From positions 124,001-188,000 of the forward strand of contig NZ_JAMQOP010000003.1 of assembly GCF_031624495.1 (NCBI RefSeq): 64,000 bases of DNA. The letters run 5' to 3'. This document shows, one piece after another, positions 1 to 64,000 of this stretch. The stretch is from Halogeometricum sp. S1BR25-6 (lineage in GTDB: Archaea; Halobacteriota; Halobacteria; Halobacteriales; Haloferacaceae). Under the pieces are notes generated by a model. It was not told where the DNA came from and searched no databases. It was given only the letters and a program-made list of their open reading frames with translations. The first letter of the stretch is position 1; each line of letters begins with the position of its first letter. Made by a program: the position numbers and the translations under genes.

Positions 1-1960
1 CGCCCATGAGGACGACGTCGGCGGTTTCGAGCGCCACGTCGGTTCCAGCGCCGCCCATGGCGATACCGAGAGTCGCTGTGGCGAGCGCCGGCGCGTCGTT
101 CACGCCGTCACCGACCATCGTCACGGTCTCGTGCTGCTCAACCAGGTCTTCGATGGTCGCGACTTTCTCCTCCGGCAGCAGTTCGGCGCGGTAGTCGTCG
201 ATACCGACTTCGTCGGCGATTCGCTTTGCCACGCGTTCGTTGTCGCCGGTCAGCATGACGATCTGTTCCACACCGAGTGCGCGCAGATCGGCCACCATCT
301 CGGCCGCGCCGGGGCGAAGCGTGTCGGTGAACCCGAGCCAGCCCAGAACGCGAACCCCGTCGGCGGCCTCCCGTGCGACGAGAACGCTCGTCTTCCCCTC
401 CGCCTCCAGCGACTCCAACCGCTTTCGTCCGCGTTCGTACCCCTCTATCGACGCGTTCTCGAGGACGGTCCCGAAGTAGCTCCGATTACCGATGTGGACC
501 GTCGCGTCGCCGACCGTCGCTCGAACGCCTTTCCCGGCGACCGCCTGGAATCCGCGGGCGTCTGCGACGTCGAGCGTTCGCTCCGCTGCCGCGGAGACCG
601 TCGCGCGGGCCAAGTGGTGCTCCGAACGGGCTTGGACGGCAGCGGCGAGTGCGAGCAGGTCGTTCTCGCTTAGTGACGCCGTCTCGGGGTCGCGGACTTC
701 CACGTCGGTCAGTTGCGTATCTCCCTGCGTGAGCGTTCCCGTCTTGTCGAAGGCGACGGCGTCGATGTTCGCCGCCGCTTCGACGTGCTCGCCGCCCTTG
801 AACAGGACGCCTTGGCGCCCGCCGGACGCGATCGCGGATAACACGGCCGCCGGTGTCGAGATAATGACCGCGCACGGAGAGGCGGCGACCATGAGCGTCA
901 TCGCCCGGTAGAACGTGCTCGAGAACTCGCCGCCGAGTGCGAGCGGAATCGCAATCGCCGCGACCGTGAGCCCGAACACGCCGAGGACGTACGGCTGTTC
1001 GAGACGGTCGATGAGACGCTGCGTCGGCGCCTTCTCGCTCTGGGCCTCTTCGACCATGGTGATGAGGCGGGTGATCGCCGATTCGTGGGCCTGCCGGGTG
1101 ACTTCGATTTCCAGACTGCCGCTCTCGTTGATGGTGCCCCCGAACACCTCGTCTCCGGGCGCTTTCGAGACGGGGGCCGATTCGCCCGTCAGAGAGGACT
1201 GGTCGACCGTGCTCTCTCCGGCTTCCACGACACCGTCGAGCGGGATTCTGTCGCCCGGCCGGACGACGAACACGTCTCCGACGGCCACCTCGTCGATGGG
1301 CGTCGTCACTTCTTCTCCGTCGCGAAGGACCTGCGCCTCGTCGGGGCGCATCTCGACGAGCGACTTGATGGCGCGGCGGGAGCGACCGATCGCGTAGTGC
1401 TGTAGCGCGTTCGAGAGCGAGAATAAGAAGAGAAGCATCGCCCCCTCGAACGGTGCGCCGATGGAGAGTGCGCCGAGCGCGGCGACAATCATCAGGAGGT
1501 CGATGTCGACCCGCCGGTGACGCAGGGTCTCCATCGCGCCCTTGAGTCCGTACCATCCGCCGAAGACGTACGCGACGGCGTACCCGCCCCACGCGAGAAG
1601 TTGGGGTCCGTCCAGCCATCCCGTCGCGACGCCGGTCACCATCCCGAGAAGCGCTAGTCCGACGAACGCAGATTCCCTCCGCAGTTCCGCACGCGTACTG
1701 ACGCCGTCCTCCGCTTCGGACTCGTCTCGAATCGAGACGCGGTGCCCGCGAATCAGTGCTTCGAGTTCGTCACTCGTGACGCTGCGGGAGTCGTACGTGA
1801 TTCGGACATCGCCCGTCCGGAACGAGACGTCCGCCTCGTGAACGCCCGGCGTCTCTTTCAGCGCCCGTTCGAGCGACAGCGCTCCCGCTTCGCTTCGCCC
1901 GCCTCGTCGTTCGACCGAGAACGTGCACGTCGATTTCGGAGGGGCTGTGGATTGTGGCAT
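1..1960 (-). CDS. Heavy-metal translocating P-type ATPase (P1B), 3' end cut by window edge
   Basis: Reading leftward from an ATG at 1960 gives about 653 codons that run off the window. Visible motifs in order are a phosphatase loop (SLTGESAP), the membrane motif AASPCAVIIST, the phosphorylation site DKTGTLT (Asp near residue 405) and the hinge GDGVNDAPAL. These define a P1B metal pump. SPC instead of CPC is the signature usually linked to the P1B-4 group (Co, Zn, Fe export), but the last membrane helices that would settle specificity lie outside the window. The N-terminal ~75 residues look like an HMA domain without the CxxC pair (one Cys at residue 12). Metal export is a family inference. 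Confidence 0.93.
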   Translation of the reverse strand, partial: MPQSTAPPKSTCTFSVERRGGRSEAGALSLERALKETPGVHEADVSFRTGDVRITYDSRSVTSDELEALIRGHRVSIRDESEAEDGVSTRAELRRESAFVGLALLGMVTGVATGWLDGPQLLAWGGYAVAYVFGGWYGLKGAMETLRHRRVDIDLLMIVAALGALSIGAPFEGAMLLFLFSLSNALQHYAIGRSRRAIKSLVEMRPDEAQVLRDGEEVTTPIDEVAVGDVFVVRPGDRIPLDGVVEAGESTVDQSSLTGESAPVSKAPGDEVFGGTINESGSLEIEVTRQAHESAITRLITMVEEAQSEKAPTQRLIDRLEQPYVLGVFGLTVAAIAIPLALGGEFSSTFYRAMTLMVAASPCAVIISTPAAVLSAIASGGRQGVLFKGGEHVEAAANIDAVAFDKTGTLTQGDTQLTDVEVRDPETASLSENDLLALAAAVQARSEHHLARATVSAAAERTLDVADARGFQAVAGKGVRATVGDATVHIGNRSYFGTVLENASIEGYERGRKRLESLEAEGKTSVLVAREAADGVRVLGWLGFTDTLRPGAAEMVADLRALGVEQIVMLTGDNERVAKRIADEVGIDDYRAELLPEEKVATIEDLVEQHETVTMVGDGVNDAPALATATLGIAMGGAGTDVALETADVVLMG

Positions 1961-2090
1961 GGAGTGGGGAACGCTGTATCCGTGCGATGGAGAACGTACA
2001 CCTCCAACGGAATCGCTCTAAGAGTACCTGTCGGTACGTCTTATCCGCGGAGTATCATCCGCGACGGCGTCCGTACCGTCGACGACAGCA

Positions 2091-2519
2091 TCATCGGATG
2101 ACCGTCACCGGTCGTCGACCGCGTCGCATCACCGTCTCCGCGACGCTCCCAAATATCGCGCGGTCGAGTCCGCGCCGTCCGTGACTCCCGACGACGATCT
2201 GGTCGATGTCGTGTTCCTCCGCGTAGTCGAGAATCTCCCGTCCGGGTCGTCCGACGACCGTGGCGCTGTCGAGTTCGACACCGTACTCCGCCGCGATGGC
2301 TTCGGCGGCCTCGTGTATCGCGGCCGCCCGTTCCCGTGCGTCGTCGAACCACACTTCCGCTTCGGGGAGGCCGCCGGCCTCCGCAGCGATGACCGCATCG
2401 ACCGGGTCGATCACGTGAATCGTCGTGACCGACGCGTCCGGAAAGGTTTCGACGGCGTACCGTACGGCGCGCTCGGCGAGCGGTGACCCGTCGGTCGCGA
2501 CGAGGATTTTCCCGGACAT
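2091..2519 (-). CDS. Universal stress protein (UspA family), 142 aa
   Basis: This is a single Usp domain of normal length. It starts MSGKILVATDGSPLAERAV and carries the ATP-binding signature near the C-terminus (GSHGRRGLDRAIFGSVAE). Proteins with this signature bind ATP and act as soluble stress-response proteins. The gene is transcribed in the same direction as the metal ATPase, about 130 bp upstream of it, so a shared stress context is possible but not shown. Confidence 0.93.
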   Translation of the reverse strand: MSGKILVATDGSPLAERAVRYAVETFPDASVTTIHVIDPVDAVIAAEAGGLPEAEVWFDDARERAAAIHEAAEAIAAEYGVELDSATVVGRPGREILDYAEEHDIDQIVVGSHGRRGLDRAIFGSVAETVMRRGRRPVTVIR

Positions 2520-2609
2520 ATCCCCGTGTTCGACTCACGGAGAGATGAGTGTACCGGGAACCGGACCGAACGGAAAGATTTCTGAGCGGGCCGAGCGAGG
2601 CGCGAACGC

Positions 2610-2981
2610 ATGTCCAGTGGCAGGTCCCTCCCCCTCGCCGTCGTGTTCGGACTCCTCGTCGGCGGCCTCGTGTATCGGTTCTTCCTCCCGGACTGGTATC
2701 CGGCGCTCGGCATCGCGGCAATTTACGCCGGCGCGGCGTACTTCTATCTCGCCTTCGACGTGTCGTTGCTCGGCGCGCAGATCGAGTTCACCGACCGCTC
2801 GGACAAGGCCGGCTACGCGGTCGGACTGTTCGGGTTGAGTGTGAGCCCCCTCGCGCTCGGCGAGTCCGTCGGGTTGCGGGATTCGGCCGTCGTCGGGGTC
2901 ATCGTGTGGCTGCTAGGCGTTATCGCGTTCCTCCTCTTGGCGACGACGGCCGCCCACGAAGAAGGGTCCGAGGCCCCATAG
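2610..2981 (+). CDS. Small membrane protein, 123 aa
   Basis: Four hydrophobic segments are visible: about residues 7-24, 29-48, 67-85 and 92-112. The tail is short and acidic (AHEEGSEAP). It is divergent from uspA, with the start codons 90 bp apart. I do not recognise the family. The even GC-rich codon use and clean hydrophobic pattern support a real integral membrane protein of unknown function. Confidence 0.7.
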   Translation: MSSGRSLPLAVVFGLLVGGLVYRFFLPDWYPALGIAAIYAGAAYFYLAFDVSLLGAQIEFTDRSDKAGYAVGLFGLSVSPLALGESVGLRDSAVVGVIVWLLGVIAFLLLATTAAHEEGSEAP

Positions 2982-3161
2982 AGAACCGCTCGACACGACG
3001 GCGGACGGCGTCTGCACCGTCCGTCGAAGCGATGGAACTGGCGACACGCCGACCGTATCCCCATTCGAGGCGTGCGCTGTTCGGTGGTTAAAAGTCCTAA
3101 ATCCGGCGTTAAGCGGTGTCAAGGAGCACATAGTGTTATGCGTGGAGTATAATGATTGTAC

Positions 3162-3299
3162 ATGGTCACGAAAGCGAACGCCGAGCAGTACGGTGGAACG
3201 ATTTCGGTGCGCGGGGTCGTCGTCTCGGTCGGCTACACGCTGTGGTTGCTCGTCACGTCGGCGCTGCAGAGCGTGCGGGAGCGACTCCGAAGCGAGTGA
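3162..3299 (+). CDS. Hypothetical 45-aa single-span membrane peptide
   Basis: The short ORF starts MVTKANAEQYGGTISVRGV, then has one hydrophobic stretch (VVVSVGYTLWLLVTSAL) and a charged tail (RERLRSE). It lies in an otherwise empty 490-bp gap, and an AT-rich patch (gtgttatgcgtggagtataa) upstream could hold a promoter. There is no family assignment, and support is limited to composition and the membrane-span pattern. Confidence 0.4.
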   Translation: MVTKANAEQYGGTISVRGVVVSVGYTLWLLVTSALQSVRERLRSE

Positions 3300-3469
3300 A
3301 CTGACTGCCAACAGGGGCAGCAAGCGGAGACAAACTCCCGTTCTCGGAGCGAACGACGGGAACGGGTACCCGGCGGAGTTCGCGCGTGCGACCGTGTACG
3401 GCGGATAGAGCCGTCGAACGACGCGTTCGTTCCGCGTCTGTTTTGTGCGCCGAACCGATAGCACGAACG

Positions 3470-4885
3470 ATGCGCGACCGAACGTTCCGTCGGGACGCGG
3501 CACGCCTCCTCGTCGCCGCCGCCGCACTCGCGGTCGCCGCCCGCCCGGTTGCGGCCCACCAGTTCGCGACGCGGTTCGACGCTCCCGTTCCGCTGACGCT
3601 CCTCTACGCGGGTGCGGGAGTCACCGTCGCCGCGACCGCCGTTCTCGTCGCGCGACTCGACTTGACGCCGGACCGGACCGCGACCCTCGGCGTCCTCCCC
3701 GCCCGTGCCCGCTATGCGCTCCGGACGCTCGGCCGCGTCGGCTTCCTCCTCGTCTTCCTCGCCGTGCTGGGACACGGCGTGTTCGGGCCGCGCGCTCCCG
3801 GCGAGAACGTCGCGACGCTTCTCACGTGGGCGGTCTGGCTGAAGGGCGTCGCCCTCGTGGCGATACTCGTCGGCAGTCCGTGGCGGACCCTCTCGCCGTG
3901 GCGGACGGCGTACGACGCCCTCTGCCGACTGGAGGGCGAGGCGATACGCGTCCGGCGGTACCCCGCTCGACTCGGAGACTGGCCCGCGCTGCTCGGGTTC
4001 GTGCTCCTCGTCGGCGTCATCGAGAACCTCACCCGGGTCCCGCAACTCCCCGACGTGACCGCCGTCGTCGTCGCATCCTACGGGCTCGTGATGCTCCTCG
4101 GTGCCCTCGTGTTCGGCGCCGAGTGGTTCGAGCGCGCCGACCCGCTGGACGTGTTCTATCGGCTCTTGGGGCGGGTCGCTCCCCTCCGGCTTCGCGAGAC
4201 AGACGCCGGAGCGGCCGAACTCGTCGTCCGGTATCCGTGGCGGGGCTGTACCGACCCGCTCGAATCGCGGACGGCCGCGGCGTTCGTCGTCGCGATGGTC
4301 TACACGGTGACCTTCGACGGGTTCGCCGAGTCGCCGACGTACCGCGACCTCTACTTCGGCGCGCAGGAGGCGCTGGGCGTCGGCGGGACGGTGAGCATCC
4401 TCCTGTACGGTTTCGGACTGCTCGGGTTCGTGGGCTGTTTCGCGGGCGTCGCGGCGGTCGTCGGTCGACTGCTCCGAGCCGGCGTTACGCGCGCGGAAAC
4501 GCGGTCGTCCCGGACCGGGTCCGACGGCGGGACCGTCCGCGCGACGTCGCTCGTGCTCGCCCCGACGCTTCTCCCCATCGCGGCGGGGTACGAGTTCGCG
4601 CACAACGTCAGCTACGTCCTGACGTACGCGGGGCGGCTTCCGCGCGTCGTCGGTCTCGAAGCGGTCGACCCGCTGTGGTGGCTCTCGCTGCCGCTGTTTT
4701 GGGGGCTGCAGGTGTGTCTCATCGTCGGCGGTCACGTCGTCGCCGTCGTCGCCGCCGATGCCGTCACCCGACGCCTCGCGCCGACGGAGCGGTGGGCGCT
4801 ACTCGCGCACGCGCCGCTGGTCGCCCTGATGGTCGGCTACACCGTCCTCTCGCTGTGGGTCGTCTCGCTCCCCGTCGCGGGCTGA
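3470..4885 (+). CDS. Multi-pass membrane protein of unknown function, 471 aa
   Basis: I chose the start MRDRTFRRDAARLL because it is followed at once by a signal-like segment ending RPVAAHQF. The in-frame codons further upstream look non-coding. About ten hydrophobic segments follow, separated by Arg-rich loops. No catalytic motif or known family is visible. It is followed after 63 bp by a propeller protein and then a Tp34/P19-like lipoprotein, all on the same strand. This suggests a membrane component of a small envelope module, possibly metal-related, but that is inference. Confidence 0.75.
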   Translation: MRDRTFRRDAARLLVAAAALAVAARPVAAHQFATRFDAPVPLTLLYAGAGVTVAATAVLVARLDLTPDRTATLGVLPARARYALRTLGRVGFLLVFLAVLGHGVFGPRAPGENVATLLTWAVWLKGVALVAILVGSPWRTLSPWRTAYDALCRLEGEAIRVRRYPARLGDWPALLGFVLLVGVIENLTRVPQLPDVTAVVVASYGLVMLLGALVFGAEWFERADPLDVFYRLLGRVAPLRLRETDAGAAELVVRYPWRGCTDPLESRTAAAFVVAMVYTVTFDGFAESPTYRDLYFGAQEALGVGGTVSILLYGFGLLGFVGCFAGVAAVVGRLLRAGVTRAETRSSRTGSDGGTVRATSLVLAPTLLPIAAGYEFAHNVSYVLTYAGRLPRVVGLEAVDPLWWLSLPLFWGLQVCLIVGGHVVAVVAADAVTRRLAPTERWALLAHAPLVALMVGYTVLSLWVVSLPVAG

Positions 4886-4948
4886 CCCGCCCGCTTCCGA
4901 GCGCGACACCAGAGCACTCACGTCCGCCGGGATACGACTCTCGTTCGA

Positions 4949-6184
4949 ATGAGAGCGCCGACGCTCCTGGCGGTGTCCGCTATCGTCCTCGTTCTCGGGA
5001 CCGTCGTCGCCCTCGGATTCGCCGGCGGACTCGGGAGCGGCGGTCTGGAGGCGACGTGGACGAGCGACACCGGTCGGGACATCTCCTCGAACCACCACGC
5101 CGTCGCGGTCGGCGGGGAGCGGGTGTACGCACCCGTCAGCGGCGCGGACCGGACCGGGAACTGCGCGCTCGTCGCGATGAACGCGACAGACGGGTCGACC
5201 GCGTGGGCGTACACGCTCCCCGCGGCGAACTGCACCATCCACTCCGTCGCCGACCCGACGGTCGCGGACCTCGACGGCGACGGTCGCCTCGAAGTGCTGG
5301 CGGTCACGACCGAGCGGGAGGTGGCCGTCTTCGACGCGGAGTCGGGCGACCTCCGGACGCGACTGGGGCTCTCGAACTACGGCTACACGAAGCCGCTCGT
5401 CGCCGACCTCGCCCCCTCGCCCGGTCGCGAAATCGTCGCCGTCGACGTGAGCGGCACCGCGTTCGTCTTCGCGGCGGACGGCACGGAACTGTGGCGCGCG
5501 GACCTCGACGGCTACGTCTGGGCGCAGCCGGCGGTGGCCGACTTCGACGGCGACGGCGACCCCGAACTACTCGTCGGCGAGCGGACGGGCGAGGCGGTTC
5601 TCTTCGCCGGCGACGGCTCCGTCGAGTGGAACGAGACGGTGACGACGAACGGGTCGGTGACGTGGGGCGCGCACGGACAGGCCGACGACGACCCGGCCCT
5701 CGAAGCGGTGTTCACGACCGTCGGGGGCGACGCGGTCGCCGTCGACGGCGCGTCCGGCGAGGTCGAGTGGCGAACGAACGTCGGCGAGTTCGCCGCCGTG
5801 CACGAACTCGGCGACGGCGACGGAGACGGCGACATCGAAACGTACGTCACCACAAAGGACGGGACGGTCCGCGCGCTCGACGCCGCGACCGGCGCCGAGG
5901 AGTGGTCGACCGAAATCGTCGTCGACCAGGTCCAGATGATGCCCCCGCCGACGCTCGGTGACCTCGACGGCGACGGCGCCCCGGAACTCCTCGCGACCGG
6001 GAATGACGGCAGCGTGACCGTACTGGACCCCGCGAACGGCGACGTGCTGTCGACGGACGGCCGCGACGTTCCGATATTCACGCACGCGACGCTCGCGGAC
6101 GTCGACGACGACGGCGCACAGGAGGCGTTCGTCATCTACGCCGACGGGCGCGTCGTGAGATGGGAGTACGAAGGCGGCTCGTGA
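4949..6184 (+). CDS. Secreted or anchored FG-GAP / PQQ-like beta-propeller protein, 411 aa
   Basis: An N-terminal hydrophobic helix (LLAVSAIVLVLGTVVALGFA) acts as signal or anchor. At least four repeated blades follow, each with a calcium-binding FG-GAP type loop: VADLDGDGRLE, VADFDGDGDPE, LGDLDGDGAPE and LADVDDDGAQE. Pieces such as DAATGAEEW match the PQQ-like propeller pattern. Such propellers act outside the cell as binding or scaffold domains. It sits between a polytopic membrane protein and a Tat lipoprotein, so an envelope complex is plausible. Confidence 0.85.
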   Translation: MRAPTLLAVSAIVLVLGTVVALGFAGGLGSGGLEATWTSDTGRDISSNHHAVAVGGERVYAPVSGADRTGNCALVAMNATDGSTAWAYTLPAANCTIHSVADPTVADLDGDGRLEVLAVTTEREVAVFDAESGDLRTRLGLSNYGYTKPLVADLAPSPGREIVAVDVSGTAFVFAADGTELWRADLDGYVWAQPAVADFDGDGDPELLVGERTGEAVLFAGDGSVEWNETVTTNGSVTWGAHGQADDDPALEAVFTTVGGDAVAVDGASGEVEWRTNVGEFAAVHELGDGDGDGDIETYVTTKDGTVRALDAATGAEEWSTEIVVDQVQMMPPPTLGDLDGDGAPELLATGNDGSVTVLDPANGDVLSTDGRDVPIFTHATLADVDDDGAQEAFVIYADGRVVRWEYEGGS

Positions 6185-6257
6185 GCGAGGTTCGACTCCG
6201 CCGTCGTTCCGGCGAGCGCACCAGAACCGGTTTGAGGACGCGGAACCGAACGCGGGC

Positions 6258-7310
6258 ATGAGACGACGGCAGTTGCTTCTCGGGGGTGGCACGGTCGCGC
6301 TCGGGTCGGTGGCCGGATGCGTGGGGGGTGTCTCAAACCTGTTCGAGACGTCGCCGGGCAATACGCCACCGCTCGTCGAGGACCGCCCGAACGCGGTGTA
6401 CGTTCCGACCCACGCCGAGGGGATGAACATGGTCGGAGTGGGAACGCTCGGCGGCGTGAAGGTCGGAGTGATGTACTCGTACCCGCACCGGTTCTGGACG
6501 GTCGAACGGGGAGAGGGCGGATACGTCGCAACGCAGGTCGAGATTCGACCGGAGGATTCGGTGCATCTGATGGCGGTTCCGTGGGACGAGGAGACCGGAA
6601 CGGTGCTTCCGAACGCCGGACTCTCCGTCGAGATCACGCGCGACGGCGAGTTGGTGAGCGAAGAGGTCATCTATCCGATGCTCTCCCAGCGGATGGGGTT
6701 CCACTACGGCGCGAACTTTTCGCTCGACGGCGACGGAACGTACGACGTCGGGGTCGGCGTCGGCGGGGTCGGGATTTCGCGATACGGTTCGTTCGAGGGA
6801 AAGTTCGGGTCGGCCGCCGAGGCCGACATCGGGTTCGAGTTCTCCGAGCGCGACTTGAACGATATCTCGTACCGACTGCTGCGCGACAGACAGGGACGGC
6901 GCGGCGCGGTGAGACCGATGGCGATGGAGATGCTGCCGACGGGAGGCGCCCCCGACTCGCTGCCGGGCACGTCGCTCGGGCGAGGAACCAGCGGGGACGC
7001 CGTGTTCCTCGGCAGCCTCGTCGAAGCCGAGCGGTTCGGTTCCAGTTCGTATCTCGCTCTCAGTGCCCGGACGCCGCACAACGAACTCGTCATCCCCGGC
7101 ATGGCGCTGTCGGCGTCCGTCGACGGCTCCGACCCCGTCGAACTCGCCCCAGCGCTCGACCCCGAACTCGACTTCCACTACGGCGCACCCGTCGACGGCC
7201 TCTCGGCCGAGAGCTCGGTGGAGGTCACCGTCGACGTTCCGCCGCAAGTCGCCCGCCACGAGGGATACGAAACGGCGTTCTTGGAGATGCCCGCGTTCGA
7301 ACTGGAATAG
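6258..7310 (+). CDS. Tat lipoprotein related to Tp34/P19 periplasmic metal-binding proteins (DUF7350-like), 350 aa
   Basis: The N-terminus is a twin-arginine lipobox signal: RRRQLLLGGG, then a hydrophobic stretch ending SVAGC, so lipidation at Cys21 is expected. The first domain has the Tp34/P19 look: a His-containing strand (EDSVHLMAVPWDEETG) and the segment MLSQRMGFHYGANFSL, which corresponds to the metal-site motif of bacterial P19 (MxxxxGxHYGANxxM-like). P19/Tp34 proteins bind iron or copper at the cell surface. A second beta domain fills residues ~220-350. The family assignment is from pattern memory, and the metal role is inference. Confidence 0.75.
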   Translation: MRRRQLLLGGGTVALGSVAGCVGGVSNLFETSPGNTPPLVEDRPNAVYVPTHAEGMNMVGVGTLGGVKVGVMYSYPHRFWTVERGEGGYVATQVEIRPEDSVHLMAVPWDEETGTVLPNAGLSVEITRDGELVSEEVIYPMLSQRMGFHYGANFSLDGDGTYDVGVGVGGVGISRYGSFEGKFGSAAEADIGFEFSERDLNDISYRLLRDRQGRRGAVRPMAMEMLPTGGAPDSLPGTSLGRGTSGDAVFLGSLVEAERFGSSSYLALSARTPHNELVIPGMALSASVDGSDPVELAPALDPELDFHYGAPVDGLSAESSVEVTVDVPPQVARHEGYETAFLEMPAFELE

Positions 7311-7492
7311 AGAAGCGAGCAACTTCATTCGTGGATATCTGACCGCTGCTGGCGAAGGTCAGGTTGCAAACAGCTTTGAGATGCGGGGGTCGTGTTGATA
7401 CCAGTGATACGCGTGGCTCTCGATTCGGCGCCGCACTCGAGTGGGATCCGAACGCACACGACGGCGAGTCCCCGCCGGTTCTCGAGACTCGA

Positions 7493-10354
7493 ATGACGTC
7501 GTCTTCGGCTTCCATCCTCGATACGTCGTCCGTGGTGCTTGTCGGAACGAGCGACTGGCTCGGCCAGTTCGCGACGCTGCTCGAAACGCGGACGACGGCG
7601 ACCGTTCAGCGAGTCGAAACCAAGGCCGACGCGCTGGCTGCCTTCCGGAATCGAACGACGGACTGTCTCGTCACCGAGTACGCGCTCGGCGAAACGACCG
7701 GGCTCGAACTGCTCAGAGAGATTCGCACCGAGACCACCGTGTTCCCGGTGATCGTCGGCGCCGCGTCCGGGAGCGAAGCCATCGCCAGCGAGGCGATCGG
7801 TGCCGGGGTGACCGACTACGTCGCGCTGACGGACTCGTCCGAGCGGATGGCGGCGGAGCTTCTTGACCGGACGGAGCGCGCGATCCGCACCACACAGCGC
7901 TCGATCACGCGAAGCGACCGCGCCAGGCAGTTCGACGCGATTTTCAACGACTCGCAGACGGCGACCTGGGTCCTCGACCCGGACGGCTCGCTCGCCCGGG
8001 TGAACCAGACGGCGCGAGAGATGATCGACGAGGACGTCGAAGCCGTCGTCGGCGAACCGTTCTGGACGCTCCCCTGGTGGTCGCAGACCGACACGACCGA
8101 GGCGGAGGTCCACCGGATTATCGACGACGCATTCGACGGGGCGTTCGGTAACGTCGTCGTCTCGCAGTCGTCGCGTCTCGACGACCCGCGCGTCATCGAT
8201 CTCTCCGTGCGTCCGGTCGAGAACGAACGCGGCGACCTCGTTTCTATCGTCGTCGAGGGTGTGGATATCACCGAACGCGTCACTCTCGAACAGGATCTCC
8301 GTCGATCCGAGGAACTCCACCGCGTGACGCTCAACAACATGACGGACACCGTCCTCATCACGGACGAGACCGGGGAGTACACGTACGTCTGCCCCAACGT
8401 CCACTTCATCTTCGGCTACACGGCCGCGGAGATCCGCGAACTGGGAACGATCGACGAACTCCTCGGTGAGGACCTCTTCGACCGGGAAGACCTCGCAGCG
8501 GAGGGCGTCCTCAAGAACATCGAGACGACCGCGACCGACAAAGCCGGGCGCGAGCACACGCTGTTGGTCAACGTCCGCGAAGTCTCGATTCAGGACGGAA
8601 CGCTCCTCTTCAGCTGTCGGGAGATCACGAAACGCAAGCAGCGCGAGGAGGCGCTGGCGACGCTCCAAGAGACCGCTCGGGATTTCCTGTACGCCGAAAC
8701 CCACCGCGAGATCGCTCACCACATCGTCGACGACGCCTCCGGCGTTCTCAACCTCGATGCCAGCGCGGTGTATCTCTTCGACGCCGACGCCAACGACCTC
8801 GAACCGGTCGCGTACTCCGAGACGATGCGGGAGCTGAACGGTCCGCTTCCGACCGTCCACGCCGACGGCGCGACCCTTCCGAGCTACAGCTTCGTCGAGG
8901 ACGAAGCCCTCTTTTTCGACGACGTTCACGACGCGGAGCGACTCGAGAACCCGGCGACCGACCTCCGGAGCGTGACGTACATTCCGCTCGGCAACCACGG
9001 CGTGTTCGTCGCGGGATCGAGCGAAGTCGGCGTCTTCGACGACGTGACCCGAGAGTTAGCCGACCTGCTCGCGGCGACCGCCGAGGCGGCGCTCGACCGC
9101 GTCTCTCGCGAATCGCGACTCCGAGAGCAAGACCGCACGCTGCACGCTCAAAACGAGCAACTGACCGCCCTGAACCGAACCAACGAGACGATTCGGGAGA
9201 TCGACCAAGCCATCGTCCAAGCGGAGACGCGCGAGGAGATCGACCACACGGTCTGTGAACTGTTGACGGCCGACGACCGGTTCCGATTCGCCTGGATCGG
9301 AACGATCGACTCGACGACGGGGACCGTCGAGCCGCGGGCCTGGGCGGGCGCCGATCAGGGATATCTGGACAGCCGTTCGTTCACCATCGCCGCCTCGGGG
9401 ACCGACCCGGCCGGACGGACCGCGGCGACCGGCGAGGTGACGATGGTCTCGAACGTCGCCGCGGGCCTTCGCGAGGAAGCGTGGCGAAAGGACGCGCTGG
9501 CCCGCGATTACCTCTCCGTGCTGAGCATCCCCCTCGTGTACAACGACCTCACGCACGGACTGCTCACGGTCTACGCGCCGACCCGGGACGCCTTCGACGA
9601 CACGGCGAAGGCCGTCTTAGCCGAACTCGGCGAGACCATCGCGTCGGCGCTCAGCGCGATCGAACGGAAGAACGCACTGCTCACCACGTCGATGACTCGC
9701 GTCGAGTTCGCGGTCGACGACTCGGCGTTCGTCCTCTCGCGACTCGCGAAGGACGCGGCGTGCACGCTCTCGTATCAAGGCGGCGTGCAGCAGTCCACCG
9801 AGGGCAGCTACGTGTTCGTCACGGTCGAAGACGCGTCGTTGGAAGACGTCGCCGACGCCGCATCGCAACTGGTCGCGATCGACGACGTCCAGCGGATCAG
9901 CACCGACCGCGACGGCGGGGTCCTCCGAGTGCGCCTCACGCAGCCGTTTCTCGCCTTGGAGTTGGCCGACCACGGCGCCGTGTTCCGCGAGGCGACCGCC
10001 GATCCCACCACCACGACGCTCGTCATCGATATTCCGAACAGCAGCGACGTCAGAACGATCACCCAACTCGTCCGCGAGACGTTCTCCGGCGTCGAGCTCC
10101 GATCGAAGCGGACGCTCGATCAATCGGTCGAACACGACCTGTACTCGACGTTCCTCGAGAAGCTGACCGACCGGCAGCTCGAAGTGATCCAGACGGCCTA
10201 CTACAGCGGGTTCTTCGAGTCGCCGCGCGAGAACACCGGCGAGGACATCGCGACGACGCTCGGAATCTCCCCGCCCGCCTTCTACAAACACGTCCGGACC
10301 GTGCAGCGAAAACTGTTCGAGACGCTCTTCGAGGAGCACAAGCTCTCCGGCTGA
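7493..10354 (+). CDS. Bat-type multidomain sensor regulator: pseudo-receiver, PAS, PAS, GAF, GAF, HTH_10 (953 aa)
   Basis: The ATG at 7493 begins directly before the first beta strand (MTSSSASILDTSSVVLVGTS); upstream in-frame codons look non-coding. In order: receiver-like domain (1-130), two PAS domains (about 145-275 and 280-390), two GAF domains (about 400-560 and 590-740), the bacterio-opsin-activator region, and a C-terminal HTH_10 (LTDRQLEVIQTAYYSGFFE, then IATTLGISPPAFYKH). Such proteins sense redox, light or small ligands and regulate transcription directly. In the receiver, Glu62 (CLVTEYAL) replaces the usual phosphoacceptor Asp and the conserved Lys is absent, so phosphotransfer is unlikely. 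Confidence 0.9.
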   Translation: MTSSSASILDTSSVVLVGTSDWLGQFATLLETRTTATVQRVETKADALAAFRNRTTDCLVTEYALGETTGLELLREIRTETTVFPVIVGAASGSEAIASEAIGAGVTDYVALTDSSERMAAELLDRTERAIRTTQRSITRSDRARQFDAIFNDSQTATWVLDPDGSLARVNQTAREMIDEDVEAVVGEPFWTLPWWSQTDTTEAEVHRIIDDAFDGAFGNVVVSQSSRLDDPRVIDLSVRPVENERGDLVSIVVEGVDITERVTLEQDLRRSEELHRVTLNNMTDTVLITDETGEYTYVCPNVHFIFGYTAAEIRELGTIDELLGEDLFDREDLAAEGVLKNIETTATDKAGREHTLLVNVREVSIQDGTLLFSCREITKRKQREEALATLQETARDFLYAETHREIAHHIVDDASGVLNLDASAVYLFDADANDLEPVAYSETMRELNGPLPTVHADGATLPSYSFVEDEALFFDDVHDAERLENPATDLRSVTYIPLGNHGVFVAGSSEVGVFDDVTRELADLLAATAEAALDRVSRESRLREQDRTLHAQNEQLTALNRTNETIREIDQAIVQAETREEIDHTVCELLTADDRFRFAWIGTIDSTTGTVEPRAWAGADQGYLDSRSFTIAASGTDPAGRTAATGEVTMVSNVAAGLREEAWRKDALARDYLSVLSIPLVYNDLTHGLLTVYAPTRDAFDDTAKAVLAELGETIASALSAIERKNALLTTSMTRVEFAVDDSAFVLSRLAKDAACTLSYQGGVQQSTEGSYVFVTVEDASLEDVADAASQLVAIDDVQRISTDRDGGVLRVRLTQPFLALELADHGAVFREATADPTTTTLVIDIPNSSDVRTITQLVRETFSGVELRSKRTLDQSVEHDLYSTFLEKLTDRQLEVIQTAYYSGFFESPRENTGEDIATTLGISPPAFYKHVRTVQRKLFETLFEEHKLSG

Positions 10355-10490
10355 GAATCGGCCGGATGGTTTGATAGTTAACCCCTACTCTTGGAAGTGG
10401 TTTGATAGTCAACCGCCGAATATTCCCTAATACACCTATTACGTTCTTTTCGAGTGCCCGGGTCGTTCCGCTGGCGCTCGTGAACTCACT

Positions 10491-10634
10491 ATGAAAGATG
10501 TCGAATCCGAACCCGGTGCGGAAACCCCGTACGAGTGCTTCGAGTGCGGTAACATCGTTATCGAAGAGCACAGCCCCGGCCAGTGCCCCGACTGCGGGGG
10601 GCAGATGCGGAATCGCCGAATACCGCTCGAGTAA
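10491..10634 (+). CDS. Rubrerythrin-like zinc-ribbon peptide, 47 aa
   Basis: The ORF reads [20 protein letters not shown], then a second CPDCGG knuckle, giving a CxxC-x14-CxxC zinc ribbon followed by a basic end. Small proteins with this rubrerythrin-like fold are common in haloarchaea. The stop is two bases before the ATG of the glutamate dehydrogenase gene, so the two are almost certainly cotranscribed. A metal-binding or regulatory role is inferred only from the cysteines. Confidence 0.75.
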
Positions 10635-10636
10635 TC

Positions 10637-11938
10637 ATGGCCTCCCAACCAGATACCACCCGCGGTGAGTCGGACGAGACGGCGACGGTGTCGGCCGAAC
10701 CGGAGTCGGCGCTCGAGACGGCTCGTCGACAGCTGTATCACGCCGCCGACCACCTCGATATCGACCCGAGCATCGTCGAACGGCTCAAGCATCCGAAGAA
10801 GGTCCACGAGGTGACGGTCCCGATCAAACGAGACGACGGAACGGTCGAGGTGTTCAGCGGTTACCGGGCCCAACACGACAGCGTCAGAGGTCCGTTCAAG
10901 GGCGGGCTTCGGTACCACCCCGACGTGACCAGAGACGAGTGCGTCGGACTCGGCATGTGGATGACGTGGAAGTGCGCCGTCATGAACATCCCGTTCGGGG
11001 GTGCGAAGGGTGGCATCGCCATCGACCCGAAGGATCTGAGCCCGGCGGAAAAAGAGCGGCTCACCCGGCGGTTCGCACAGGAGATTCGCGACGTCATCGG
11101 CCCCAATCAGGACATTCCGGCGCCCGACATGGGGACGGATCCCCAGACGATGGCGTGGTTGATGGACGCCTACTCGATGCAGGAGGGCGAGACGATACCG
11201 GGCGTCGTCACCGGCAAGCCCCCGGTGATCGGCGGCAGCGAAGGCCGCGAAGAAGCGCCCGGGCGGAGCGTCGCGATTATCACGCAGTTGGTGTGTGAAC
11301 ACTACGACCGCCCGCTCGCGGACACGACGGTCGCAATCCAAGGCTACGGAAGCGTCGGCGCGAACGCGGCCCGTCTCCTCGACGAGTGGGGCGCGACCGT
11401 CGTCGCCGTCAGCGACGTGAACGGCGCCATGTACGACCCGGCGGGCATCGACACGGCTGCGGTCCCGTCGCACGACGAAGAACCGGAGGCGGTCACGACG
11501 TACGCGGACGAGGTCATCTCGAACGACGAACTGCTCACACTCGACGTCGACGTCCTCATCCCCGCGGCACTCGGGAACGTGATCACCGCCGAGAACGCGG
11601 CGGCGATCGCCGCGGATTTCGTCGTCGAAGGCGCGAACGGCCCGACGACCTCGACCGCCGATTCGATTCTCGCGGAGAGGGATATCGCCGTGATTCCCGA
11701 TATCCTCGCGAACGCCGGCGGCGTCACGGTGAGTTACTTCGAGTGGCTGCAGGACATCAATCGACGGGCGTGGTCGCTCGACCGGGTGAACGACGAACTC
11801 GAAGCGGAGATGCAGGCCGCCTGGGACGCGGTTCGATCGGAGTTCGAGCGGCGCGACGTCACCTGGCGTGACGCGGCCTACATCGTGGCGCTGTCCCGCA
11901 TCGCCGAGGCGCACGAGGCGCGCGGGCTCTGGCCGTGA
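10637..11938 (+). CDS. gdhB: Glutamate dehydrogenase (Glu/Leu/Phe/Val dehydrogenase family), 433 aa
   Basis: The family landmarks are clear: the substrate region [13 protein letters not shown], the catalytic lysine region [17 protein letters not shown], and the Rossmann motif IQGYGSVG near residue 234. Length is normal. The enzyme interconverts glutamate and 2-oxoglutarate with NAD(P) in the cytoplasm. The start [15 protein letters not shown] was chosen because it follows the upstream zinc-ribbon gene by 2 bp; the longer reading overlaps that gene. The acidic N-terminal extension is typical of halophiles. Cofactor preference cannot be read from the sequence here. Confidence 0.95.
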
Positions 11939-12044
11939 GTTGAGTCGCGGCCTCTTCTGCCCCGCGAGACGGTTCTATCGACTCCTACTCGGTCGTGGCA
12001 CTATCGGCCCCCTGAGTTACGTTCCTCGGTGGAGAATTGCAAAC

Positions 12045-13106
12045 ATGCAGCTTCAATCGCTGGGTTCCGGTGCGAAAGCGACGAAGGAGATCTTCAGCGA
12101 GAAGAACGTCACCTTCCTCGCGGGGAGCATCGCCTACAGCGCGTTCGTCTCGCTTGTTCCGCTGGTGATGTTCTTCCTGCTGGCGGTTTCTCTCTTCGGG
12201 GTTCCCGACCTACAGGAGCGAATTATCACGCTCGCCACGGACAACGTCTCTCCGTCGGTCGGCGGCGTCATCGAGGTGATGATCAGCCAACAGAGCAGCG
12301 CCGGGACCGGGTCGGCGGTCGGTGCGTCGATCATCGGAGTGCTCACGCTCGTTTGGGGGGCGATCAAGGTGTTCCGCGGACTCGACACCGCCTTCTCGGA
12401 GATCTACGAGACGACGACTCGGGAATCGTTCGTGGGCCAGATCAAAAAGAGCGTCCTCGTGCTTCTCACCCTGACGCTGGGCGTCGTCGCGATGGTCGGC
12501 GCCACCAGCGTCGTCGCGTTCTTCTCGTTCGTCCCGTTCATCGAACTCGCGGTACCGCTGCTGCTCGTCGTCGGTCTCATCGCGGCGTTCTTTCCGATGT
12601 ACTACTTGTTCCCCGATATCGACGTCGAACCGCGAGCGGTCCTTCCGGGAACGATCGTCGGAGCGGTGGGATGGGCCGTTCTGCAGGTGCTGTTTCAGTT
12701 GTACGTCTCCGTGAGCGGCGGCGGTGGAAACCTCATCGCGAGCATTCTGCTGTTGGTCACGTGGCTGTACTTCAGCGGCGTCGTCCTGTTGTTGGGTGCG
12801 GTCGTCAACGCGGTCGCTATCGGCCGCGCCGACGAGATTATCGGGACCGAGAGCGGGTCCTCGACGATGGATACCGAGATGGACCGCGACGAGACCGCGG
12901 CGTATCTCCGCCAGCTCCGAGAGGACCTCACCGGTCGGTTCGAAGGGTTGCGGTCCACGAGAACCGACTCCGCTCCGAAACGCGACCCCCCTCGCGAGAC
13001 GGTCTCCGTTACCGAAGCCGTTCGAGAAGACGCGGAAGCGAGAACGCACGAAGTGCGGTTACGCTGGCAGTCCCACGGCGACGGCGACAGCGAGGGTGGA
13101 GACTGA
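12045..13106 (+). CDS. YihY/BrkB-family inner-membrane protein, 353 aa
   Basis: The start MQLQSLGSGAKATKEIFSEK precedes the conserved entry of the family (FLAGSIAYSAFVSLVPLVMF). Six hydrophobic segments follow, including the block LVWGAIKVFRGLDTAFSEIY and a YLFPDIDVEPRAVLPG loop typical of YihY/BrkB. The C-terminal ~75 residues are charged and probably cytoplasmic. The molecular function of this family is not settled, despite old ribonuclease BN labels. It stands alone, 106 bp after gdhB. Confidence 0.9.
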   Translation: MQLQSLGSGAKATKEIFSEKNVTFLAGSIAYSAFVSLVPLVMFFLLAVSLFGVPDLQERIITLATDNVSPSVGGVIEVMISQQSSAGTGSAVGASIIGVLTLVWGAIKVFRGLDTAFSEIYETTTRESFVGQIKKSVLVLLTLTLGVVAMVGATSVVAFFSFVPFIELAVPLLLVVGLIAAFFPMYYLFPDIDVEPRAVLPGTIVGAVGWAVLQVLFQLYVSVSGGGGNLIASILLLVTWLYFSGVVLLLGAVVNAVAIGRADEIIGTESGSSTMDTEMDRDETAAYLRQLREDLTGRFEGLRSTRTDSAPKRDPPRETVSVTEAVREDAEARTHEVRLRWQSHGDGDSEGGD

Positions 13107-13206
13107 CCCGTCACTAACGTCTCCACGACGCTACGCAACCAATGGACGCCGCACAGAGAGGTCGCTGAGAGATCGGTGCGTTTCTCTTGTTGACGTTCGG
13201 TTGGTC

Positions 13207-13329
13207 GTGGAGACTCTGAGGGGCCCAAAGGCTCTCGCAGTCGAAGGGTTCCTCGAGGGCGTCACCCGCCGGCCGGCCGGTGCGGCGCTGATGATCGTCC
13301 TCGGTGCAGTGCTCGTCGCCCGGCCGTGA
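13207..13329 (+). CDS. Possible 40-aa membrane peptide or gene remnant
   Basis: A GTG-initiated ORF ends with one hydrophobic segment (GAALMIVLGAVLVARP) preceded by a charged stretch (VETLRGPKALAVEGFLEGVT). It is the only coding-like signal in the 330-bp gap between the YihY gene and the next small gene. It may be the tail of a decayed membrane gene. Support is weak. Confidence 0.25.
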   Translation: METLRGPKALAVEGFLEGVTRRPAGAALMIVLGAVLVARP

Positions 13330-13434
13330 CCATCGAATTCGAGCCTCCGTCTCGGCTCGCTGTGGCAGGCGCTGCTCGCCCGTCAGTACCACACCACGCA
13401 GCGAGTCGCCGAGAACGAACCGGTCTGTAGTCCC

Positions 13435-13725
13435 TCAGGCGCCGAGCCAGTTGTTGTCGCTGATCTCGTAGTCGTTTTCCTGGCAATACTTCCGCGCCCG
13501 CTGCCGGACCGCTCGCGACCCCGGTCGCTTTTGATTCGTCTGAATCTGCTCGATAATCCACTCGGTTACGACGGCAACCCCTTCGTCGTCGTCGTCCGGG
13601 GTGACGTCCTCCAAGGCATCGAACGTCTTCTCGTACACCTCATGCTGCTGAGCGCGGTCGTCGTCGGGGACCTTCGCCGTGGCTTCGGCCTCTCTAATGC
13701 GGTCGAGCGCAGCCTCGATTGACAT
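13435..13725 (-). CDS. Hypothetical haloarchaeal protein, 96 aa
   Basis: Starting MSIEAALDRIREAEATAKVP, it is a charged, mostly helical soluble protein ending in a basic, tryptophan-containing tail (EISDNNWLGA). Composition is clearly halophilic and the frame is clean. I do not recognise a domain. It lies at the border of the accessory zone, divergent from a small ribbon-helix-helix-like gene. Confidence 0.6.
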   Translation of the reverse strand: MSIEAALDRIREAEATAKVPDDDRAQQHEVYEKTFDALEDVTPDDDDEGVAVVTEWIIEQIQTNQKRPGSRAVRQRARKYCQENDYEISDNNWLGA

Positions 13726-13873
13726 ACTGTCCTGTCGCGACCATCCGGTAGTAAACCACCGGTTCCCAGAACACCTCGACCGTGCCCGCGAGCAGGTCGT
13801 CACGAAGCGGGTCGACCGCCCCGGGTTCCGCCGCGACCGCGTCGGCGACCTAAACGGAGCGCAAGAATGAGAT

Positions 13874-14011
13874 ATGCCACGCATCAACTTCGAGGTAGAC
13901 GAAGAACGGTACGAGTCGCTAAAAGCGACGAAGAAGCGTCACGGACTGACGTGGAAAGGGATGCTACTCCACGCGCAACGGGAGTTGGATTCCGGCTCGG
14001 CCACCGGGTAG
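13874..14011 (+). CDS. Short ribbon-helix-helix-like protein, 45 aa
   Basis: MPRINFEVDEERYESLKATK begins with a beta strand and a helix (ERYESLKATKKRHGLTW), as in CopG/Arc-like ribbon-helix-helix proteins, then KGMLLHAQRELD and a stop. Proteins of this size and pattern are common beside mobile elements in haloarchaea and probably bind DNA as dimers. It lies 30 bp upstream of a lone hairpin at 14041. Confidence 0.55.
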   Translation: MPRINFEVDEERYESLKATKKRHGLTWKGMLLHAQRELDSGSATG

Positions 14012-14040
14012 CGGTCGGTCAGCACCGTGTCGCATTCCCT

Positions 14041-14058
14041 CCCGCCCTAAAGGGCGGG
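14041..14058. repeat. Perfect 18-bp palindrome resembling a solo IS605/IS1341 end hairpin
   Basis: The sequence cccgccctaaagggcggg is a perfect inverted repeat, followed by gattccctgcttgaac. Similar short GC hairpins close the ends of IS200/IS605-type elements, including the two complete ones in this window. No transposase gene is attached, so this may be a leftover right end, or simply a terminator. Confidence 0.45.
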
Positions 14059-14077
14059 ATTCCCTGCTTGAACTAAG

Positions 14078-14734
14078 ATGGAACGAACCCGTGCGGAGCG
14101 CGGCGGCGGCGACCGCTGGCGTTCGCTCGCCGGCGTTGTAGCGATAGTCGGAAGTCTCGTCTGGATGGCGACGCCGTGGGTCCAGACGGCCGTGCTCGGC
14201 GACCGACCGTACGTGGCGAGCGTCTTCGACGTCACTTCGTTCGGAGGCTGGGCACTGATGCTCGTCGGGCTGGTCGGATACCACAGCGCGTTCCGAGACG
14301 AGCACGGACGGGTGGGCCGAATCGGAGTCGGGCTAACCGGGATCGGGATGGTGCTCGTCGCGCTCCTCGAACTCCGGTCGGTGGCCGCGTTCGTCGGTGC
14401 TGGGTTCCGGGCCGTGCCAGCTACCGGCGACGACCCGGCAGGGCTGGTGGTGACTCTCGGGTTCGTTCTGGGGCTCGGCTGTACCGTCGTCGGGGCTGGC
14501 GTGATCGGTGTCGCGTTGCGACGGGCTGGGAACGCCACCATGACGGGAGCGCTGCTCTTACTTTCGGCCCCGGCGGTGCCGCTCGTCCTCGTCGTGCTTC
14601 GTTTCCTGACGGTGTTGCCGCTCCCGGTCGGCCGCCTCGTCGTCAACACGAACGCGGCGCTGCTTCCGCTCGGGATCGGCTGGCTCGCACTGGGCCGGCT
14701 CGTGTGGATGCACTCGCGGCGTGCCGGCGGGTGA
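14078..14734 (+). CDS. Six-span membrane protein, 218 aa, unknown function
   Basis: Six hydrophobic segments alternate with Arg-rich loops: about residues 17-38, 51-68, 81-98, 123-146, 154-172 and 188-208. The N-terminus is charged (MERTRAERGGGDRWRS). No catalytic residues or family are apparent. GC-rich codon use matches the chromosomal backbone rather than the accessory genes nearby. Confidence 0.65.
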   Translation: MERTRAERGGGDRWRSLAGVVAIVGSLVWMATPWVQTAVLGDRPYVASVFDVTSFGGWALMLVGLVGYHSAFRDEHGRVGRIGVGLTGIGMVLVALLELRSVAAFVGAGFRAVPATGDDPAGLVVTLGFVLGLGCTVVGAGVIGVALRRAGNATMTGALLLLSAPAVPLVLVVLRFLTVLPLPVGRLVVNTNAALLPLGIGWLALGRLVWMHSRRAGG

Positions 14735-14784
14735 GTCCGCCAGAGTCGTGAGTGGCGCTGACAACGCAGACGGGCAGCGTTCGG

Positions 14785-15231
14785 TTACCGAGTCGCGTCT
14801 TCGATGGCTCCGAGGAACTCATCTGGACGTTGGGACCCGACGAGTACTGCACGTCCGTTCGTCCGTTCGATCCACACTCCCTGCTTGCCACTGACGTTGT
14901 ACGCCAGCTTTCCGGGCGCCCAGCGAATTCCCCACCCTCCGAACTCCCGAAGTGGACTGTACTCCGTGGATTCGTATCGCTCGATGTCCGCCCACGCGAT
15001 TCGACGGAACGACCGGTGCAGCGGCCACATTTTGACGTAGATGCCGTCGGCTCTCACTTCCGTTTGGAGCCGCAGACTGTAGAGCAGGACAGCGACGGCG
15101 CCGAGGACGACGAGCCCACCCCACGCGAGGGGGCCCAGCACGAGCATGAATAGCGCGACACCGCCGAGAAGCGCCCAGGCCCACGGCTGGCGGAACTGCT
15201 GTACTTCCTGAAATAGAGGGTCGTTCTCCAT
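14785..15231 (-). CDS. DUF6141-like membrane-anchored protein, 148 aa
   Basis: I chose the start MENDPLFQEVQQFRQPWAWA because it opens the conserved part; codons upstream are unlike coding sequence. Two adjacent membrane spans (about 18-55) are followed by a PH-like beta domain with IYVKMWPLHRSFRRIAW, YSPLREFGGWGIRW and VWIERTNGRAVLVGSQRP, the pattern of DUF6141. Function is unknown. Confidence 0.75.
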   Translation of the reverse strand: MENDPLFQEVQQFRQPWAWALLGGVALFMLVLGPLAWGGLVVLGAVAVLLYSLRLQTEVRADGIYVKMWPLHRSFRRIAWADIERYESTEYSPLREFGGWGIRWAPGKLAYNVSGKQGVWIERTNGRAVLVGSQRPDEFLGAIEDATR

Positions 15232-15373
15232 CTGTCCATCGCACAGTGTTGTTGCTCGGTAATGGATTCTCCGGGTGCCGCGATTCAGACTGTCGTGGAC
15301 GCCGGCATGTCGCCGACGCCGATACACCGACTGTCGGTGAGTTGCTGAGTCTCTCAGCGAGGATTTCAACGGA

Positions 15374-15858
15374 TCATTCACAGATGCACTCGTGCTTCTT
15401 CGCGGATTGGTTCACGACGAACTCGTGGGCCTCCGACGCGAGTTCGTACAGCTTCGCTGCGCGTTCTCCGGAGGCAAGTCCATCTTGGTAGTACGTCTTG
15501 GCTCGGTGGTTTCTCCACAGATCCTGCAGGTTCTCCGCGACGTGTTCCGAGAGGATACCACGTCTTGCGGCCTCGGTGTACACACCCGGATGCGTTCCGG
15601 GAAGGTCTCGGGGTTCGACACCCCTTCGAGCAGTTTGAACTCGATGACGCGCTCTACGGCGACGAACGACGCCTTGATGACCAACGTGTGGAACCCTTGC
15701 TCCAGCAGTGTCGCTGCACCAGCGAGTAGGTGACACGATTTTCGGAGTTGCAGTACGTCTGCTTCGTTCGTCTCTAACCCGTCTTCTATCTCGTCGGGTC
15801 GTCGGTCGAAGGTGGCCTGTGCTTCGTTTACTAGTGTCTCGATTCGGTTGCTACTCAC
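15374..15858 (-). pseudogene. HEPN-like toxin partner (DUF8154-like), broken by a frameshift
   Basis: A GTG start at 15858 overlaps the end of the nucleotidyltransferase gene by 8 bp. The first frame runs MSSNRIETLVNEAQATFDRR to SNPETFP; the matching second half (GTHPGVYTEAARRGILSEHV, LWRNHRAKTYY, ending KKHECICE) is in another frame, after a one-base loss near 15600. Together they give a ~160-aa helical protein with the RNHRAKTYY block where HEPN RNases carry R-x4-6-H. HEPN/MNT pairs are toxin-antitoxin modules in which MNT AMPylates HEPN. A sequencing error or programmed shift cannot be excluded. Confidence 0.75.
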
Positions 15859-16540
15859 TGTTCAACACCTCCGTCCGGACTCGCTGGAACTCGTCGCCCC
15901 CATATACGGTGATTCCGTCTCTAAATATGTCGCGTAGTTTTTCCCCCGCACGGTGAGCACTCTCGTCGGACTCTACGAACGGTTCGAACGTGTATCGATC
16001 GCCGTCGAATCGTTCTTCGCCTAGTTCGTTCGCTACGTCGGTGATGGTACGGCGCGCGACGGTTCGGTCACCGTCGACGAGGACAAACACGTCGATGTCG
16101 CTCTTTCTGTCGGCCTCACCACGAGCGACGCTTCCGAATACGAGGACGCCGAGCAGCTGGTCGACATCATCGGCGTCCTCGATTGCGTCTTCTACCCTCT
16201 CGATGAAAGATCGCATCGGAGCGTGATACTCGGTTTGTTCGATGCCGAGTATCGGGTCGTCTTTCTGCAACTGCGCGGGGTCGATAGCGACGTACTTCCG
16301 TTGTGTGGTCTCGCGTACCTGTAGCACGCCGAGGTCTTCGAGGAATTCGACTGCCCGCCAGACCGTCGACCGGCTGTGGCCGGTGACGTCGGTGAGCTCT
16401 TTCAGCGTGAACTCGGACTTGTGGGCGTCGATGAGGTGTCGCAACACGGTGTCGGCTGCACGGAGTCTAAATACTCTCGTATCGTCGCCAGGAGCTATTT
16501 TGAAGCAAACATTTATATCTCGTTTCGTCTCGTGGGACAC
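15851..16540 (-). CDS. HTH plus minimal nucleotidyltransferase (MNT) antitoxin, ~229 aa
   Basis: The N-terminal winged helix (FTLKELTDVTGHSRSTVWRA) is followed by an MNT domain with the metal-binding signature VFGSVARGEADRKSDIDVFV. The architecture matches haloarchaeal HTH-MNT antitoxins paired with HEPN proteins, which follow here with overlapping ends. I propose the GTG at 16540 as start: a TATA box (16561-16570) sits 25 bp upstream, which would give a leaderless transcript. The longer reading from ATG 16582 would place that TATA box inside the gene. Confidence 0.85.
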   Translation of the reverse strand: MSHETKRDINVCFKIAPGDDTRVFRLRAADTVLRHLIDAHKSEFTLKELTDVTGHSRSTVWRAVEFLEDLGVLQVRETTQRKYVAIDPAQLQKDDPILGIEQTEYHAPMRSFIERVEDAIEDADDVDQLLGVLVFGSVARGEADRKSDIDVFVLVDGDRTVARRTITDVANELGEERFDGDRYTFEPFVESDESAHRAGEKLRDIFRDGITVYGGDEFQRVRTEVLNSE

Positions 16541-16560
16541 TATCCGATTCCATGCAACAA

Positions 16561-16570
16561 GATATAATAA
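16561..16570 (-). promoter_or_regulatory. TATA box for the HTH-MNT gene
   Basis: Read on the minus strand the sequence is TTATTATATC, centred about 25 bp before the GTG at 16540. That is the normal archaeal TATA-to-start distance and supports leaderless transcription from that codon. Confidence 0.5.
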
Positions 16571-16612
16571 GTGTTCTCTCAATCAGCGTGAGAACAGGGA
16601 CCACAGACTGAA

Positions 16613-16718
16613 CGACGACATTGACGCTCAGTGCACCGTCCTCGGCGACTTCCCACCGCACCGTGTCTCCGGGTTCGACGGCGAGACGCCGGCGGATAGC
16701 GGCCGGAATCGTGACCAT
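16613..16718 (-). pseudogene. AbrB-type antitoxin fragment
   Basis: The stretch MVTIPAAIRRRLAVEPGDTV, then RWEVAEDGALSVNVV, matches the core of SpoVT/AbrB swapped-hairpin antitoxins. The usual ~10 N-terminal residues are missing and the sequence after residue ~35 is unrelated. It lies 40 bp from the left end of the TnpB element at 16756, which may have cut it. No toxin partner remains. Confidence 0.6.
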
Positions 16719-16755
16719 GGTCGTGTCTTATTGGTGGTGGACATTACAGAGATTC

Positions 16756-18275
16756 GAGGAGAAAACCCACGACTTTAGTCGTGGGATGAATCCGACAACA
16801 CACGACACGAACCACGAGCGATAGCCAGTCCGAGTCTCCCACGTTAATCCATACCATTACAAACGAACATTTCGTAATATGGGGTGATGAAGCGAGCCAA
16901 CCAGTTCGATGTTCTCCCTCGCTCTGTGAAAGAGCGTGAGGTATTCGTTCGTTGGTTGGATGCTTCTGCGAGTCTCTGGAATGAGACAAACTACGCTCGC
17001 CGTCAAGCATTCCTCGAAGACGATGAAAGCGTCTGGGATGCCGACACCGGCAGTCTCGAAGGCAAATACAAAGGCGTCCTCAGCAGCAGTGTCGCCCAGC
17101 AAATCATCCGTAAGAACTCGGAGGCGTGGCGGTCGTTCTTCGACCTCAACGAGAAGTACCACGCCGAAAAACTCGATAAGCGACCGTCGCCACCGGGGTA
17201 CTGGGGCAACGAGGAAGATGGACGAGTTCTCCGAACCTACGTTCGCAACGACCAGTACACCATCGAATACGGGAAACGGTCTCGGCTCGAAGTTCCGATT
17301 GGTTCCGAACTCAAAGATGAACTTGGATTGAATCGGAACCAGCGTCTTCGCATTGAGATTGCTGGCGACCCGAAATGGAGCGGCGAGCAGAACCGACTTG
17401 AAATCGTGTACGACGAAACCGCTGAATCGTTCAGGGCTTTCCAACCAGTCACCATCAACGATTCTCGACTGGACTCACCACTGGCTTCAGAAGAAGCCGC
17501 TCTGGATGTTGGCGCGAACACCCTCGTCGCCTGCACTGTTTCAACCGGTCATCAACTTCTGTACGAAGGACGTAACCTGTTCGAGCAGTTCCGTGAAACC
17601 ACGGAACAAATCGCGCACTACCAGTCACGTCTCGAAGACCAGCGCAAGTCCAGCAAGCGCATCGACCGCTTGTACCGCAAACGCACGAACCAGCGCAACC
17701 ACGCCCAAGACAGTCTTGTGCGAGACCTCGTTGAATGCTTGCACGACGAAGGCGTTTCAACGCTGTACGTTGGCGACATCACCGGCGTCCTCGACACGCA
17801 CTGGTCGCCGCGTGTGAATGAGAAGACACACAACTTCTGGGCGTTTCGACGGTTTATCAACCGCCTCGAAGACGTGTGCGAAGAATACGGTATCACGGTC
17901 GAGGAAGAATCCGAGGCGTGGACGAGTCAGGAGTGCCCTGAATGTGGCGAGCGAGAGAACACGATTCGCCACGAGGATTCGTTGACGTGCCCGTGCGGGT
18001 TTGAAGGACACGCTGACTTGGTGGCGTCCGAATCGTTCCTGAGACAGCAGAACAGCGCGGTCAGGGCGATGGCACGCCCTGTGTACCTCAAGTGGAACAA
18101 ACACGAATGGCGGGAACATCATAGCCCGCCCTCCATCGCGGTGGAGACAACGGCCAACGAGGAATGCACAAACCAGAGTACCACAGCGAGTGGGAATGTC
18201 GCTCTCGGGGAAGCTCAGAACGACTGAGACTCCCACGAGAGGAATCCCACGACTTCAGTCGTGGGCGGATGTCAA
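16756..18275 (+). mobile_element. IS200/IS605-family (IS1341-type) element A, TnpB only
   Basis: The ends carry matching imperfect hairpins: cccacgactttagtcgtggg at 16766-16785 on the left and cccacgacttcagtcgtggg at 18246-18265 on the right. The only gene is tnpB; there is no Y1 transposase TnpA. A leader of about 75 bp after the left hairpin (cacgagcgatagc, agtccga) recurs in element B. In this family the right end and the 3' end of tnpB template the omega RNA that guides TnpB, so bases just right of ~18270 would be its guide. The outer borders are approximate. Confidence 0.85.
16884..18227 (+). CDS. tnpB: TnpB RNA-guided nuclease of element A, 447 aa
   Basis: The RuvC-like triad is visible as Asp208 ([10 protein letters not shown]), Asp298 ([10 protein letters not shown]) and Asp378 (GHADLVAS). 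A zinc ribbon with CPEC and CPCG lies between the second and third. The second acidic residue is Asp in a GD motif rather than the Glu of the best-known TnpBs, which is usual for this haloarchaeal branch. TnpB cleaves DNA next to a TAM using the element's omega RNA and helps retain the element. The frame is intact and full length, so activity is plausible. Confidence 0.92.
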
Positions 18276-18347
18276 ATACTGCGCGGCATGTGGTGTGGAC
18301 TGTGACTACTTATCGGGGGACTCGGTACCGGTGGTTGAGCAACTAGT

Positions 18348-18505
18348 TTGATTCGGACTCGTATGCAGCCGAAACGCGTGTCTCTTGTCTCTCTTGCTCT
18401 CTACGATGAGGCTCTACGAAACGGCATACGGACAGCACCGTGTCCGCAGTTTACGGCCGCGTTGGTGGGGTCTTTGTCACACCTGCCCTACTCCGTCATA
18501 TGTGC
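18348..18505 (+). repeat. Dispersed hairpin repeat, copy 1
   Basis: This ~150-bp segment shares ordered blocks with 26079-26255: gcagccgaaac, cgtgtctcttg, the 18-bp hairpin cggacagcaccgtgtccg (18429-18446), then a tcacac-containing tail. Both copies can be read in the same frame with shared residues (RTAPCP, then LSH), so it could be a decayed coding unit or a non-coding mobile repeat. I see no other gene here. Confidence 0.55.
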
Positions 18506-18943
18506 GAGTCTCAGTCGTCAGCGGTGTCTGCGCCACTTCGGTATTCGATTCGATGAACTTCGAGTACTGACTCGTCGTCGGCGACGATGCAAAGGAGACG
18601 ACACTACCGGTGCGGAGTTTCGAGAACGGGCCGCCCATTAGCGATTCAACGGAGTCGTCGGGCTCTCGCCACTCTGAGTCGACAGTTTCGTCGAACTCCG
18701 AGACGATACGGTCCTGGACGTGCGTGTCGAGTCCGTGCGGGTTCGTCACGGATTTGCTGTCCGTCGATGCCTCCGAGGGGTCACCGAACTCCGAGTCCGC
18801 TCCAACGACAAAACCTCCGCTTCGATTGCCAGCGCCGCAGCGTACGAATCGCCGAGTGCGATCCCACCTGCTCCGTTGGTCCGGGCAACTGTACTCCACG
18901 TCAGCGTTTCTATCGTCACTCCAAAACCTCGAAGGATGCACAA
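18477..18943 (-). pseudogene. PIN-domain (VapC-like) gene remnant with frameshift
   Basis: One frame carries a PIN-like block (TNGAGGIALGDSYAAALAIE). The continuation expected for the family (FVVGADSEFGD) appears in the next frame from about 18820, followed by an acidic tail ending near 18477. No start codon or N-terminal Asp motif precedes it. It is best read as a broken PIN toxin joined to unrelated sequence. Confidence 0.45.
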
Positions 18944-19010
18944 ATCCTGCTCACTGTGACACAGACGCCGACTCGCGGCCGAGGATCCGTTCGAGGTGTT
19001 GACAGCCGAA

Positions 19011-19640
19011 TCAGTCGCTGCGACTGGTCGACGTCCGTGTCGGAAGCCGACGAGACGGGCCGAAACTAATCGGATCGACTCCCGCGACGAGTGCTTCGAG
19101 CCGGTCGGCGGTTTCTTTCGCCGTCTCGTATTTGCGTCTGAGCGTTATCTTGAGGAAATCTACGTCCTTCTCATCGCAGTTCCACTGATCTGCAATTCGG
19201 GATTCGCTCATCCCCATCTCACTCAGTACGACAAATGCCGCTTCACGCTCGGAGAGATGCAACCGCTTTGAGAGCATCGTGTAGTCCGGCCACACCGATT
19301 CGACGCTCCCGAGGTCTTCTCTTCGAACTCGGCCCGTATCCGTCCAGAAACACGAAAGCTGAGCCTCGGAATACTCCCCGTTTTCTCCGCGAGCAATCGA
19401 AACGGTGTGACTTGGCCTCTCATTCGTGGTCGGCCCGCTTCCGTAGTCGAGATACTGGACGTGGATTTCAGTAGGGCCATCGGGGGAACCGTTCTCTACG
19501 ATGTCGATGACCGAACCCGAACTCCTCCGTCCGTCTTCGAGTCGGACCAGAACGTCGTCTCCTTTGCTCACCAACCGCAGAATCTCAAGTTGGTCCTGTG
19601 CTGTCTGACTATCGAGTGAAATTTCCTCTTCAGAACTCAT
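19011..19640 (-). CDS. HTH protein with a sigma4/LuxR-like C-terminal domain, 209 aa
   Basis: The N-terminal ~115 residues form a beta-rich domain (GDDVLVRLEDGRRSSGSVID) of unknown type. The C-terminal part holds a helix-turn-helix that begins LHLSEREAAFVVLSEMGMSE, followed by RIADQWNCDEKDVDFLK, the pattern of region-4/LuxR-type DNA binding with a trailing helix. It is probably a transcription regulator specific to the accessory region. The start at ATG 19640 follows an AT-rich stretch (19641-19680) able to hold a promoter. Confidence 0.65.
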   Translation of the reverse strand: MSSEEEISLDSQTAQDQLEILRLVSKGDDVLVRLEDGRRSSGSVIDIVENGSPDGPTEIHVQYLDYGSGPTTNERPSHTVSIARGENGEYSEAQLSCFWTDTGRVRREDLGSVESVWPDYTMLSKRLHLSEREAAFVVLSEMGMSESRIADQWNCDEKDVDFLKITLRRKYETAKETADRLEALVAGVDPISFGPSRRLPTRTSTSRSD

Positions 19641-19731
19641 ACTGATATATCTATATGTATGTCTATCTGATAAAAATGTTCTGTATACTTGACTTGATTC
19701 GTATTGAACGGACTACGTAGTCGCTCCTGTC

Positions 19732-20166
19732 TTACTTCGGCTGGTAGGGATCCGTCGCCGTATCGAGACGGTAGACCTCCGTAGCAGCGTCGAAGTCGTC
19801 GTCGAATGCGTAGAGGTAGCCGAGGCCTTCAGTCTGCATGTACGCGACGATACAGGCGTCGACAAATGAAAACCGCTCGTACTGCCGGAAGAGCGCCTTC
19901 CCAGTAGCGAAGGCGTCACCAGTCAACGAATCGATGTGAAAGTGAGTGTTCTCCTCGACACGATCCAGAAAGTCGATAGCGGCTTCATGACCAGCGTGTG
20001 TCGTCAGTCCGTTCAATGTCTCGGCGAGAACGTAGTCAAGAACGACCGCTTCTGGAAGTTCGGCAGCATCAATGCCTTGGAGGATGGGAAGTGCGTCTTC
20101 GTGTGCGCCGTCGCGGCGATATGCTGCGGCGAAGAGAACAGATGTATCGACGAGTGCTCGCGGCAT
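19732..20166 (-). CDS. vapC: PIN-domain toxin (VapC family), 144 aa
   Basis: The PIN acidic residues are in place: Asp7 in RALVDTSVLFAAAYR, a Glu in LAETLNG, and Asp residues in FSFVDACIVAYM and YAFDDDFDA. PIN toxins are metal-dependent RNases. The ATG lies directly after the stop of the AbrB-type antitoxin gene, so the two are translationally coupled, and the pair looks intact. Confidence 0.88.
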   Translation of the reverse strand: MPRALVDTSVLFAAAYRRDGAHEDALPILQGIDAAELPEAVVLDYVLAETLNGLTTHAGHEAAIDFLDRVEENTHFHIDSLTGDAFATGKALFRQYERFSFVDACIVAYMQTEGLGYLYAFDDDFDAATEVYRLDTATDPYQPK

Positions 20167-20418
20167 TCAGTTGGCGTCGACGCCCCACGCGTCGTGATCG
20201 GTCGTCACGTCGGTTTCTTGACTGCCGTCGTAGCCGGTAAAGTCGCCGAACGTCCCGCTTCGCTGCGGAACGACTTCGACGCGGAGTGTGCCGTCGCTCT
20301 CGATGTGCCAGCGGAGCGTATCACCATCGTCGATATCCAGCTCTCGACGAATTCGAGCAGGGATATTCGCTTGATTCCCAGAGACCTTACTTTCGGAGTC
20401 AACGCGGTCACTGCTCAT
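20167..20418 (-). CDS. AbrB/SpoVT-type antitoxin, 83 aa
   Basis: The swapped-hairpin motif is visible (GNQANIPARIRRELDIDDGD, then TLRWHIESDGTLRVEVV) with the usual acidic tail (DVTTDHDAWGVDAN). It precedes the PIN toxin with no gap (tga then atg). Antitoxins of this type bind their toxin through the tail and repress their own promoter through the N-terminal domain. Confidence 0.85.
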   Translation of the reverse strand: MSSDRVDSESKVSGNQANIPARIRRELDIDDGDTLRWHIESDGTLRVEVVPQRSGTFGDFTGYDGSQETDVTTDHDAWGVDAN

Positions 20419-20466
20419 ATTCCAAACTGATGAGACCGCCCCGGATAAACGTAGTGTGCACGCACA

Positions 20467-20691
20467 CTAGCGTCTCGTGGTCGAACTAAGTCCCAAGGTA
20501 CTCGCCTCGTTTTCTTTGCAGAGCTGATTCCGGACAGAGAGTACAGTTTCTGGGTTCTTGTCATCGAATGGTCGTTGACTACTCGCATCTCGCTCTAGAC
20601 TGAGTGCACCCACTGCTTCGAGTCGGTCGAGACGGATTCGTTGCAGACTTGTTCGGACGTGAGTGAGAATGTACCTCGAAATGTCAGTCAT
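20467..20691 (-). CDS. Hypothetical 74-aa protein
   Basis: The ORF starts MTDISRYILTHVRTSLQRIR and has a helical, charged N-terminus (LQRIRLDRLEAVGALSLERD). It lies just upstream of the AbrB/PIN pair on the same strand. No family is recognised, and codon bias is weaker than in neighbouring genes, so it may be decayed. Confidence 0.35.
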   Translation of the reverse strand: MTDISRYILTHVRTSLQRIRLDRLEAVGALSLERDASSQRPFDDKNPETVLSVRNQLCKENEASTLGLSSTTRR

Positions 20692-20769
20692 CGGTTCCTC
20701 TGTGCGGTGAGTTCGCTATCGCAGCAATGTCTCCCAATGTCTCTTACTTGATTTCCTCCACGAGTGTGA

Positions 20770-20806
20770 GGAAGTACAATCGGCGGTCGAAGCACCAGTT
20801 TGTTCT
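20770..20806 (+). pseudogene. Short tnpB-like zinc-ribbon relic
   Basis: The plus-strand reading contains NRRSKHQFV, identical to residues in the zinc-ribbon region of the TnpB of element B (HENNRRSKHQFVCQKC), with similar bases (cggtcgaagcaccagttt). The surrounding frame is broken. It is probably a scar of an older TnpB element. Confidence 0.4.
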
Positions 20807-20898
20807 TGCGGTAGCGAGGAAACCCCGCCGTTCATGGCGGAAAGGAATTGCGTTCGTACAGACCACCCCTTCTTCCTGTTCGCACTCCTTGTCATAGT

Positions 20899-21180
20899 GT
20901 GACCGAGGCAATCCAGGGCGAGGTCCTGCACGTCGTCCCGCCAACCGAGTTGGACGAGCACGATCTGACGCCCAGTCTGCAGCAGTTGGCCGAGTCGCGC
21001 TACGTCGTCGTGCTCCGCAAAGGCGGTCATCCCTCGCTGCTGCAACTTCTCTGGGCGTTCATCCGTCGCCAGCCTCTTGAGGCCGTGACTATCGTCACTG
21101 AAGACCCCTACGAAGAGGGCGACGAGGTGACGTTGCGTGTCGAGGAAACAGAGTTGGTTGGTGTTTACAGAACCGTCTGA
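20899..21180 (+). CDS. Conserved hypothetical haloarchaeal protein, 93 aa
   Basis: From a GTG at 20899 the protein reads VTEAIQGEVLHVVPPTELDE, then SRYVVVLRKGGHPSLLQLLW and a beta-rich end (DEVTLRVEETELVGVYRTV). The alternating strands and helices and the clean frame argue for a real small soluble protein. Its family is unknown to me. The GTG was preferred because codons before it belong to a non-coding-like stretch. Confidence 0.55.
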   Translation: MTEAIQGEVLHVVPPTELDEHDLTPSLQQLAESRYVVVLRKGGHPSLLQLLWAFIRRQPLEAVTIVTEDPYEEGDEVTLRVEETELVGVYRTV

Positions 21181-21461
21181 CCACCGGTGTGTGTTTCAGC
21201 GCGTATCGCCCTATCACTGGGGCCTTCCCCCTGCCAACGACGGCGTGTGCGTCGGCCCGCGAGGGAGCACGATTCGACTCGTCCGACGGCTACGGAGAGC
21301 AGAAATTTCCACGGGCCCGAACATGTAGCGCGTTCTCGAGGACGGGAGCCCGTATCTGATTCACTATCCATCCATCTTCAGTACAGATAAGAAATCACGG
21401 TTTCAGAAATCACGATTTCCGAAATCGGAAGTTCCAACTGCCGGTGGCCGGTACCAATACT

Positions 21462-22835
21462 ATGACGAAATTCGTGAATCGGGAGACTGAGCTTGATCAA
21501 CTCACGGACTGCTATGAGTCCGACACGGCAGACTTCGTCGTGATCTACGGTCGACGTCGTCTCGGCAAAAGTGAACTCGTGCGCCAATCCATCGCTCATC
21601 GGGACGATGCGGTGTACTACCAGGCGGTCGAATCGACTGCGCCGAACCAACTTGAGCACTTTGTCGACACTGCCTCCGCACAGTTCCCCTCATTGCGGAA
21701 CGTTCGGCGTGACTGGGAGGTATTCCTCGAAACACTCGGCGAAGAAGATGCGGTCGTCGTTATCGACGAGTTTCCCTTTCTCATCGAAGAGGACGGATCG
21801 CTTCCGTCCCGGATTCAACGCGTCTGGGACCTGAAACTCCAAGAGACCGGCATGACGCTCGTGCTCGTTGGCTCCTCGATCAGCGTCATGGAGGACAACG
21901 TACTCTCCGGAAGCGCACCACTGTACGGTCGACGGACGGCGACGATCGACCTCGGGCCGCTCACTGTAACCGACGCACACCAGTTTTTTCCAGACTATGA
22001 CCCCGCGACCGCCATCTCCGCATGGTCCATCTACGGCGGTACTCCATACTATCTCCAGACGATCGACTCCGATCAACAGTTAGGACCGAACGTCCAGCAG
22101 ACGATCCTCTCGGAGCGCGGTCTCCTGTATTCCGAACCTGAGTTCCTGCTCCGCACCGAACTCAGACAGCCGAATACGTACTTCAGCATCCTCCGCGCAC
22201 TCGCCCACGGACGGCGGACGCCGAACGAAATCGCGGGCATGGCTGGCGTCGAGTCAGGATCGCTGAGCACGTACCTGCAGAAGCTTCGCCGACTCCGTCT
22301 CGTCGAGCGCCACATTCCCGTGACGGAATCACCGACGGCCTCGAAGCGCGGCCGGTATCGAATCGCCGCGCCGTTGTTCCGGTTCTGGTTCCGGTTCGTC
22401 TACGGCAATCAAGACCAGCTTCGCATACTCGGCGGGGACGCGTACGACGAACTCGTCGAACCGGAACTGGCGGATTACGTGAGTCCGCTGTTCGAACGAC
22501 TCTGCCAGCGAGCACTCCCACATCTCATCGACCGGCAATTCCGTAACGTCGGGCAGTGGTGGTTCAAAGAACAAGAGATGGACGTTCTCGGCCTCACCGA
22601 TGACGGCCTCGTCGCCGGTGAATGTAAATTCACGTCTCACCCCGTCAGCGAAGGCGTCCTCGCCGATCTCGAGCGAACGACGACGGACGTCCGTTGGTCA
22701 GCGGCGCCGGCGGACGGAGAGACGCTGTACGTCTTGTTCAGCCGCTCTGGGTATACTGACGATCTCGAACGCGTCGCCGAGACGCGCAGTGACGTCCGAC
22801 TGTTCGATCTATCGGATCTGGTTACGGCCGATTGA
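21462..22835 (+). CDS. Archaeal AAA ATPase with C-terminal DUF234 nuclease-like domain, 457 aa
   Basis: MTKFVNRETELDQLTDCYES leads into a Walker A (YGRRRLGKSELV, residues 29-40) and a Walker B (AVVVIDEFPFL). A winged helix near residues 240-290 (TPNEIAGMAGVESGSLSTYL) precedes a C-terminal domain with WWFKEQEMDVLGLT and VAGECKFT, the E-x-D/ECK pattern of PD-(D/E)xK nucleases (DUF234). The family is common in archaeal mobile regions; defence or toxin-like roles have been suggested but not proven. The start is 18 bp inside the longest ORF. Confidence 0.88.
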   Translation: MTKFVNRETELDQLTDCYESDTADFVVIYGRRRLGKSELVRQSIAHRDDAVYYQAVESTAPNQLEHFVDTASAQFPSLRNVRRDWEVFLETLGEEDAVVVIDEFPFLIEEDGSLPSRIQRVWDLKLQETGMTLVLVGSSISVMEDNVLSGSAPLYGRRTATIDLGPLTVTDAHQFFPDYDPATAISAWSIYGGTPYYLQTIDSDQQLGPNVQQTILSERGLLYSEPEFLLRTELRQPNTYFSILRALAHGRRTPNEIAGMAGVESGSLSTYLQKLRRLRLVERHIPVTESPTASKRGRYRIAAPLFRFWFRFVYGNQDQLRILGGDAYDELVEPELADYVSPLFERLCQRALPHLIDRQFRNVGQWWFKEQEMDVLGLTDDGLVAGECKFTSHPVSEGVLADLERTTTDVRWSAAPADGETLYVLFSRSGYTDDLERVAETRSDVRLFDLSDLVTAD

Positions 22836-22989
22836 CGTACGGGTGGTACTATCTTGACGCGGTCGAGAATTCTCTCTTCAGGGCGGAGGGTGTCAACTAT
22901 CCGCGATCTTTCAAGAGGAAACGTAGCGGAGCGATATCTTCCTGTCCATATAGACGGATAATGACGGAGACGGACGTTATGCGGGCAGA

Positions 22990-23299
22990 TTTTTGATTCT
23001 TCCCGTACGACGGTTTACCAGGTCGGAATCAACGGACGAGCGCGGACGGATCTACCTTCCGAAAGATGTCCGCTCGCGGTTCGGCGAGCGCTATCGAATC
23101 GTCGAACTGCCGAGTCACCAACAGAACACGAGGATGCGGTTCTTGCGGCAGCGGCATTTCTCGAAGAATACCGCTTGACCCCTTCGACGCACTCCACGCT
23201 GGCGTGATTGCCACGACTGATGACGGCGTGCTCTCCAGCGAACAGGACTACGATCTGGTCGGTCTTGACCGAACTCCGTTAGAGCCCACTGAAGAATAG
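22990..23299 (+). pseudogene. Collapsed VapB-VapC locus
   Basis: An AbrB/VapB-type start (TDERGRIYLPKDVRSRFGER, YRIVELPS) runs straight into the C-terminal half of a VapC toxin in other frames: EDAVLAAAAFLEEYRLTP, then, after a one-base loss, FDALHAGVIATTDDGVLSSE and QDYDLVGLDRTPLEP. The antitoxin tail and the N-terminal catalytic half of the toxin are missing, so one internal deletion plus frameshifts inactivated the pair. Confidence 0.75.
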
Positions 23300-23348
23300 G
23301 ATCGCGTGGTGCTGTCGAAATGTATCAGTTGGATATATCACATGATTA

Positions 23349-24840
23349 CGAGGAGGAAGCCCACGGCTTTAGCCGTGGGAAGAATCCGATAACCCCCTCC
23401 ACCAGCCACGAGCGATAGCAGTCCGACTCCCCCACCCTAATCCGAATTATTATAAAGAAATACTTCGATGTGTGAAGTAACGATGGAGGTGATTCGCACC
23501 GTCAAAGTCAAACTCGACGTACCCACAGAGCGGTGCGACGACCTCCATCAGACCAAGAATCAGTTTCTCCACTGTGCGAACACCACCGCAGAGTGGGCGT
23601 GGAGATACCCGAACGACTACTGTGTGACCTCGAAACAGAAAGCCGAGAAAGCCCTCTACGAGCGACTTCGCAACGAGACGGAGTTGACTGCAAATCTCGT
23701 CCAGAAGGGGATTCGGCGTGCTATCGAGGCCACCAAAAGTGGTGTCGCCCGACTCAAGAAAGGCGACAACACCAGCCAACCACATTTCGATGCGTGGAGC
23801 GTCGTCTACGACAAGCGTTCCGCAACGTTCCACCGCGACCACGTTTCCCTCTCAACGGTAAACGGTCGCGTCGAGTGTGACTACGTGCTTCCCGACAACT
23901 CAGAGGGAACACCGATTGGTGAGTATCTACTGAACGAGGACTACGAGTTTCGTATGTCTACGTTGCAGTACGACCGACCCGCAGAGTCGTTCTACCTCCA
24001 CGCACGGATGCGCCGAACCACGGACGAGCAAGAGCAGTCCACAACTGATTCTTCCGACGTTCATCAGACGGAGTCTGATGCAGCCCATCAGAACGCGAAT
24101 CGTTCTGAGGACGCCAAGCACAGAACAGTCCTTGGCGTTGACCTGAACGTGGACGGCTCGCTCGCCGTGACTTCCACTGGCGCGTTCATCGGGAACGCAG
24201 ACGAGATGAACCATCGACGCCGAGAGTTCGAGAAGACTCGTGGGTCGATGCAACAGGCAGGAACGCGGTCGGCACACCTGTCGATTCAGTCGATGAACGA
24301 CCGCGAACACCGCTGGATGCAGGACGAACTCCACCGTGCCTCGAACCAGATTCTCGAAGACGCCCGCGTCCATGACTGTACGCACATCGCCTTCGAGAAT
24401 CTGACCGACATTCGTAAGCAGATGGCCGGTGCAAAGCGATTCCATGCGTGGGCGTTCCGACGCCTCTACCAGTACGTCGAATACGAAGCCGAGATGTTCG
24501 GCGTCGAGGTTGAGCAGGTGAGTCCTGCGTACACGTCTCAGCGGTGTTCATCGTGCGGGTTTACACACGAGAACAACAGACGGTCGAAACACCAGTTCGT
24601 GTGTCAGAAGTGCGAGTACGAACTGAACGCAGACTACAACGCGAGCAAGAACATCGCTCGTAAACTGCTCAAGAAACTCCACTCGGGGCAGATGTCTCCG
24701 AGTGGAGGCGCACCCCGTCAGTGTGCGCTAACGTCAGGGACGCTGAACCTGAACGGCGATTTCCACGCCTACTCCGTTACGGAGTCAGAAGGGGAGTCCA
24801 CTGACAAGCCCACGACTTCAGTCGTGGGTTACTGACAACC
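23349..24840 (+). mobile_element. IS200/IS605-family (IS1341-type) element B, TnpB only
   Basis: The left hairpin is cccacggctttagccgtggg at 23360-23379 and the right hairpin cccacgacttcagtcgtggg at 24809-24828. The right hairpin matches that of element A exactly, and the left leader (cacgagcgatagcagtccga) is nearly the same, although the two TnpB proteins are distant. No tnpA is present. The tnpB reading frame runs through the right hairpin, so mRNA and omega RNA overlap. The guide would start right of ~24835. Confidence 0.85.
23483..24835 (+). CDS. tnpB: TnpB RNA-guided nuclease of element B, 450 aa
   Basis: The start MEVIRTVKVKLDVPTERCDD was chosen because it opens the usual N-terminal beta strand; five codons upstream also lie in frame. 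The RuvC triad is Asp220 (VLGVDLNVDGS), Glu305 (IAFENLTDIR) and Asp384 (ELNADYNASKNIA). A four-Cys ribbon (CSSC, CQKC) sits between. The motifs are the canonical D-E-D type, unlike element A. The frame is complete. The last ~10 residues (PTTSVVGY) are encoded by the right-end hairpin, so the C-terminus is probably dispensable. Confidence 0.93.
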   Translation: MEVIRTVKVKLDVPTERCDDLHQTKNQFLHCANTTAEWAWRYPNDYCVTSKQKAEKALYERLRNETELTANLVQKGIRRAIEATKSGVARLKKGDNTSQPHFDAWSVVYDKRSATFHRDHVSLSTVNGRVECDYVLPDNSEGTPIGEYLLNEDYEFRMSTLQYDRPAESFYLHARMRRTTDEQEQSTTDSSDVHQTESDAAHQNANRSEDAKHRTVLGVDLNVDGSLAVTSTGAFIGNADEMNHRRREFEKTRGSMQQAGTRSAHLSIQSMNDREHRWMQDELHRASNQILEDARVHDCTHIAFENLTDIRKQMAGAKRFHAWAFRRLYQYVEYEAEMFGVEVEQVSPAYTSQRCSSCGFTHENNRRSKHQFVCQKCEYELNADYNASKNIARKLLKKLHSGQMSPSGGAPRQCALTSGTLNLNGDFHAYSVTESEGESTDKPTTSVVGY

Positions 24841-24904
24841 TCGTGAGTTGAGCCTGTTTGAGCCACTCTCGATCTTTCCGAGATGGATAAGACTGATACT
24901 TGGA

Positions 24905-24920
24905 GTATACGTCCGTATAC
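24905..24920. promoter_or_regulatory. Palindromic operator overlapping the VapBC promoter
   Basis: The sequence gtatacgtccgtatac is a 6-4-6 inverted repeat ending two bases before the antitoxin ATG at 24923. The placement fits autorepression by the antitoxin or the complex, as is usual for VapBC operons. The binding itself is inferred. Confidence 0.6.
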
Positions 24921-24922
24921 AC

Positions 24923-25156
24923 ATGGGGACGAAATCGGTTCGACTTGACGACGACGTCTACGAGCGGGTGAAAGCACACAAGCGAGAGGACGAAACGATT
25001 TCAGAGGCTATCGACCGGCTCATCGGCACGCCGTCGCTTCACGAACTCGGTGGGATTCTTGACGACGATCGGGTCGACGAGATGCGGAAGACAATCGAAG
25101 ACGCCGACGAGGAGGACGCAGCGGAGGTTGAAGAGCTTGCGGAGCGGTTCAAATGA
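24923..25156 (+). CDS. vapB: VapB-family antitoxin, 77 aa
   Basis: MGTKSVRLDDDVYERVKAHK, then EDETISEAIDRLI, is a ribbon-helix-helix start. It is followed by a conserved LHELGGILDDDRVDEMRKTI region and an acidic tail. This matches the haloarchaeal VapB/DUF7557 antitoxins. Its stop overlaps the toxin start by 4 bp (atga), and a palindromic operator lies directly upstream. Confidence 0.9.
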   Translation: MGTKSVRLDDDVYERVKAHKREDETISEAIDRLIGTPSLHELGGILDDDRVDEMRKTIEDADEEDAAEVEELAERFK

Positions 25157-25539
25157 TTCTCGATACAGCGTTCATTCTGGACCTAATTGATAACCTTCCC
25201 GAAGCACACGAAAAACTGGACGAGTTGGAGAGCGACGGGGCCGTTTTGAAACTCCCGACGATGGTCCTACTGGAGTTGTATATCGGAATCGAGGCCCACA
25301 CTGGTCCGAAGGAGGAGAAAAAGATTCGTCGGATTCTGAGTGGAGTCCCCCGCGTCGACATGAATTCTCGAATCGCCGAGAGAACCGGCCGCATGATCGG
25401 AGCACTGGACCCGTCGACGTACAAGCGTAAGAAGGGGGACGCAGTCATCGCGGCGACGGCCGCCGTTAAGGGCGAACCCGTTGTTACTCGAAACGTGGAC
25501 GACTTCGAACGGTACGGCGTTGAAGTCGAAAAATACTGA
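25153..25539 (+). CDS. vapC: PIN-domain toxin VapC, 128 aa
   Basis: The acidic PIN residues are all present: Asp4 (MILDTAFILDLID), Glu (VLLELYIGIE), Asp (KKGDAVIAATA) and Asp (RNVDDFERYGV). Length is normal. It is translationally coupled to the VapB gene. The pair looks functional, unlike several related loci in this window. The substrate RNA is unknown. Confidence 0.92.
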   Translation: MILDTAFILDLIDNLPEAHEKLDELESDGAVLKLPTMVLLELYIGIEAHTGPKEEKKIRRILSGVPRVDMNSRIAERTGRMIGALDPSTYKRKKGDAVIAATAAVKGEPVVTRNVDDFERYGVEVEKY

Positions 25540-25607
25540 ACTGCTTAGAATACATCCGCTTTCGGAGGCTTGTGTTGTCTGACTTTCCGGTGGCTCGCCT
25601 CATATAG

Positions 25608-26039
25608 GCCAACGCACTCGTTGTTGCCGTTTTCTTCGGGCCACAACTGTTCCGACGGGGCTACAAATTCTTCTCCTCGGAGAAGCTCGAACGCCTGACA
25701 ATACCCCTCCGACAAGACGGGTTCTGGAACTGGAGCTCAAAAGATGGGCACGTTGAGTTCGATAGGGCTACTGTTGAGCCGCTACTGGGCACTGGTGAGC
25801 ACCCTGACTTCGACGTTCGCGTTGAGTACGAGGCGGGCGATTACGTGCGGTTCGTCGCCCGGACGTATGGCCATGCGCGAAACTGGCTCGACCGCACGAG
25901 ACTCGGTGGTCGGCTCGCGTCTCACGGGGACGTCCACGCGAATCTTCACGACGAGCCTCGAAACACGGGAGATTTTGACAACCGTGACCATCTTTTTCGT
26001 GGACGACCACTGGACGTACGTCGACGAAGCGGCAACTGA
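25608..26039 (+). pseudogene. Coding-like fragment without start, unknown family
   Basis: An open frame of ~143 codons without a convincing start reads FRRGYKFFSSEKLERLTIPL, then FWNWSSKDGHVEFDRATVEP and FDVRVEYEAGDYVRFVARTY. The middle looks like real protein; the last ~40 codons are low-complexity and probably out of frame. I do not recognise the family. It occupies the 540-bp gap after vapC. Confidence 0.35.
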
Positions 26040-26078
26040 GGTGGCCCCATTCGACCGGCGGGCGAAATCACACTCGTT

Positions 26079-26255
26079 GTGATACGGTTGCGAAGCGAAC
26101 GCAGCCGAAACTCGTGTCTCTTGGGTCTATTTCTCACCGTCCGAAGGAGTGCTTCCCGAGTGCTGCTGCTAGACGAAGGACGGACAGCACCGTGTCCGCT
26201 GTTGTTCATTGCGTTCAGAGGCGCTCTATCACACCCGCTCTATGTCCACCTCATC
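26079..26255 (+). repeat. Dispersed hairpin repeat, copy 2
   Basis: This copy matches 18348-18505 in block order: gcagccgaaactcgtgtctcttg at the start, the identical 18-bp hairpin cggacagcaccgtgtccg (26181-26198), then a tail with tatcacacc. It overlaps the 3' end of the minus-strand coiled-coil gene. Confidence 0.55.
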
Positions 26256-26878
26256 ACAACATCCGTGATGCCACGCGCAGAATCAGCTGGCTCGATTCCA
26301 GCGAGAGCCGAGACCGCACCCTCGGTGAAGATGACGCGTTTCGTCCCCCGGCGTTTGATCACCCGGACCTCATCCTTGCCGAGTCGGTCGAGAAACTCCA
26401 TCACTCTCGTAACGGTTTGGGTGTGCGGCGTGCGACCCTCCTTTGCGTTGAGGATACGGCGGATGCGAGCCGAGTCGACGGCGAAGCCTGCGGGGACTTT
26501 GGTGGCGTACTCTTGGATGTCCTGGGCGATGAAGCGCGCGCGCTCTTGGTTGGCCGTGAGTTTCTTCGTGAATTTGGCGGGGAGTCCGACGAGCTGTTGA
26601 AGCGGTGAGCGGGTTTCTGTAGTTTGGTCGGTGGTGTCGGTGTCTTTGTTTTCGCTCTCGAGTGCGTGCAGTCGCTGCTGGAGATGCTTTCTGTGGTCGG
26701 CTGCCGCGTCGCGTTCGTTGGTCTGGGTGTCGAGCTTCTCGCGGTACTCGGTGAGTTCTTCTCGTTGGGATTCGACTGTCTCTCTGAGTTCCTCGTTTTC
26801 TTCTTCGAGGGTTGTGACGCGCGCTTCGAGTTCGTTTAGGCGTTCTTGGAGTGCCTTGAGAGAGGGCTGCTCGGTCAT
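26240..26878 (-). CDS. Coiled-coil protein with a winged-helix-like C-terminus, 212 aa
   Basis: The start MTEQPSLKALQERLNELEAR opens a long heptad-repeat coiled coil (about residues 5-85). After a Thr-rich linker comes a conserved-looking region (RARFIAQDIQEYATKVPAGF, then SARIRRILNAKEG and RVMEFLDRLGKDEVRVIKRR) that fits a DNA-binding winged helix. It is divergent from a wHTH gene across an operator-like repeat and near an Orc1/Cdc6 origin, so a replication, partition or regulatory role is plausible. No named family is claimed. Confidence 0.7.
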   Translation of the reverse strand: MTEQPSLKALQERLNELEARVTTLEEENEELRETVESQREELTEYREKLDTQTNERDAAADHRKHLQQRLHALESENKDTDTTDQTTETRSPLQQLVGLPAKFTKKLTANQERARFIAQDIQEYATKVPAGFAVDSARIRRILNAKEGRTPHTQTVTRVMEFLDRLGKDEVRVIKRRGTKRVIFTEGAVSALAGIEPADSARGITDVVMRWT

Positions 26879-27062
26879 GCAGTGGCCTCCGTGGTGCGGG
26901 GTGGCTGTGCGACGAGACCTTTTTGCGTGTATGGGGTGTTCTGTGACATGCGGTTGGACGAGACCGGTTTGGATCCGTGTTCCAGCACGGGTCCTTCTCA
27001 GAGGACCAGATGACCCAGTGAATAGTCTCAACACCACATCTGGCTTATAGCCACTTAGATGT

Positions 27063-27082
27063 AGTGCATCATACAATGCACT
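27063..27082. promoter_or_regulatory. Inverted repeat between divergent coiled-coil and wHTH genes
   Basis: Arms agtgcat (27063-27069) and atgcact (27076-27082) surround a 6-bp spacer. It lies in the 275-bp divergent region, near AT-rich promoter-like sequence (tattctacaatataatc). It is a likely operator for one of the two neighbouring wHTH proteins; which one is not known. Confidence 0.5.
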
Positions 27083-27153
27083 CTGAGATATTCTACAATA
27101 TAATCTTTGAGCAAATCACTCCCGTTTATTGGGTCAAAGCAGACGCCAAACGT

Positions 27154-27438
27154 ATGAGACGGCCGCACGTTGACTGGATGACTCGTGCGGACGATGCGAT
27201 TCTGGAGTTTTTGCAGAATGAAGGCAACCGACGGTTAGTCGCAACTCCAGGTGTGATTGAAGCGAACATCGGGTACACCCTCTCAACTGTGAATCAGCGG
27301 CTCAAGAAGCTCAAAACGGCCGGTCTAGTGGAGTACCATGACGAAGAGCGAGGGTTGTACGAGATTTCGGAGCACGGGAAAGCCTACCTGTCCGGCACAA
27401 TCGATGCGACCGAACTCGACGTTGAGGAGTTCTCTTAG
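27154..27438 (+). CDS. Winged-helix regulator (PhiH1-repressor-like), 94 aa
   Basis: The start MRRPHVDWMTRADDAILEFL is followed by a winged helix (VIEANIGYTLSTVNQRLKKL, then TAGLVEYHDEERGLYEISEH). Size and motif match the small haloarchaeal wHTH family that includes the PhiH1 phage repressor. The stop overlaps that of the convergent wHTH gene. It probably controls the replicon module. Confidence 0.82.
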   Translation: MRRPHVDWMTRADDAILEFLQNEGNRRLVATPGVIEANIGYTLSTVNQRLKKLKTAGLVEYHDEERGLYEISEHGKAYLSGTIDATELDVEEFS

Positions 27439-27668
27439 GTTTTCGTCCACCACACGACGGCTCTTGCTCCGACTTTCTTTTGCTCAACTTCCCCCTTTTC
27501 TGCAAGCTGGGCTAACTTCCGTCCGACCGTATCACGAGAAACCTCTAGTTCGTCAGCTATCTCCTTCGCTGTCATCACTGGGTCGCTTGACTCGTCCAGT
27601 ATCTTTAGCACCGCTTCTGAAGTCGTGAGTTCAGTGAACTTTCCCTCATTGTCGCGGTCTCGGCTCAT
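27435..27668 (-). CDS. Winged-helix regulator, 77 aa
   Basis: MSRDRDNEGKFTELTTSEAV leads into KILDESSDPVMTAKEIADEL, then EVSRDTVGRKLAQLAEKGEV, a clear MarR/ArsR-like recognition helix. Five further codons upstream are in frame, but the chosen ATG fits the family better. It is tail-to-tail with the previous wHTH gene. Its promoter region faces a 22-bp palindrome at 27755. Confidence 0.8.
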   Translation of the reverse strand: MSRDRDNEGKFTELTTSEAVLKILDESSDPVMTAKEIADELEVSRDTVGRKLAQLAEKGEVEQKKVGARAVVWWTKT

Positions 27669-27754
27669 ATTTGCACCAGGCAATCAGTGTACGTAGCCCT
27701 TGCGACACCTGTCGTATGACTTTTGAAATTCACTCGAAAACAGTAGCTTTATGT

Positions 27755-27776
27755 CCATAAGACACGTGTCTTATGG
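27755..27776. promoter_or_regulatory. Perfect 22-bp palindrome, likely operator
   Basis: The two 11-base arms are ccataagacac and gtgtcttatgg, perfectly complementary with no spacer. It lies in the divergent region between the wHTH gene (27668, leftward) and the small-protein operon (27861, rightward). Such a perfect dyad is best explained as the site of a dimeric regulator, most simply one of the two wHTH proteins. Confidence 0.65.
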
Positions 27777-27860
27777 TAAGGTAGATCGGACCCTCAGGGC
27801 ATTAGCGTGCCCGCGTGTTGCAGCACGCGGGTCAGGTCTCCTTACAGGACCAGAAGACCA

Positions 27861-28166
27861 ATGGCAACTACGAAAGCAGACGCACAAGAACCTACTGTCT
27901 CGATTGCTGGCTACCTTGCCGACGCGATGGCTCGTTCGTTCACGCTCGGAATGGACGCAGACGGCTATAGTCACCACTACTACCGACCCGCCGACGCGGT
28001 CGTCGTCTACGACGGTCGCGAGCTCGACCACTACCAGCCGCTTGCTGGTCGCTCGTTAGATGAATGGCGCGAGTTCGTCGAGCTGAAGCGCGGGTGGGTT
28101 TCAATGGGACCGCTTGCTGCGCTCGGCCTGAGGATGAACGCAGAGCACATAGAGTCGATTCGATGA
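27861..28166 (+). CDS. Conserved hypothetical haloarchaeal protein, 101 aa
   Basis: MATTKADAQEPTVSIAGYLA continues with DAMARSFTLGMDADGYSHHY and ends in a helical part. The gene overlaps the next by 4 bp (atga). A heavily mutated copy of this gene and its partner lies at 38517-38919, which shows that the pair travels as a unit. Function unknown; the position beside an origin suggests a plasmid-borne accessory role. Confidence 0.72.
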   Translation: MATTKADAQEPTVSIAGYLADAMARSFTLGMDADGYSHHYYRPADAVVVYDGRELDHYQPLAGRSLDEWREFVELKRGWVSMGPLAALGLRMNAEHIESIR

Positions 28167-28360
28167 GTGTGCGGGCGGAACTCCGGATGCATCTCGCACA
28201 GGCGCTTACACGGACGACAGATGCGGACGTGCAGGCGCATCTGCAGGCGGCCATCGAAGTGGTGGACGAGTTGCCCCAGGTGAGCTTGGTTACGTGTTCT
28301 CTCTGTGGGGTGGTTGGACTTCCAGAGCGGATTCGAGTACACGAGTGTCGGAGAGAGTAG
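28163..28360 (+). CDS. Small C2HC zinc-finger protein, 65 aa
   Basis: A helical start (MSVRAELRMHLAQALTRTTD) is followed by a zinc-finger-like end, CSLCGVVGLPERIRVHEC, with Cys-x2-Cys and His-x-Cys spacing. It is translationally coupled to the 101-aa gene and ends directly before the origin region. A DNA- or protein-binding role is inferred from the finger. Confidence 0.7.
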   Translation: MSVRAELRMHLAQALTRTTDADVQAHLQAAIEVVDELPQVSLVTCSLCGVVGLPERIRVHECRRE

Positions 28361-28587
28361 CCAGACAGAGAGTACATTTCCGCTGTTCTCGCTCGTCAGC
28401 AACACCCTCCAAGAGAATAGAGGGTTGAGATGGGTGTATTTTGATATCGGATATACAAGTTATCGCGCCTAGGTCCATCTCTACAGCGCACTAACAGCGG
28501 AAAGCCACTCTCTCGTATGCATTAAATGAGCGTAACAGAAGAAACAAAGGAAGTACAATTAGGTAAGATGGTACTCAATTGGTACCA
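28361..28587. other. Putative replication origin A (ORB pair around an AT-rich segment)
   Basis: An ORB-like box in minus orientation (agagagtacatttccgctgt, 28367-28389) and a diverged one in plus orientation (aacagcggaaagccactctc, 28493-28515) flank a segment containing ttttgatatcggatatacaa, a candidate unwinding element. The orc1/cdc6 gene follows directly. This is the usual layout of haloarchaeal origins. A short ggtac/gtacc inverted repeat (28570-28586) overlaps the orc start. Confidence 0.7.
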
Positions 28588-29775
28588 ATGGTTGAAGAGA
28601 ATCCGTATGAGACGATGGTGGCATCGGTATTTGATGACCGAGACGTACTCACCGAGTCACACCAACCAGAGATAGTCCCACGACGAGCTGAGGAAATCAG
28701 ACAGTACGCTCATTTCCTCCGTCCTGCCACGAACGGGAACACGCCGGACAATATCATGGTCTACGGTGATACCGGCTTGGGAAAAACTGTCGTCACGAAA
28801 CATATTATGGAGCTGACGGTCGATGAAGCGGAGAACAACGGAAACGTACTCTCTGTAATCATTGAGGACTGCAACAACGACAGTGCGTTCTCCTACACGC
28901 GGGAAATCGTGAATCGCCTCCGTGATGATGACGAGAAGGACTTCCCCAAACGCGGGCTGTCTACCGCCGATGCGATGGATGCACTCTACGAGGAGCTAAA
29001 CAAGCTCGAAGGTACAGTCATTCTGGTTGCAGACGAGATCGACCACATGGATGGTGTCGACAGCTTCCTCTATGAGATGTCTCGTGCGGAATCGACGGGT
29101 GACCTCGACGAAGTGAAACTCGGTATCGTCGGAATCTCAAACGACTACAGCTTTCGCCGTACGCTCTCTGCAAAAACGAGTGGGTCATTCGCAGAACACG
29201 AGTTGAATTTCGGACCGTACGACGCTGAAGATCTGCGTCATATCCTCGAAGAACGCGCCGTGGATGCATTTAGAGATGGAACACTCGATGAAGCGGTTAT
29301 CCCAAAGTGTGCAGCACTGGCAGCGAGAGACAAAGGCGATGCACGCCAGGCGCTCGATCTGTTGAAGATGAGCGGCATCGTCGCGAATGAACACAACCGA
29401 GAACAGGTGGCTGTCGAGCACGTGGACGAAGCCAAGCGACGTGTCGAACGCGGCAAAGTCGCAGAGCGGGTTGATGATCTCACCGATCACCAGCGGAACA
29501 TCATCGTCGCCATCGCAAATGCAGAGGTACAAGAGCGTTCACCGGTACGAACAAAGGAAATTTACTCTCTGTATTCTGCGGTCTGTGAACGACGTGGTGA
29601 CGAGCCTCTGTCGACTATCCGAAGCGTCCGCGAGCATCTCAAGAAACTTGAGATGCGCGGCTTTCTCACGCAGATCGAGCACAACAACGGACGCGGTGGT
29701 GGGAAGTACCACACGTACGAGTTATCGATGAAGCCACAGCTCGTCTTCGATGTAGTCCGGACAGGTGATGAGTAA
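28588..29775 (+). CDS. orc1: Orc1/Cdc6-family replication initiator A, 395 aa
   Basis: The protein begins MVEENPYETMVASVFDDRDV. It has a Walker A (YGDTGLGKTVV, residues 59-69), a Walker B (ILVADEIDHMD, about 145-155), a sensor region (GIVGISNDYSFRRT) and a C-terminal winged helix (TIRSVREHLKKLEMRGFLTQ). It would bind the adjacent ORB elements and load the MCM helicase. I start at ATG 28588; an in-frame TTG lies 9 bp upstream. Its divergence from the second Orc in this window suggests separate replicon histories. Confidence 0.93.
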   Translation: MVEENPYETMVASVFDDRDVLTESHQPEIVPRRAEEIRQYAHFLRPATNGNTPDNIMVYGDTGLGKTVVTKHIMELTVDEAENNGNVLSVIIEDCNNDSAFSYTREIVNRLRDDDEKDFPKRGLSTADAMDALYEELNKLEGTVILVADEIDHMDGVDSFLYEMSRAESTGDLDEVKLGIVGISNDYSFRRTLSAKTSGSFAEHELNFGPYDAEDLRHILEERAVDAFRDGTLDEAVIPKCAALAARDKGDARQALDLLKMSGIVANEHNREQVAVEHVDEAKRRVERGKVAERVDDLTDHQRNIIVAIANAEVQERSPVRTKEIYSLYSAVCERRGDEPLSTIRSVREHLKKLEMRGFLTQIEHNNGRGGGKYHTYELSMKPQLVFDVVRTGDE

Positions 29776-29836
29776 TACTGTTTTTACTGGGTATTGGGCG
29801 TTCTATAGCGCGGTTTGGCTGCCCCGCTTCTCAGTA

Positions 29837-29859
29837 AGAACAGCGGAAATGTACTCTCT
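29837..29859 (+). repeat. ORB element downstream of orc1 A
   Basis: The 23 bases agaacagcggaaatgtactc plus tct are the exact reverse complement of 28367-28389, so perfect inverted ORB copies flank the gene. The core gaaatgtactctctc is also the core of the repeats at origin B. Confidence 0.75.
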
Positions 29860-29919
29860 CGCTCGCAGTCGCGTTTCGAATTAGTCACCATTCTTACGAC
29901 AACCAGAGGGTCTCTGTTC

Positions 29920-31053
29920 TCACCACCGACCGTCGATTGCACGCTGATACACCGTTTCTGCCTGCTCGGCGACAGCATCCCAGTCGTATTTCCCGGCACG
30001 TTCGAGTGGGTCCTGTGGCGGTCGATCGCCGTCTAGCGCGGCGTCTAGTTGGTCTGCGATTGCGTCCACTGTCGGCTCGACGAGATAGCCCGCATCACCG
30101 ATTACCTCGCTCGCTGCGGACTCGGGATGCTGTGCAGCGATTACAGTACAGTCGGCCGCCATCGCCTCGGCGAACGTGATTCCGAATCCCTCGCGCGTCG
30201 ACGGTGAGGCGAACACTCGAGCGGCGCGCATGTGTCCGAGGACGTCCTCGTAGTCGTCGAGGAACCCGAGGAACTCGATCTGATCGGCGAGGGTGGCAGC
30301 CTGCTTCTGAAGACGGTCCATCTCCGGTCCGTCACCGATGATACCGAGCGTAGCATCGTGACGTTCGGCGATAGTGTCGAAGGCCTCTAAGAGAAGAGCG
30401 ACGTTCTTGTCTTCGATGAGGCGGCCAGCAAACAAGACATCGTAGCTCTTCTCCGGAAGTGGTGCATTTCGGATTTTTTCGACATCAATGCCGTTTGGCA
30501 CGACCTCGATACGGTCTCTACTCGGGCCGATTTCAGCGAGTCGGTCAGCCGTGATTCCCGAAACAGCAATCGGATACTGTGGAACGCGGGCCGTGAGCTG
30601 TTCTATCGTCTTTCCGAACGGGGCGAGAGGACCAAGGTACCCCTCCCAGTAGTCGCGCCACACTTCGTGCCACGTCGTCACGACTGGTGTGTTCGTTCCG
30701 AGTGCGGCAAGCTTTGAGGAGAGGACGGGGAAGAAGGGGAAGACGGAGGTGACAACGAGATCGTGTTCGTTGGCTCGAAGTCGTTCCGAGAGTGGCCTTA
30801 GGGATCGTGCCGAGAAGTCAAGCGCCTCAGTAATTGAACGCCTGTCATCAGTATAAAGGTCAGCGCTGGGGGCGACTGCTTGTAGGCGTAGGTTCCCGTA
30901 CTTGGCTTGCTTAGGGCCGTCCCAATAGTGTCGACCGTAAATTGTCACGTCGTGTCCGTTGTCTGCGAGGCGCGTTCCGATTTCGTGGATACGCTTTTGT
31001 GCGCCTCCAGTGACGAAGGGATGGACAACATTCGAAATGAACCCGATTCGCAT
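29920..31053 (-). CDS. GT4-family glycosyltransferase, 377 aa
   Basis: MRIGFISNVVHPFVTGGAQK is the GT-B N-terminal strand with the GGA loop. VPNGIDVEKI and the FASPSTREGFGITFAEAMAA block (EGFG, ExxA) are the GT4 donor-site motifs. It transfers a sugar from an activated donor, probably to a lipid- or protein-linked glycan at the inner membrane face. It stands divergent from the lasso-cluster ABC exporter, so either surface-glycan work or decoration of the peptide is possible; the former is more usual. The 235 bp up to that exporter show no gene. Confidence 0.9.
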   Translation of the reverse strand: MRIGFISNVVHPFVTGGAQKRIHEIGTRLADNGHDVTIYGRHYWDGPKQAKYGNLRLQAVAPSADLYTDDRRSITEALDFSARSLRPLSERLRANEHDLVVTSVFPFFPVLSSKLAALGTNTPVVTTWHEVWRDYWEGYLGPLAPFGKTIEQLTARVPQYPIAVSGITADRLAEIGPSRDRIEVVPNGIDVEKIRNAPLPEKSYDVLFAGRLIEDKNVALLLEAFDTIAERHDATLGIIGDGPEMDRLQKQAATLADQIEFLGFLDDYEDVLGHMRAARVFASPSTREGFGITFAEAMAADCTVIAAQHPESAASEVIGDAGYLVEPTVDAIADQLDAALDGDRPPQDPLERAGKYDWDAVAEQAETVYQRAIDGRW

Positions 31054-31288
31054 TACCTCGTTCGTGAATGAGCAACAGCAACATTGTTTCGGTAGACCTG
31101 TTTCTTGATCCCGTTCACCTTAGAAGTAAACAAGCCATAGAAATTTCAGTACATCTGCCTTTTGACCTGCATAGGGAAAATATCTTGAGGAAATTCGACT
31201 AGATGTATTCAATTTGATGGTTTGAACCCTCTACATAGCCGGCAAATCGATAGTCTAGCGTCGATCCGATTCAACCGATTCATCGACC

Positions 31289-33124
31289 ATGGTTACAGAC
31301 AGTATTTTGTCTGTTGCCAAAACCTCGTACATTACCGTCGATATGAACCCAGAACTCCGAGAGAAAATCACAGCGTTCTATGAGGCAGCGCTGTTTCGTC
31401 CTAAACTCGGCCTCGCTATCGTTGCACTGAGTTTTGGTACTGCACTGCTGGAGGGTGTTGGACTCGGATTTCTTCTTCCGATTCTTGAGCTTGCGCAATC
31501 TACCGCTCCCACTAGTGACGCTAATGGTGTCTTAGGTGTCTTCGTACAGCTATACGATTTCGTCGGGATTCCGTTCACCTTAGAATACCTTGTTCTCGGC
31601 GTTGCGGGCGTTATGGCTGTCCGGTTCACACTCAGTTTCCTCACCGCGTGGCTTCGTTCTGTCCTCAGTTTGAGCTACCAGCGTGAGCTCCGACAGAAAC
31701 TGTTCAATTCGTTCGTCTACGGTCCAATCGAGTATATTGATGAAGCCGGGTCAGACGAGCTTCTCAACAGTCTTATTACTGAAACGAATCGGTCCGCGGG
31801 AATCGTCATGGCTGTGTTCAACCTCACTGAAGTCGTTCTCCGTGGGTTGATCTATCTCGTCATCGCCGCCGTTCTCTCGCCAGCGTTGACACTCGCAGCA
31901 GTTATCGGCCTCGGAGTGACCACGCTTTCCGTACGGTATGTGCTTGAACCCGCATATGCCGTTGGCGACGAAGCCGCGGACGTGAACAGCCGCATTCAGT
32001 CTGTCTCGCAGTCTACGCTACAGGGAATGCGCGATGTTCGTCTGTTCAACATGCGAACCGAAGTGGTCGACCGGATGACTGACTTACTTGACGGATACGT
32101 CTCCGCTGGTGTCAGACTCCAACGGAATCAGGCGGCACTCAACAGTCTCAATCAACTGCTGAACGCATTCGTCGTCTTCGGCCTCGTCTACGTTGGATTC
32201 AGTTTCACCGGTCTCTCAGTGGCTGAACTGGGTGTTTTTCTCTTCGCCGTCTTTAGACTGTCTCCGGTCGTAAATCAAGTCAACAATACGCTCTACCACT
32301 TGGACGGACAGCTACCTCACTTCCTCCGGGTCCGCTCACGAATTCAGGAACTCTCCGAACGGACGCCTGAATCAGACGGCGCATCTCAAGCTATTGAATC
32401 GGTCGACTCTCTTACATTCGACACTGTGTCGTTCTCGTACGAGGAGGGTGAGCGGGCGATCGATGATGTTTCGTTTTCTGTTGAGCGGGGACAATCTATT
32501 GCGCTTGTTGGACCCTCTGGCGCAGGAAAATCGACCATCGTCTCGCTCCTCGGTCAACTTCACTTGCCGGATAGTGGTCGTATTCTTGCCGACAGCACTC
32601 CAATCAGTGAACTTGCTCCCGAGCAGTGGCGCGAACGCCTTGCAGTCGTACGCCAGGATCCCTTCCTTTTCAGCGATACACTCTGGGAGAACGTGACTGT
32701 CGGAAACCGTGATGCCACCCAAGACGAGGTTGAACGTGCCTGTGCTATCGCTCGAGTAACTGAGTTTCTGCCGGACCTTCCGAATGGCTACCAAACGAAC
32801 CTCGGCGAAGATGGCGTACGACTCTCGGGTGGGCAGCAACAACGCGTTGCGATCGCTCGTGCACTCCTAAAGGATGCGGATGTATTGGTTTTAGACGAAG
32901 CGACCAGCGAACTCGATTCGAATATTGAACGGGATGTATACGACGGCATCGCCTCGGTCGAAGCAGACTACGCGACAATTAGTATCGCTCACCGACTCTC
33001 GACTATTAACGACGCTGACCGCATCTATACGCTCGTTGACGGCTCTGTCGCCGAGGTTGGGACACACGAACAGCTGTTAGCAAACGATTCGACCTATGCC
33101 GAACTGTACGCGATACAATCCTAA
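31289..33124 (+). CDS. ABC transporter, fused permease and ATPase (lasso cluster exporter), ~611 aa
   Basis: Five to six membrane helices (about residues 38-330) precede a nucleotide-binding domain with Walker A (VGPSGAGKST, near 408), the signature LSGGQQQRVA (near 512) and Walker B (VLVLDEATSELDS, near 533). This is the McjD/PglK-like exporter or flippase type. An alternative start MNPELREKITAFYEAALFRP at 31343 matches family N-termini better. It precedes the HPr-kinase-like gene and converges with the lasso biosynthetic genes, so peptide export and immunity are likely. A glycan flippase role is the alternative. Confidence 0.85.
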   Translation: MVTDSILSVAKTSYITVDMNPELREKITAFYEAALFRPKLGLAIVALSFGTALLEGVGLGFLLPILELAQSTAPTSDANGVLGVFVQLYDFVGIPFTLEYLVLGVAGVMAVRFTLSFLTAWLRSVLSLSYQRELRQKLFNSFVYGPIEYIDEAGSDELLNSLITETNRSAGIVMAVFNLTEVVLRGLIYLVIAAVLSPALTLAAVIGLGVTTLSVRYVLEPAYAVGDEAADVNSRIQSVSQSTLQGMRDVRLFNMRTEVVDRMTDLLDGYVSAGVRLQRNQAALNSLNQLLNAFVVFGLVYVGFSFTGLSVAELGVFLFAVFRLSPVVNQVNNTLYHLDGQLPHFLRVRSRIQELSERTPESDGASQAIESVDSLTFDTVSFSYEEGERAIDDVSFSVERGQSIALVGPSGAGKSTIVSLLGQLHLPDSGRILADSTPISELAPEQWRERLAVVRQDPFLFSDTLWENVTVGNRDATQDEVERACAIARVTEFLPDLPNGYQTNLGEDGVRLSGGQQQRVAIARALLKDADVLVLDEATSELDSNIERDVYDGIASVEADYATISIAHRLSTINDADRIYTLVDGSVAEVGTHEQLLANDSTYAELYAIQS

Positions 33125-33249
33125 ATCAGTCATTACGCCACAGTGAGACGCAGTATTCTTGGGTTACTCTACTTAGTGTCTCATTAGTGTTATTATCGGA
33201 AACTATAACTAATATGCATTAGACGAATCTCCGGTCACTCAGGAATCTC

Positions 33250-34161
33250 ATGTACTCTTACGCAGCGTACGATTTAGTGATTCGTTCGGAATTTGAACTC
33301 CCGGAACTGCCTGCCACGGCAGATTCTGAGAAACCCGACGTCGAAATCAAACGTGGCGATGTTGAGTCTGTTCCGGAGTCATTAGATGAGTTCGGAGAGC
33401 ACCGCATCGTTGCCACGGCAGATGTCTGCCGACTGACCTACGAAAATATTGGTTCGTTTCGAATCGAAAACGGCCAAGAGATCGTCTGTGATCTCGAATC
33501 AGATGCGGTCCCAGAGCAGGACTTCTTCCGTGGTTTACTCGAAAACGAGATGCTCGGGTTGATCTTGCACCAGCGGAGACATCTAGTCCTCCACGCGAGT
33601 GCTGTCGCAGTAAATGGAAAAGCGGTAATCTTTCTCGGACCCAGAGGCGCCGGAAAATCAACGACGGCAGCAGCGTTTGAGGTGGCTGGTCACTCGTTGC
33701 TCGAAGACGACGTGGTCGGTATCAGACTAGAGGATGAGACTCCAATGGTTGTCCCGGGCGTTCCCCAACTCCGATTGAAACCCGATGCGGCAATCGCGCT
33801 CGGGCTGACCGCGGAAACGGTCGAATCGTGGTATGAAAAGCGGTACTATCCGACCGATGTGACTCCCGATCCCATTCCCCTGGCGGGCTGCTACATCCTA
33901 CAGTCAGGCGACGAGATTAGTCTTGAGGAGTTGTCTGGCACTGAACGATTGCTAGAACTGATTCCACATACCTATCTTCGTGGATTGTTGGTCGACACTG
34001 AACAATCCTCTACTCATCTTGAACAGTGTTCACAGATTGCCGAGCAGGTTCCTTTCCGTGTGTTGAAACGTCCACAGAACCATGAGCTTCTCCCTTCGCT
34101 CGTTGAACAGGTCGTCGACGACGTAGAATCGAATAATCGTCTTGAGGGCGACACGGGATAA
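33250..34161 (+). CDS. HPr-kinase-like serine kinase of the lasso cluster, 303 aa
   Basis: The C-terminal half has a P-loop (VIFLGPRGAGKSTTAAAF, residues 127-144), the preceding LHASAVAVNGKAV strand typical of HprK-like proteins, and a downstream acidic pair (LLEDDVVGI). The N-terminal half is not the HprK regulatory domain. Stand-alone proteins of this type occur in lasso-peptide clusters, where the studied ones phosphorylate the peptide (paeninodin PadeK, ThcoK). Here the gene faces the precursor gene, 79 bp away. Acting on the precursor is a strong inference; the site is unknown because the precursor does not end in Ser. Confidence 0.82.
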   Translation: MYSYAAYDLVIRSEFELPELPATADSEKPDVEIKRGDVESVPESLDEFGEHRIVATADVCRLTYENIGSFRIENGQEIVCDLESDAVPEQDFFRGLLENEMLGLILHQRRHLVLHASAVAVNGKAVIFLGPRGAGKSTTAAAFEVAGHSLLEDDVVGIRLEDETPMVVPGVPQLRLKPDAAIALGLTAETVESWYEKRYYPTDVTPDPIPLAGCYILQSGDEISLEELSGTERLLELIPHTYLRGLLVDTEQSSTHLEQCSQIAEQVPFRVLKRPQNHELLPSLVEQVVDDVESNNRLEGDTG

Positions 34162-34240
34162 ATGTCAGTAAGACCCTCCTCCTCGTGTAGCGTTCTAGTT
34201 TACGGGATGACCCGCCTACAAAATTGGAGGATGCTCTGAC

Positions 34241-34402
34241 TTAGTTCTCGACCGAAACGACAGAGCCGACGAGCGGGGTATTTTTGCTGTACTGATCGTT
34301 ACCCATTCCTGTCTTGTTTTTTTGTTTCGTAATCGTCTCGATATTCCCGTATTCAGTCACTTCAGGCGCAGTGTACGACTTCTTCGATGAGTTCCCTGCC
34401 AT
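34241..34402 (-). CDS. Putative lasso-peptide precursor, 53 aa
   Basis: Read leftward from ATG 34402: the leader begins MAGNSSKKSYTAPEVTEYGN and continues IETITK. It matches the lasso leader pattern YxxPx(L/V)xxxGxxxxxT exactly (Tyr10, Pro13, Val15, Gly19, Thr25), which the RRE/PqqD protein recognises. The remainder is QKNKTGMGNDQYSKNTPLVG, then SVVSVEN. The only acidic residues after Thr25 are Asp36 and Glu52, so a 7-9 residue ring would need to start at Lys28, Asn29 or Lys30, or a 10-residue ring at Gln27; none is the usual Gly. It has its own TATA box and lies 97 bp beyond the cyclase stop. Confidence 0.82.
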   Translation of the reverse strand: MAGNSSKKSYTAPEVTEYGNIETITKQKNKTGMGNDQYSKNTPLVGSVVSVEN

Positions 34403-34428
34403 TAGCTCACACGAACATTGTCATAGCT

Positions 34429-34436
34429 ATATAAAA
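34429..34436 (-). promoter_or_regulatory. TATA box of the precursor gene
   Basis: On the minus strand the region reads ttttatatagc, with its centre about 30 bp before the precursor ATG at 34402. A short or absent leader is expected. A dedicated promoter would allow more precursor than enzyme, as is common in RiPP clusters. Confidence 0.6.
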
Positions 34437-34498
34437 ATGTTGCCCATCTGAAGCGTCATTTGTTACCTATCATTACGGGACTTTCACAGTTTGTTCAT

Positions 34499-36397
34499 TC
34501 ACAGGCTTTCAGACGCTGCGCTCTCTTCACCCGTCCGGTTTTTGTGTGATCTAAACCAGGTGAACAGCGAAAGCGCTCGCCATAGCACTTGCGCATCTTG
34601 CGTATTTGGATCTGTGCTAAACCGCTCGTAAGCTGCTCGTAGCTCGGCATCATCAAAGTAGTCCGTCGATTGCTCAGTCTCAAGGAGCAGCCGCTGAATC
34701 AGATCGTCCTCTAATGCAAGCGAATTCCAGAATGCTTCGCTCATATCCGTCTTCCAAGGTCGGGCTCGGATTTTCTCTGGCAGCAGGTCCGCAAGCGCTC
34801 GACGAAGTATCGAGCGGGTCCATCCATCTGAGAGCTGTTGAGTCGCCGGAATCGCCAGCGAAAACTCTACTAAACGTACGTCTGTGAACGGGTAGCGAGG
34901 TTCGATACCAAACTGAGCGGCTGCTAAGTCTGCTGTCTCTAGGCTCGCGGTCATCCGTCCGTCAAGGAGCGATCGATACTGTCGCCGCCGGGCTGTTTCT
35001 CGGAGTACCGAGACTGAATCCCGCTGTTTCAATCGCTTTCGAACCCCTATCCGTCGGGCATATCTTGTGTTGAGTGCGGGATTCTCGGCCGCTTCAAGCA
35101 CTGGATTTCCTCGTAGTCGTGCGTTCATTCGCTTTGTCCAGCTTGGAATTAGCGGTTTTGCGGCGTGTCGAATCAATAGATGCTTGGCTGGTGCACCAGT
35201 GACTTCTCCCATCGCTCTCGTCTCCCGAAGTAGGCGACGCCACCGGCCTGTCCGGAGTAACTCCGGAAGCAACCCTAATCCGTATCCTGCTGCACTGTCG
35301 CCCAAGGCCCCCTCAAGCAAGACGTCCACATCAACTTCGTTGGCGCGTTTCGACCGCTCCCAGATGGCATGGTGCATGGGGTCGTGTGGTGGTCTGTCAT
35401 ATTGCTGTTCCATGCACTCTCTATCTCCAAACGATCCGACATCGTCGAGAAACACGTAGTGCGATTCAACTCCATCGCGACAAGAGACCGCTTCGATAAA
35501 CTCCCGTTCGTCACTCGTCGGTGCTTGGTCATACACGTTTGAGAAGGTGTGTAGGAGTTGATCGTCCGGAAGATCGTTCCGCGCGGTGACCGTAATCGAC
35601 GACGAATCGAGGCCACCGCTGAGTGATGTGCCTGGCCTTCCCTCGGTTCGGAGTCGACAGCTCACTGCCTGCTCGAACAGGTCACGAAACCGACGTTCGT
35701 ATGCTGCGTCGGATTCTAGCGTAAGAGTTCTGTGGGGGTTGAGATCCCAATACTGCCGTTCTGTTGCCCGTTCGTCGTTGATCACTTTCACGTGCGCTGG
35801 CGGCAGTCGTCTGATCTCTTGATAGAACGTCCGCTCCTTATCCTCAAACAAGCCGACGAGAAAGTCCCCGATCGCTATGTCATTGACTTCGATTGAGACG
35901 AACGGGAGTGTGAGAAGCGCTTTTATCTCGGATGCGACTGCAAGGAGACCGTCTTCTTCGTAGTAGTAGATGGGTTTGACGCCAAACCGATCTCTGGCAC
36001 AGAACAACGTTTTGGCATCCGTGTCCCAGATCACGAACGCGAACGACCCAACAATGTGGTTGACGCACTGCGCCCCCCATTTTCGATACGCTGAAAGGAG
36101 GAGATGACTATCAGGCATCCGTGTGAGCGGCGCTTCGATCGATAATCGATCAGCAAGTTCGTCTCGATTATCGACTCGGGCATCAGCTACGATGAGATGT
36201 TCGCCATCGCGATAGGGTTGCTGATCGTACCGAGATTCGGGTGTTGACTGTAGTTGTTGGTGTCCGAGGGCGACCTGTTCGTCGCGCCACGAGATTCGAC
36301 CGTCGGGTCCGCGATGGTCGATACTATCTAGCATCGCCTCTATCCGATCGTTCGATATCCTGTCCTCACGATCAAATAACACGACGAGTCCGCTCAC
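34499..36397 (-). CDS. Lasso cyclase, asparagine-synthase-like, 632 aa
   Basis: The N-terminal domain resembles the class II amidotransferase of asparagine synthase but starts MSGLVVLFDREDR, so the catalytic Cys2 is missing and no glutaminase activity is expected, as in lasso cyclases. The synthetase domain has the PPi loop SLSGGLDSSSITV (residues 258-270). Lasso cyclases adenylate an Asp/Glu side chain of the core and close the macrolactam with the N-terminal amine. It overlaps the B2 peptidase gene by 4 bp. Context, more than sequence, separates it from primary asparagine synthase. Confidence 0.9.
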   Translation of the reverse strand: MSGLVVLFDREDRISNDRIEAMLDSIDHRGPDGRISWRDEQVALGHQQLQSTPESRYDQQPYRDGEHLIVADARVDNRDELADRLSIEAPLTRMPDSHLLLSAYRKWGAQCVNHIVGSFAFVIWDTDAKTLFCARDRFGVKPIYYYEEDGLLAVASEIKALLTLPFVSIEVNDIAIGDFLVGLFEDKERTFYQEIRRLPPAHVKVINDERATERQYWDLNPHRTLTLESDAAYERRFRDLFEQAVSCRLRTEGRPGTSLSGGLDSSSITVTARNDLPDDQLLHTFSNVYDQAPTSDEREFIEAVSCRDGVESHYVFLDDVGSFGDRECMEQQYDRPPHDPMHHAIWERSKRANEVDVDVLLEGALGDSAAGYGLGLLPELLRTGRWRRLLRETRAMGEVTGAPAKHLLIRHAAKPLIPSWTKRMNARLRGNPVLEAAENPALNTRYARRIGVRKRLKQRDSVSVLRETARRRQYRSLLDGRMTASLETADLAAAQFGIEPRYPFTDVRLVEFSLAIPATQQLSDGWTRSILRRALADLLPEKIRARPWKTDMSEAFWNSLALEDDLIQRLLLETEQSTDYFDDAELRAAYERFSTDPNTQDAQVLWRALSLFTWFRSHKNRTGEESAASESL

Positions 36398-36837
36398 AAG
36401 GTTCCTCCATCATTAAGCGGTGGTAGTGCTTCATAGCGAGAAAGATCGTCTAAGTCTCCAATGAGTATCTCTCCTTGATGTTCGAGCCAACTGTGGGCTT
36501 TCACTTGATCGCTCTCTTTCTCCACACCAATCCGATGTATTGGTCGGTAGTCGTATAGTCGAAGTAGCGTTTCAGCCGTAAGAGAGCGGACGAGACAGGT
36601 TCGCTCTCCCGGGAGTGCCCGGTCGACGACTTCGATAGTCTGTACGATCCGCTCTGGCGTAGGATTTCCAGGGACGAGTCGTCCCACCCTCTCGGACATC
36701 CACAGCAATCGCGTTCGTGTTCGAGCAAACTGGGCGGTAGACACTACGGTCGGTAAAGAGAGAAGTAGACCTACTGCGCTCAGTAGTCGGATCTGATCTC
36801 CGGTACGGTATGAAAGAAAGGTCGATAACTTCGACAT
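36394..36837 (-). CDS. Lasso peptide biosynthesis B2 protein (transglutaminase-like leader protease), 147 aa
   Basis: I start at MSKLSTFLSYRTGDQIRLLS, 7 bp after the PqqD gene. An N-terminal hydrophobic stretch (LLSAVGLLLSLP) leads to the Cys-protease part with Cys81 (ERTCLVRSLTAE), His115 (VKAHSWLEHQGE) and Asp128 (ILIGDLDD), the triad of the B2/McjB family. The enzyme cuts the leader after the RRE protein delivers the precursor. Length is normal for split B1/B2 systems. Confidence 0.9.
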   Translation of the reverse strand: MSKLSTFLSYRTGDQIRLLSAVGLLLSLPTVVSTAQFARTRTRLLWMSERVGRLVPGNPTPERIVQTIEVVDRALPGERTCLVRSLTAETLLRLYDYRPIHRIGVEKESDQVKAHSWLEHQGEILIGDLDDLSRYEALPPLNDGGTL

Positions 36838-36844
36838 CCGCGTA

Positions 36845-37141
36845 CTAGGTTGAGCTGTCGGGTTTAATCTGAACGAGGTCTTTCTCCAGTAAGTCCGAGA
36901 GGAGCGCGTCAACGTCACTCTGACAGCGTTCGTATTCGACGTCGTACTCTGCCGTCACCGCCTCGTATACTTCTTCTACCGTTCGAGGCTGCTGAACTGC
37001 CTCCCAGATGAATGTCCCCACATCGTTCAGACCGAAGTATTTGCCCTCTTCCGCCTGTAGTATCACAGTCTCTCCGTCGATTTCCGTAGAGAGACTGTCG
37101 TCTGTAGCCACCACCGTCCCGGATTTCAGTTCGTCTTGCAT
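36845..37141 (-). CDS. PqqD-family RiPP recognition element (lasso B1), 98 aa
   Basis: Starting MQDELKSGTVVATDDSLSTE, it has the PqqD pattern: a three-stranded sheet (ETVILQAEEGKYFGLNDVGT) followed by FIWEAVQQPRTVEEVYEAVT and a helix pair. PqqD-like RREs bind the leader's YxxP region and present it to B2 and the cyclase. It is encoded directly before the B2 gene, as in most lasso clusters with split B proteins. Another start lies 18 bp upstream. Confidence 0.9.
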   Translation of the reverse strand: MQDELKSGTVVATDDSLSTEIDGETVILQAEEGKYFGLNDVGTFIWEAVQQPRTVEEVYEAVTAEYDVEYERCQSDVDALLSDLLEKDLVQIKPDSST

Positions 37142-37204
37142 TCGTGACCCCACTGGCAATACTGATATTACGGTTGTACAATATAAACTCTAAGATTGGA
37201 ACGA

Positions 37205-38380
37205 CTATCTCTTGAGCTTCTTAAGTAGTTTCGGGATGAGCTTGAACGGCCGAATCAGATAGTACAGAGGATACAGTTTGGGAGGAAGCGGGAAGAACTT
37301 GACATCCACTTTCCGGGGGGCGAAAAGAACATCGATGAGCTCTTTGAACGACCCCCTGAGCGTATCATTGAGGAAGAAGACAACAGTCCATGGTTCAAGA
37401 TCTAAGCTCTCTCCAGTTGGATCGTATTGGAACAGTCTTGACGCAATGCTTGTACCAATTGTCGCTCGTCTGCAGTTCTGTACCTCTTCCTTGACCTTCT
37501 CTGGAATTTCCACCTTAGCGAGCTCAGCGGTTACACTGAGTCCGAATAGGACCGCAGTTTTCCAACCGTATCCCTCTGCCCGCGTGAGGACCGTTTCCCA
37601 TTCAATGTCGCGGTGAAAGAGCGCTGCGATATCACAGACCCATGAGAGCCGCGCCCAACCGTGTTTCGAGCCATGGGTGAGGAGTAACAGCGCTCTGTCC
37701 TCTGGTGACAACGCTTGTAATGTTCGTCCACCAACTGTGAGTGGTGTTCGTCGTTTCCAGAGATCCGTCACGACCCGTGCATTTGAGGCATTGCCGCCCG
37801 TGAACTGTGGTCGGAGCTCGATTTGAATATTCTCGTTCTCATTCTCAAACCTAAGCTCCCGTTCCCATCTGAAAAATGACTCGTCAACTAGTTTCTGTAA
37901 GGGAATCTCGCGAGCATTCGTTTGTTCATAGCCTGCTTCTCGTAGAATTTCTCGGGCGCGTGCGAGATCTTGTTGTCTGACGAGGACATCGAGGTCCTTG
38001 AACCATCGAGCGTTCAGATCCCCGTAGGCGAACTCGGAGAGGACTGGTCCTTTGTACGGAATAGCTTGAATACCGCTCTCTTTGAAAGCCTCTAAGACGC
38101 TGTGTAGTTCTTCGGTATGCTGTAGATTTTTCACCCCATTCATTCGATATTGGGATTCAAGGCTCTGGTAGACTTTCTCCGGGATTTTTGATTGAACGGG
38201 CTTGATTGATTCACGGAGATGTGAAGTCAGTCCGTGACTAGCTGCCAGTGGGAGTATCCGCTCCCAATCTGGATCTTCGCATGCTATCTTGTGAATGTGC
38301 TTGTCTGCATTGTCAGATCCTCCGGCTGACTGTACGATGTAGAATAAGATTTTTCCAGCCGGACTCCCTGGCATTGTCAT
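37205..38380 (-). CDS. Nucleotidyltransferase-family protein (NTP_transf_5-like) of the lasso cluster, 391 aa
   Basis: The family core is IQAIPYKGPVLSEFAYGDLN, then ARWFKDLDVLV (residues 104-134), with Lys110-Gly111 and the Asp129/Asp131 pair placed as in polymerase-beta-like nucleotidyltransferases. Homologues accompany lasso kinases; in pseudomycoidin the N protein is reported to take part in adding hexose to the phosphorylated peptide. It leads the leftward operon, 63 bp before the PqqD gene. A modification role on the lasso peptide is inferred from that precedent. Confidence 0.82.
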   Translation of the reverse strand: MTMPGSPAGKILFYIVQSAGGSDNADKHIHKIACEDPDWERILPLAASHGLTSHLRESIKPVQSKIPEKVYQSLESQYRMNGVKNLQHTEELHSVLEAFKESGIQAIPYKGPVLSEFAYGDLNARWFKDLDVLVRQQDLARAREILREAGYEQTNAREIPLQKLVDESFFRWERELRFENENENIQIELRPQFTGGNASNARVVTDLWKRRTPLTVGGRTLQALSPEDRALLLLTHGSKHGWARLSWVCDIAALFHRDIEWETVLTRAEGYGWKTAVLFGLSVTAELAKVEIPEKVKEEVQNCRRATIGTSIASRLFQYDPTGESLDLEPWTVVFFLNDTLRGSFKELIDVLFAPRKVDVKFFPLPPKLYPLYYLIRPFKLIPKLLKKLKR

Positions 38381-38516
38381 ACTATTGTTTTGTCTTCAGA
38401 TTAGCTCACATTAATATGTATCCATGACGGTGTGTTGCTCTGTGGATTGGGTCTTAGTCGGGTCTTGTGCTACTTCTATGCTGACTGCGAGAGTAACTTC
38501 ACAAGAATGAACCAGC

Positions 38517-38919
38517 TCATTTACAGGCTATCTCGCCGACGCAGTAGCCCGTCTGTCTATCTGCAGCGTACGTAGATGGCTATAGTAATTACTATCGACC
38601 ATCTGACGTCATCACTATCTACAACGGTCGCAAACTAATCACTACCAGTCGCTCGCCTATTGCTCGCTATAGGGATGATACGAGTTCGTTGATCTAAATA
38701 GGCTTCTCCCCTAGCCCACTTGCTGCTCTCAGTCTCAGAATCAGTGCAGAGCGCACAGAGTCTACTTGATGAGGAGAATGGCGAATGTATCTTGACAGGC
38801 GCTCACACGGACTAACGGACGCGGACGCACAGGCACCGATGTCTCTGGTTGCGTGTCCTCTCCGTGGGGTTGTTGGACTCTAGAGCGGATTTGAATGCAT
38901 GAGTGTCGGATGGAGTAGC
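38517..38919 (+). pseudogene. Decayed duplicate of the 101-aa/65-aa gene pair
   Basis: Blocks match 27890-28360 in order: ggctatctcgccgacgcagt for the GYLADA region, tggctatagtaattactatc for DGYSHHYY, then ggcgctcacacggact and ctccgtggggttgttggact for the zinc-finger gene, ending gagtgtcgga. Stops, deletions and transitions have destroyed both frames. It is the only recognisable content of the 680-bp gap after the lasso operon. Confidence 0.8.
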
Positions 38920-39065
38920 ATACGAGTTGAACGAATTCAGCACAACTACTTGGTAATATGCAGCTCAAAAAATATTATTCTGAATATGCTGCTATAGATG
39001 GCTTTTTATGAGTGACCGATGAGCTGACAGTATTATGTGGGTTAGAAATATGGGGGCAATGAATG

Positions 39066-39842
39066 ATGGGAGATAACTCACTTGGAATCATCATCCCAGC
39101 GTACGACCCCGATATTCTTACGCTTGAACAATACATCCGAGACGTTCGATCGGAATTCGCACCAGAAATCCTCCGCGTTGAGCTTGATACGCCGCGCCAG
39201 GCACATGTTGAGCGACTTGAGGAAACTGCTGATGTTGTGAACGTTGCGACCACGCGGCGTGGGAAGGGTGGAGCGATCATGGCTGGCTTTGACGCTCTCA
39301 AAACCGATATCCTTGCGTTTGCCGACGCTGATGGATCGGTCCCAGCAGACTCACTGCATGACGTAGTTCGGCAGATCAGCGAGGGGACTGCAGATGTAAG
39401 CCTTGCCTCGCGCCGACACCCCTCTTCGCATATCGTTGCTCACCAGACTGTCATCCGACGATTGCTTGGAGATGGCTTCGCGTTCGCGGCGCGTAAGATG
39501 CTCCCGACGCAGTGTCGAGACTACCAGTGTGGGGCGAAGGCGGTTCGAGCCGACGCGTGGGAAGCGATCGGTCATCACTGCTACGAGCCGGGATTCGCAT
39601 GGGACTTGGAGTTCGTCTCTGTCGCCGGTTCCTTGGGATACGAAATCGCAGAGGTCCCTGTGGTATGGGAGGACCACCCTGACTCGACCGTGAATCCACT
39701 CAGTACATCGTTGGAGTTAGCAACTGCACTTGTTGACGTAAAACGTCGAACCGATGCAATCGCGACGAGTCCGCGACATCGAAACGCAACGCCGACGGCG
39801 CATTCAAAACTGATGAAGTTAGGTGGAGAGGATGGCGACTAA
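39066..39842 (+). CDS. GT2-family glycosyltransferase, 258 aa
   Basis: MGDNSLGIIIPAYDPDILTL is the GT-A N-terminal strand, and the DxD motif is in AFADADGSVPADS. The rest (CRDYQCGAKAVRADAWEAIG, then YEPGFAWDLEFV) resembles dolichyl/polyprenyl-phosphate hexosyl synthases. It likely loads a sugar on dolichol phosphate at the cytoplasmic face. It overlaps the GtrA gene by 11 bp, and the following GT39 gene overlaps that by 8 bp, so the three form one operon. An ATG three bases earlier is equally possible. Confidence 0.9.
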   Translation: MGDNSLGIIIPAYDPDILTLEQYIRDVRSEFAPEILRVELDTPRQAHVERLEETADVVNVATTRRGKGGAIMAGFDALKTDILAFADADGSVPADSLHDVVRQISEGTADVSLASRRHPSSHIVAHQTVIRRLLGDGFAFAARKMLPTQCRDYQCGAKAVRADAWEAIGHHCYEPGFAWDLEFVSVAGSLGYEIAEVPVVWEDHPDSTVNPLSTSLELATALVDVKRRTDAIATSPRHRNATPTAHSKLMKLGGEDGD

Positions 39843-40296
39843 GCCCACCTCGGAGGTACTGCTTGAACGGGCCCGTATCGGGCAATTCGTCTCTGTGGGA
39901 GTCGTCGGCGCCGGTATCGAAACGGTGCTCGTTGCGGTTCTCACGGGATTGATGGGTGTTGGACCGCTCGCTGCGAAGGCTGTCGGCGCTGAGGCATCAA
40001 TTTCGACGATGTTCGTCGTGAACGATCGTTGGACGTTCGCCGATGAAGGTGCTGCCGGACTTATCGCGTGCGTTCGTCGCTGGCTGAAATCGCATGCTGT
40101 CCGTATCGTTGGATTGTCGGTCGCGTTCTCAGTGCTCTACGTGCTGACGAGTGTCGTGTCATACTCCGTTCAGCTCGCTGGTTTTGAGTTATGGCCGACC
40201 ATAGCGAACTGCATCGGCATTGGCATCGGAATGAGTATCAACTACGTTGCGGAGAGTCTGTTCACTTGGGAAGTCGTGGGAGATACGAATGTCTGA
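39832..40296 (+). CDS. GtrA-family membrane protein, 154 aa
   Basis: Four hydrophobic segments and the block FVVNDRWTFADEG are characteristic of GtrA proteins, which are thought to move polyprenyl-phosphate sugars across the membrane. The start MATKPTSEVLLERARIGQFV lies inside the end of the GT2 gene. In this operon it would flip the dolichyl-phosphate sugar made by the GT2 for use by the GT39 enzyme. Confidence 0.88.
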   Translation: MATKPTSEVLLERARIGQFVSVGVVGAGIETVLVAVLTGLMGVGPLAAKAVGAEASISTMFVVNDRWTFADEGAAGLIACVRRWLKSHAVRIVGLSVAFSVLYVLTSVVSYSVQLAGFELWPTIANCIGIGIGMSINYVAESLFTWEVVGDTNV

Positions 40297-42028
40297 CGAT
40301 CGAAATAGAAGCCTGGAACGATCTTCTCGGAGTCACTTGTCACTGCGTTTTAAGTCGATATTTCGACACTTTCCGACTCCTGAACGAAACCAAGAGGCAC
40401 GGTCACATTCGCGAATAGACTATACGCGGCTACTGGCGATAGTTGCTATCGGCGTCTATGTGTTTCTTCAATCGCTGGGACAGAACCCACTACGGCAGTG
40501 GGACGAGGCAATTTACGCAAACACCGCCCGGCACATGGTTCAGCGTGGCGAATGGCTTATACCACATCTCTATCTGCACCCGCAGAAGGATGTAATTGCG
40601 TTCCAAGCATTTCTCGAGAAACCACCTCTTGTGATGTGGTTGGAAGCGGTCTCGATGTCCATATTTGGTGTCTCTCGATTTGCAGCTCGGCTTCCAATAG
40701 CGATTCTGGCCATTCTATCGGCAATTCTCGTCTACTATATGGGACGGCAGATGATATCCCGCTTTGCTGGGTTCGTCGCCTCAGTTGTCTTCGTCACAAC
40801 GCCGATTATATTCGCCAATGGGCATGGGGCACGTACCGCGAATACGGATCTCCCATTAGTGTTCTTCGGTACGATCTTTGTGTTCTTGACATGGGTTGTT
40901 TTCACACAAGACAGGCGCGAGCTGCTCCCATATGTCGGTATCGCAGCGGCTCTCGCGGTTCTCACGAAGGGTTTCAGTGCTGGCACATTTGTAATTGCAG
41001 TTGCGCCACTTGTGCTCCTCTACTATCGAACGTTCTTGTCTAAGGAAATGTTCCTGTCAATTGGCGTAACTCTAGTGCTCGTTCTTCCTTGGCCCATCTA
41101 CGCATGGTTTCACTATAGGCAAGAGTTCTTGTACCAGATATTCTTCCAGCAAGTCCTTACACGGGCAACTGGGTCTGGGTTGTACTCCAAGTCTGGTGCT
41201 ATCTTTGAGTTCATGCGATATCCTTACTTCAGAGAGATCCCGAGTATGATGGACCCTTGGTTCGTTTTACTTTTCCCCGCTGCCGCGATTGCAGTTTATA
41301 CAGGCTGGCGAAAAAGGAGACTGAAAGCTCCAATATTTCTGGCTTGGTGGGCGCTCTCAACGTTCGGATTCTACGTAGTCACTGGGAACCACGGATGGTA
41401 CATAATGCCCATTGCGGTCCCCTGTGCTCTACTCATTGGAATTGGCGCAGATGCAATCACTGAGGAACATCCGAAGCTAATGGTCATCTCTGGGTTCGCA
41501 GTTGCAATATTAGTTCTCCGAACAAATTCTACTCTTTGGGCGGTTCTCCTCGGGATTGGGCTCATTATATGCTCAGAAAGAAATGGTATTAGTCAAAAGA
41601 TACAACACAGCTATTCAACAAAAGCCACGAATGTTCTCTCTCATGTCGTACCTGTCCTCTTTGCTTTTGCACTTGTTGTAGCACTTGTAGGTGGTATTCC
41701 AGTTGGATCCGGCAATTCATTTGATGGTTTCGAGCGTCTTGGGAAGGCAACAGACCAGCATGTTCCAAATGGAGAGCCTATAATACTAGGGCCGAATGCT
41801 CCGAAAAAAGAATTTGCTTTTTCATTTTATGCCCAGAGACCCATTAGCAGCGTCACAAGTGAAGAGATCGTCTCTCTCTCTCAAGAGACATACATAATTG
41901 TTGGTCCACAAACACAGTCGGAGCTAAGCCACGACTATCAGATATTGTACGAGGGCGGGAAATACAATCTTATTCATCTAAAACCCGACAGATCTGCATC
42001 AGTCGCTATAGAGAAAAGACGCCATTGA
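40289..42028 (+). CDS. GT39/ArnT-like membrane glycosyltransferase, 579 aa
   Basis: I start at MSDDRNRSLERSSRSHLSLR, overlapping GtrA by 8 bp. The first outer loop has the catalytic acidic motif QWDEAIYANTARHMV of the GT-C superfamily. About twelve membrane helices follow, including GHGARTANTDLPLVFFGTIF. ArnT/PMT enzymes transfer sugars from dolichyl phosphates to lipids or proteins outside the membrane. The acceptor is unknown; an S-layer glycan or glycolipid is likely in a haloarchaeon. Codon use is less GC-rich towards the 3' end. Confidence 0.9.
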   Translation: MSDDRNRSLERSSRSHLSLRFKSIFRHFPTPERNQEARSHSRIDYTRLLAIVAIGVYVFLQSLGQNPLRQWDEAIYANTARHMVQRGEWLIPHLYLHPQKDVIAFQAFLEKPPLVMWLEAVSMSIFGVSRFAARLPIAILAILSAILVYYMGRQMISRFAGFVASVVFVTTPIIFANGHGARTANTDLPLVFFGTIFVFLTWVVFTQDRRELLPYVGIAAALAVLTKGFSAGTFVIAVAPLVLLYYRTFLSKEMFLSIGVTLVLVLPWPIYAWFHYRQEFLYQIFFQQVLTRATGSGLYSKSGAIFEFMRYPYFREIPSMMDPWFVLLFPAAAIAVYTGWRKRRLKAPIFLAWWALSTFGFYVVTGNHGWYIMPIAVPCALLIGIGADAITEEHPKLMVISGFAVAILVLRTNSTLWAVLLGIGLIICSERNGISQKIQHSYSTKATNVLSHVVPVLFAFALVVALVGGIPVGSGNSFDGFERLGKATDQHVPNGEPIILGPNAPKKEFAFSFYAQRPISSVTSEEIVSLSQETYIIVGPQTQSELSHDYQILYEGGKYNLIHLKPDRSASVAIEKRRH

Positions 42029-42100
42029 CCTGATAGCACCGTGTAGATCGCCTCCTCAACTGGCACCCAAATATTAGACATTCGATGTGATTTTTCGAAG

Positions 42101-42745
42101 GGCACTGTCTAGTTAAGCCAGTTTGAGAAGTGAATAGGTCGTTGAGTGGTTTGGTTAGAATGCTCGCAGACCTGCTCGGTGAATGTTTTGCAGTGGATTT
42201 AGAGGAATGTTGGGAGCGTTCGCCGTCCACCTTCACGCGACTGGTTGTTCACTCAGAGAAACAGCCTCAATTCTCGCTGATTTAGGCGTTAAACGCTCTT
42301 ACCAGGCGATTTTCTAGTGGGTGTGTCGGCTGGCTGACAGCGTTTCGGACCCGCCGACGGCGCAGCCGTCACGGGTCGCTGTCGACGAAACCGCTATCAA
42401 AATCAACAGTGGATGGTCTTGGTTGTACGCTGCAATAGACATCGACACCAAGTTACTCTTTGGCGTACGACTATTCAAAAGACATGGTACCGATCCGGCG
42501 GCTACGTTCCTTCACGGAGTCATCGAGAAACACGATTGTGAAGATACCGTGTTTTTGGTCGATCAGTTCGGCTATCGGACTACCACCTCTCAATTAGGAC
42601 TGAGCGGCCGGGTTGACTCTGCGGATCGAAATCTCATCGCAAAGTGGTTTCACACTCTCACAATGCGAGTTGACCGCTTCCATAATTCGTGGGCATCAAG
42701 CGCTTAACCGACGAACACCGGTGAGGAGGTTAACTAGACAGTGCC
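42101..42745 (+). mobile_element. Decayed IS6-family element (ISH15-like) with perfect 16-bp TIRs
   Basis: The ends are ggcactgtctagttaa (42101-42116) and ttaactagacagtgcc (42730-42745). Between them a DDE transposase is broken: MLADLLGECFAVDLEECWER stops early; the next frame reads HATGCSLRETASILADLGVK-like sequence, then PSRVAVDETAIKINSGWSWL, VFLVDQFGYRTTTSQLGLSG and FHTLTMRVDRFHNSW before a stop. The C-terminal catalytic region is missing. No target-site duplication is evident. The 277 bp to the right hold nothing recognisable. Confidence 0.88.
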
Positions 42746-43022
42746 TCCGGCTTGAGGGAGCCAATGATTTCTATCGGACTCGGAACCATGTTACTCTTGT
42801 TAGGCTTGGGACTGCATTTGCATGGCCTGCTGTTAGAGATATTGAGCTCTAAGCGACTAAACAATATTTAAGCGCTTGAATGAGGTGTTGCTCATACTTT
42901 GTTTGGACGGCCGATAATTGGGAAAAGGAAATCTATTTAACAATTATCGCTCTGTTGTCGAGAGGCGAGTTTGACACTCTCGGACGGAGGGCTCTTGGCC
43001 GCGACTTCTGGGTATTTCTACA

Positions 43023-44552
43023 TTAGTCGTTGATCAGGTCGTGGACTATCGGTAACTCTCGACCAATTCTCTCCTCAACGCTATTTATTACGATAGTGTC
43101 GTTTTTATCCACGCTCTTCGTCAAAATAATAGAGACCACGTGAATAGCCGAAATCAGGACCCCTATCAGAAATATCGAAATTATCCCAATCTCTCCTACT
43201 GACCTTTCGACTAAGACTGCACATCCAACTGTTAGGGGAATTGGTTTTATTTGGTTAATCGAGAATGGCAGCTTCCCTATTTGTACGTATATGAGGAAGA
43301 CCTCCATCATGTTGTACGTTACATATCCAATGACTGTGGCAATAGCAGCACCTAAAATACCACTTCGGGGAATCAATAATAGATTCAACAAGATATTGAC
43401 TACAAACCCCACAGCAGCCGAAACCATGTCAACACGTGGTCTATTTATTGCTTTCGCAGTTGCACCGTTTGGACCAACCAACACATTGAAGAATAGTCCC
43501 GCTACCAATACGCTCAACGCATCCGACGCGGGCAAATATTCCGGACCAAAAAATATTCTAACGAGATCTGCAGAAAAAACTGAGAAGACTAGAATCAGTG
43601 GTAGTGTTAGTTCTGTGGCCCATTTCGTCGTCGATTTGTAAAGTTGTATCAGTTTTTCATTTTCTCCCTGAGAAAAGTATTCGGTGGCCAGTGGCAGATA
43701 GAGGAATATAAAGGAGCTCAGTACAAACTCTGTGACTTGGCGAAGAGGCTGAACAGACCGATAGTGCCCTGTTGATTCTGATGTCAAGAAGTACTCAATC
43801 ATCATTACATCGATATTTGAGAAAACAACAATCAATGACGAGCTGAGGGCCAATGGCCAGGAGAAGGACCAAATGCTCCGAATAGTAGACCATTCAACTG
43901 AGGCTTTAGCAACCTCTCCTAAGTTCAGTGCGGCACTGAGGAAGTACAATCCGATTACAAAGGAAATTAGCGGAAGAGATACCCAGTATGCTACCGCACC
44001 GATCTCTGCTACTCCAAGAAACAGGATTGTAAAAAAGAAAATTAGGCCACCGACTCTCGGAAATAGGTCTTTTGAGAGAACTGCATGAAATGTTTCGCCC
44101 CTTGCACGCAAAACTGAAATAATAATCCTACTAATCGGGAATAGAAAGGCATATACGCTGAAAAATACCAGATAATCGTTCACTTCGTTATTGTTTAGTA
44201 GATTTCCTATTTGAGATGGAAAAATAAGGAAGAGAGAGCTAGTAATGATTGCGATTGGAGTAATCATCACAAACCCTTGCTTCGTAATACTGGTTTTTTC
44301 TCTATACGCAGAGGTATCAGATATAAATCGGGTTATCCCTTCTGGAATGCCAAACAGTGAGAGACGTCCGGCAATTAATGCAGTCGTATAGGCTACCGCA
44401 ATTGTACCATACTCTTCCGGGCTGAGCGACCGAACTATGAAAATCTCTGCGGAAAGTGCTAGTATCTGTGTGGATATGGTACTCAAGAAGACTATTCCTG
44501 CACTTCTGAATAGCTTGGACAGCGAATCCTGAATTCCACTCACACTATCCAA
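43023..44552 (-). CDS. Wzx-like polysaccharide flippase, ~509 aa
   Basis: Fourteen or so hydrophobic segments run through the protein. The opening SLSPEEYGTIAVAYTTALIA and the block ARGETFHAVLSKDLFPRVGG match MATE-type oligosaccharide flippases (polysaccharide biosynthesis C family). It would export lipid-linked glycans. The longest reading starts with TTG at 44552; a GTG at 44543 is an alternative. The gene is AT-rich relative to the chromosome, which suggests transfer together with the neighbouring glycan genes. Confidence 0.9.
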   Translation of the reverse strand: MDSVSGIQDSLSKLFRSAGIVFLSTISTQILALSAEIFIVRSLSPEEYGTIAVAYTTALIAGRLSLFGIPEGITRFISDTSAYREKTSITKQGFVMITPIAIITSSLFLIFPSQIGNLLNNNEVNDYLVFFSVYAFLFPISRIIISVLRARGETFHAVLSKDLFPRVGGLIFFFTILFLGVAEIGAVAYWVSLPLISFVIGLYFLSAALNLGEVAKASVEWSTIRSIWSFSWPLALSSSLIVVFSNIDVMMIEYFLTSESTGHYRSVQPLRQVTEFVLSSFIFLYLPLATEYFSQGENEKLIQLYKSTTKWATELTLPLILVFSVFSADLVRIFFGPEYLPASDALSVLVAGLFFNVLVGPNGATAKAINRPRVDMVSAAVGFVVNILLNLLLIPRSGILGAAIATVIGYVTYNMMEVFLIYVQIGKLPFSINQIKPIPLTVGCAVLVERSVGEIGIISIFLIGVLISAIHVVSIILTKSVDKNDTIVINSVEERIGRELPIVHDLIND

Positions 44553-44625
44553 TGGTGGGCCGGGGTAAATGAGTGTTTACAAAGATTCATGTAATGGCAG
44601 ACCTAGATAAGCTGATAGAACACAA

Positions 44626-46011
44626 ATGCGTAACGTAGTCTTAATTTGCTTAGACTCTATAAGAAAAGATTATTTTGATAAGTACGCTCCGCGCCTTGCT
44701 CAGCGTGCAGACATTAACTTTTCTCAGTGCCGTGCCGCAAGTAGTTGGTCAGTCCCGTCTCATGCCAGCATGTTTACCGGGGCTCTGCCTTCTGACCACG
44801 GCGTACACACACATAACATGAGGTTTGAAGGTATTTCTGAGGAGTCTTTTACTAAAGCACTTTCGGAGCATAATAGCATTTGTGTGTCTGCCAACGGATT
44901 CACGACCAAGGAATTCGGATTTGACTCGTTATTTGACGAACTGGTTTCGGTCCATCCAGGACGGCGCTTCACAAATGGAGAAGACGCAGGCGGTAAATCC
45001 GTTAGAGAGATTCTACGTGATATACCCTCTGCAGATCATCCTTTGGTTTCGCTATTGAATGGCGCGTACAGTAAATTGTATTGGTTGGTTGATCTTCTTC
45101 CGATTCCCAGTCCTTTCGACCAAGGTGCAAAGCTAATCCGAAAACACAGTTTGAAAAGGTTGTCAAGTTCGTCTGAACCAGCTTTTTTATTCACGAACTT
45201 TATGGAGGGACATTTACCACACCAACCTCAACTGCAACTAAACTCGGACCTCCATTCTGTTCCCTGGTCTTGGACTTCGACCAAATTCGATCATTTCGAA
45301 GCAAACCGTCAAGGAGAAGAATATCTTAAGGACCATTCTGAAGATATTAACAATTTCAGAGATCTATATACTAGTAATATTGATTATTTAGATAGGCAAG
45401 TGGTAGAGATGATTGACGATATTGATTCACAAACCGCTTTGGAGACGACATTTGTAATCACTTCAGATCACGGTGAGAATCTTGGATATGATGATGAGGA
45501 TAATCTTGTAGCACACAGAAGTTCTCTTTCGGAGGCGTTGTTGCATGTTCCTCTCTGTGTTGTAAACCCTCCATCCGATTGGTACTCAACTGAGTCAGTT
45601 CATGAATTTATATCCCATCTTGAGCTGCCCAAAATAGTTGAGTCATTAGCAAAAGAGCAGACATTTGAGGCTAAGCATCACCCTGTCAGTGCCGAGCTTA
45701 TTGGAGGAGGTGCGAAAATAGTTAGTGAAGACGAATACTGGAATAGAATGATCCGCTGTTCATACGTTGACTCACAAAAATACGAGTGGGATTCACTTGG
45801 ATCCTCTACTCTCTACGAACTTGACTTGTCGAAACCCTGTAAAATCCAGCGCCGTGAAAACGGCGTCACTATCCCGGATACAGCGAAAACTGCGTTTACA
45901 ACAGAGATATCCCAATACAAGTCGGACATCACTTCCCAGTCTACTCAGGACTTAAACTCGGAGGTAGATGCTGGGACTCAGGAACGATTAAAAGATTTGG
46001 GGTATTTGTAA
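44626..46011 (+). CDS. Sulfatase/alkaline-phosphatase-superfamily protein, Ser nucleophile, 461 aa
   Basis: The metal ligand Asp10 (VLICLDSIRKDYF), the nucleophile loop SWSVPSHASMFTG (Ser42) and the second metal site ITSDHGENLGYDDE are clear. The C/S-x-P-S-R sulfatase motif is degraded to SVPSH, so formylglycine formation is doubtful. It may remove or transfer sulfate or phospho groups on surface glycans. It has no signal peptide. It shares a C-terminal tail (QERLKDLGYL) with two other sulfatase-fold proteins nearby. The 265 bp downstream are AT-rich and empty. Confidence 0.85.
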   Translation: MRNVVLICLDSIRKDYFDKYAPRLAQRADINFSQCRAASSWSVPSHASMFTGALPSDHGVHTHNMRFEGISEESFTKALSEHNSICVSANGFTTKEFGFDSLFDELVSVHPGRRFTNGEDAGGKSVREILRDIPSADHPLVSLLNGAYSKLYWLVDLLPIPSPFDQGAKLIRKHSLKRLSSSSEPAFLFTNFMEGHLPHQPQLQLNSDLHSVPWSWTSTKFDHFEANRQGEEYLKDHSEDINNFRDLYTSNIDYLDRQVVEMIDDIDSQTALETTFVITSDHGENLGYDDEDNLVAHRSSLSEALLHVPLCVVNPPSDWYSTESVHEFISHLELPKIVESLAKEQTFEAKHHPVSAELIGGGAKIVSEDEYWNRMIRCSYVDSQKYEWDSLGSSTLYELDLSKPCKIQRRENGVTIPDTAKTAFTTEISQYKSDITSQSTQDLNSEVDAGTQERLKDLGYL

Positions 46012-46276
46012 ATCTATAGTGTTTAACAATCAGTCTAGTCATTTAATTGACAAATCATTTACAAATAAAATTATTCAGGTACGGGTAGTTTATCTCAGAT
46101 TGTGCACCATTGTGGATAAAACAGGCCAAGCAAGAGATTTAATAGAGGTTCGAATGGATAGTAGGCCATACACCGTTTGAGTACCTCCGCACCGATGATA
46201 ATATATACACAATCCGAGGTAAAGCCAGTTCCGCTACGCAATTGAATGTGAAATAACATAGGATACCAGAACGAAA

Positions 46277-47326
46277 GTGAACATCTTAGTGATTTCTCGT
46301 GAATGGCCAGGTCATGTTCTAGGAGGTATCTCGTACCACCTAAGTAACCTATATAGTAACCTCTCAAGAAGAGGTCATGAGATAACTGTTATCACGGGAA
46401 CATGTCCGCAAGCAGCTGACAAGTTGAGACATGAGGCTCCGGAAGTAAAGTCAATCCATCCTGTGCAGTTTGGCTTTCGGCAAGGATATTATCTGTTGTT
46501 CCCGGTGGCATTCGGACATTTCAAGCGGAGTTTTGACTTCGCGCCGTATGATATCTGCATCACGCATACCGAAGTACCATTCGAGCTACCGATACCGACT
46601 ATCTCCAAGCGGCATGACTGTTACAGGGCAACAAAAGAATGGATTCGCGATGGGCTATCAGGAATGAAAGCAATCGGTGACCGGATTATCGACCCATTCC
46701 GAAGGGTTATTGATCGGCGATCCATCACAGCAGCCGATTGTATAATCTATAACAGTGCTGTTTGTCGCGCTGGATGGGAGACGGCATATGATATCAACAC
46801 CCCTTCTACAATCTCGCACAATGGTATTGATCTGGACACATTCTATCCGGACCCCTCTACTGGCGGTGGGGGGTATATCCTTTTTGTCGGAGGTTCCGAG
46901 CGCAAGGGTCTCTCGAAAGTTATTGAGTTTGCTGAGAATACAGGAGAATCAGTTGCTATTGCAGGTCCTGAGGAGATTTCGTCAAGTAATGTCACGGCAC
47001 TCGGGAAACTATCACAAAGTAAGCTGCGACGGGTATACTCCGATGCAGAGGTAACAATTCATCCAGCCGGTTGGGAAGCATTCGGGAATGTCATCTTGGA
47101 ATCTGTTGCCTGTGGGACTCCGGTTGTTGCCACCCCGAATTGCGGAGCGGTCGAAGTACTCCCAGAAACTGCCTGTGTTGTGACTTCTGACATTGCATCC
47201 GGGGTTAGAGATGCTCAACGGCTAAGTTCTGACGACTGTGTAACCGCAGCTCAAAACTGTTCGTGGGGGGAAACTGCAGAAGAAACAGTGGATGTCGCAA
47301 GGCGAATTACAAGTATAACAGCCTGA
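46277..47326 (+). CDS. GT4-family glycosyltransferase, 349 aa
   Basis: A GTG start gives MNILVISREWPGHVLGGISY, the GT-B glycine loop. Donor-site motifs are SHNGIDLDTFYP and HPAGWEAFGNVILESVACGT (E-x-FG, ES). It lies in the glycan cluster between two sulfatase-fold genes and probably extends the lipid-linked oligosaccharide. GC content is low for this genome. Confidence 0.88.
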   Translation: MNILVISREWPGHVLGGISYHLSNLYSNLSRRGHEITVITGTCPQAADKLRHEAPEVKSIHPVQFGFRQGYYLLFPVAFGHFKRSFDFAPYDICITHTEVPFELPIPTISKRHDCYRATKEWIRDGLSGMKAIGDRIIDPFRRVIDRRSITAADCIIYNSAVCRAGWETAYDINTPSTISHNGIDLDTFYPDPSTGGGGYILFVGGSERKGLSKVIEFAENTGESVAIAGPEEISSSNVTALGKLSQSKLRRVYSDAEVTIHPAGWEAFGNVILESVACGTPVVATPNCGAVEVLPETACVVTSDIASGVRDAQRLSSDDCVTAAQNCSWGETAEETVDVARRITSITA

Positions 47327-47494
47327 GCTGTTCTCGACAAGTACGTTATTGTGTCTCTGTTGCAACCCTCTTTATGTCTGGCGATTTGCCGAGAGGCTAG
47401 TTTCTGACCGGATCGGCGAAATCCAGTGGAAAGAGTAGCTCTTCACAATGTCAACACTGAAGGATTTCAACAGATCCGTTATTGTTGTTCATAT

Positions 47495-48625
47495 TCAGTG
47501 GCTCTGACCTAATTTGGAAAAAATAGTATCTGCCACCTGTCTGAACTCCTTATAATCATGCTTTTCAGCTAGCTTACGCCCATCTCTTGCAACTTGCTGT
47601 AGCTGTTCAGTATTTGAAGTTAGGTCAATTAGTAGCTCTGCGAGTTGAGTATCATCATCGACAGGGAACAAATAGCCATTTCTCCCGTGTTCTATATAGT
47701 CATTAATTCCGAATGTATCCGATCCAACAACTGGCGTTCCACTTGCTAGAGCTTCAAGTCCACTTGTCGCATATCCTTCCATGGTTGACGGTAGTACATA
47801 TAACAGCGACTCAGAGAGCAGCTGCCGTTTCTCCGATTCATCTACATACCCAGCAAAAGTGATATCCTCTAGACGAAGACTCTCAGCGAGTTCCTGAAGG
47901 TTGGCCTCTTGGGGCCCGGATCCAGCAATGACGAGTTCTAGATTGCGACTGGAGTGGTACTCTACCTTTTGCCACGCTCGAAGTAGACAAGAGACATTCT
48001 TCCGGGTACCAAGACGGCCGAGGTAGGTTATAGTCTTAGAATTTGGATTAAACTTGAACTCATATTCGCTGGCTCGAACCGTCGGGTGGAGTATATGTGT
48101 TTTCTGATATCCCGTCTTCTGTTGAATCCGCTTTTCGGTACTTTCTCCTGCGCAAACAATTTCTGGGCGCTTTAGTAGCGGAAGGGTCCTGTCAATTCCA
48201 TCAATAACTGTCCCGCGAAGTGGTCCCAGTTGTTTTCTGGCCGTACCGAAAAATGCAGTATGCATAAATATCGCGTTGGTGACCTCTTCAGGGCAGAAGA
48301 AGTGACCTGGATAATAGGGATAGTGAGAAATATCGTCCAGAAATACGTCAAAATCCCCATATTCCATTATGTTTTGATAGGCTTTGACACCACGTACAGT
48401 GTTAAGAATGGTTTCTATCGATGAAGATGGGTCATCATATGGAAACTCATGATAAAGTATACCCTGAGTGCCAGACCGGTCGTTCTCATGTGACCTTGGT
48501 GAAAGGACATCCACTTCCCAGCCGGACTCTAAGAGTGCTGTCCCGATATTTCGCATTAAGCGGCTGGCCCCACCGGACACTTCTGATCTTCGCATTGACG
48601 TATGGGACCGAATCAATATCTTCAT
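47495..48625 (-). CDS. GT4-family glycosyltransferase, 376 aa
   Basis: MKILIRSHTSMRRSEVSGGA opens the GT-B fold. The C-terminal half has ITYLGRLGTRKNVSCLLRAW and VLPSTMEGYATSGLEALASG, with the E-G-Y and G-L-E-A donor-site residues. It is 20 bp downstream of a sulfatase-fold gene on the same strand, so the two are probably one transcript. Donor and acceptor are unknown. Confidence 0.9.
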   Translation of the reverse strand: MKILIRSHTSMRRSEVSGGASRLMRNIGTALLESGWEVDVLSPRSHENDRSGTQGILYHEFPYDDPSSSIETILNTVRGVKAYQNIMEYGDFDVFLDDISHYPYYPGHFFCPEEVTNAIFMHTAFFGTARKQLGPLRGTVIDGIDRTLPLLKRPEIVCAGESTEKRIQQKTGYQKTHILHPTVRASEYEFKFNPNSKTITYLGRLGTRKNVSCLLRAWQKVEYHSSRNLELVIAGSGPQEANLQELAESLRLEDITFAGYVDESEKRQLLSESLLYVLPSTMEGYATSGLEALASGTPVVGSDTFGINDYIEHGRNGYLFPVDDDTQLAELLIDLTSNTEQLQQVARDGRKLAEKHDYKEFRQVADTIFSKLGQSH

Positions 48626-48645
48626 AGAAGGAGTGTGCCTCTGAA

Positions 48646-50118
48646 TCAGATATATCCCAAGTCTTCCAGACGCTGCTGGGCACCTGAGTCAAGCGAACTG
48701 GCGTCTTGGTCCTGTTTTTTTAGAGGACCGCGGTCCTCTTGGAGACGCTGCTGAAGTTCATCAGCGATGTCCGAGTGCTCTGAACTCACGTCAGTCAACT
48801 CCTTGGGGTCACTGGTGATATCATACAGTTCTCGCGCCCCATCACTTGATTCAATCAACTTCCATTCCGCAGTTCGTAGTGACCTCAGCGCGCGATCATA
48901 CTGTTCATATCCGCTCTCACTGTTCGCCTTTGACCTCTCCTTGAGTGTTTCAATATCGGGCTGGGGAACAAGATACTCTGAGATAGCAACCTCCTCTGCA
49001 CTTGACGAATCTTCGACTATCTCTGACAGGCTGCTTGATGCAATAGTCGGATTTTCTGGCACATTCGCGTCTGCCGCCTCAAGTATTGTCGGGAAGAGAG
49101 AACGGGTCTCAACCACTTGTTCGACCTCGTGGCCGCCTCTGAACTTGTTCGTACCACGGATTAGTAGTGGGACGTGGACCAGAGTATCATAGAGGCAGTA
49201 TTGGTGATCCATTAATCCGTGGTCCCCAATGTTCTCACCGTGGTCTCCGACAATAACGACCATCGTATCGTCCAAAATACCATTCTCGGACATACTGTCG
49301 AGTAGATTCCCAATTCGGTGATCAAGGTAGCTAAGCTCGGAGTCGTAGAGTCCCTCCAGAATCTCAAAGTCGCGCTGGGTCATTCCTATCTCGCCAGCGA
49401 CGTATCCCCAAGCATCTTGCTCAATCTCTTTCGCTTCTGCGATTGACACCCCATCCGGAAGGTGATTGCAATGTTTTTTTGGTGGATCGTATTCCAGGTG
49501 GGGCTCAAGATAGTTAATAAATATAAAAAACGGGTCTTCGCCAGAGTATTGCCTGTCGAACCAGCTCTTAACTTTCCAATTTGTGACCGCTGCACCGTAG
49601 TCGTAGCGCTTTCTGAAGAACTTGGCATATGCTGCATTCGCCATCATCGACGGAATCTCAGAAGCACTGGCCGTCTTGATTAGTTCGCGAATTTGCTCAA
49701 GCGGGTGGTCATGCTCACGCATAGCTGGTGCCAAGTCGGCACCCTTCTCAAGTAGTGTCCAACCGGGATAGAACTGGTCAAACCCTTGGTCGAACCCAAA
49801 GTCTGGACTTACCCAGCTATTGTTTGAGAATGCGACTGTATCGTACCCGGATTTATTCAAGATCGCTGGAAGAGAGTCATAGTCGGGGTCGAACTGTTTG
49901 TTCCCCGCATCGGTGTTGTGGTCTGAAGTATACTGACCAGTGAACAGAGAGGCATGCGACGGTAAGGTCCAAGGTGCCGTAGAGATTGCAGAGGAAAATT
50001 CAACTCCATCACTCATGAATTCGGTGATTCGAGGCACAGTCTCGGCATTCGTGGATGGGAGGGCATTACGTGCTCGTGCCGTATCCATGACAACGAAGAG
50101 TATGTTTGGACGGCTCAT
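48646..50118 (-). CDS. Sulfatase/alkaline-phosphatase-superfamily protein, Thr nucleophile, 490 aa
   Basis: The start MSRPNILFVVMDTARARNAL places metal ligand Asp12 as expected; a longer reading adds 14 unlikely residues. The nucleophile loop is TAPWTLPSHASLFTGQ with Thr51 in the Cys/Ser position, as in phospho-transfer members of the superfamily. VIVGDHGENIGDHGLMDH supplies the other metal ligands. No signal peptide is visible. The tail AQQRLEDLGYI is shared with its two neighbours. A phosphodiesterase or phosphotransferase role on glycans is as likely as a sulfatase one. Confidence 0.88.
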   Translation of the reverse strand: MSRPNILFVVMDTARARNALPSTNAETVPRITEFMSDGVEFSSAISTAPWTLPSHASLFTGQYTSDHNTDAGNKQFDPDYDSLPAILNKSGYDTVAFSNNSWVSPDFGFDQGFDQFYPGWTLLEKGADLAPAMREHDHPLEQIRELIKTASASEIPSMMANAAYAKFFRKRYDYGAAVTNWKVKSWFDRQYSGEDPFFIFINYLEPHLEYDPPKKHCNHLPDGVSIAEAKEIEQDAWGYVAGEIGMTQRDFEILEGLYDSELSYLDHRIGNLLDSMSENGILDDTMVVIVGDHGENIGDHGLMDHQYCLYDTLVHVPLLIRGTNKFRGGHEVEQVVETRSLFPTILEAADANVPENPTIASSSLSEIVEDSSSAEEVAISEYLVPQPDIETLKERSKANSESGYEQYDRALRSLRTAEWKLIESSDGARELYDITSDPKELTDVSSEHSDIADELQQRLQEDRGPLKKQDQDASSLDSGAQQRLEDLGYI

Positions 50119-50314
50119 GCTGGTTGAGGATACGGTCGTGTCTAGAGATATTATATCCACCGCTTCAAAAACTCCATTATTTTATATTCACCACTATCCT
50201 CGCTTGTGCTTCAATCTGAGTCTGCTAACTGTGTCTAAGTGACAATCGTAGCTTCACTCTCTTACTTTTCGTTAGCGAAGCATCTATTCGGGTTCGAGTC
50301 AATGCCACCGATAG

Positions 50315-50881
50315 ATGCTCCCCTGGGGTCACGCCGCGTTCGGCTACGTACTCTACTCGCTGTACGCCCGCCTCCGCCTCAATCACCCACCACAAGGGCT
50401 CGCTGTACTCGCACTCGCGGTCGGCACGCAGTTCCCGGATCTCATCGACAAACCACTCACGTGGACGTTCGCCGTTCTCCCCTATGGGCGAAGCTTCGCT
50501 CACTCGTTGTTCACACTCGTCCCGCTTCTCGCTATCCTCTGGATGGCCTTCGACACGCCGAAACAGCGCACGCTCACCACGGCGTTCGGCATCGGGTACG
50601 CCTCACACCTCGTCGGCGACAATATTGGGGGATTCCTCAACGGAGAATTCAGCATTCCCGGCTATCTGTTGTGGCCGCTGACGGACGTCCCGAGTGAGGG
50701 GAAGCGAAGCTTCCTCGAGTTCTTCTTGAACCTGCAGTTCTCTCCGACGATTCTCTTCGGGTTCGTCTTGGCGCTGTTCACACTCGGGTTGTGGATTTAC
50801 GACGGGATGCCCGGCGTGAAAGACGTCCTCGAGGGCAGACTATGGGAGAAATCTCGTACGAGGCCCACAGAAAAGCGCTAA
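50315..50881 (+). CDS. YdjM-like membrane-bound metal-dependent hydrolase, 188 aa
   Basis: MLPWGHAAFGYVLYSLYARL carries the conserved N-terminal His. The metal-site pattern continues with LAVGTQFPDLIDKPL, RSFAHSLFTLVP and GYASHLVGDNIGG, and four membrane spans are visible. This is the YdjM/LexA-regulated hydrolase family (PF04307), whose substrate is unknown. GC content is higher than in the flanking glycan genes. Confidence 0.85.
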   Translation: MLPWGHAAFGYVLYSLYARLRLNHPPQGLAVLALAVGTQFPDLIDKPLTWTFAVLPYGRSFAHSLFTLVPLLAILWMAFDTPKQRTLTTAFGIGYASHLVGDNIGGFLNGEFSIPGYLLWPLTDVPSEGKRSFLEFFLNLQFSPTILFGFVLALFTLGLWIYDGMPGVKDVLEGRLWEKSRTRPTEKR

Positions 50882-51090
50882 CACCGTCAAAAATCTGAGT
50901 TCGACACCACAGACCGAAAGGGCGCCAATCACACCAGTATACGGAAGTACGGCTCAATTGAGCGCAATCTGTATAATCCCAGCAGTATCTTCGTGCGGGC
51001 TATAGCGGGGATTCTCAGTTATACTGTCCTTTGTACTGAAATTCCCGAACAGACCATATATTTATAATTCCCTGCAAGAGATGAATTGGC

Positions 51091-52509
51091 ATGCCAAACG
51101 TCGTTCTTATAACAATAGATTGCCTGCGGCGAGACCACTGTGGATTTGCGGGATATTCGAAGAACACGACTCCGAATATTGACTCAGTAGTGCCCAACGC
51201 CTATCAGTTCACATCTGCGATTTCTCCCGGACCGCGTACTTCCGAGTCGTTCCCTGGGATTTTGTCTGGGCGGCTCTCGGCGGAATGTGAGTTTATCGAA
51301 GAGTTAGCGTTCAAAACGATTCCAGACGACGCGGAGACGCTCGCGAGTTTCGCATCCAGTCATGGCTACCAGACACTCGCAGCTATCGCCAACCCTCAAC
51401 TCTCACCCATTCGTGGGTTCGCTAACGGATTCGACTCGTTCGAGAATCTGCGTATCGAAGCAGGAAGCGATAAATTCGACACAAAAAATGAGGCCGACGA
51501 CGACGAGGATGAAATTGGCACACCACTCGTCAACCGACTCGGACGGCAACTCCTTGAGCACGGAGAAAAGCTCCCACTCAACCCAGCGAGTCTCGCATTC
51601 GTCGCATATCGACACAAACAATTGAAAGGCGATTGGGCATCAGTTTCAGGCCAACGTGTCGTTGACCGATTCCTTAGCTCGCTTCCCGACGAAGGGCCGT
51701 TCTTTGCGTGGACGCACCTCAACGACATCCACGCACCAATCCATCCCGGCCGTGTCCGTGAAGGCGGACTGCATTCGCTAACAGACACCTATCAGTTCCT
51801 CGCCGACGCCAAGCGCGCTCGGCATGAATACAGCCCAGGGTACGAAGCACTGTATGACGGAGCGATTCGTTACGTCGATAAACAGGTTGGCCGGATTTTA
51901 GACCATCTGGAGAAGGTGGGCCTTCGTGAGGAAACGGCTATTATCATCACCGCAGACCACGGTGAAGCGCTATACGACCGCGGGATATACGGACATGCAT
52001 CGGGGAACGAGCAACGGCTATTTGAATCCGACCGAGATTATCTATACCGTGAGTTGCTCGACGTGCCGTTGCTTGTTGACATCCCAGGTGAAGACGGAGA
52101 CCGTATCGACGCTCCGTTCTCGCTGTTGTGGCTGCACCAACTTCTCGCCGAGATAATGGGCGTCACGGATGGTGAATTCCCCCAGCATGCCGACTACGCT
52201 GAGCGTATTTTTGACACAGAAAGCGTTGCACTCTCGGACTCATTGCTCGAAGACGGGCATACCATCGCCGTACTCAATGCCGACACTAAAATCATCACCG
52301 ACGCGACGTCTCCCAACGAAGTAGCAACAGACAATTGGCACTATCTCTCGCGGTCTGACGCAGGTGACCGGACAGCCACAGAGACTCGGCCGGAAGAGCT
52401 CATTGATGTGGCGGAGGCGTCTCTCGTTGAGCCGGGCTCTCTATATCAATCCGAAGACGCGATTCATACCGACACGATGCAACAACTCGCTGACTTGGGC
52501 TACAAGTAG
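51091..52509 (+). CDS. Sulfatase/alkaline-phosphatase-superfamily protein with divergent nucleophile loop, 472 aa
   Basis: Asp10 (VVLITIDCLRRDHCGFAG) and the site IIITADHGEALYDRGIYGHA are conserved. The nucleophile loop reads SPGPRTSESFPGILSG, so Thr50 or Ser51 replaces the usual Cys and the PSR/PSH element is absent. The tail MQQLADLGYK is shared with the two other sulfatase-fold proteins. The substrate is unknown. An AT-rich promoter-like segment (catatatttataattccc) lies about 25-40 bp upstream. Confidence 0.85.
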   Translation: MPNVVLITIDCLRRDHCGFAGYSKNTTPNIDSVVPNAYQFTSAISPGPRTSESFPGILSGRLSAECEFIEELAFKTIPDDAETLASFASSHGYQTLAAIANPQLSPIRGFANGFDSFENLRIEAGSDKFDTKNEADDDEDEIGTPLVNRLGRQLLEHGEKLPLNPASLAFVAYRHKQLKGDWASVSGQRVVDRFLSSLPDEGPFFAWTHLNDIHAPIHPGRVREGGLHSLTDTYQFLADAKRARHEYSPGYEALYDGAIRYVDKQVGRILDHLEKVGLREETAIIITADHGEALYDRGIYGHASGNEQRLFESDRDYLYRELLDVPLLVDIPGEDGDRIDAPFSLLWLHQLLAEIMGVTDGEFPQHADYAERIFDTESVALSDSLLEDGHTIAVLNADTKIITDATSPNEVATDNWHYLSRSDAGDRTATETRPEELIDVAEASLVEPGSLYQSEDAIHTDTMQQLADLGYK

Positions 52510-52967
52510 TAACAATCCTCTAATCGATTTGTTCGACCGGTCAGCGTAAATCAAAGAGCGAGGTCTGATAGATATATCCTCTTTAGTCGGATACATTCGC
52601 TGAAATCGTCCGGTGGAGTCACTGTGTTCATGCTATACACACAGTACGTACCTTCCACCACTCTTTCGATTTATTCGTGATTATTGTTGTCATCTGAAAA
52701 TGCCTCCATCGAAGAACTCGAAATTGATTTCTAATTGGCAGAAATGCAGCGTTTCAGTTGCTCTCGTAGCGCTTACCAAGATCGACGGAGCAAACAAGAC
52801 CACAATTACAGCCAACGCAAGGATTGCTGAGTCAATGTACCGGTAGTCACTTGAGACGCTCGCAGCTACCGACAAGGTGTGGCAATTTCAAAGCGACCGT
52901 GGCCTCTAGCTGCACCAGTTGTAGTTGATGAGGATACATTCTTCATGGATGGCCTCTATGTCTATCT
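52510..52967. other. 458-bp AT-rich gap without a confident gene
   Basis: A minus-strand reading at 52690-52875 has one hydrophobic stretch (SAILALAVIVVLFAPSILVS) and could be the end of a lost membrane gene. There is no start context, family or partner. I see no RNA gene or repeat here. Confidence 0.4.
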
Positions 52968-54656
52968 ATGGGTCTCGGTGATCAGCGAATTGCGCTTTCT
53001 GCCGCCTTCCTTCTCCTTGGAATAGCCGTCGTCTCACAGCAACTGTTAATGGGTGCTGCAAAGCCATGGGAGGGAATCTACACTTCCTTCCCAATGTTTT
53101 GGGGAGGTCTTGTACTCTCGGTAGCACTAATTTTAGCCTCCGTCCATCGATCGGAGCACTCATGGGGCACCGTTGCACTGTACATGGTCTCGCTGACTGC
53201 GGCTGTCGTCACCCATTCACTACTCTGGGCTCGACCGTGGGGGTACCACGACTCGTGGCGACACGTGGATGAGATTATGAGAGGATCGCTCTCGACGGCG
53301 CAGAACGTGTATCCCGCCTTTCATGCGTTAGGGCGAGGGCTCACCGCTGTGACTGGAGTCTCTGCTCGTGAGTTTGTCTCAGGTGTCCCGCTGCTTGTTG
53401 CGTTTCTCGGGTGCTTGGGCATTGTTATTATCGCGAGACGGTCCGGCGCGGATCGGCGAGCGTCGCAGATCGCCGCTATTGCTGTCACACCTGCCGTGTT
53501 TTTAGGATTCACTCCGCGTCCGTTTTCGCTTACGTATCCGTTTTTGTTCGTCATCATTTGGGCGTTATGGCTTCATAGTAGACGAGCCCGGATCCTAACT
53601 CTCGGGTTTGGTCTGGTAATGACCGTCTTCCACCCATTCCTCGCCGCTATCGCAACCGGTATCGTTCTCACTGCGGGGGTTGTCTCTTACGTGCGACCCT
53701 TCCGACAGTCAAGCAAATACGCTCGTACCGTCCGTCCAGGGTTTCTTGCCGTTGGTGTCGCAATCGGATTTGTATTACTCGTTCAGTCATCATTTGCAAA
53801 TGGGTTGATACTCGCTGCGGCACAAGCTGCCGGAGCGAACGTACAGGCACCTTCTGCAGACGGTGGCCCGGCAGGCGCCGGACTCATCCAAGCCGCGCTG
53901 TTTGAGCGGATTGGTGAGTTCCTTCTTCGGTCATCGTTCTTACTCGCGTTGGCACTTACCTCCGGTGTCGCGATTTATCGACAGTACAGCAACCGAAATA
54001 TCACCTCCGATGTCGCAGTCGCTGTCGTCTCTGGAAGTGCTGTTTTCGTCGGGTTTCTGGTGATTGCATTCATCCCGAAAGGAATCGGAATCACCCGCAT
54101 ATTTTCCCTCGCGCCGGTGTTTTTCGTTCCAATCATCCCGTATGCACTCTCGCACGTCGGGCGTCCCACGTGGCGGCAGATCGCTTCAGTGGGTGCCGCA
54201 TTTCTTATCGTCGGCGCGGGCGGTGCGACCGCGTTCGATTCACCCATGACGGGGGGCGTGGAGTACTCCGCGACAGAGTCACAAGTTGAGAGTATTGAGT
54301 GGGCCGTGGGCCATACAAGCGACCAGACCATCGTTGGCTCACGAATGACCCACTGGGTGATTGTCGGTCTCTACGGACGCGAAGCGAGCTCTGCGAGGTC
54401 TCGAATAGATGGGAACGGAATGTGGGCAACCCGTGCGCGAGGGGTTGAGTCCTACCGGTCGACAGTTGAGGGTCTCGTTGCTGTCGACGGCCCCGAAACA
54501 GCCCACGCCGAAATCGTGGCGAGAGAGTCAAGTGACCGGCTCCTGCGCTGTTTGCAAACGTTCGAGCAGCAGCAGAACCAAGTTTATGCGAACGGTGAAT
54601 CGGGCTTCTTTACACATGCCCGTCCACCGTCGTGTGCTGTTGGAGGAGTAACATGA
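52968..54656 (+). CDS. Large polytopic membrane protein, GT-C-like, 562 aa
   Basis: MGLGDQRIALSAAFLLLGIA begins a protein with about twelve membrane spans up to residue ~425, then a soluble domain of ~135 residues. The first outer loop has HDSWRHVDEIMRGSLSTAQN, where GT-C enzymes place catalytic acids, but no firm family match is visible. A role in glycan assembly is inferred from position after the sulfatase-fold and GT genes. The C-terminal domain ends with a Cys (ARPPSCAVGGVT). Confidence 0.75.
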   Translation: MGLGDQRIALSAAFLLLGIAVVSQQLLMGAAKPWEGIYTSFPMFWGGLVLSVALILASVHRSEHSWGTVALYMVSLTAAVVTHSLLWARPWGYHDSWRHVDEIMRGSLSTAQNVYPAFHALGRGLTAVTGVSAREFVSGVPLLVAFLGCLGIVIIARRSGADRRASQIAAIAVTPAVFLGFTPRPFSLTYPFLFVIIWALWLHSRRARILTLGFGLVMTVFHPFLAAIATGIVLTAGVVSYVRPFRQSSKYARTVRPGFLAVGVAIGFVLLVQSSFANGLILAAAQAAGANVQAPSADGGPAGAGLIQAALFERIGEFLLRSSFLLALALTSGVAIYRQYSNRNITSDVAVAVVSGSAVFVGFLVIAFIPKGIGITRIFSLAPVFFVPIIPYALSHVGRPTWRQIASVGAAFLIVGAGGATAFDSPMTGGVEYSATESQVESIEWAVGHTSDQTIVGSRMTHWVIVGLYGREASSARSRIDGNGMWATRARGVESYRSTVEGLVAVDGPETAHAEIVARESSDRLLRCLQTFEQQQNQVYANGESGFFTHARPPSCAVGGVT

Positions 54657-54687
54657 GAATTACGATACAGAACTGTATGAGGGCGGT

Positions 54688-54864
54688 GTGTCTACCACCA
54701 TCAGTATGCTTCTCGCACTTGTTCTCTCTGCTGTCGTTGTCGCTCCCCATAGCACATTCGGCGGTCGTCGAATCACTTCGCAAAACAACCTCTCTGCGAC
54801 AATCGCAGATGGAGCCGCGGCCACCATTAAAAACAACAAATTCGATGAGGTGATCTCTTCGTAG
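54688..54864 (+). CDS. Small exported peptide, ~58 aa
   Basis: From a GTG at 54688 (or ATG 54706) the reading has a signal-like segment (ISMLLALVLSAVVVAPHSTF) followed by RRITSQNNLSATIADGAAAT and a short polar end (FDEVISS). It begins 31 bp after the large membrane protein gene. The pattern resembles the start of SipW-type exported proteins, but the protein is very short and may be a truncated gene. Confidence 0.4.
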   Translation: MSTTISMLLALVLSAVVVAPHSTFGGRRITSQNNLSATIADGAAATIKNNKFDEVISS

Positions 54865-55202
54865 CGGTCGTCAATGGGGCATGAGACAACCCCGAAAGGA
54901 CGCCGCTGATTGCCGCTGCGACGACGAGCAGCGCACCGTACGCCCGCACCGGACTATCTACCACACGATGCAGCTGTATATTTAAACGACATAACTGTAA
55001 AAGACGATTTGCATCGCAACAAACGCGTGACTTCACGACGTGTGGAACGCTTGGACGGACGTCGGCTCACGACAGCGTGTAGTCAGAATGGGACGGTCAC
55101 CGCGACGAATTTTACCTGAGCCACGATTTCGAACGAACCAGAACCACTACGTGCAACCCCCCGGAACACACAATGACAGACTCGCCTCAGCGCATGTTAC
55201 GG
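54865..55202. other. 338-bp gap, no confident gene
   Basis: A minus-strand reading near 54830-54962 has one hydrophobic stretch (AYGALLVVAAAISGVLSGLS) and no family. A TATA-like run (tgtatatttaaacg) lies near 54975. Nothing else is evident. Confidence 0.35.
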
Positions 55203-55659
55203 CTACGGGAGAACGACGCGGCCAAGCGCGGTCTGCACGACGTCGGCAGCGCACTCGTGGGGGGACCGCGAGTTCTCGACGACCGCGTTCACCTGCTCAA
55301 GGAGCACATCCGAGCCAGCAATCGCAACCTCTGTCTCGTCTCCCCAACCCGATACTCGCCCGAAGCCGGTCAAACACGTACGACTCCGTGCTCTCGTGAC
55401 CGCTCTCGGTCGCCGCCGTCGAGAGTCGCTTCGCGAACGCTGGATCAGCCTCGTAGGAGAACGACCGCTCAACGGACGCAACGTCTTCCCACGGGGCCTC
55501 ACCACGAAGAACCTCGATGAGGTACGCATCGACTGCCTGCCGCGCGAACGTCGCCAACGAAACGTTCTCTCTTTCAGCGTGCTGAACGGCGAGCTGTCGA
55601 ACCGCTAGGCCGACCTCGACGGTCAGTGCGACGTCCGCTATCTTGGTGTCGCTCAGCAA
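55203..55659 (-). pseudogene. Broken duplicate of the C-terminal domain of the MBL-fold protein
   Basis: One frame gives DVALTVEVGLAVRQLAVQHA, then ENVSLATFARQAVDAYLIEV and SVERSFSYEADPAFAKRLST. The continuation (VLLEQVNAVVENSRSPHECA, ADVVQTALGRVVLP) is in the next frame. Both halves align to the last ~150 residues of the protein encoded at 56599-58821. The metallo-hydrolase part is absent, so only the DNA-binding-like tail was duplicated and then decayed. Confidence 0.8.
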
Positions 55660-55728
55660 CGTTTGACATCGATTGACAACAGACCGTCCGAACGCTTATT
55701 CGGAGTCACTGATTCAGTTCTGACAGGC

Positions 55729-55989
55729 ATGGCCAGCACGACTCGTGACAACGGCAATGGCGGTGTCGAGTTCGCTGACGAGGATGATGGACGAGTTACT
55801 GCCACGGATATCGAAACGGGTGTCGCCTCCTTCGGCGACGACCGTGCAGAGGCACTGCGGATGCTCGCCGACGCACTCGATGCTCACCACGGGAAGGGCG
55901 AGTCTGTTGATGACGGCGAAGTGGCCGCAGAACTCGGTCTCGACGAGGACGAAATCGGAAGCGAAGGCCGCCCACCGTGGGACACGTAG
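55729..55989 (+). CDS. hicB: HicB-family antitoxin-like protein, 86 aa
   Basis: I start at MASTTRDNGNGGVEFADEDD, after which VTATDIETGVASFGDDRAEA and LRMLADALDAHHGKGE give the partial RNase-H-like HicB fold. The end (EIGSEGRPPWDT) is typical of haloarchaeal HicB proteins. The cognate HicA toxin directly downstream is degenerate, so this is an orphan antitoxin. Confidence 0.78.
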   Translation: MASTTRDNGNGGVEFADEDDGRVTATDIETGVASFGDDRAEALRMLADALDAHHGKGESVDDGEVAAELGLDEDEIGSEGRPPWDT

Positions 55990-55990
55990 C

Positions 55991-56103
55991 GTGGGACGGA
56001 CGACGTTCACTCGTGGGTAGATGACCAACGAATAGTCCGCTACACCCATCAGTTGATACGCACGTCCGATCCCCAGGAATCGCGCTCGAACGACGTTAGG
56101 CAT
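55991..56103 (+). pseudogene. hicA toxin remnant
   Basis: A GTG two bases after the hicB stop opens GRTTFTRG and then stops. Further on, frame pieces IVRYTHQLIRT and SNDVR line up with the RYTHP, IRTGTLR and ANDF blocks of HicA, with an internal deletion. The dsRNA-binding-like fold cannot form. Confidence 0.55.
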
Positions 56104-56130
56104 ATATTCCTGTGAATCCGATTTCACGAT

Positions 56131-56337
56131 ATGGCGAAGAACATCCGCGTCGACGAGGAATTCCACGCCTACGTGGAGTCTCACAACCGGGACGGCGAAA
56201 CGATGGGAGAGACGCTTCGCCGCCTCACTCGGGGGCCGGACCCGAATGAAATCGCCGGCGTACTCTCTGAGGAGAGCGCGGACCGAATGGAGACAGCTAT
56301 CGAAGACCTCAGCGGGGCGGAGCAAGGGCCTCGATAG
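56131..56337 (+). CDS. vapB: VapB-family antitoxin, 68 aa
   Basis: MAKNIRVDEEFHAYVESHNR, then DGETMGETLRRLTRG, is a ribbon-helix-helix start; NEIAGVLSEESADRMETAIE continues as in the VapB encoded at 24923. Its toxin partner is reduced to a fragment directly downstream, so it is an orphan. The gene may still repress its own promoter or neutralise a toxin encoded elsewhere. Confidence 0.75.
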   Translation: MAKNIRVDEEFHAYVESHNRDGETMGETLRRLTRGPDPNEIAGVLSEESADRMETAIEDLSGAEQGPR

Positions 56338-56558
56338 AGCGCGAGAGGCGTTCGAGGACCGAAGACGAGACGGCGGCGCGTCTCGCAGGGGAGATGATGG
56401 CGCGAATCGACGAGAAGGGAAACCACCGCCGGAAGGCTAGCCCGGTCGACGTGAACGACGCGCACATCGCCGGCATCGCTACCGACCTCGGCGAACCGGT
56501 GCTTACCGATAATGTGAGCGACTTCGAAGAACTCGGCGTCGATGTCGAAGAATACTGA
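56331..56558 (+). pseudogene. VapC toxin C-terminal fragment
   Basis: A reading without start contains TAARLAGEMMARIDEKGNHR, SPVDVNDAHIAGIATDLGEP and VLTDNVSDFEELGVDVEEY, the last half of a PIN toxin including its Asp residues. The N-terminal half with the first catalytic Asp is deleted at the junction with the antitoxin gene. Confidence 0.75.
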
Positions 56559-56598
56559 GTGTCCCGACACCCGGTTTCCTGACCCCGTCACGTCTCGT

Positions 56599-58821
56599 CT
56601 ACGGAAGAACAATTCGTCCAAGCGCAGCCTGAACGACATCGGCAGCGCTCTCGTGCGGCGAACGCGGATTCTCGACGACGGCCCCGACTTGCTCAACGAA
56701 CACCGCTGCTCCTGCAACCGCGACCGTTTGCTCATCCTCCAAGCCGACACTCTCCCGAAGTTGAGCTAGCGCGTACGCGCCGGTACTCTCGTAGCCGTTC
56801 TCGGTGGCGGCCGTGGAGAGCAACGCCGTAAACGCCGGGTCGGCCTCATACGTGAACGACCGCTCGACAGGCTCAACATCCTCCCACGGGGAGTCACCAC
56901 GAAGCACCCCTATGAGATACGAATCAAGTGTCTCCCGAGCAAACGTCGGCAGCGACACCCCCTCCCGCTCGGCTCGCTGGACGGCGAGCGTTCGAACCGC
57001 GGGGTCGACCTCGACAGTCAGTGCGACGTCCGTCTCATCGGTGTCACTGCTCGTCGCATCCTCGTCCGGCGGCTCTGGAGTCGCATCCGTATCGGGTTCT
57101 GGGTCGGGATCTGCAGACGAGTCCTCGGCAGTCTCGTCTGCCTGGTCATCGGAGTCGGAGACATCCGGTTCCGACTCCGGGTCGGGTTCTACAGTCTCGT
57201 TCGACGCTGCTGGTTCGCTCTCGGCGGTCGAATCAGTCGAATCAGTACTGGGGGCCGGGCGCTCACCAGACAGACCGACCGTTTCGACGAGCTGTGATTC
57301 GCTGTCGGGTGTCTCCTCGGACAGCTTCGCAGCCGTCGGTGGGTCCGATAGCTCAGGACCGGTCGTCCGGTACAGCGTCCCGTTCGATGCTCCGTTGACC
57401 GCCTGTTGGTTGGAGGTGTCTGCGGTCTGTGCCGTCCCACTGGACGCAACGCCGATATGGAGTCGCCGTTTGATCGCGGCGACGTCAACGCCTTCCCGCA
57501 CGAGCGTACACGTCTCACGTCGGCCGATCTCCGGAATGGATTCGATAGCGGCTAAGACCCCATCGTCGGCGCGGTCCGTATCCACTTGCCCTGCCCGGTT
57601 CCGCACACGCCGTTCGGTGTACTCTCCGACCCAGGGCGGTGCGGGGTAGTAACCGTCCTCGTAGAGCATCTCTGTCATCGACGACCCGGTCGCCCAGGAA
57701 AAGGAGTCCCACTTGTCTTTGTACTGCTCGAGCGCACGCCCGCGCTGATGGCCGACAACGACATGCGTCGGCGAGACGGCCTCAACCAGTTCGTCGAGCA
57801 CTGCCTCGCTCGGATGGTTCGAGAACGGATACGAACAAGCGGTCCCCGCGAAATCGCCGTTCGTCTTCGCCTCCGTATTACCGCCCTGAATTTGAACGAG
57901 CGACGCGCTTGCGTCGTCACTGATAGCCTCGAAGAGACGACCGCTGCTCCCATCAATCGGGACTTCGGGCCCGGCGATGGTGACGGCCCCGTGGTCGAGA
58001 CACTCGGCCGTCGACTCGAACGTGGGTACTGTCGTAATAGCCTCGTACTGATACTCGAGTGCATCGTAGAGTTTGGCCACCTGTCCGGCGAGGACGATAG
58101 GGAGATGAATCTCGAGTTCGTCGGCGACGGCGTCAAGCAGCGTTGCAAGCTGAACCCCCGTGAGCCCACTCGCCGTACAGAGGGTTTTCGACCCGGCGTT
58201 CGCGCGTTCGACGATGGTTCCGAGCGCGTCCGTGAGCTCCGTCTCGAAGCTATCGTTCGTCGCTGCAGTGAGAAACAGGACGTCCACGCTGGAGTACGCC
58301 TCTGGATCGAGCCCGGGATAGGCGGCCGCATCGCGCTCCGTGAAGTCTCCTGTCGCGAGTATCCGAACGCGGTCGTCGCCATCGCTGACGTCGATGAGGA
58401 ATCCACAGGCGCCAGGCGTGTGGCCTGCGGGGACGGGCCGAACGGCGACGGTCTCACCGAGGACCTCGTGCCACTCCGAAATCGGCTCGACACGGTCTAA
58501 GAGTTCGTCCGTGTTCGAGAGGTTGTATCGCCGCGCGCCTTCGGTGAACACGTCTCCCAAAATGGCCGCCGTATCCGGACTGGTGTAAATCGGCGCTCCA
58601 TCACGGTGTGCCTGGTCAAGCGCCTGATAGTGATCGAGGTGGGCATGCGTGAGAAGCACCGCTGCGAGATAGTCGTCGTCACGCAGCGTGGCGTCCAAGT
58701 CGATACCGTCACCCGCATCGACGAGGATGCACGCGGTTTGGTCGGTGTGGTCCTCCTCGATGCGGATGAGAACGGACTCGTTGCCGGCCTGTGGATTGGC
58801 GTGTTGATACGAGATATTCAT
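56599..58821 (-). CDS. MBL-fold (beta-CASP/RNase J-like) protein with acidic linker and DNA-binding-like C-terminus, 740 aa
   Basis: The metallo-beta-lactamase signature LLTHAHLDHYQALDQ (His59, His61, Asp63, His64), ATGDFTERDAAAYPGL and the late HVVVGHQRGRALEQYKD motif place residues 1-~400 in the RNase J/CPSF-like group. A ~150-residue Ser/Asp/Glu/Pro-rich linker follows. The C-terminal domain opens like a ribbon-helix-helix (DVALTVEVDPAVRTLAVQRA, then EGVSLPTFARETLDSYLI). It is divergent from orc1 B. A nuclease role in replication or RNA processing of this replicon is inferred. Confidence 0.85.
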   Translation of the reverse strand: MNISYQHANPQAGNESVLIRIEEDHTDQTACILVDAGDGIDLDATLRDDDYLAAVLLTHAHLDHYQALDQAHRDGAPIYTSPDTAAILGDVFTEGARRYNLSNTDELLDRVEPISEWHEVLGETVAVRPVPAGHTPGACGFLIDVSDGDDRVRILATGDFTERDAAAYPGLDPEAYSSVDVLFLTAATNDSFETELTDALGTIVERANAGSKTLCTASGLTGVQLATLLDAVADELEIHLPIVLAGQVAKLYDALEYQYEAITTVPTFESTAECLDHGAVTIAGPEVPIDGSSGRLFEAISDDASASLVQIQGGNTEAKTNGDFAGTACSYPFSNHPSEAVLDELVEAVSPTHVVVGHQRGRALEQYKDKWDSFSWATGSSMTEMLYEDGYYPAPPWVGEYTERRVRNRAGQVDTDRADDGVLAAIESIPEIGRRETCTLVREGVDVAAIKRRLHIGVASSGTAQTADTSNQQAVNGASNGTLYRTTGPELSDPPTAAKLSEETPDSESQLVETVGLSGERPAPSTDSTDSTAESEPAASNETVEPDPESEPDVSDSDDQADETAEDSSADPDPEPDTDATPEPPDEDATSSDTDETDVALTVEVDPAVRTLAVQRAEREGVSLPTFARETLDSYLIGVLRGDSPWEDVEPVERSFTYEADPAFTALLSTAATENGYESTGAYALAQLRESVGLEDEQTVAVAGAAVFVEQVGAVVENPRSPHESAADVVQAALGRIVLP

Positions 58822-58841
58822 GACAGTGTGTTTCGGGGCCG

Positions 58842-58853
58842 ATTATATCAATA
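58842..58853 (-). promoter_or_regulatory. TATA box of the MBL-fold gene
   Basis: Minus-strand sequence attgatataatc is centred about 26 bp before ATG 58821, the archaeal TATA-to-start distance. This supports the chosen start and a leaderless mRNA. Confidence 0.55.
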
Positions 58854-58963
58854 TGTGTGAGTAAATCGTTGGTAGTTTTATTGTCCGCTTGACTCCTGCC
58901 TAAAGACGGGGGTATGCGCTCGTAACTCTATCAACTGGGAGGGTTCGTCTCACTAGGGCCAGA

Positions 58964-58989
58964 GTGAGAGAGTACAGTTCGTCTGTCTT
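58964..58989 (-). repeat. ORB element upstream of orc1 B
   Basis: On the minus strand this reads aagacagacgaactgtactc plus tctcac, inverted relative to the four boxes downstream of the gene. It differs from them at one core position (aactgt for aaatgt). With those boxes it frames the gene as in origin A. Confidence 0.7.
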
Positions 58990-59104
58990 CTGACTCAGAA
59001 GGGCTATGTGAGTAGCGAGAACCGTCTCTACAGACTCAGACCGGACATACGAAACAAACGAACCGTGCTATTATATAGTCCCGGATCGAAGCATCGCTCA
59101 AGAG

Positions 59105-60313
59105 ATGTCGGGGCCGTTCAGCAACGTCACAGACACGATTTTCGATGAGAAGCAGGTGCTCACGGAGAATTACCAACCGGAGGAGATACTGGAGCGCGAC
59201 GAGGAAATCGAAGAGTACCGGTTTGCACTGCAGGATGTACTGTTCGGTCGCGACCCGGAGAACATCATGCTCTACGGGAAGGCGGGACTCGGCAAAACAG
59301 CCGTCACGAAGTACATGATGACCGCGCTCAGAGACGAAGTAACCAACCGAGATAGTGCCGATGAACTGACCGTCCACGAACTGAACTGTAACGGCAAGAC
59401 GCTGTTCATGGTCGTTCGCACGCTGGTAAACGATCTCCTTCCTGATCACGCGAGTCCGTTCCCGAAACGTGGCCTCGGAACTGGAGACGCTTTTGAAGAA
59501 CTGTACAAGCGATTAGATCGTGTCGGTGGGACACATCTCATGGTATTCGACGAGATCGACCATCTGGACGACGCAAACACTCTCCTCTATGAAATTCCTC
59601 GAGCAAAATCGAACGGGCACATCGCTCGATCCAAAATCGGTGTGATCGGCATCAGCAACAACTACACGTTCAGACGAAGCCTCTCTCCGAAAGTCAAAGA
59701 CACGTTGATGGAGACTGAAATTTCGTTCAGTCCTTACGATGCAACCGAACTCCAAACCATCCTTTCGACAAGAGCAGCACGTGCATTCGTCGAAGGTGCA
59801 TGCGATGAGTCAGCAATCAATCTCGCAGCAGCAATCGCTGCGAGAGATATGGGAAACGCCAGACAGGCGATCGATTTGCTTAGAACGGGTGCCGAGGCTG
59901 CACTCAAATCGGGTGATGATTGCGTTCAAGAGCAACACATCAAGGAGGCCCGAGACATCGTTAAGCGTGGGCAGCTTACGACTCGGATACGGGATCAAAC
60001 ACAACATGCGCAGTATATTCTAGAGAGTGTCGCTCGACTGGAAGCAGCCGGCCGCACTCCTGCACGGACTCGTGATATCCAGCACCGATATCAAACAGTC
60101 GCAGATTCGTGGGGAACGGATCCCCTTACGACGCTGAAGAGCGTTCAGGACCATCTCTCTGACCTTCACATGCTTGGCTTCCTCCGCCGGAGTGAGCAGA
60201 ACAAAGGCGAAAGTGGTGGTCGATACTTCGAGTATCAATCTGAATTGGATCCTGAGTTGATTCTGGATGTCAGAGAGCGGATCGAACATGGAGACACGCT
60301 GAATAACGGTTGA
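59105..60313 (+). CDS. orc1: Orc1/Cdc6-family replication initiator B, 402 aa
   Basis: MSGPFSNVTDTIFDEKQVLT precedes a Walker A (LYGKAGLGKTAVTKY, residues 56-70), a Walker B (LMVFDEIDHLDD) and sensor region GVIGISNNYTFRRSL. The C-terminal winged helix is TLKSVQDHLSDLHMLGFLRR. Length is normal. A TATA box (tattatata near 59069-59077) is set ~30 bp before the ATG. It differs clearly from initiator A but its flanking ORBs share the same core. Confidence 0.93.
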   Translation: MSGPFSNVTDTIFDEKQVLTENYQPEEILERDEEIEEYRFALQDVLFGRDPENIMLYGKAGLGKTAVTKYMMTALRDEVTNRDSADELTVHELNCNGKTLFMVVRTLVNDLLPDHASPFPKRGLGTGDAFEELYKRLDRVGGTHLMVFDEIDHLDDANTLLYEIPRAKSNGHIARSKIGVIGISNNYTFRRSLSPKVKDTLMETEISFSPYDATELQTILSTRAARAFVEGACDESAINLAAAIAARDMGNARQAIDLLRTGAEAALKSGDDCVQEQHIKEARDIVKRGQLTTRIRDQTQHAQYILESVARLEAAGRTPARTRDIQHRYQTVADSWGTDPLTTLKSVQDHLSDLHMLGFLRRSEQNKGESGGRYFEYQSELDPELILDVRERIEHGDTLNNG

Positions 60314-60347
60314 TTCAGAATGTGCCGAATCGAAATTGGTTCGTCTG

Positions 60348-60475
60348 AGACAGACGAAATGTACTCTCTCAGTGTTACTGAGCTGGATGTACCCTATTCA
60401 AAGACAGACGAAATGTACTCTCTCAGTGTTACTGAGCTGGATGTACCCTATTCAAAGACAGACGAAATGTACTCT
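60348..60475 (+). repeat. 54-bp tandem repeats carrying ORB elements (origin B)
   Basis: Units of exactly 54 bp start at 60348 and 60402, with a partial third at 60456. Each begins agacagacgaaatgtactct and continues ctcagtgttactgagctgga to tattcaa. The third stops matching after actct. Inside each unit cagtgttactg forms a small inverted repeat. A further ORB (agacagacgaaacgtactct) lies at 60648-60670. The rest of the 457-bp gap holds no gene. Confidence 0.85.
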
Positions 60476-60647
60476 TTCCTGCTCAAACCGACTTGATAGC
60501 AAAGCATGAACCGCCCTTTCAGTCTCATCGGACCGGTACTTCCGCTGTTCTATTCAGATAAATTATGCGAACATAAGGGATCCCCGCGGCTACCTCGGGA
60601 TATCCTAGACATTCGATACTCCTACAGGGTGCGCAATAGGGGCAGGA

Positions 60648-60670
60648 AGACAGACGAAACGTACTCTCTC
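60648..60670 (+). repeat. Outlying ORB element of origin B
   Basis: The box agacagacgaaacgtactct plus ctc repeats the start of the 54-bp units with one change (aaacg for aaatg), 192 bp beyond the last of them and in the same orientation. Confidence 0.7.
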
Positions 60671-60770
60671 ATTTGGTTAGGCACACACCAGAGAGCACTC
60701 ATAGGCTCTAACTCTAAACCCAGCCCACCTCCGCCCTAATTTCTTAGCTGAAGAACACGAACAGTCGCGT

Positions 60771-61598
60771 ATGAACCGTCGTCTCGTCGTTGGAGGTGCA
60801 CTCGTTTTCGTCCTCATGGTTGCCACCGCGGCCGTCGGTGTCCCGATCCTCTTCGAGGGACAGAAGAACAACAACACGACGGCGACCTACTACTACAGCG
60901 CCGAAGTGAGCACAAACGCGACGCTCACCGACGCGACGCTCTATCTCCCCCTCCCAGTCGATCCCGCTGGAACGCCGATCGTCGAAGACGTTCAGGTGAC
61001 GAGTTACGGCGGCCCCGACGCGAACTGGACGACCAGCGTCGTCAAGACGGAGCGCGGACCGATGCTGGCGATCGAAGCCGAGGAGATCGTCGGCGAGGAA
61101 CGCTACTATCTCGTGAACGAGAACGGCTCATTGGCCGACCCCGAGCCGATCAGACGCGAGGACGCGCCGGACGATATGACCGGCCTCCGACTCGAACCCG
61201 CGTTGACCCGATACGAGGTGATGGCACAGGTCACCGTCGAATCGTTCGGGAATGGCATCAAGAACGGTACCATCGAGACGCGGTATCCACAGGGGAACGC
61301 AAGTCTCCTCTCGGCTACCTACGACTACAGCCCGGGCGAGTGCGACCCGGTCTGGGGCGGCGAGGAGCAGACCTGCACGGCGTTCCGAGCCGATATGTAC
61401 GCGAGCTACGACACGAAGTCCTCGGCAATCGTCCGCGTCGGTGCCGTCGAACTCTGGGGCATCAACGAGTGGGGTTGGTTCTTCGCCAACAGCTTCAACG
61501 AATACACACAGCGCGTCGAACAGGTGGAATTCAACGGTGCTCACGATGGCTGGGTGAGCGCATCCGGCGAACTTCAAGCCGGGAGGGGGAGCTACTGA
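60771..61598 (+). CDS. Exported or membrane-anchored protein, 275 aa, unknown function
   Basis: MNRRLVVGGALVFVLMVATA is a signal anchor. The remainder is a soluble, acidic, beta-rich domain with many N-glycosylation sequons (NTT, NAT, NWT, NGS, NAS) and two Cys residues about 13 apart (GECDPVW, EQTCTAF) that may form a disulfide. GC-rich codon use marks the return to chromosomal backbone. No family is recognised. Confidence 0.7.
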   Translation: MNRRLVVGGALVFVLMVATAAVGVPILFEGQKNNNTTATYYYSAEVSTNATLTDATLYLPLPVDPAGTPIVEDVQVTSYGGPDANWTTSVVKTERGPMLAIEAEEIVGEERYYLVNENGSLADPEPIRREDAPDDMTGLRLEPALTRYEVMAQVTVESFGNGIKNGTIETRYPQGNASLLSATYDYSPGECDPVWGGEEQTCTAFRADMYASYDTKSSAIVRVGAVELWGINEWGWFFANSFNEYTQRVEQVEFNGAHDGWVSASGELQAGRGSY

Positions 61599-61783
61599 GA
61601 TTGGGATCTACCGACGCGCAGCGGCACGTAGTATATACGCGTATACACGATGCTTCGGGACGTCGAGACCACCGAACCACGAATTGACGAGGCCTCGTGC
61701 TGAATCTTTATCCCCATTCCCGTCAATCGGTTGACTGAGTTGTGCGCGGTACAAACCATACGCGGCTGAAACGAAACCGACCG

Positions 61784-63772
61784 ATGTCTGACTCCCAAAC
61801 CGCAACCGAGACCGTCGCTGATGACGACCGGCACAACACGCATTCTCGACGTACCGTGCTTCGCGGCCTCGCAGCGACCGGATCTGCGGCGCTCGTTTTC
61901 GGAAATGAATCCAGCAACGTGAGCGCCACAATATCCAGCCAGCAGGACCAAGCCACCGGACCGCTCTCCGATCCGGAGTCCTTCGAGACGTTCCTCGATG
62001 GCGTCGTGAACGCCCAACTCGAAGCCCACGACATCTCCGGTGCGACGGTCGCAGTCGTCGACGGCGACTCGACGTTTACGAAGGGCTACGGCGTCCGGGA
62101 CGTTCGGACTGACGCCCCGGTCGAAGCTGACAACACGCTCTTTCGAATCGGCTCAACGTCGAAACTCCTCACGTGGACGGCGGTCATGCAGGGCGTCGAG
62201 GCAGGCCGACTCGATCTACAGACTGACGTCAACGAGTATCTCGGCGAGGTGGTGATACCCAACACATACGATCAGCCCATTACGCTCGATCACCTCGCGA
62301 CGCACACTGCGGGATTCGAGGACCGCGCTCGCGGAACGTTCGTCCTGAACGAGTCCGATCTGCGCCCGCTCCCGACGATGCTCCGGAACGAACAACCGGC
62401 GAGAGTTCGGCCGCCGGGGAAGTTCACGGCCTACTCGAACTACGGGGCCGCCCTCGCGGGTCACATCGCCGCCACGACTGCGGGGTCGTCGTTCGGTGAG
62501 TACGTCGAAGAACGCATCTTCGGACCACTGGAGATGGAGCAGAGTACCTTCGACCAGCCGGTTCCCGATTCGATAGACGGCACGCTCTCGAAGGGATATA
62601 CGACCCCGAACGGCCGATACCGCGAGGGTGAGTTCGAATACGTTGGGATGCCGCCGGCTGGGTCGATGACCACGACGGCGACCGACATGGCTCAGTTCCT
62701 CCATGCGCATCTACAGGGTGGTGCAACCAGTGACGGACGCATTCTCGAATCCGACTCGACAGCGGCGATGCACCGGCGGCGATTCGGCAACGCTGACCGG
62801 CTGAACGGGATGTGTTTCGGGTTCTACGAGTTGAGTCGGAACGACGTGCGTATCGTGGGACACGGCGGCGATACCGACCAGTTTCACACCCTGGTGGCCC
62901 TGCTTCCGGACCACGGTGTCGGTCTCTTCGTCTCCTACAACAGCCCGGGCGGTATCGAGGCCAGAGACGAACTGCTCGACGCACTACTGGAGGAGTACTA
63001 CCCGAGCGAGGAGACGACACCCACGCCTGATGACGAGCCGGCCCGAGCGAGCGAGGTGACCGGCACGTATCGCGCGCTTCGCTCGCCCTACACGACCTCC
63101 GAGAAGCTGCTGAGCGTGCAGTCGAACGTCGCCGTCTCCCTCGATGACCAGGACCGACTCGTCACGAGCGGACCCGGGGGAGAAACACAGTGGGTCGAGG
63201 TCGAAGAGCGCTACTTCGAGGCGGTCGATGGGTCGGACGCGCTCGTCTTCGGGGAGACCGACGGCGAGATAACCCACCTGTTCTTCGATAGCAGGCCACC
63301 GTCAGCCTACGAACGGCTCACGGCCGTCGAGCAACCCTCAACGCACGCCGTGATCGCCGGACTGAGCATCCTCGTCTTTCTCGGAGCGGTTTTCGGGTGG
63401 ACGGCGACGGGACTCTGGCGCTGGTCTCGGGGCGGGAGAGGAGACAACTCGGATTCACCACTGCGGTACGCTCGTCACGCCGCTGGCCTCACGGCGACGA
63501 GTTATTTGGTGTTCGTGGTCGGCATGATCGCCGTCGTCGTGCGTGACCCGCGAGCGGTCCTGCTTGGGGACCCGCTGCCCGTACAGATCGTCCTCCTGTT
63601 TCCGCTTGTCGGTGTACTTGCGAGTGTCGCGACCCTCATCCTCGCCGGGATGACCTGGTACCGGGGTCACCGGCGCCGTTGGAGAGATGCACAGTACATC
63701 GCCGTCGGCGCCGCCGGCGTCGTCTTCGCGCTCGTACTCTCGTACTGGAACCTCCTGTGGTATCAGATGTAG
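61784..63772 (+). CDS. Tat-exported beta-lactamase-family serine hydrolase with C-terminal membrane domain, 662 aa
   Basis: The start MSDSQTATETVADDDRHNTH leads into a twin-arginine signal (HSRRTVLRGLAATGSAALVF). The class C beta-lactamase/PBP4 fold has the SxxK motif in FRIGSTSKLLTWTAV (near residue 125), YSNYG (near 217) and a late GHGGDT in place of KTG. After ~residue 520 three or four membrane helices follow. Such enzymes hydrolyse peptides or esters; archaea lack murein, so a peptidase or esterase role is more likely than penicillin binding. Confidence 0.9.
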   Translation: MSDSQTATETVADDDRHNTHSRRTVLRGLAATGSAALVFGNESSNVSATISSQQDQATGPLSDPESFETFLDGVVNAQLEAHDISGATVAVVDGDSTFTKGYGVRDVRTDAPVEADNTLFRIGSTSKLLTWTAVMQGVEAGRLDLQTDVNEYLGEVVIPNTYDQPITLDHLATHTAGFEDRARGTFVLNESDLRPLPTMLRNEQPARVRPPGKFTAYSNYGAALAGHIAATTAGSSFGEYVEERIFGPLEMEQSTFDQPVPDSIDGTLSKGYTTPNGRYREGEFEYVGMPPAGSMTTTATDMAQFLHAHLQGGATSDGRILESDSTAAMHRRRFGNADRLNGMCFGFYELSRNDVRIVGHGGDTDQFHTLVALLPDHGVGLFVSYNSPGGIEARDELLDALLEEYYPSEETTPTPDDEPARASEVTGTYRALRSPYTTSEKLLSVQSNVAVSLDDQDRLVTSGPGGETQWVEVEERYFEAVDGSDALVFGETDGEITHLFFDSRPPSAYERLTAVEQPSTHAVIAGLSILVFLGAVFGWTATGLWRWSRGGRGDNSDSPLRYARHAAGLTATSYLVFVVGMIAVVVRDPRAVLLGDPLPVQIVLLFPLVGVLASVATLILAGMTWYRGHRRRWRDAQYIAVGAAGVVFALVLSYWNLLWYQM

Positions 63773-63970
63773 CTAGAATCCGTCGAGGGCGTCGACAGCA
63801 AACACTACGTCGCGAACGGCTTCGTCGTCGAACCGCGACAACCCGTCGATCTCGCCGACGACCAACACAGTGAACTCCGGGTATTCGAACCGCTGTTCGA
63901 GGGCCTCCATCCGTACGTCCAGCAGTATCTCGACCGGATGGTGTGGGAGGAGCGCTCACACAGAGTCGAG
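63773..63970 (+). pseudogene. 3' fragment of an unidentified protein gene
   Basis: Directly after the hydrolase stop an open frame without start reads DSKHYVANGFVVEPRQPVDL, then ADDQHSELRVFEPLFEGLHP and YVQQYLDRMVWEERSHRVEA. It is strongly protein-like and then runs into the hairpin at 63979. The 5' part is missing and the 3' end is cut by the TnpB-element end, so it is a relic. Family not recognised. Confidence 0.5.
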
Positions 63971-64000
63971 GCAGAAATCCCCGACTTCAGTCGTGGGTAA
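63967..64000 (+). mobile_element. Probable left end of a third IS1341-type element, cut by the window edge
   Basis: The sequence cgaggcagaaatccccgact, then tcagtcgtgggtaa, matches the left ends of elements A (cgaggagaaaacccacgact) and B. The hairpin lacks one A in its left arm (ccccgac for cccacgac). A tnpB gene would be expected to the right, outside the window. Confidence 0.5.

Follow-up and report, generated by a model that had tools for sequence, protein, structure and literature searches.

Haloarchaeal lasso-type precursors with an invariant Lys-Asp pair suggest a departure from the known rules of ring closure

Lasso peptide precursors are recognised by a small set of rules. The leader carries YxxPxL at -17 to -12 and Thr (or Ile or Val) at -2 (PMC10368454); residue 1 contributes its alpha-amine to a ring closed on an acid at position 7-9, and use of the alpha-amine is part of the definition of a lasso peptide (PMC9266682). 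In known systems, production falls sharply when the ring is made one residue larger or smaller (PMC13352647). Metanodin is the first lasso peptide to begin with Asn (PMC12670498). A 2025 survey lists archaeal lassopeptide clusters as predictions only, known archaeal RiPP products being scarce, and we found no characterised archaeal lasso peptide in the literature searched.

The window, a stretch of 64,000 nucleotides from Halogeometricum sp. S1BR25-6, holds a complete lasso-type cluster, and the ORF at 34241-34402 is a real gene within it. The components are as follows.

29920..31053, minus strand: GT4 glycosyltransferase, a probable cluster member (63-70% identical copies lie beside eight related loci)
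31289..33124, plus strand: ABC exporter, MsbA/HepA-like (NCBIfam/Pfam matches)
33250..34161, plus strand: HprK-like kinase (weak matches to HprK-related families; conserved beside the precursor in relatives)
34241..34402, minus strand: precursor peptide gene (A), 53 aa (ORF translation; homologues in related clusters)
34428..34435, minus strand: TTTATATA, the TATA box of a promoter belonging to the precursor gene itself, 33 nt before the ATG
34499..36397, minus strand: lasso-type cyclase (C), position 2 holding Ser where the glutaminase Cys would be (587 bits with NF033535, whose cut-off is 525)
36394..36837, minus strand: B2 leader protease with conserved Cys and His (NF033537, 78.6 bits; PF13471)
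36845..37141, minus strand: B1, a PqqD-type RiPP recognition element (RRE), whose frame extends to 37159 (PF05402, 76.5 bits)
37205..38380, minus strand: NTP_transf_5 family tailoring enzyme (PF14907, 202 bits)

The open frame of B2 reaches 36918, its start being probably Met28, and its C108 and H142 are invariant in 24/24 sequences. The locus thus has what identifies a lasso cluster: an AsnB-like cyclase, an RRE (B1), a transglutaminase-like B2 and a YxxPx(L/V) leader with a correctly spaced Thr. The HprK-like kinase and NTP-transferase are present as in paeninodin-type clusters, and are kept in relatives. The genome contains one B2 and one lasso cyclase, both in this cluster.

Translation of 34241-34402 on the minus strand gives 53 codons, MAGNSSKKSYTAPEVTEYGNIETITKQKNKTGMGNDQYSKNTPLVGSVVSVEN followed by a stop. 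A sequence-only reading of the window had proposed this ORF as an overlooked precursor with a canonical leader; the exact match to YxxPx(L/V)xxxGxxxxxT (Y10, P13, V15, G19, T25), the cluster around it and the existence of homologues bear this out. The NCBIfam profile lasso_cyano matches residues 7-26, with E 3.5e-5 and under its curated cut-off, and it also matches 22/22 aligned family members, across which the Y, P, G and T of the leader are invariant and the YxxP-to-Thr distance is constant. From this constancy the leader would be predicted to be cut after residue 26. The peptide can be divided on this basis.

34325..34402, minus strand: leader, residues 1-26 (YxxPxV...G.....T-x); the canonical cut would fall after K26
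34316..34324, minus strand: Q-K-N, residues 27-29, the segment that separates the canonical cut from the invariant Lys and varies in length across the family
34295..34315, minus strand: KTGMGND, residues 30-36, with invariant K30 and D36 at +6, the proposed ring segment
34262..34267, minus strand: G46-S47, a conserved GS near the C-terminus, a likely kinase target (alignments)

The reading had also held that the core departs from the usual rules, and rightly: canonical residue 1 would be Q27, from which D36 is position 10. As it stated, D36 and E52 are the only acids downstream of T25, and neither glycine start has an acid at 7-9; Gly32 or Gly34 would put D36 at ring position 5 or 3, and we reject both as ring starts.

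Upstream, the promoter box lies 29-34 nt from the ATG in 22/29 family members, against about 1 in shuffles, and it starts at 30-33 nt in 20/29, as would be expected for near-leaderless transcripts. Within the Lys-to-Asp segment, comparison of 11 pairs revealed 26 synonymous codon changes against 14 that alter the amino acid; both Lys codons and both Asp codons are in use at the conserved positions, with synonymous changes there in close pairs. Conservation, promoter box and synonymous changes argue against a chance ORF, a reading we reject.

Relatives were sampled from archaeal sequences, to which the comparison applies. A B2 search of 391 haloarchaeal genomes yielded 31 with a B2-like gene; reading of the wider regions and a precursor-profile search of three families gave 33 unique haloarchaeal precursors, the window's included, all of which occur with cyclases of one clade. 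Homologous ORFs adjoin the related cyclase in the related clusters examined; their absence was one of the things the sequence-only reading would have counted against its claim. By their sequences, lasso-type precursors with the core pattern K-x5-D are spread over several haloarchaeal families. One relative lies on plasmid pHALXA01 of Halopiger xanaduensis SH-6 (genome G242), the only close relative found in plasmid searches; the precursor at the same place there is missing from the PLSDB gene table, which is incomplete. A search of the wider phylum found this precursor type in a second class (genomes G655 and G955), and a search of genome contigs with the window cyclase found one distant clostridial match only. 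The core pattern of the window precursor is common to 38 further archaeal precursors in the sample searched.

Some individual loci are worth recording. In G655, a fourth precursor copy (L125, about 8918-9019) has a stop inside its tail (GGAGKSPGTADN, stop, GSG) and is apparently the decayed member of a four-precursor array. G472 encodes two window-clade cyclases and two divergent K-x5-D precursors with cysteines (L108 8058-8213 and L109 8252-8464; EKCSPGHDD... and DLKEGNGED...WC). In G355, a second leader peptide (L036 4801-4947, core ESGGTNDNAQCFSRAGKSDDYNPNC) sits beside a second kinase and has neither K-x5-D nor an acid at 7-9.

K-x5-D is present in 33/33 haloarchaeal cores, compared with a mean of 3.2 and a maximum of 11 for shuffled cores, in a family gathered with a profile built on relatives already bearing the motif, a search that also recovered leader peptides without it. 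Asp36, whose conservation the earlier reading had proposed to examine, is thus kept in every haloarchaeal core. Gly stands at Lys+2 in 31/33, and the ring-region columns besides Lys and Asp all vary. The residue preceding the invariant Lys is N, D or E in 32/33. Spacing from Lys to Asp never changes among the 33 precursors, while that from Thr to Lys drifts: 4 residues (14 members), 5 (9), 6 (3), 7 (5) or 8 (2), the longer stretches resembling inserted flexible linkers (EGSGTNK, ETGSGNNK). The five precursors of the second class read K-[VPAS]-[PS]-G-[TK]-A-D or near it, keeping the +6 register, but their Lys is preceded by K, A, K, G or T. In an outlier, G438 (T-Q-KRGRGQD), the Thr-to-Lys distance is 2, so that Q precedes Lys, Lys is canonical residue 1 and Asp is at 7. 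Lysine makes up only 2.8% of residues in the enzymes of the window cluster, and the precursors and enzymes of haloarchaeal lanthipeptides are depleted in it (PMC12144867).

The conserved Asp falls at residue 9 to 13 from the canonical cut, and 17/33 haloarchaeal members have no acid at 7-9; hence, as judged from the encoded peptides, at least one lasso rule (a cut two residues past Thr, a ring of 7-9, an alpha-amine donor) is broken in the K-x5-D family. The sequence-only reading had offered alpha-amine rings from Lys28, Asn29 or Lys30, or a 10-residue ring from Gln27; these stand as the alpha-amine options, and the reading missed the side chain of Lys30 as donor. This donor is suggested by Lys and Asp being the sole invariant pair of the ring region while the Thr-to-Lys distance drifts. 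Canonical residue 1 is unconserved in the 33 members (mostly Q, N, T, G or S), as would be expected were it not the amine donor.

If the cut were canonical and the alpha-amine still the donor, rings would have to be enlarged, to 10 residues in the window and to 9 to 13 across the haloarchaeal family. B2 and the amine chemistry would then stay normal, and members with spacing 4 (14/33) would have a standard 9-residue ring. However, changes of length all fall before Lys, never between Lys and Asp, and for this reason we consider such rings highly improbable. They are also at odds with the poor tolerance of ring-size change in known systems (PMC13352647), and with genomes G275, G476 and G080, each of which has one window-clade cyclase, one B2 and two precursors, of spacings 5 and 6, so that a single cyclase would have to make both 10- and 11-residue rings.

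Where B2 cuts can be approached through a second, canonical class of haloarchaeal lasso precursors (L038 13192-13368; L040 5340-5546; L097 7004-7159; L126 5591-5755), which has its own cyclase and kinase and a near-constant core, G-x-HFS-x-VD-GNSGTTGN, with a G1-D8 ring. G345, G104, G445 and G455 each combine a single B2 with canonical T-x-G1...D8 precursors (e.g. T-E-GRHFSRVD...) that have a cyclase of their own, and in G455 neither B1 nor B2 is present in the 13 kb around the canonical cluster. B2 is thus apparently shared between the canonical class and the window-type cluster and, being the sole one available to both, probably cuts at the canonical distance, two residues past Thr.

This bears on the readings in which the cut shifts. 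A cut just before Lys30, by B2 or by B2 and trimming, would let the Lys30 alpha-amine join Asp36 in a 7-residue ring, within the known range (PMC9266682). It would account equally for the invariant Lys and the fixed register, and is favoured by G438, where Lys is already canonical residue 1 and the cyclase may be sister to the window clade (support 88/69). Yet B2 would have to vary its cutting distance while cutting canonical precursors of the same genome at T+1, and an invariant side chain is not required at residue 1; we consider this reading unlikely, while taking it seriously. A cut before Asn29 or Lys28, giving alpha-amine rings of 8 or 9 residues on Asp36, seems to us slightly more doubtful again. 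Metanodin provides a precedent for Asn1 (PMC12670498), which also means that the novelty the earlier reading saw in an Asn start alone was overstated, and N, D or E does precede Lys in nearly all haloarchaeal members; for the 9-residue ring, spacing-4 members conform to T(-2), and in G655 the first position would be S, G or A. Both, however, need a sliding cut and give no reason why the second or third ring residue should always be Lys; the first position of the 9-residue ring has the highest entropy among columns K-4 to K+13, and in the second archaeal class the 8-residue ring would begin with K, A, K, G or T.

The cyclase has the residues of its PPi loop intact (SGGxDS), and most relatives with a clear start share its Ser in place of the glutaminase Cys of asparagine synthetase. 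This intact loop argues against a peptide that stays uncyclised on Asp36, such as a linear phosphopeptide, and against a role for the Lys-Asp pair in recognition only: K-x5-D precursors adjoin such a cyclase, and the window genome's one lasso cyclase is in the cluster. In favour, haloarchaea do have related leader peptides that are accompanied by a kinase, an NTP-transferase and an exporter and lack a lasso cyclase, and Bacillota are known to make linear polyphosphorylated peptides (PMC13381572); all told, we regard it as very unlikely.

In the cyclase tree the Thr-to-Lys spacing state changes at least 10 times. Cyclases of the second class fall outside the two haloarchaeal clades, for which reason the tree allows K-x5-D either to be ancestral or to have arisen twice. 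Few columns part the K-x5-D clade from the canonical one (T383, S476, F593), and no mechanism is apparent from them. A PDB sequence search returned only asparagine synthetases and one hydroxyamidotransferase, with no lasso cyclase among the matches. G086 is labelled canonical in the tree, though its core lacks an acid at 7-9; this leader peptide (L051 6853-7020), next to a lasso-type cyclase, has a core of nearly all Gly, Arg and Lys (GSKGKGRGRGRGRGRGASRGDGLGGGR) with no acid at a usable ring position.

What the sequence itself shows is the gene, its cluster, and a K30-D36 pair that is invariant in identity and in spacing. We tentatively prefer, at something short of an even chance, a canonical cut after which the side chain of Lys30 forms an isopeptide bond with Asp36 and a stub at the N-terminus stays free. 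We rank it first because cut site and Lys-Asp ring both stay constant, which would account for the drift, the two-precursor genomes and the shared B2. Against it, an ordinary 9-residue ring is possible in the spacing-4 precursors (14 haloarchaeal and that of G955), where Asp is canonical position 9; in G438 the alpha-amine would serve as well as the side chain; the cyclase columns separating the clades are few; and the L036 4801-4947 leader peptide lacks K-x5-D. We found no lasso cyclase with a Lys side-chain donor in the literature searched.

Maturation by way of the Lys30 side chain would begin with binding of the YxxPxV...T leader by the RRE and cleavage by B2 at the usual site, two residues past Thr25. 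The AsnB-like cyclase would convert the Asp36 side chain to an AMP ester, and the amine closing the ring would most likely come from the side chain of Lys30, to give a Lys30-Asp36 isopeptide macrolactam with a free stub, Q27-K28-N29, and a long C-terminal tail that may be threaded. The tail GS is a likely phosphorylation site, on the strength of the neighbouring kinase and by analogy with the paeninodin and Bsf kinases (PMC10368454, PMC9266682), and S47 is probably its target. The NTP-transferase, and perhaps the GT4 enzyme, which may glycosylate the product, would modify the peptide further, and the ABC pump would export it.

Taken together, the data suggest that the K-x5-D family closes its ring in a manner undescribed for lasso peptides. 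That archaea have a lineage of lasso-type cyclases linking Asp to the side chain of an internal Lys, with two free ends and a ring uncoupled from leader cleavage, has in our judgement somewhat less than half a chance of being right. If the Lys-Asp bond is real, side-chain macrolactams are within the reach of AsnB-like cyclases, rings could sit away from the N-terminus, and a lasso ring need no longer start at the cut site; if instead the cut slides, it is the T(-2) rule that falls. The family, whose short precursor gene is in any case easily overlooked, would escape genome mining that insists on an acid at 7-9.

Side-chain-to-side-chain amides are the chemistry of graspetides, in which Lys, Ser or Thr side chains are joined to Asp or Glu. 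The window peptide would share it if the Lys30-Asp36 bond is real; graspetides, however, are made by ATP-grasp ligases, whereas the ligase here is AsnB-like and accompanied by a lasso leader protease. With no ATP-grasp ligase in the Pfam/NCBIfam matches of the eight cluster proteins, we reject graspetide identity. We likewise reject a linear polyphosphorylated peptide, a cyclase-free type with an SpI-type leader peptidase, since cyclase and B2 are both present. Cyclase-free loci were met elsewhere in haloarchaea: L053, L049, L050, L052, L046, L114 and L133 have B1, B2, HprK-like kinase, NTP-transferase and mostly an ABC exporter, with no lasso cyclase nearby and none above cut-off in genomes G102, G016, G185, G323 and G036. 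They encode tiny leader peptides such as MKEYETPSVETYGTVEEKTNWWDHDDGYGKWS, and L046 (13226-16968) carries at least six consecutive ones of a single type, MTYEKPTLETYGRVESLTQ followed by a short, variable core that often includes GSEP. Such loci are possibly an archaeal, B2-using counterpart of the linear polyphosphorylated peptides.

Of the curated models, NF033528/NF033535 (lasso_cyano / lass_lactam_cya) come closest: the cyclase exceeds its cut-off, whereas the precursor stays under that of NF033528 and only its leader part aligns, weakly. Metanodin (PMC12670498) resembles the window precursor in having been missed, in lacking Gly, Ala, Ser or Cys at the right distance and in having Asn near the predicted start, but its Thr lies two residues upstream of the Asn and the other rules hold; in the window family the Thr-Asn distance varies and it is Lys that is invariant. 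The canonical haloarchaeal class (GRHFSRVDGNSGTTGNRG...) shares leader type, genomes and B2 with it, but obeys T-x-G1...D8 and uses a separate clade of cyclases, about 34-40% identical to that of the window. Paeninodin/pseudomycoidin-type systems have the same YxxPx(L/V)...T leader, split B1/B2, AsnB-like cyclase, HprK-like kinase, nucleotidyltransferase-like protein and ABC exporter. The window family differs from them in being archaeal, in the want of an acid at 7-9 after the canonical cut and in its Lys with Asp at +6; and where the last residue of paeninodin-type precursors is Ser, here it is Asn, with Ser47 six residues before the end.
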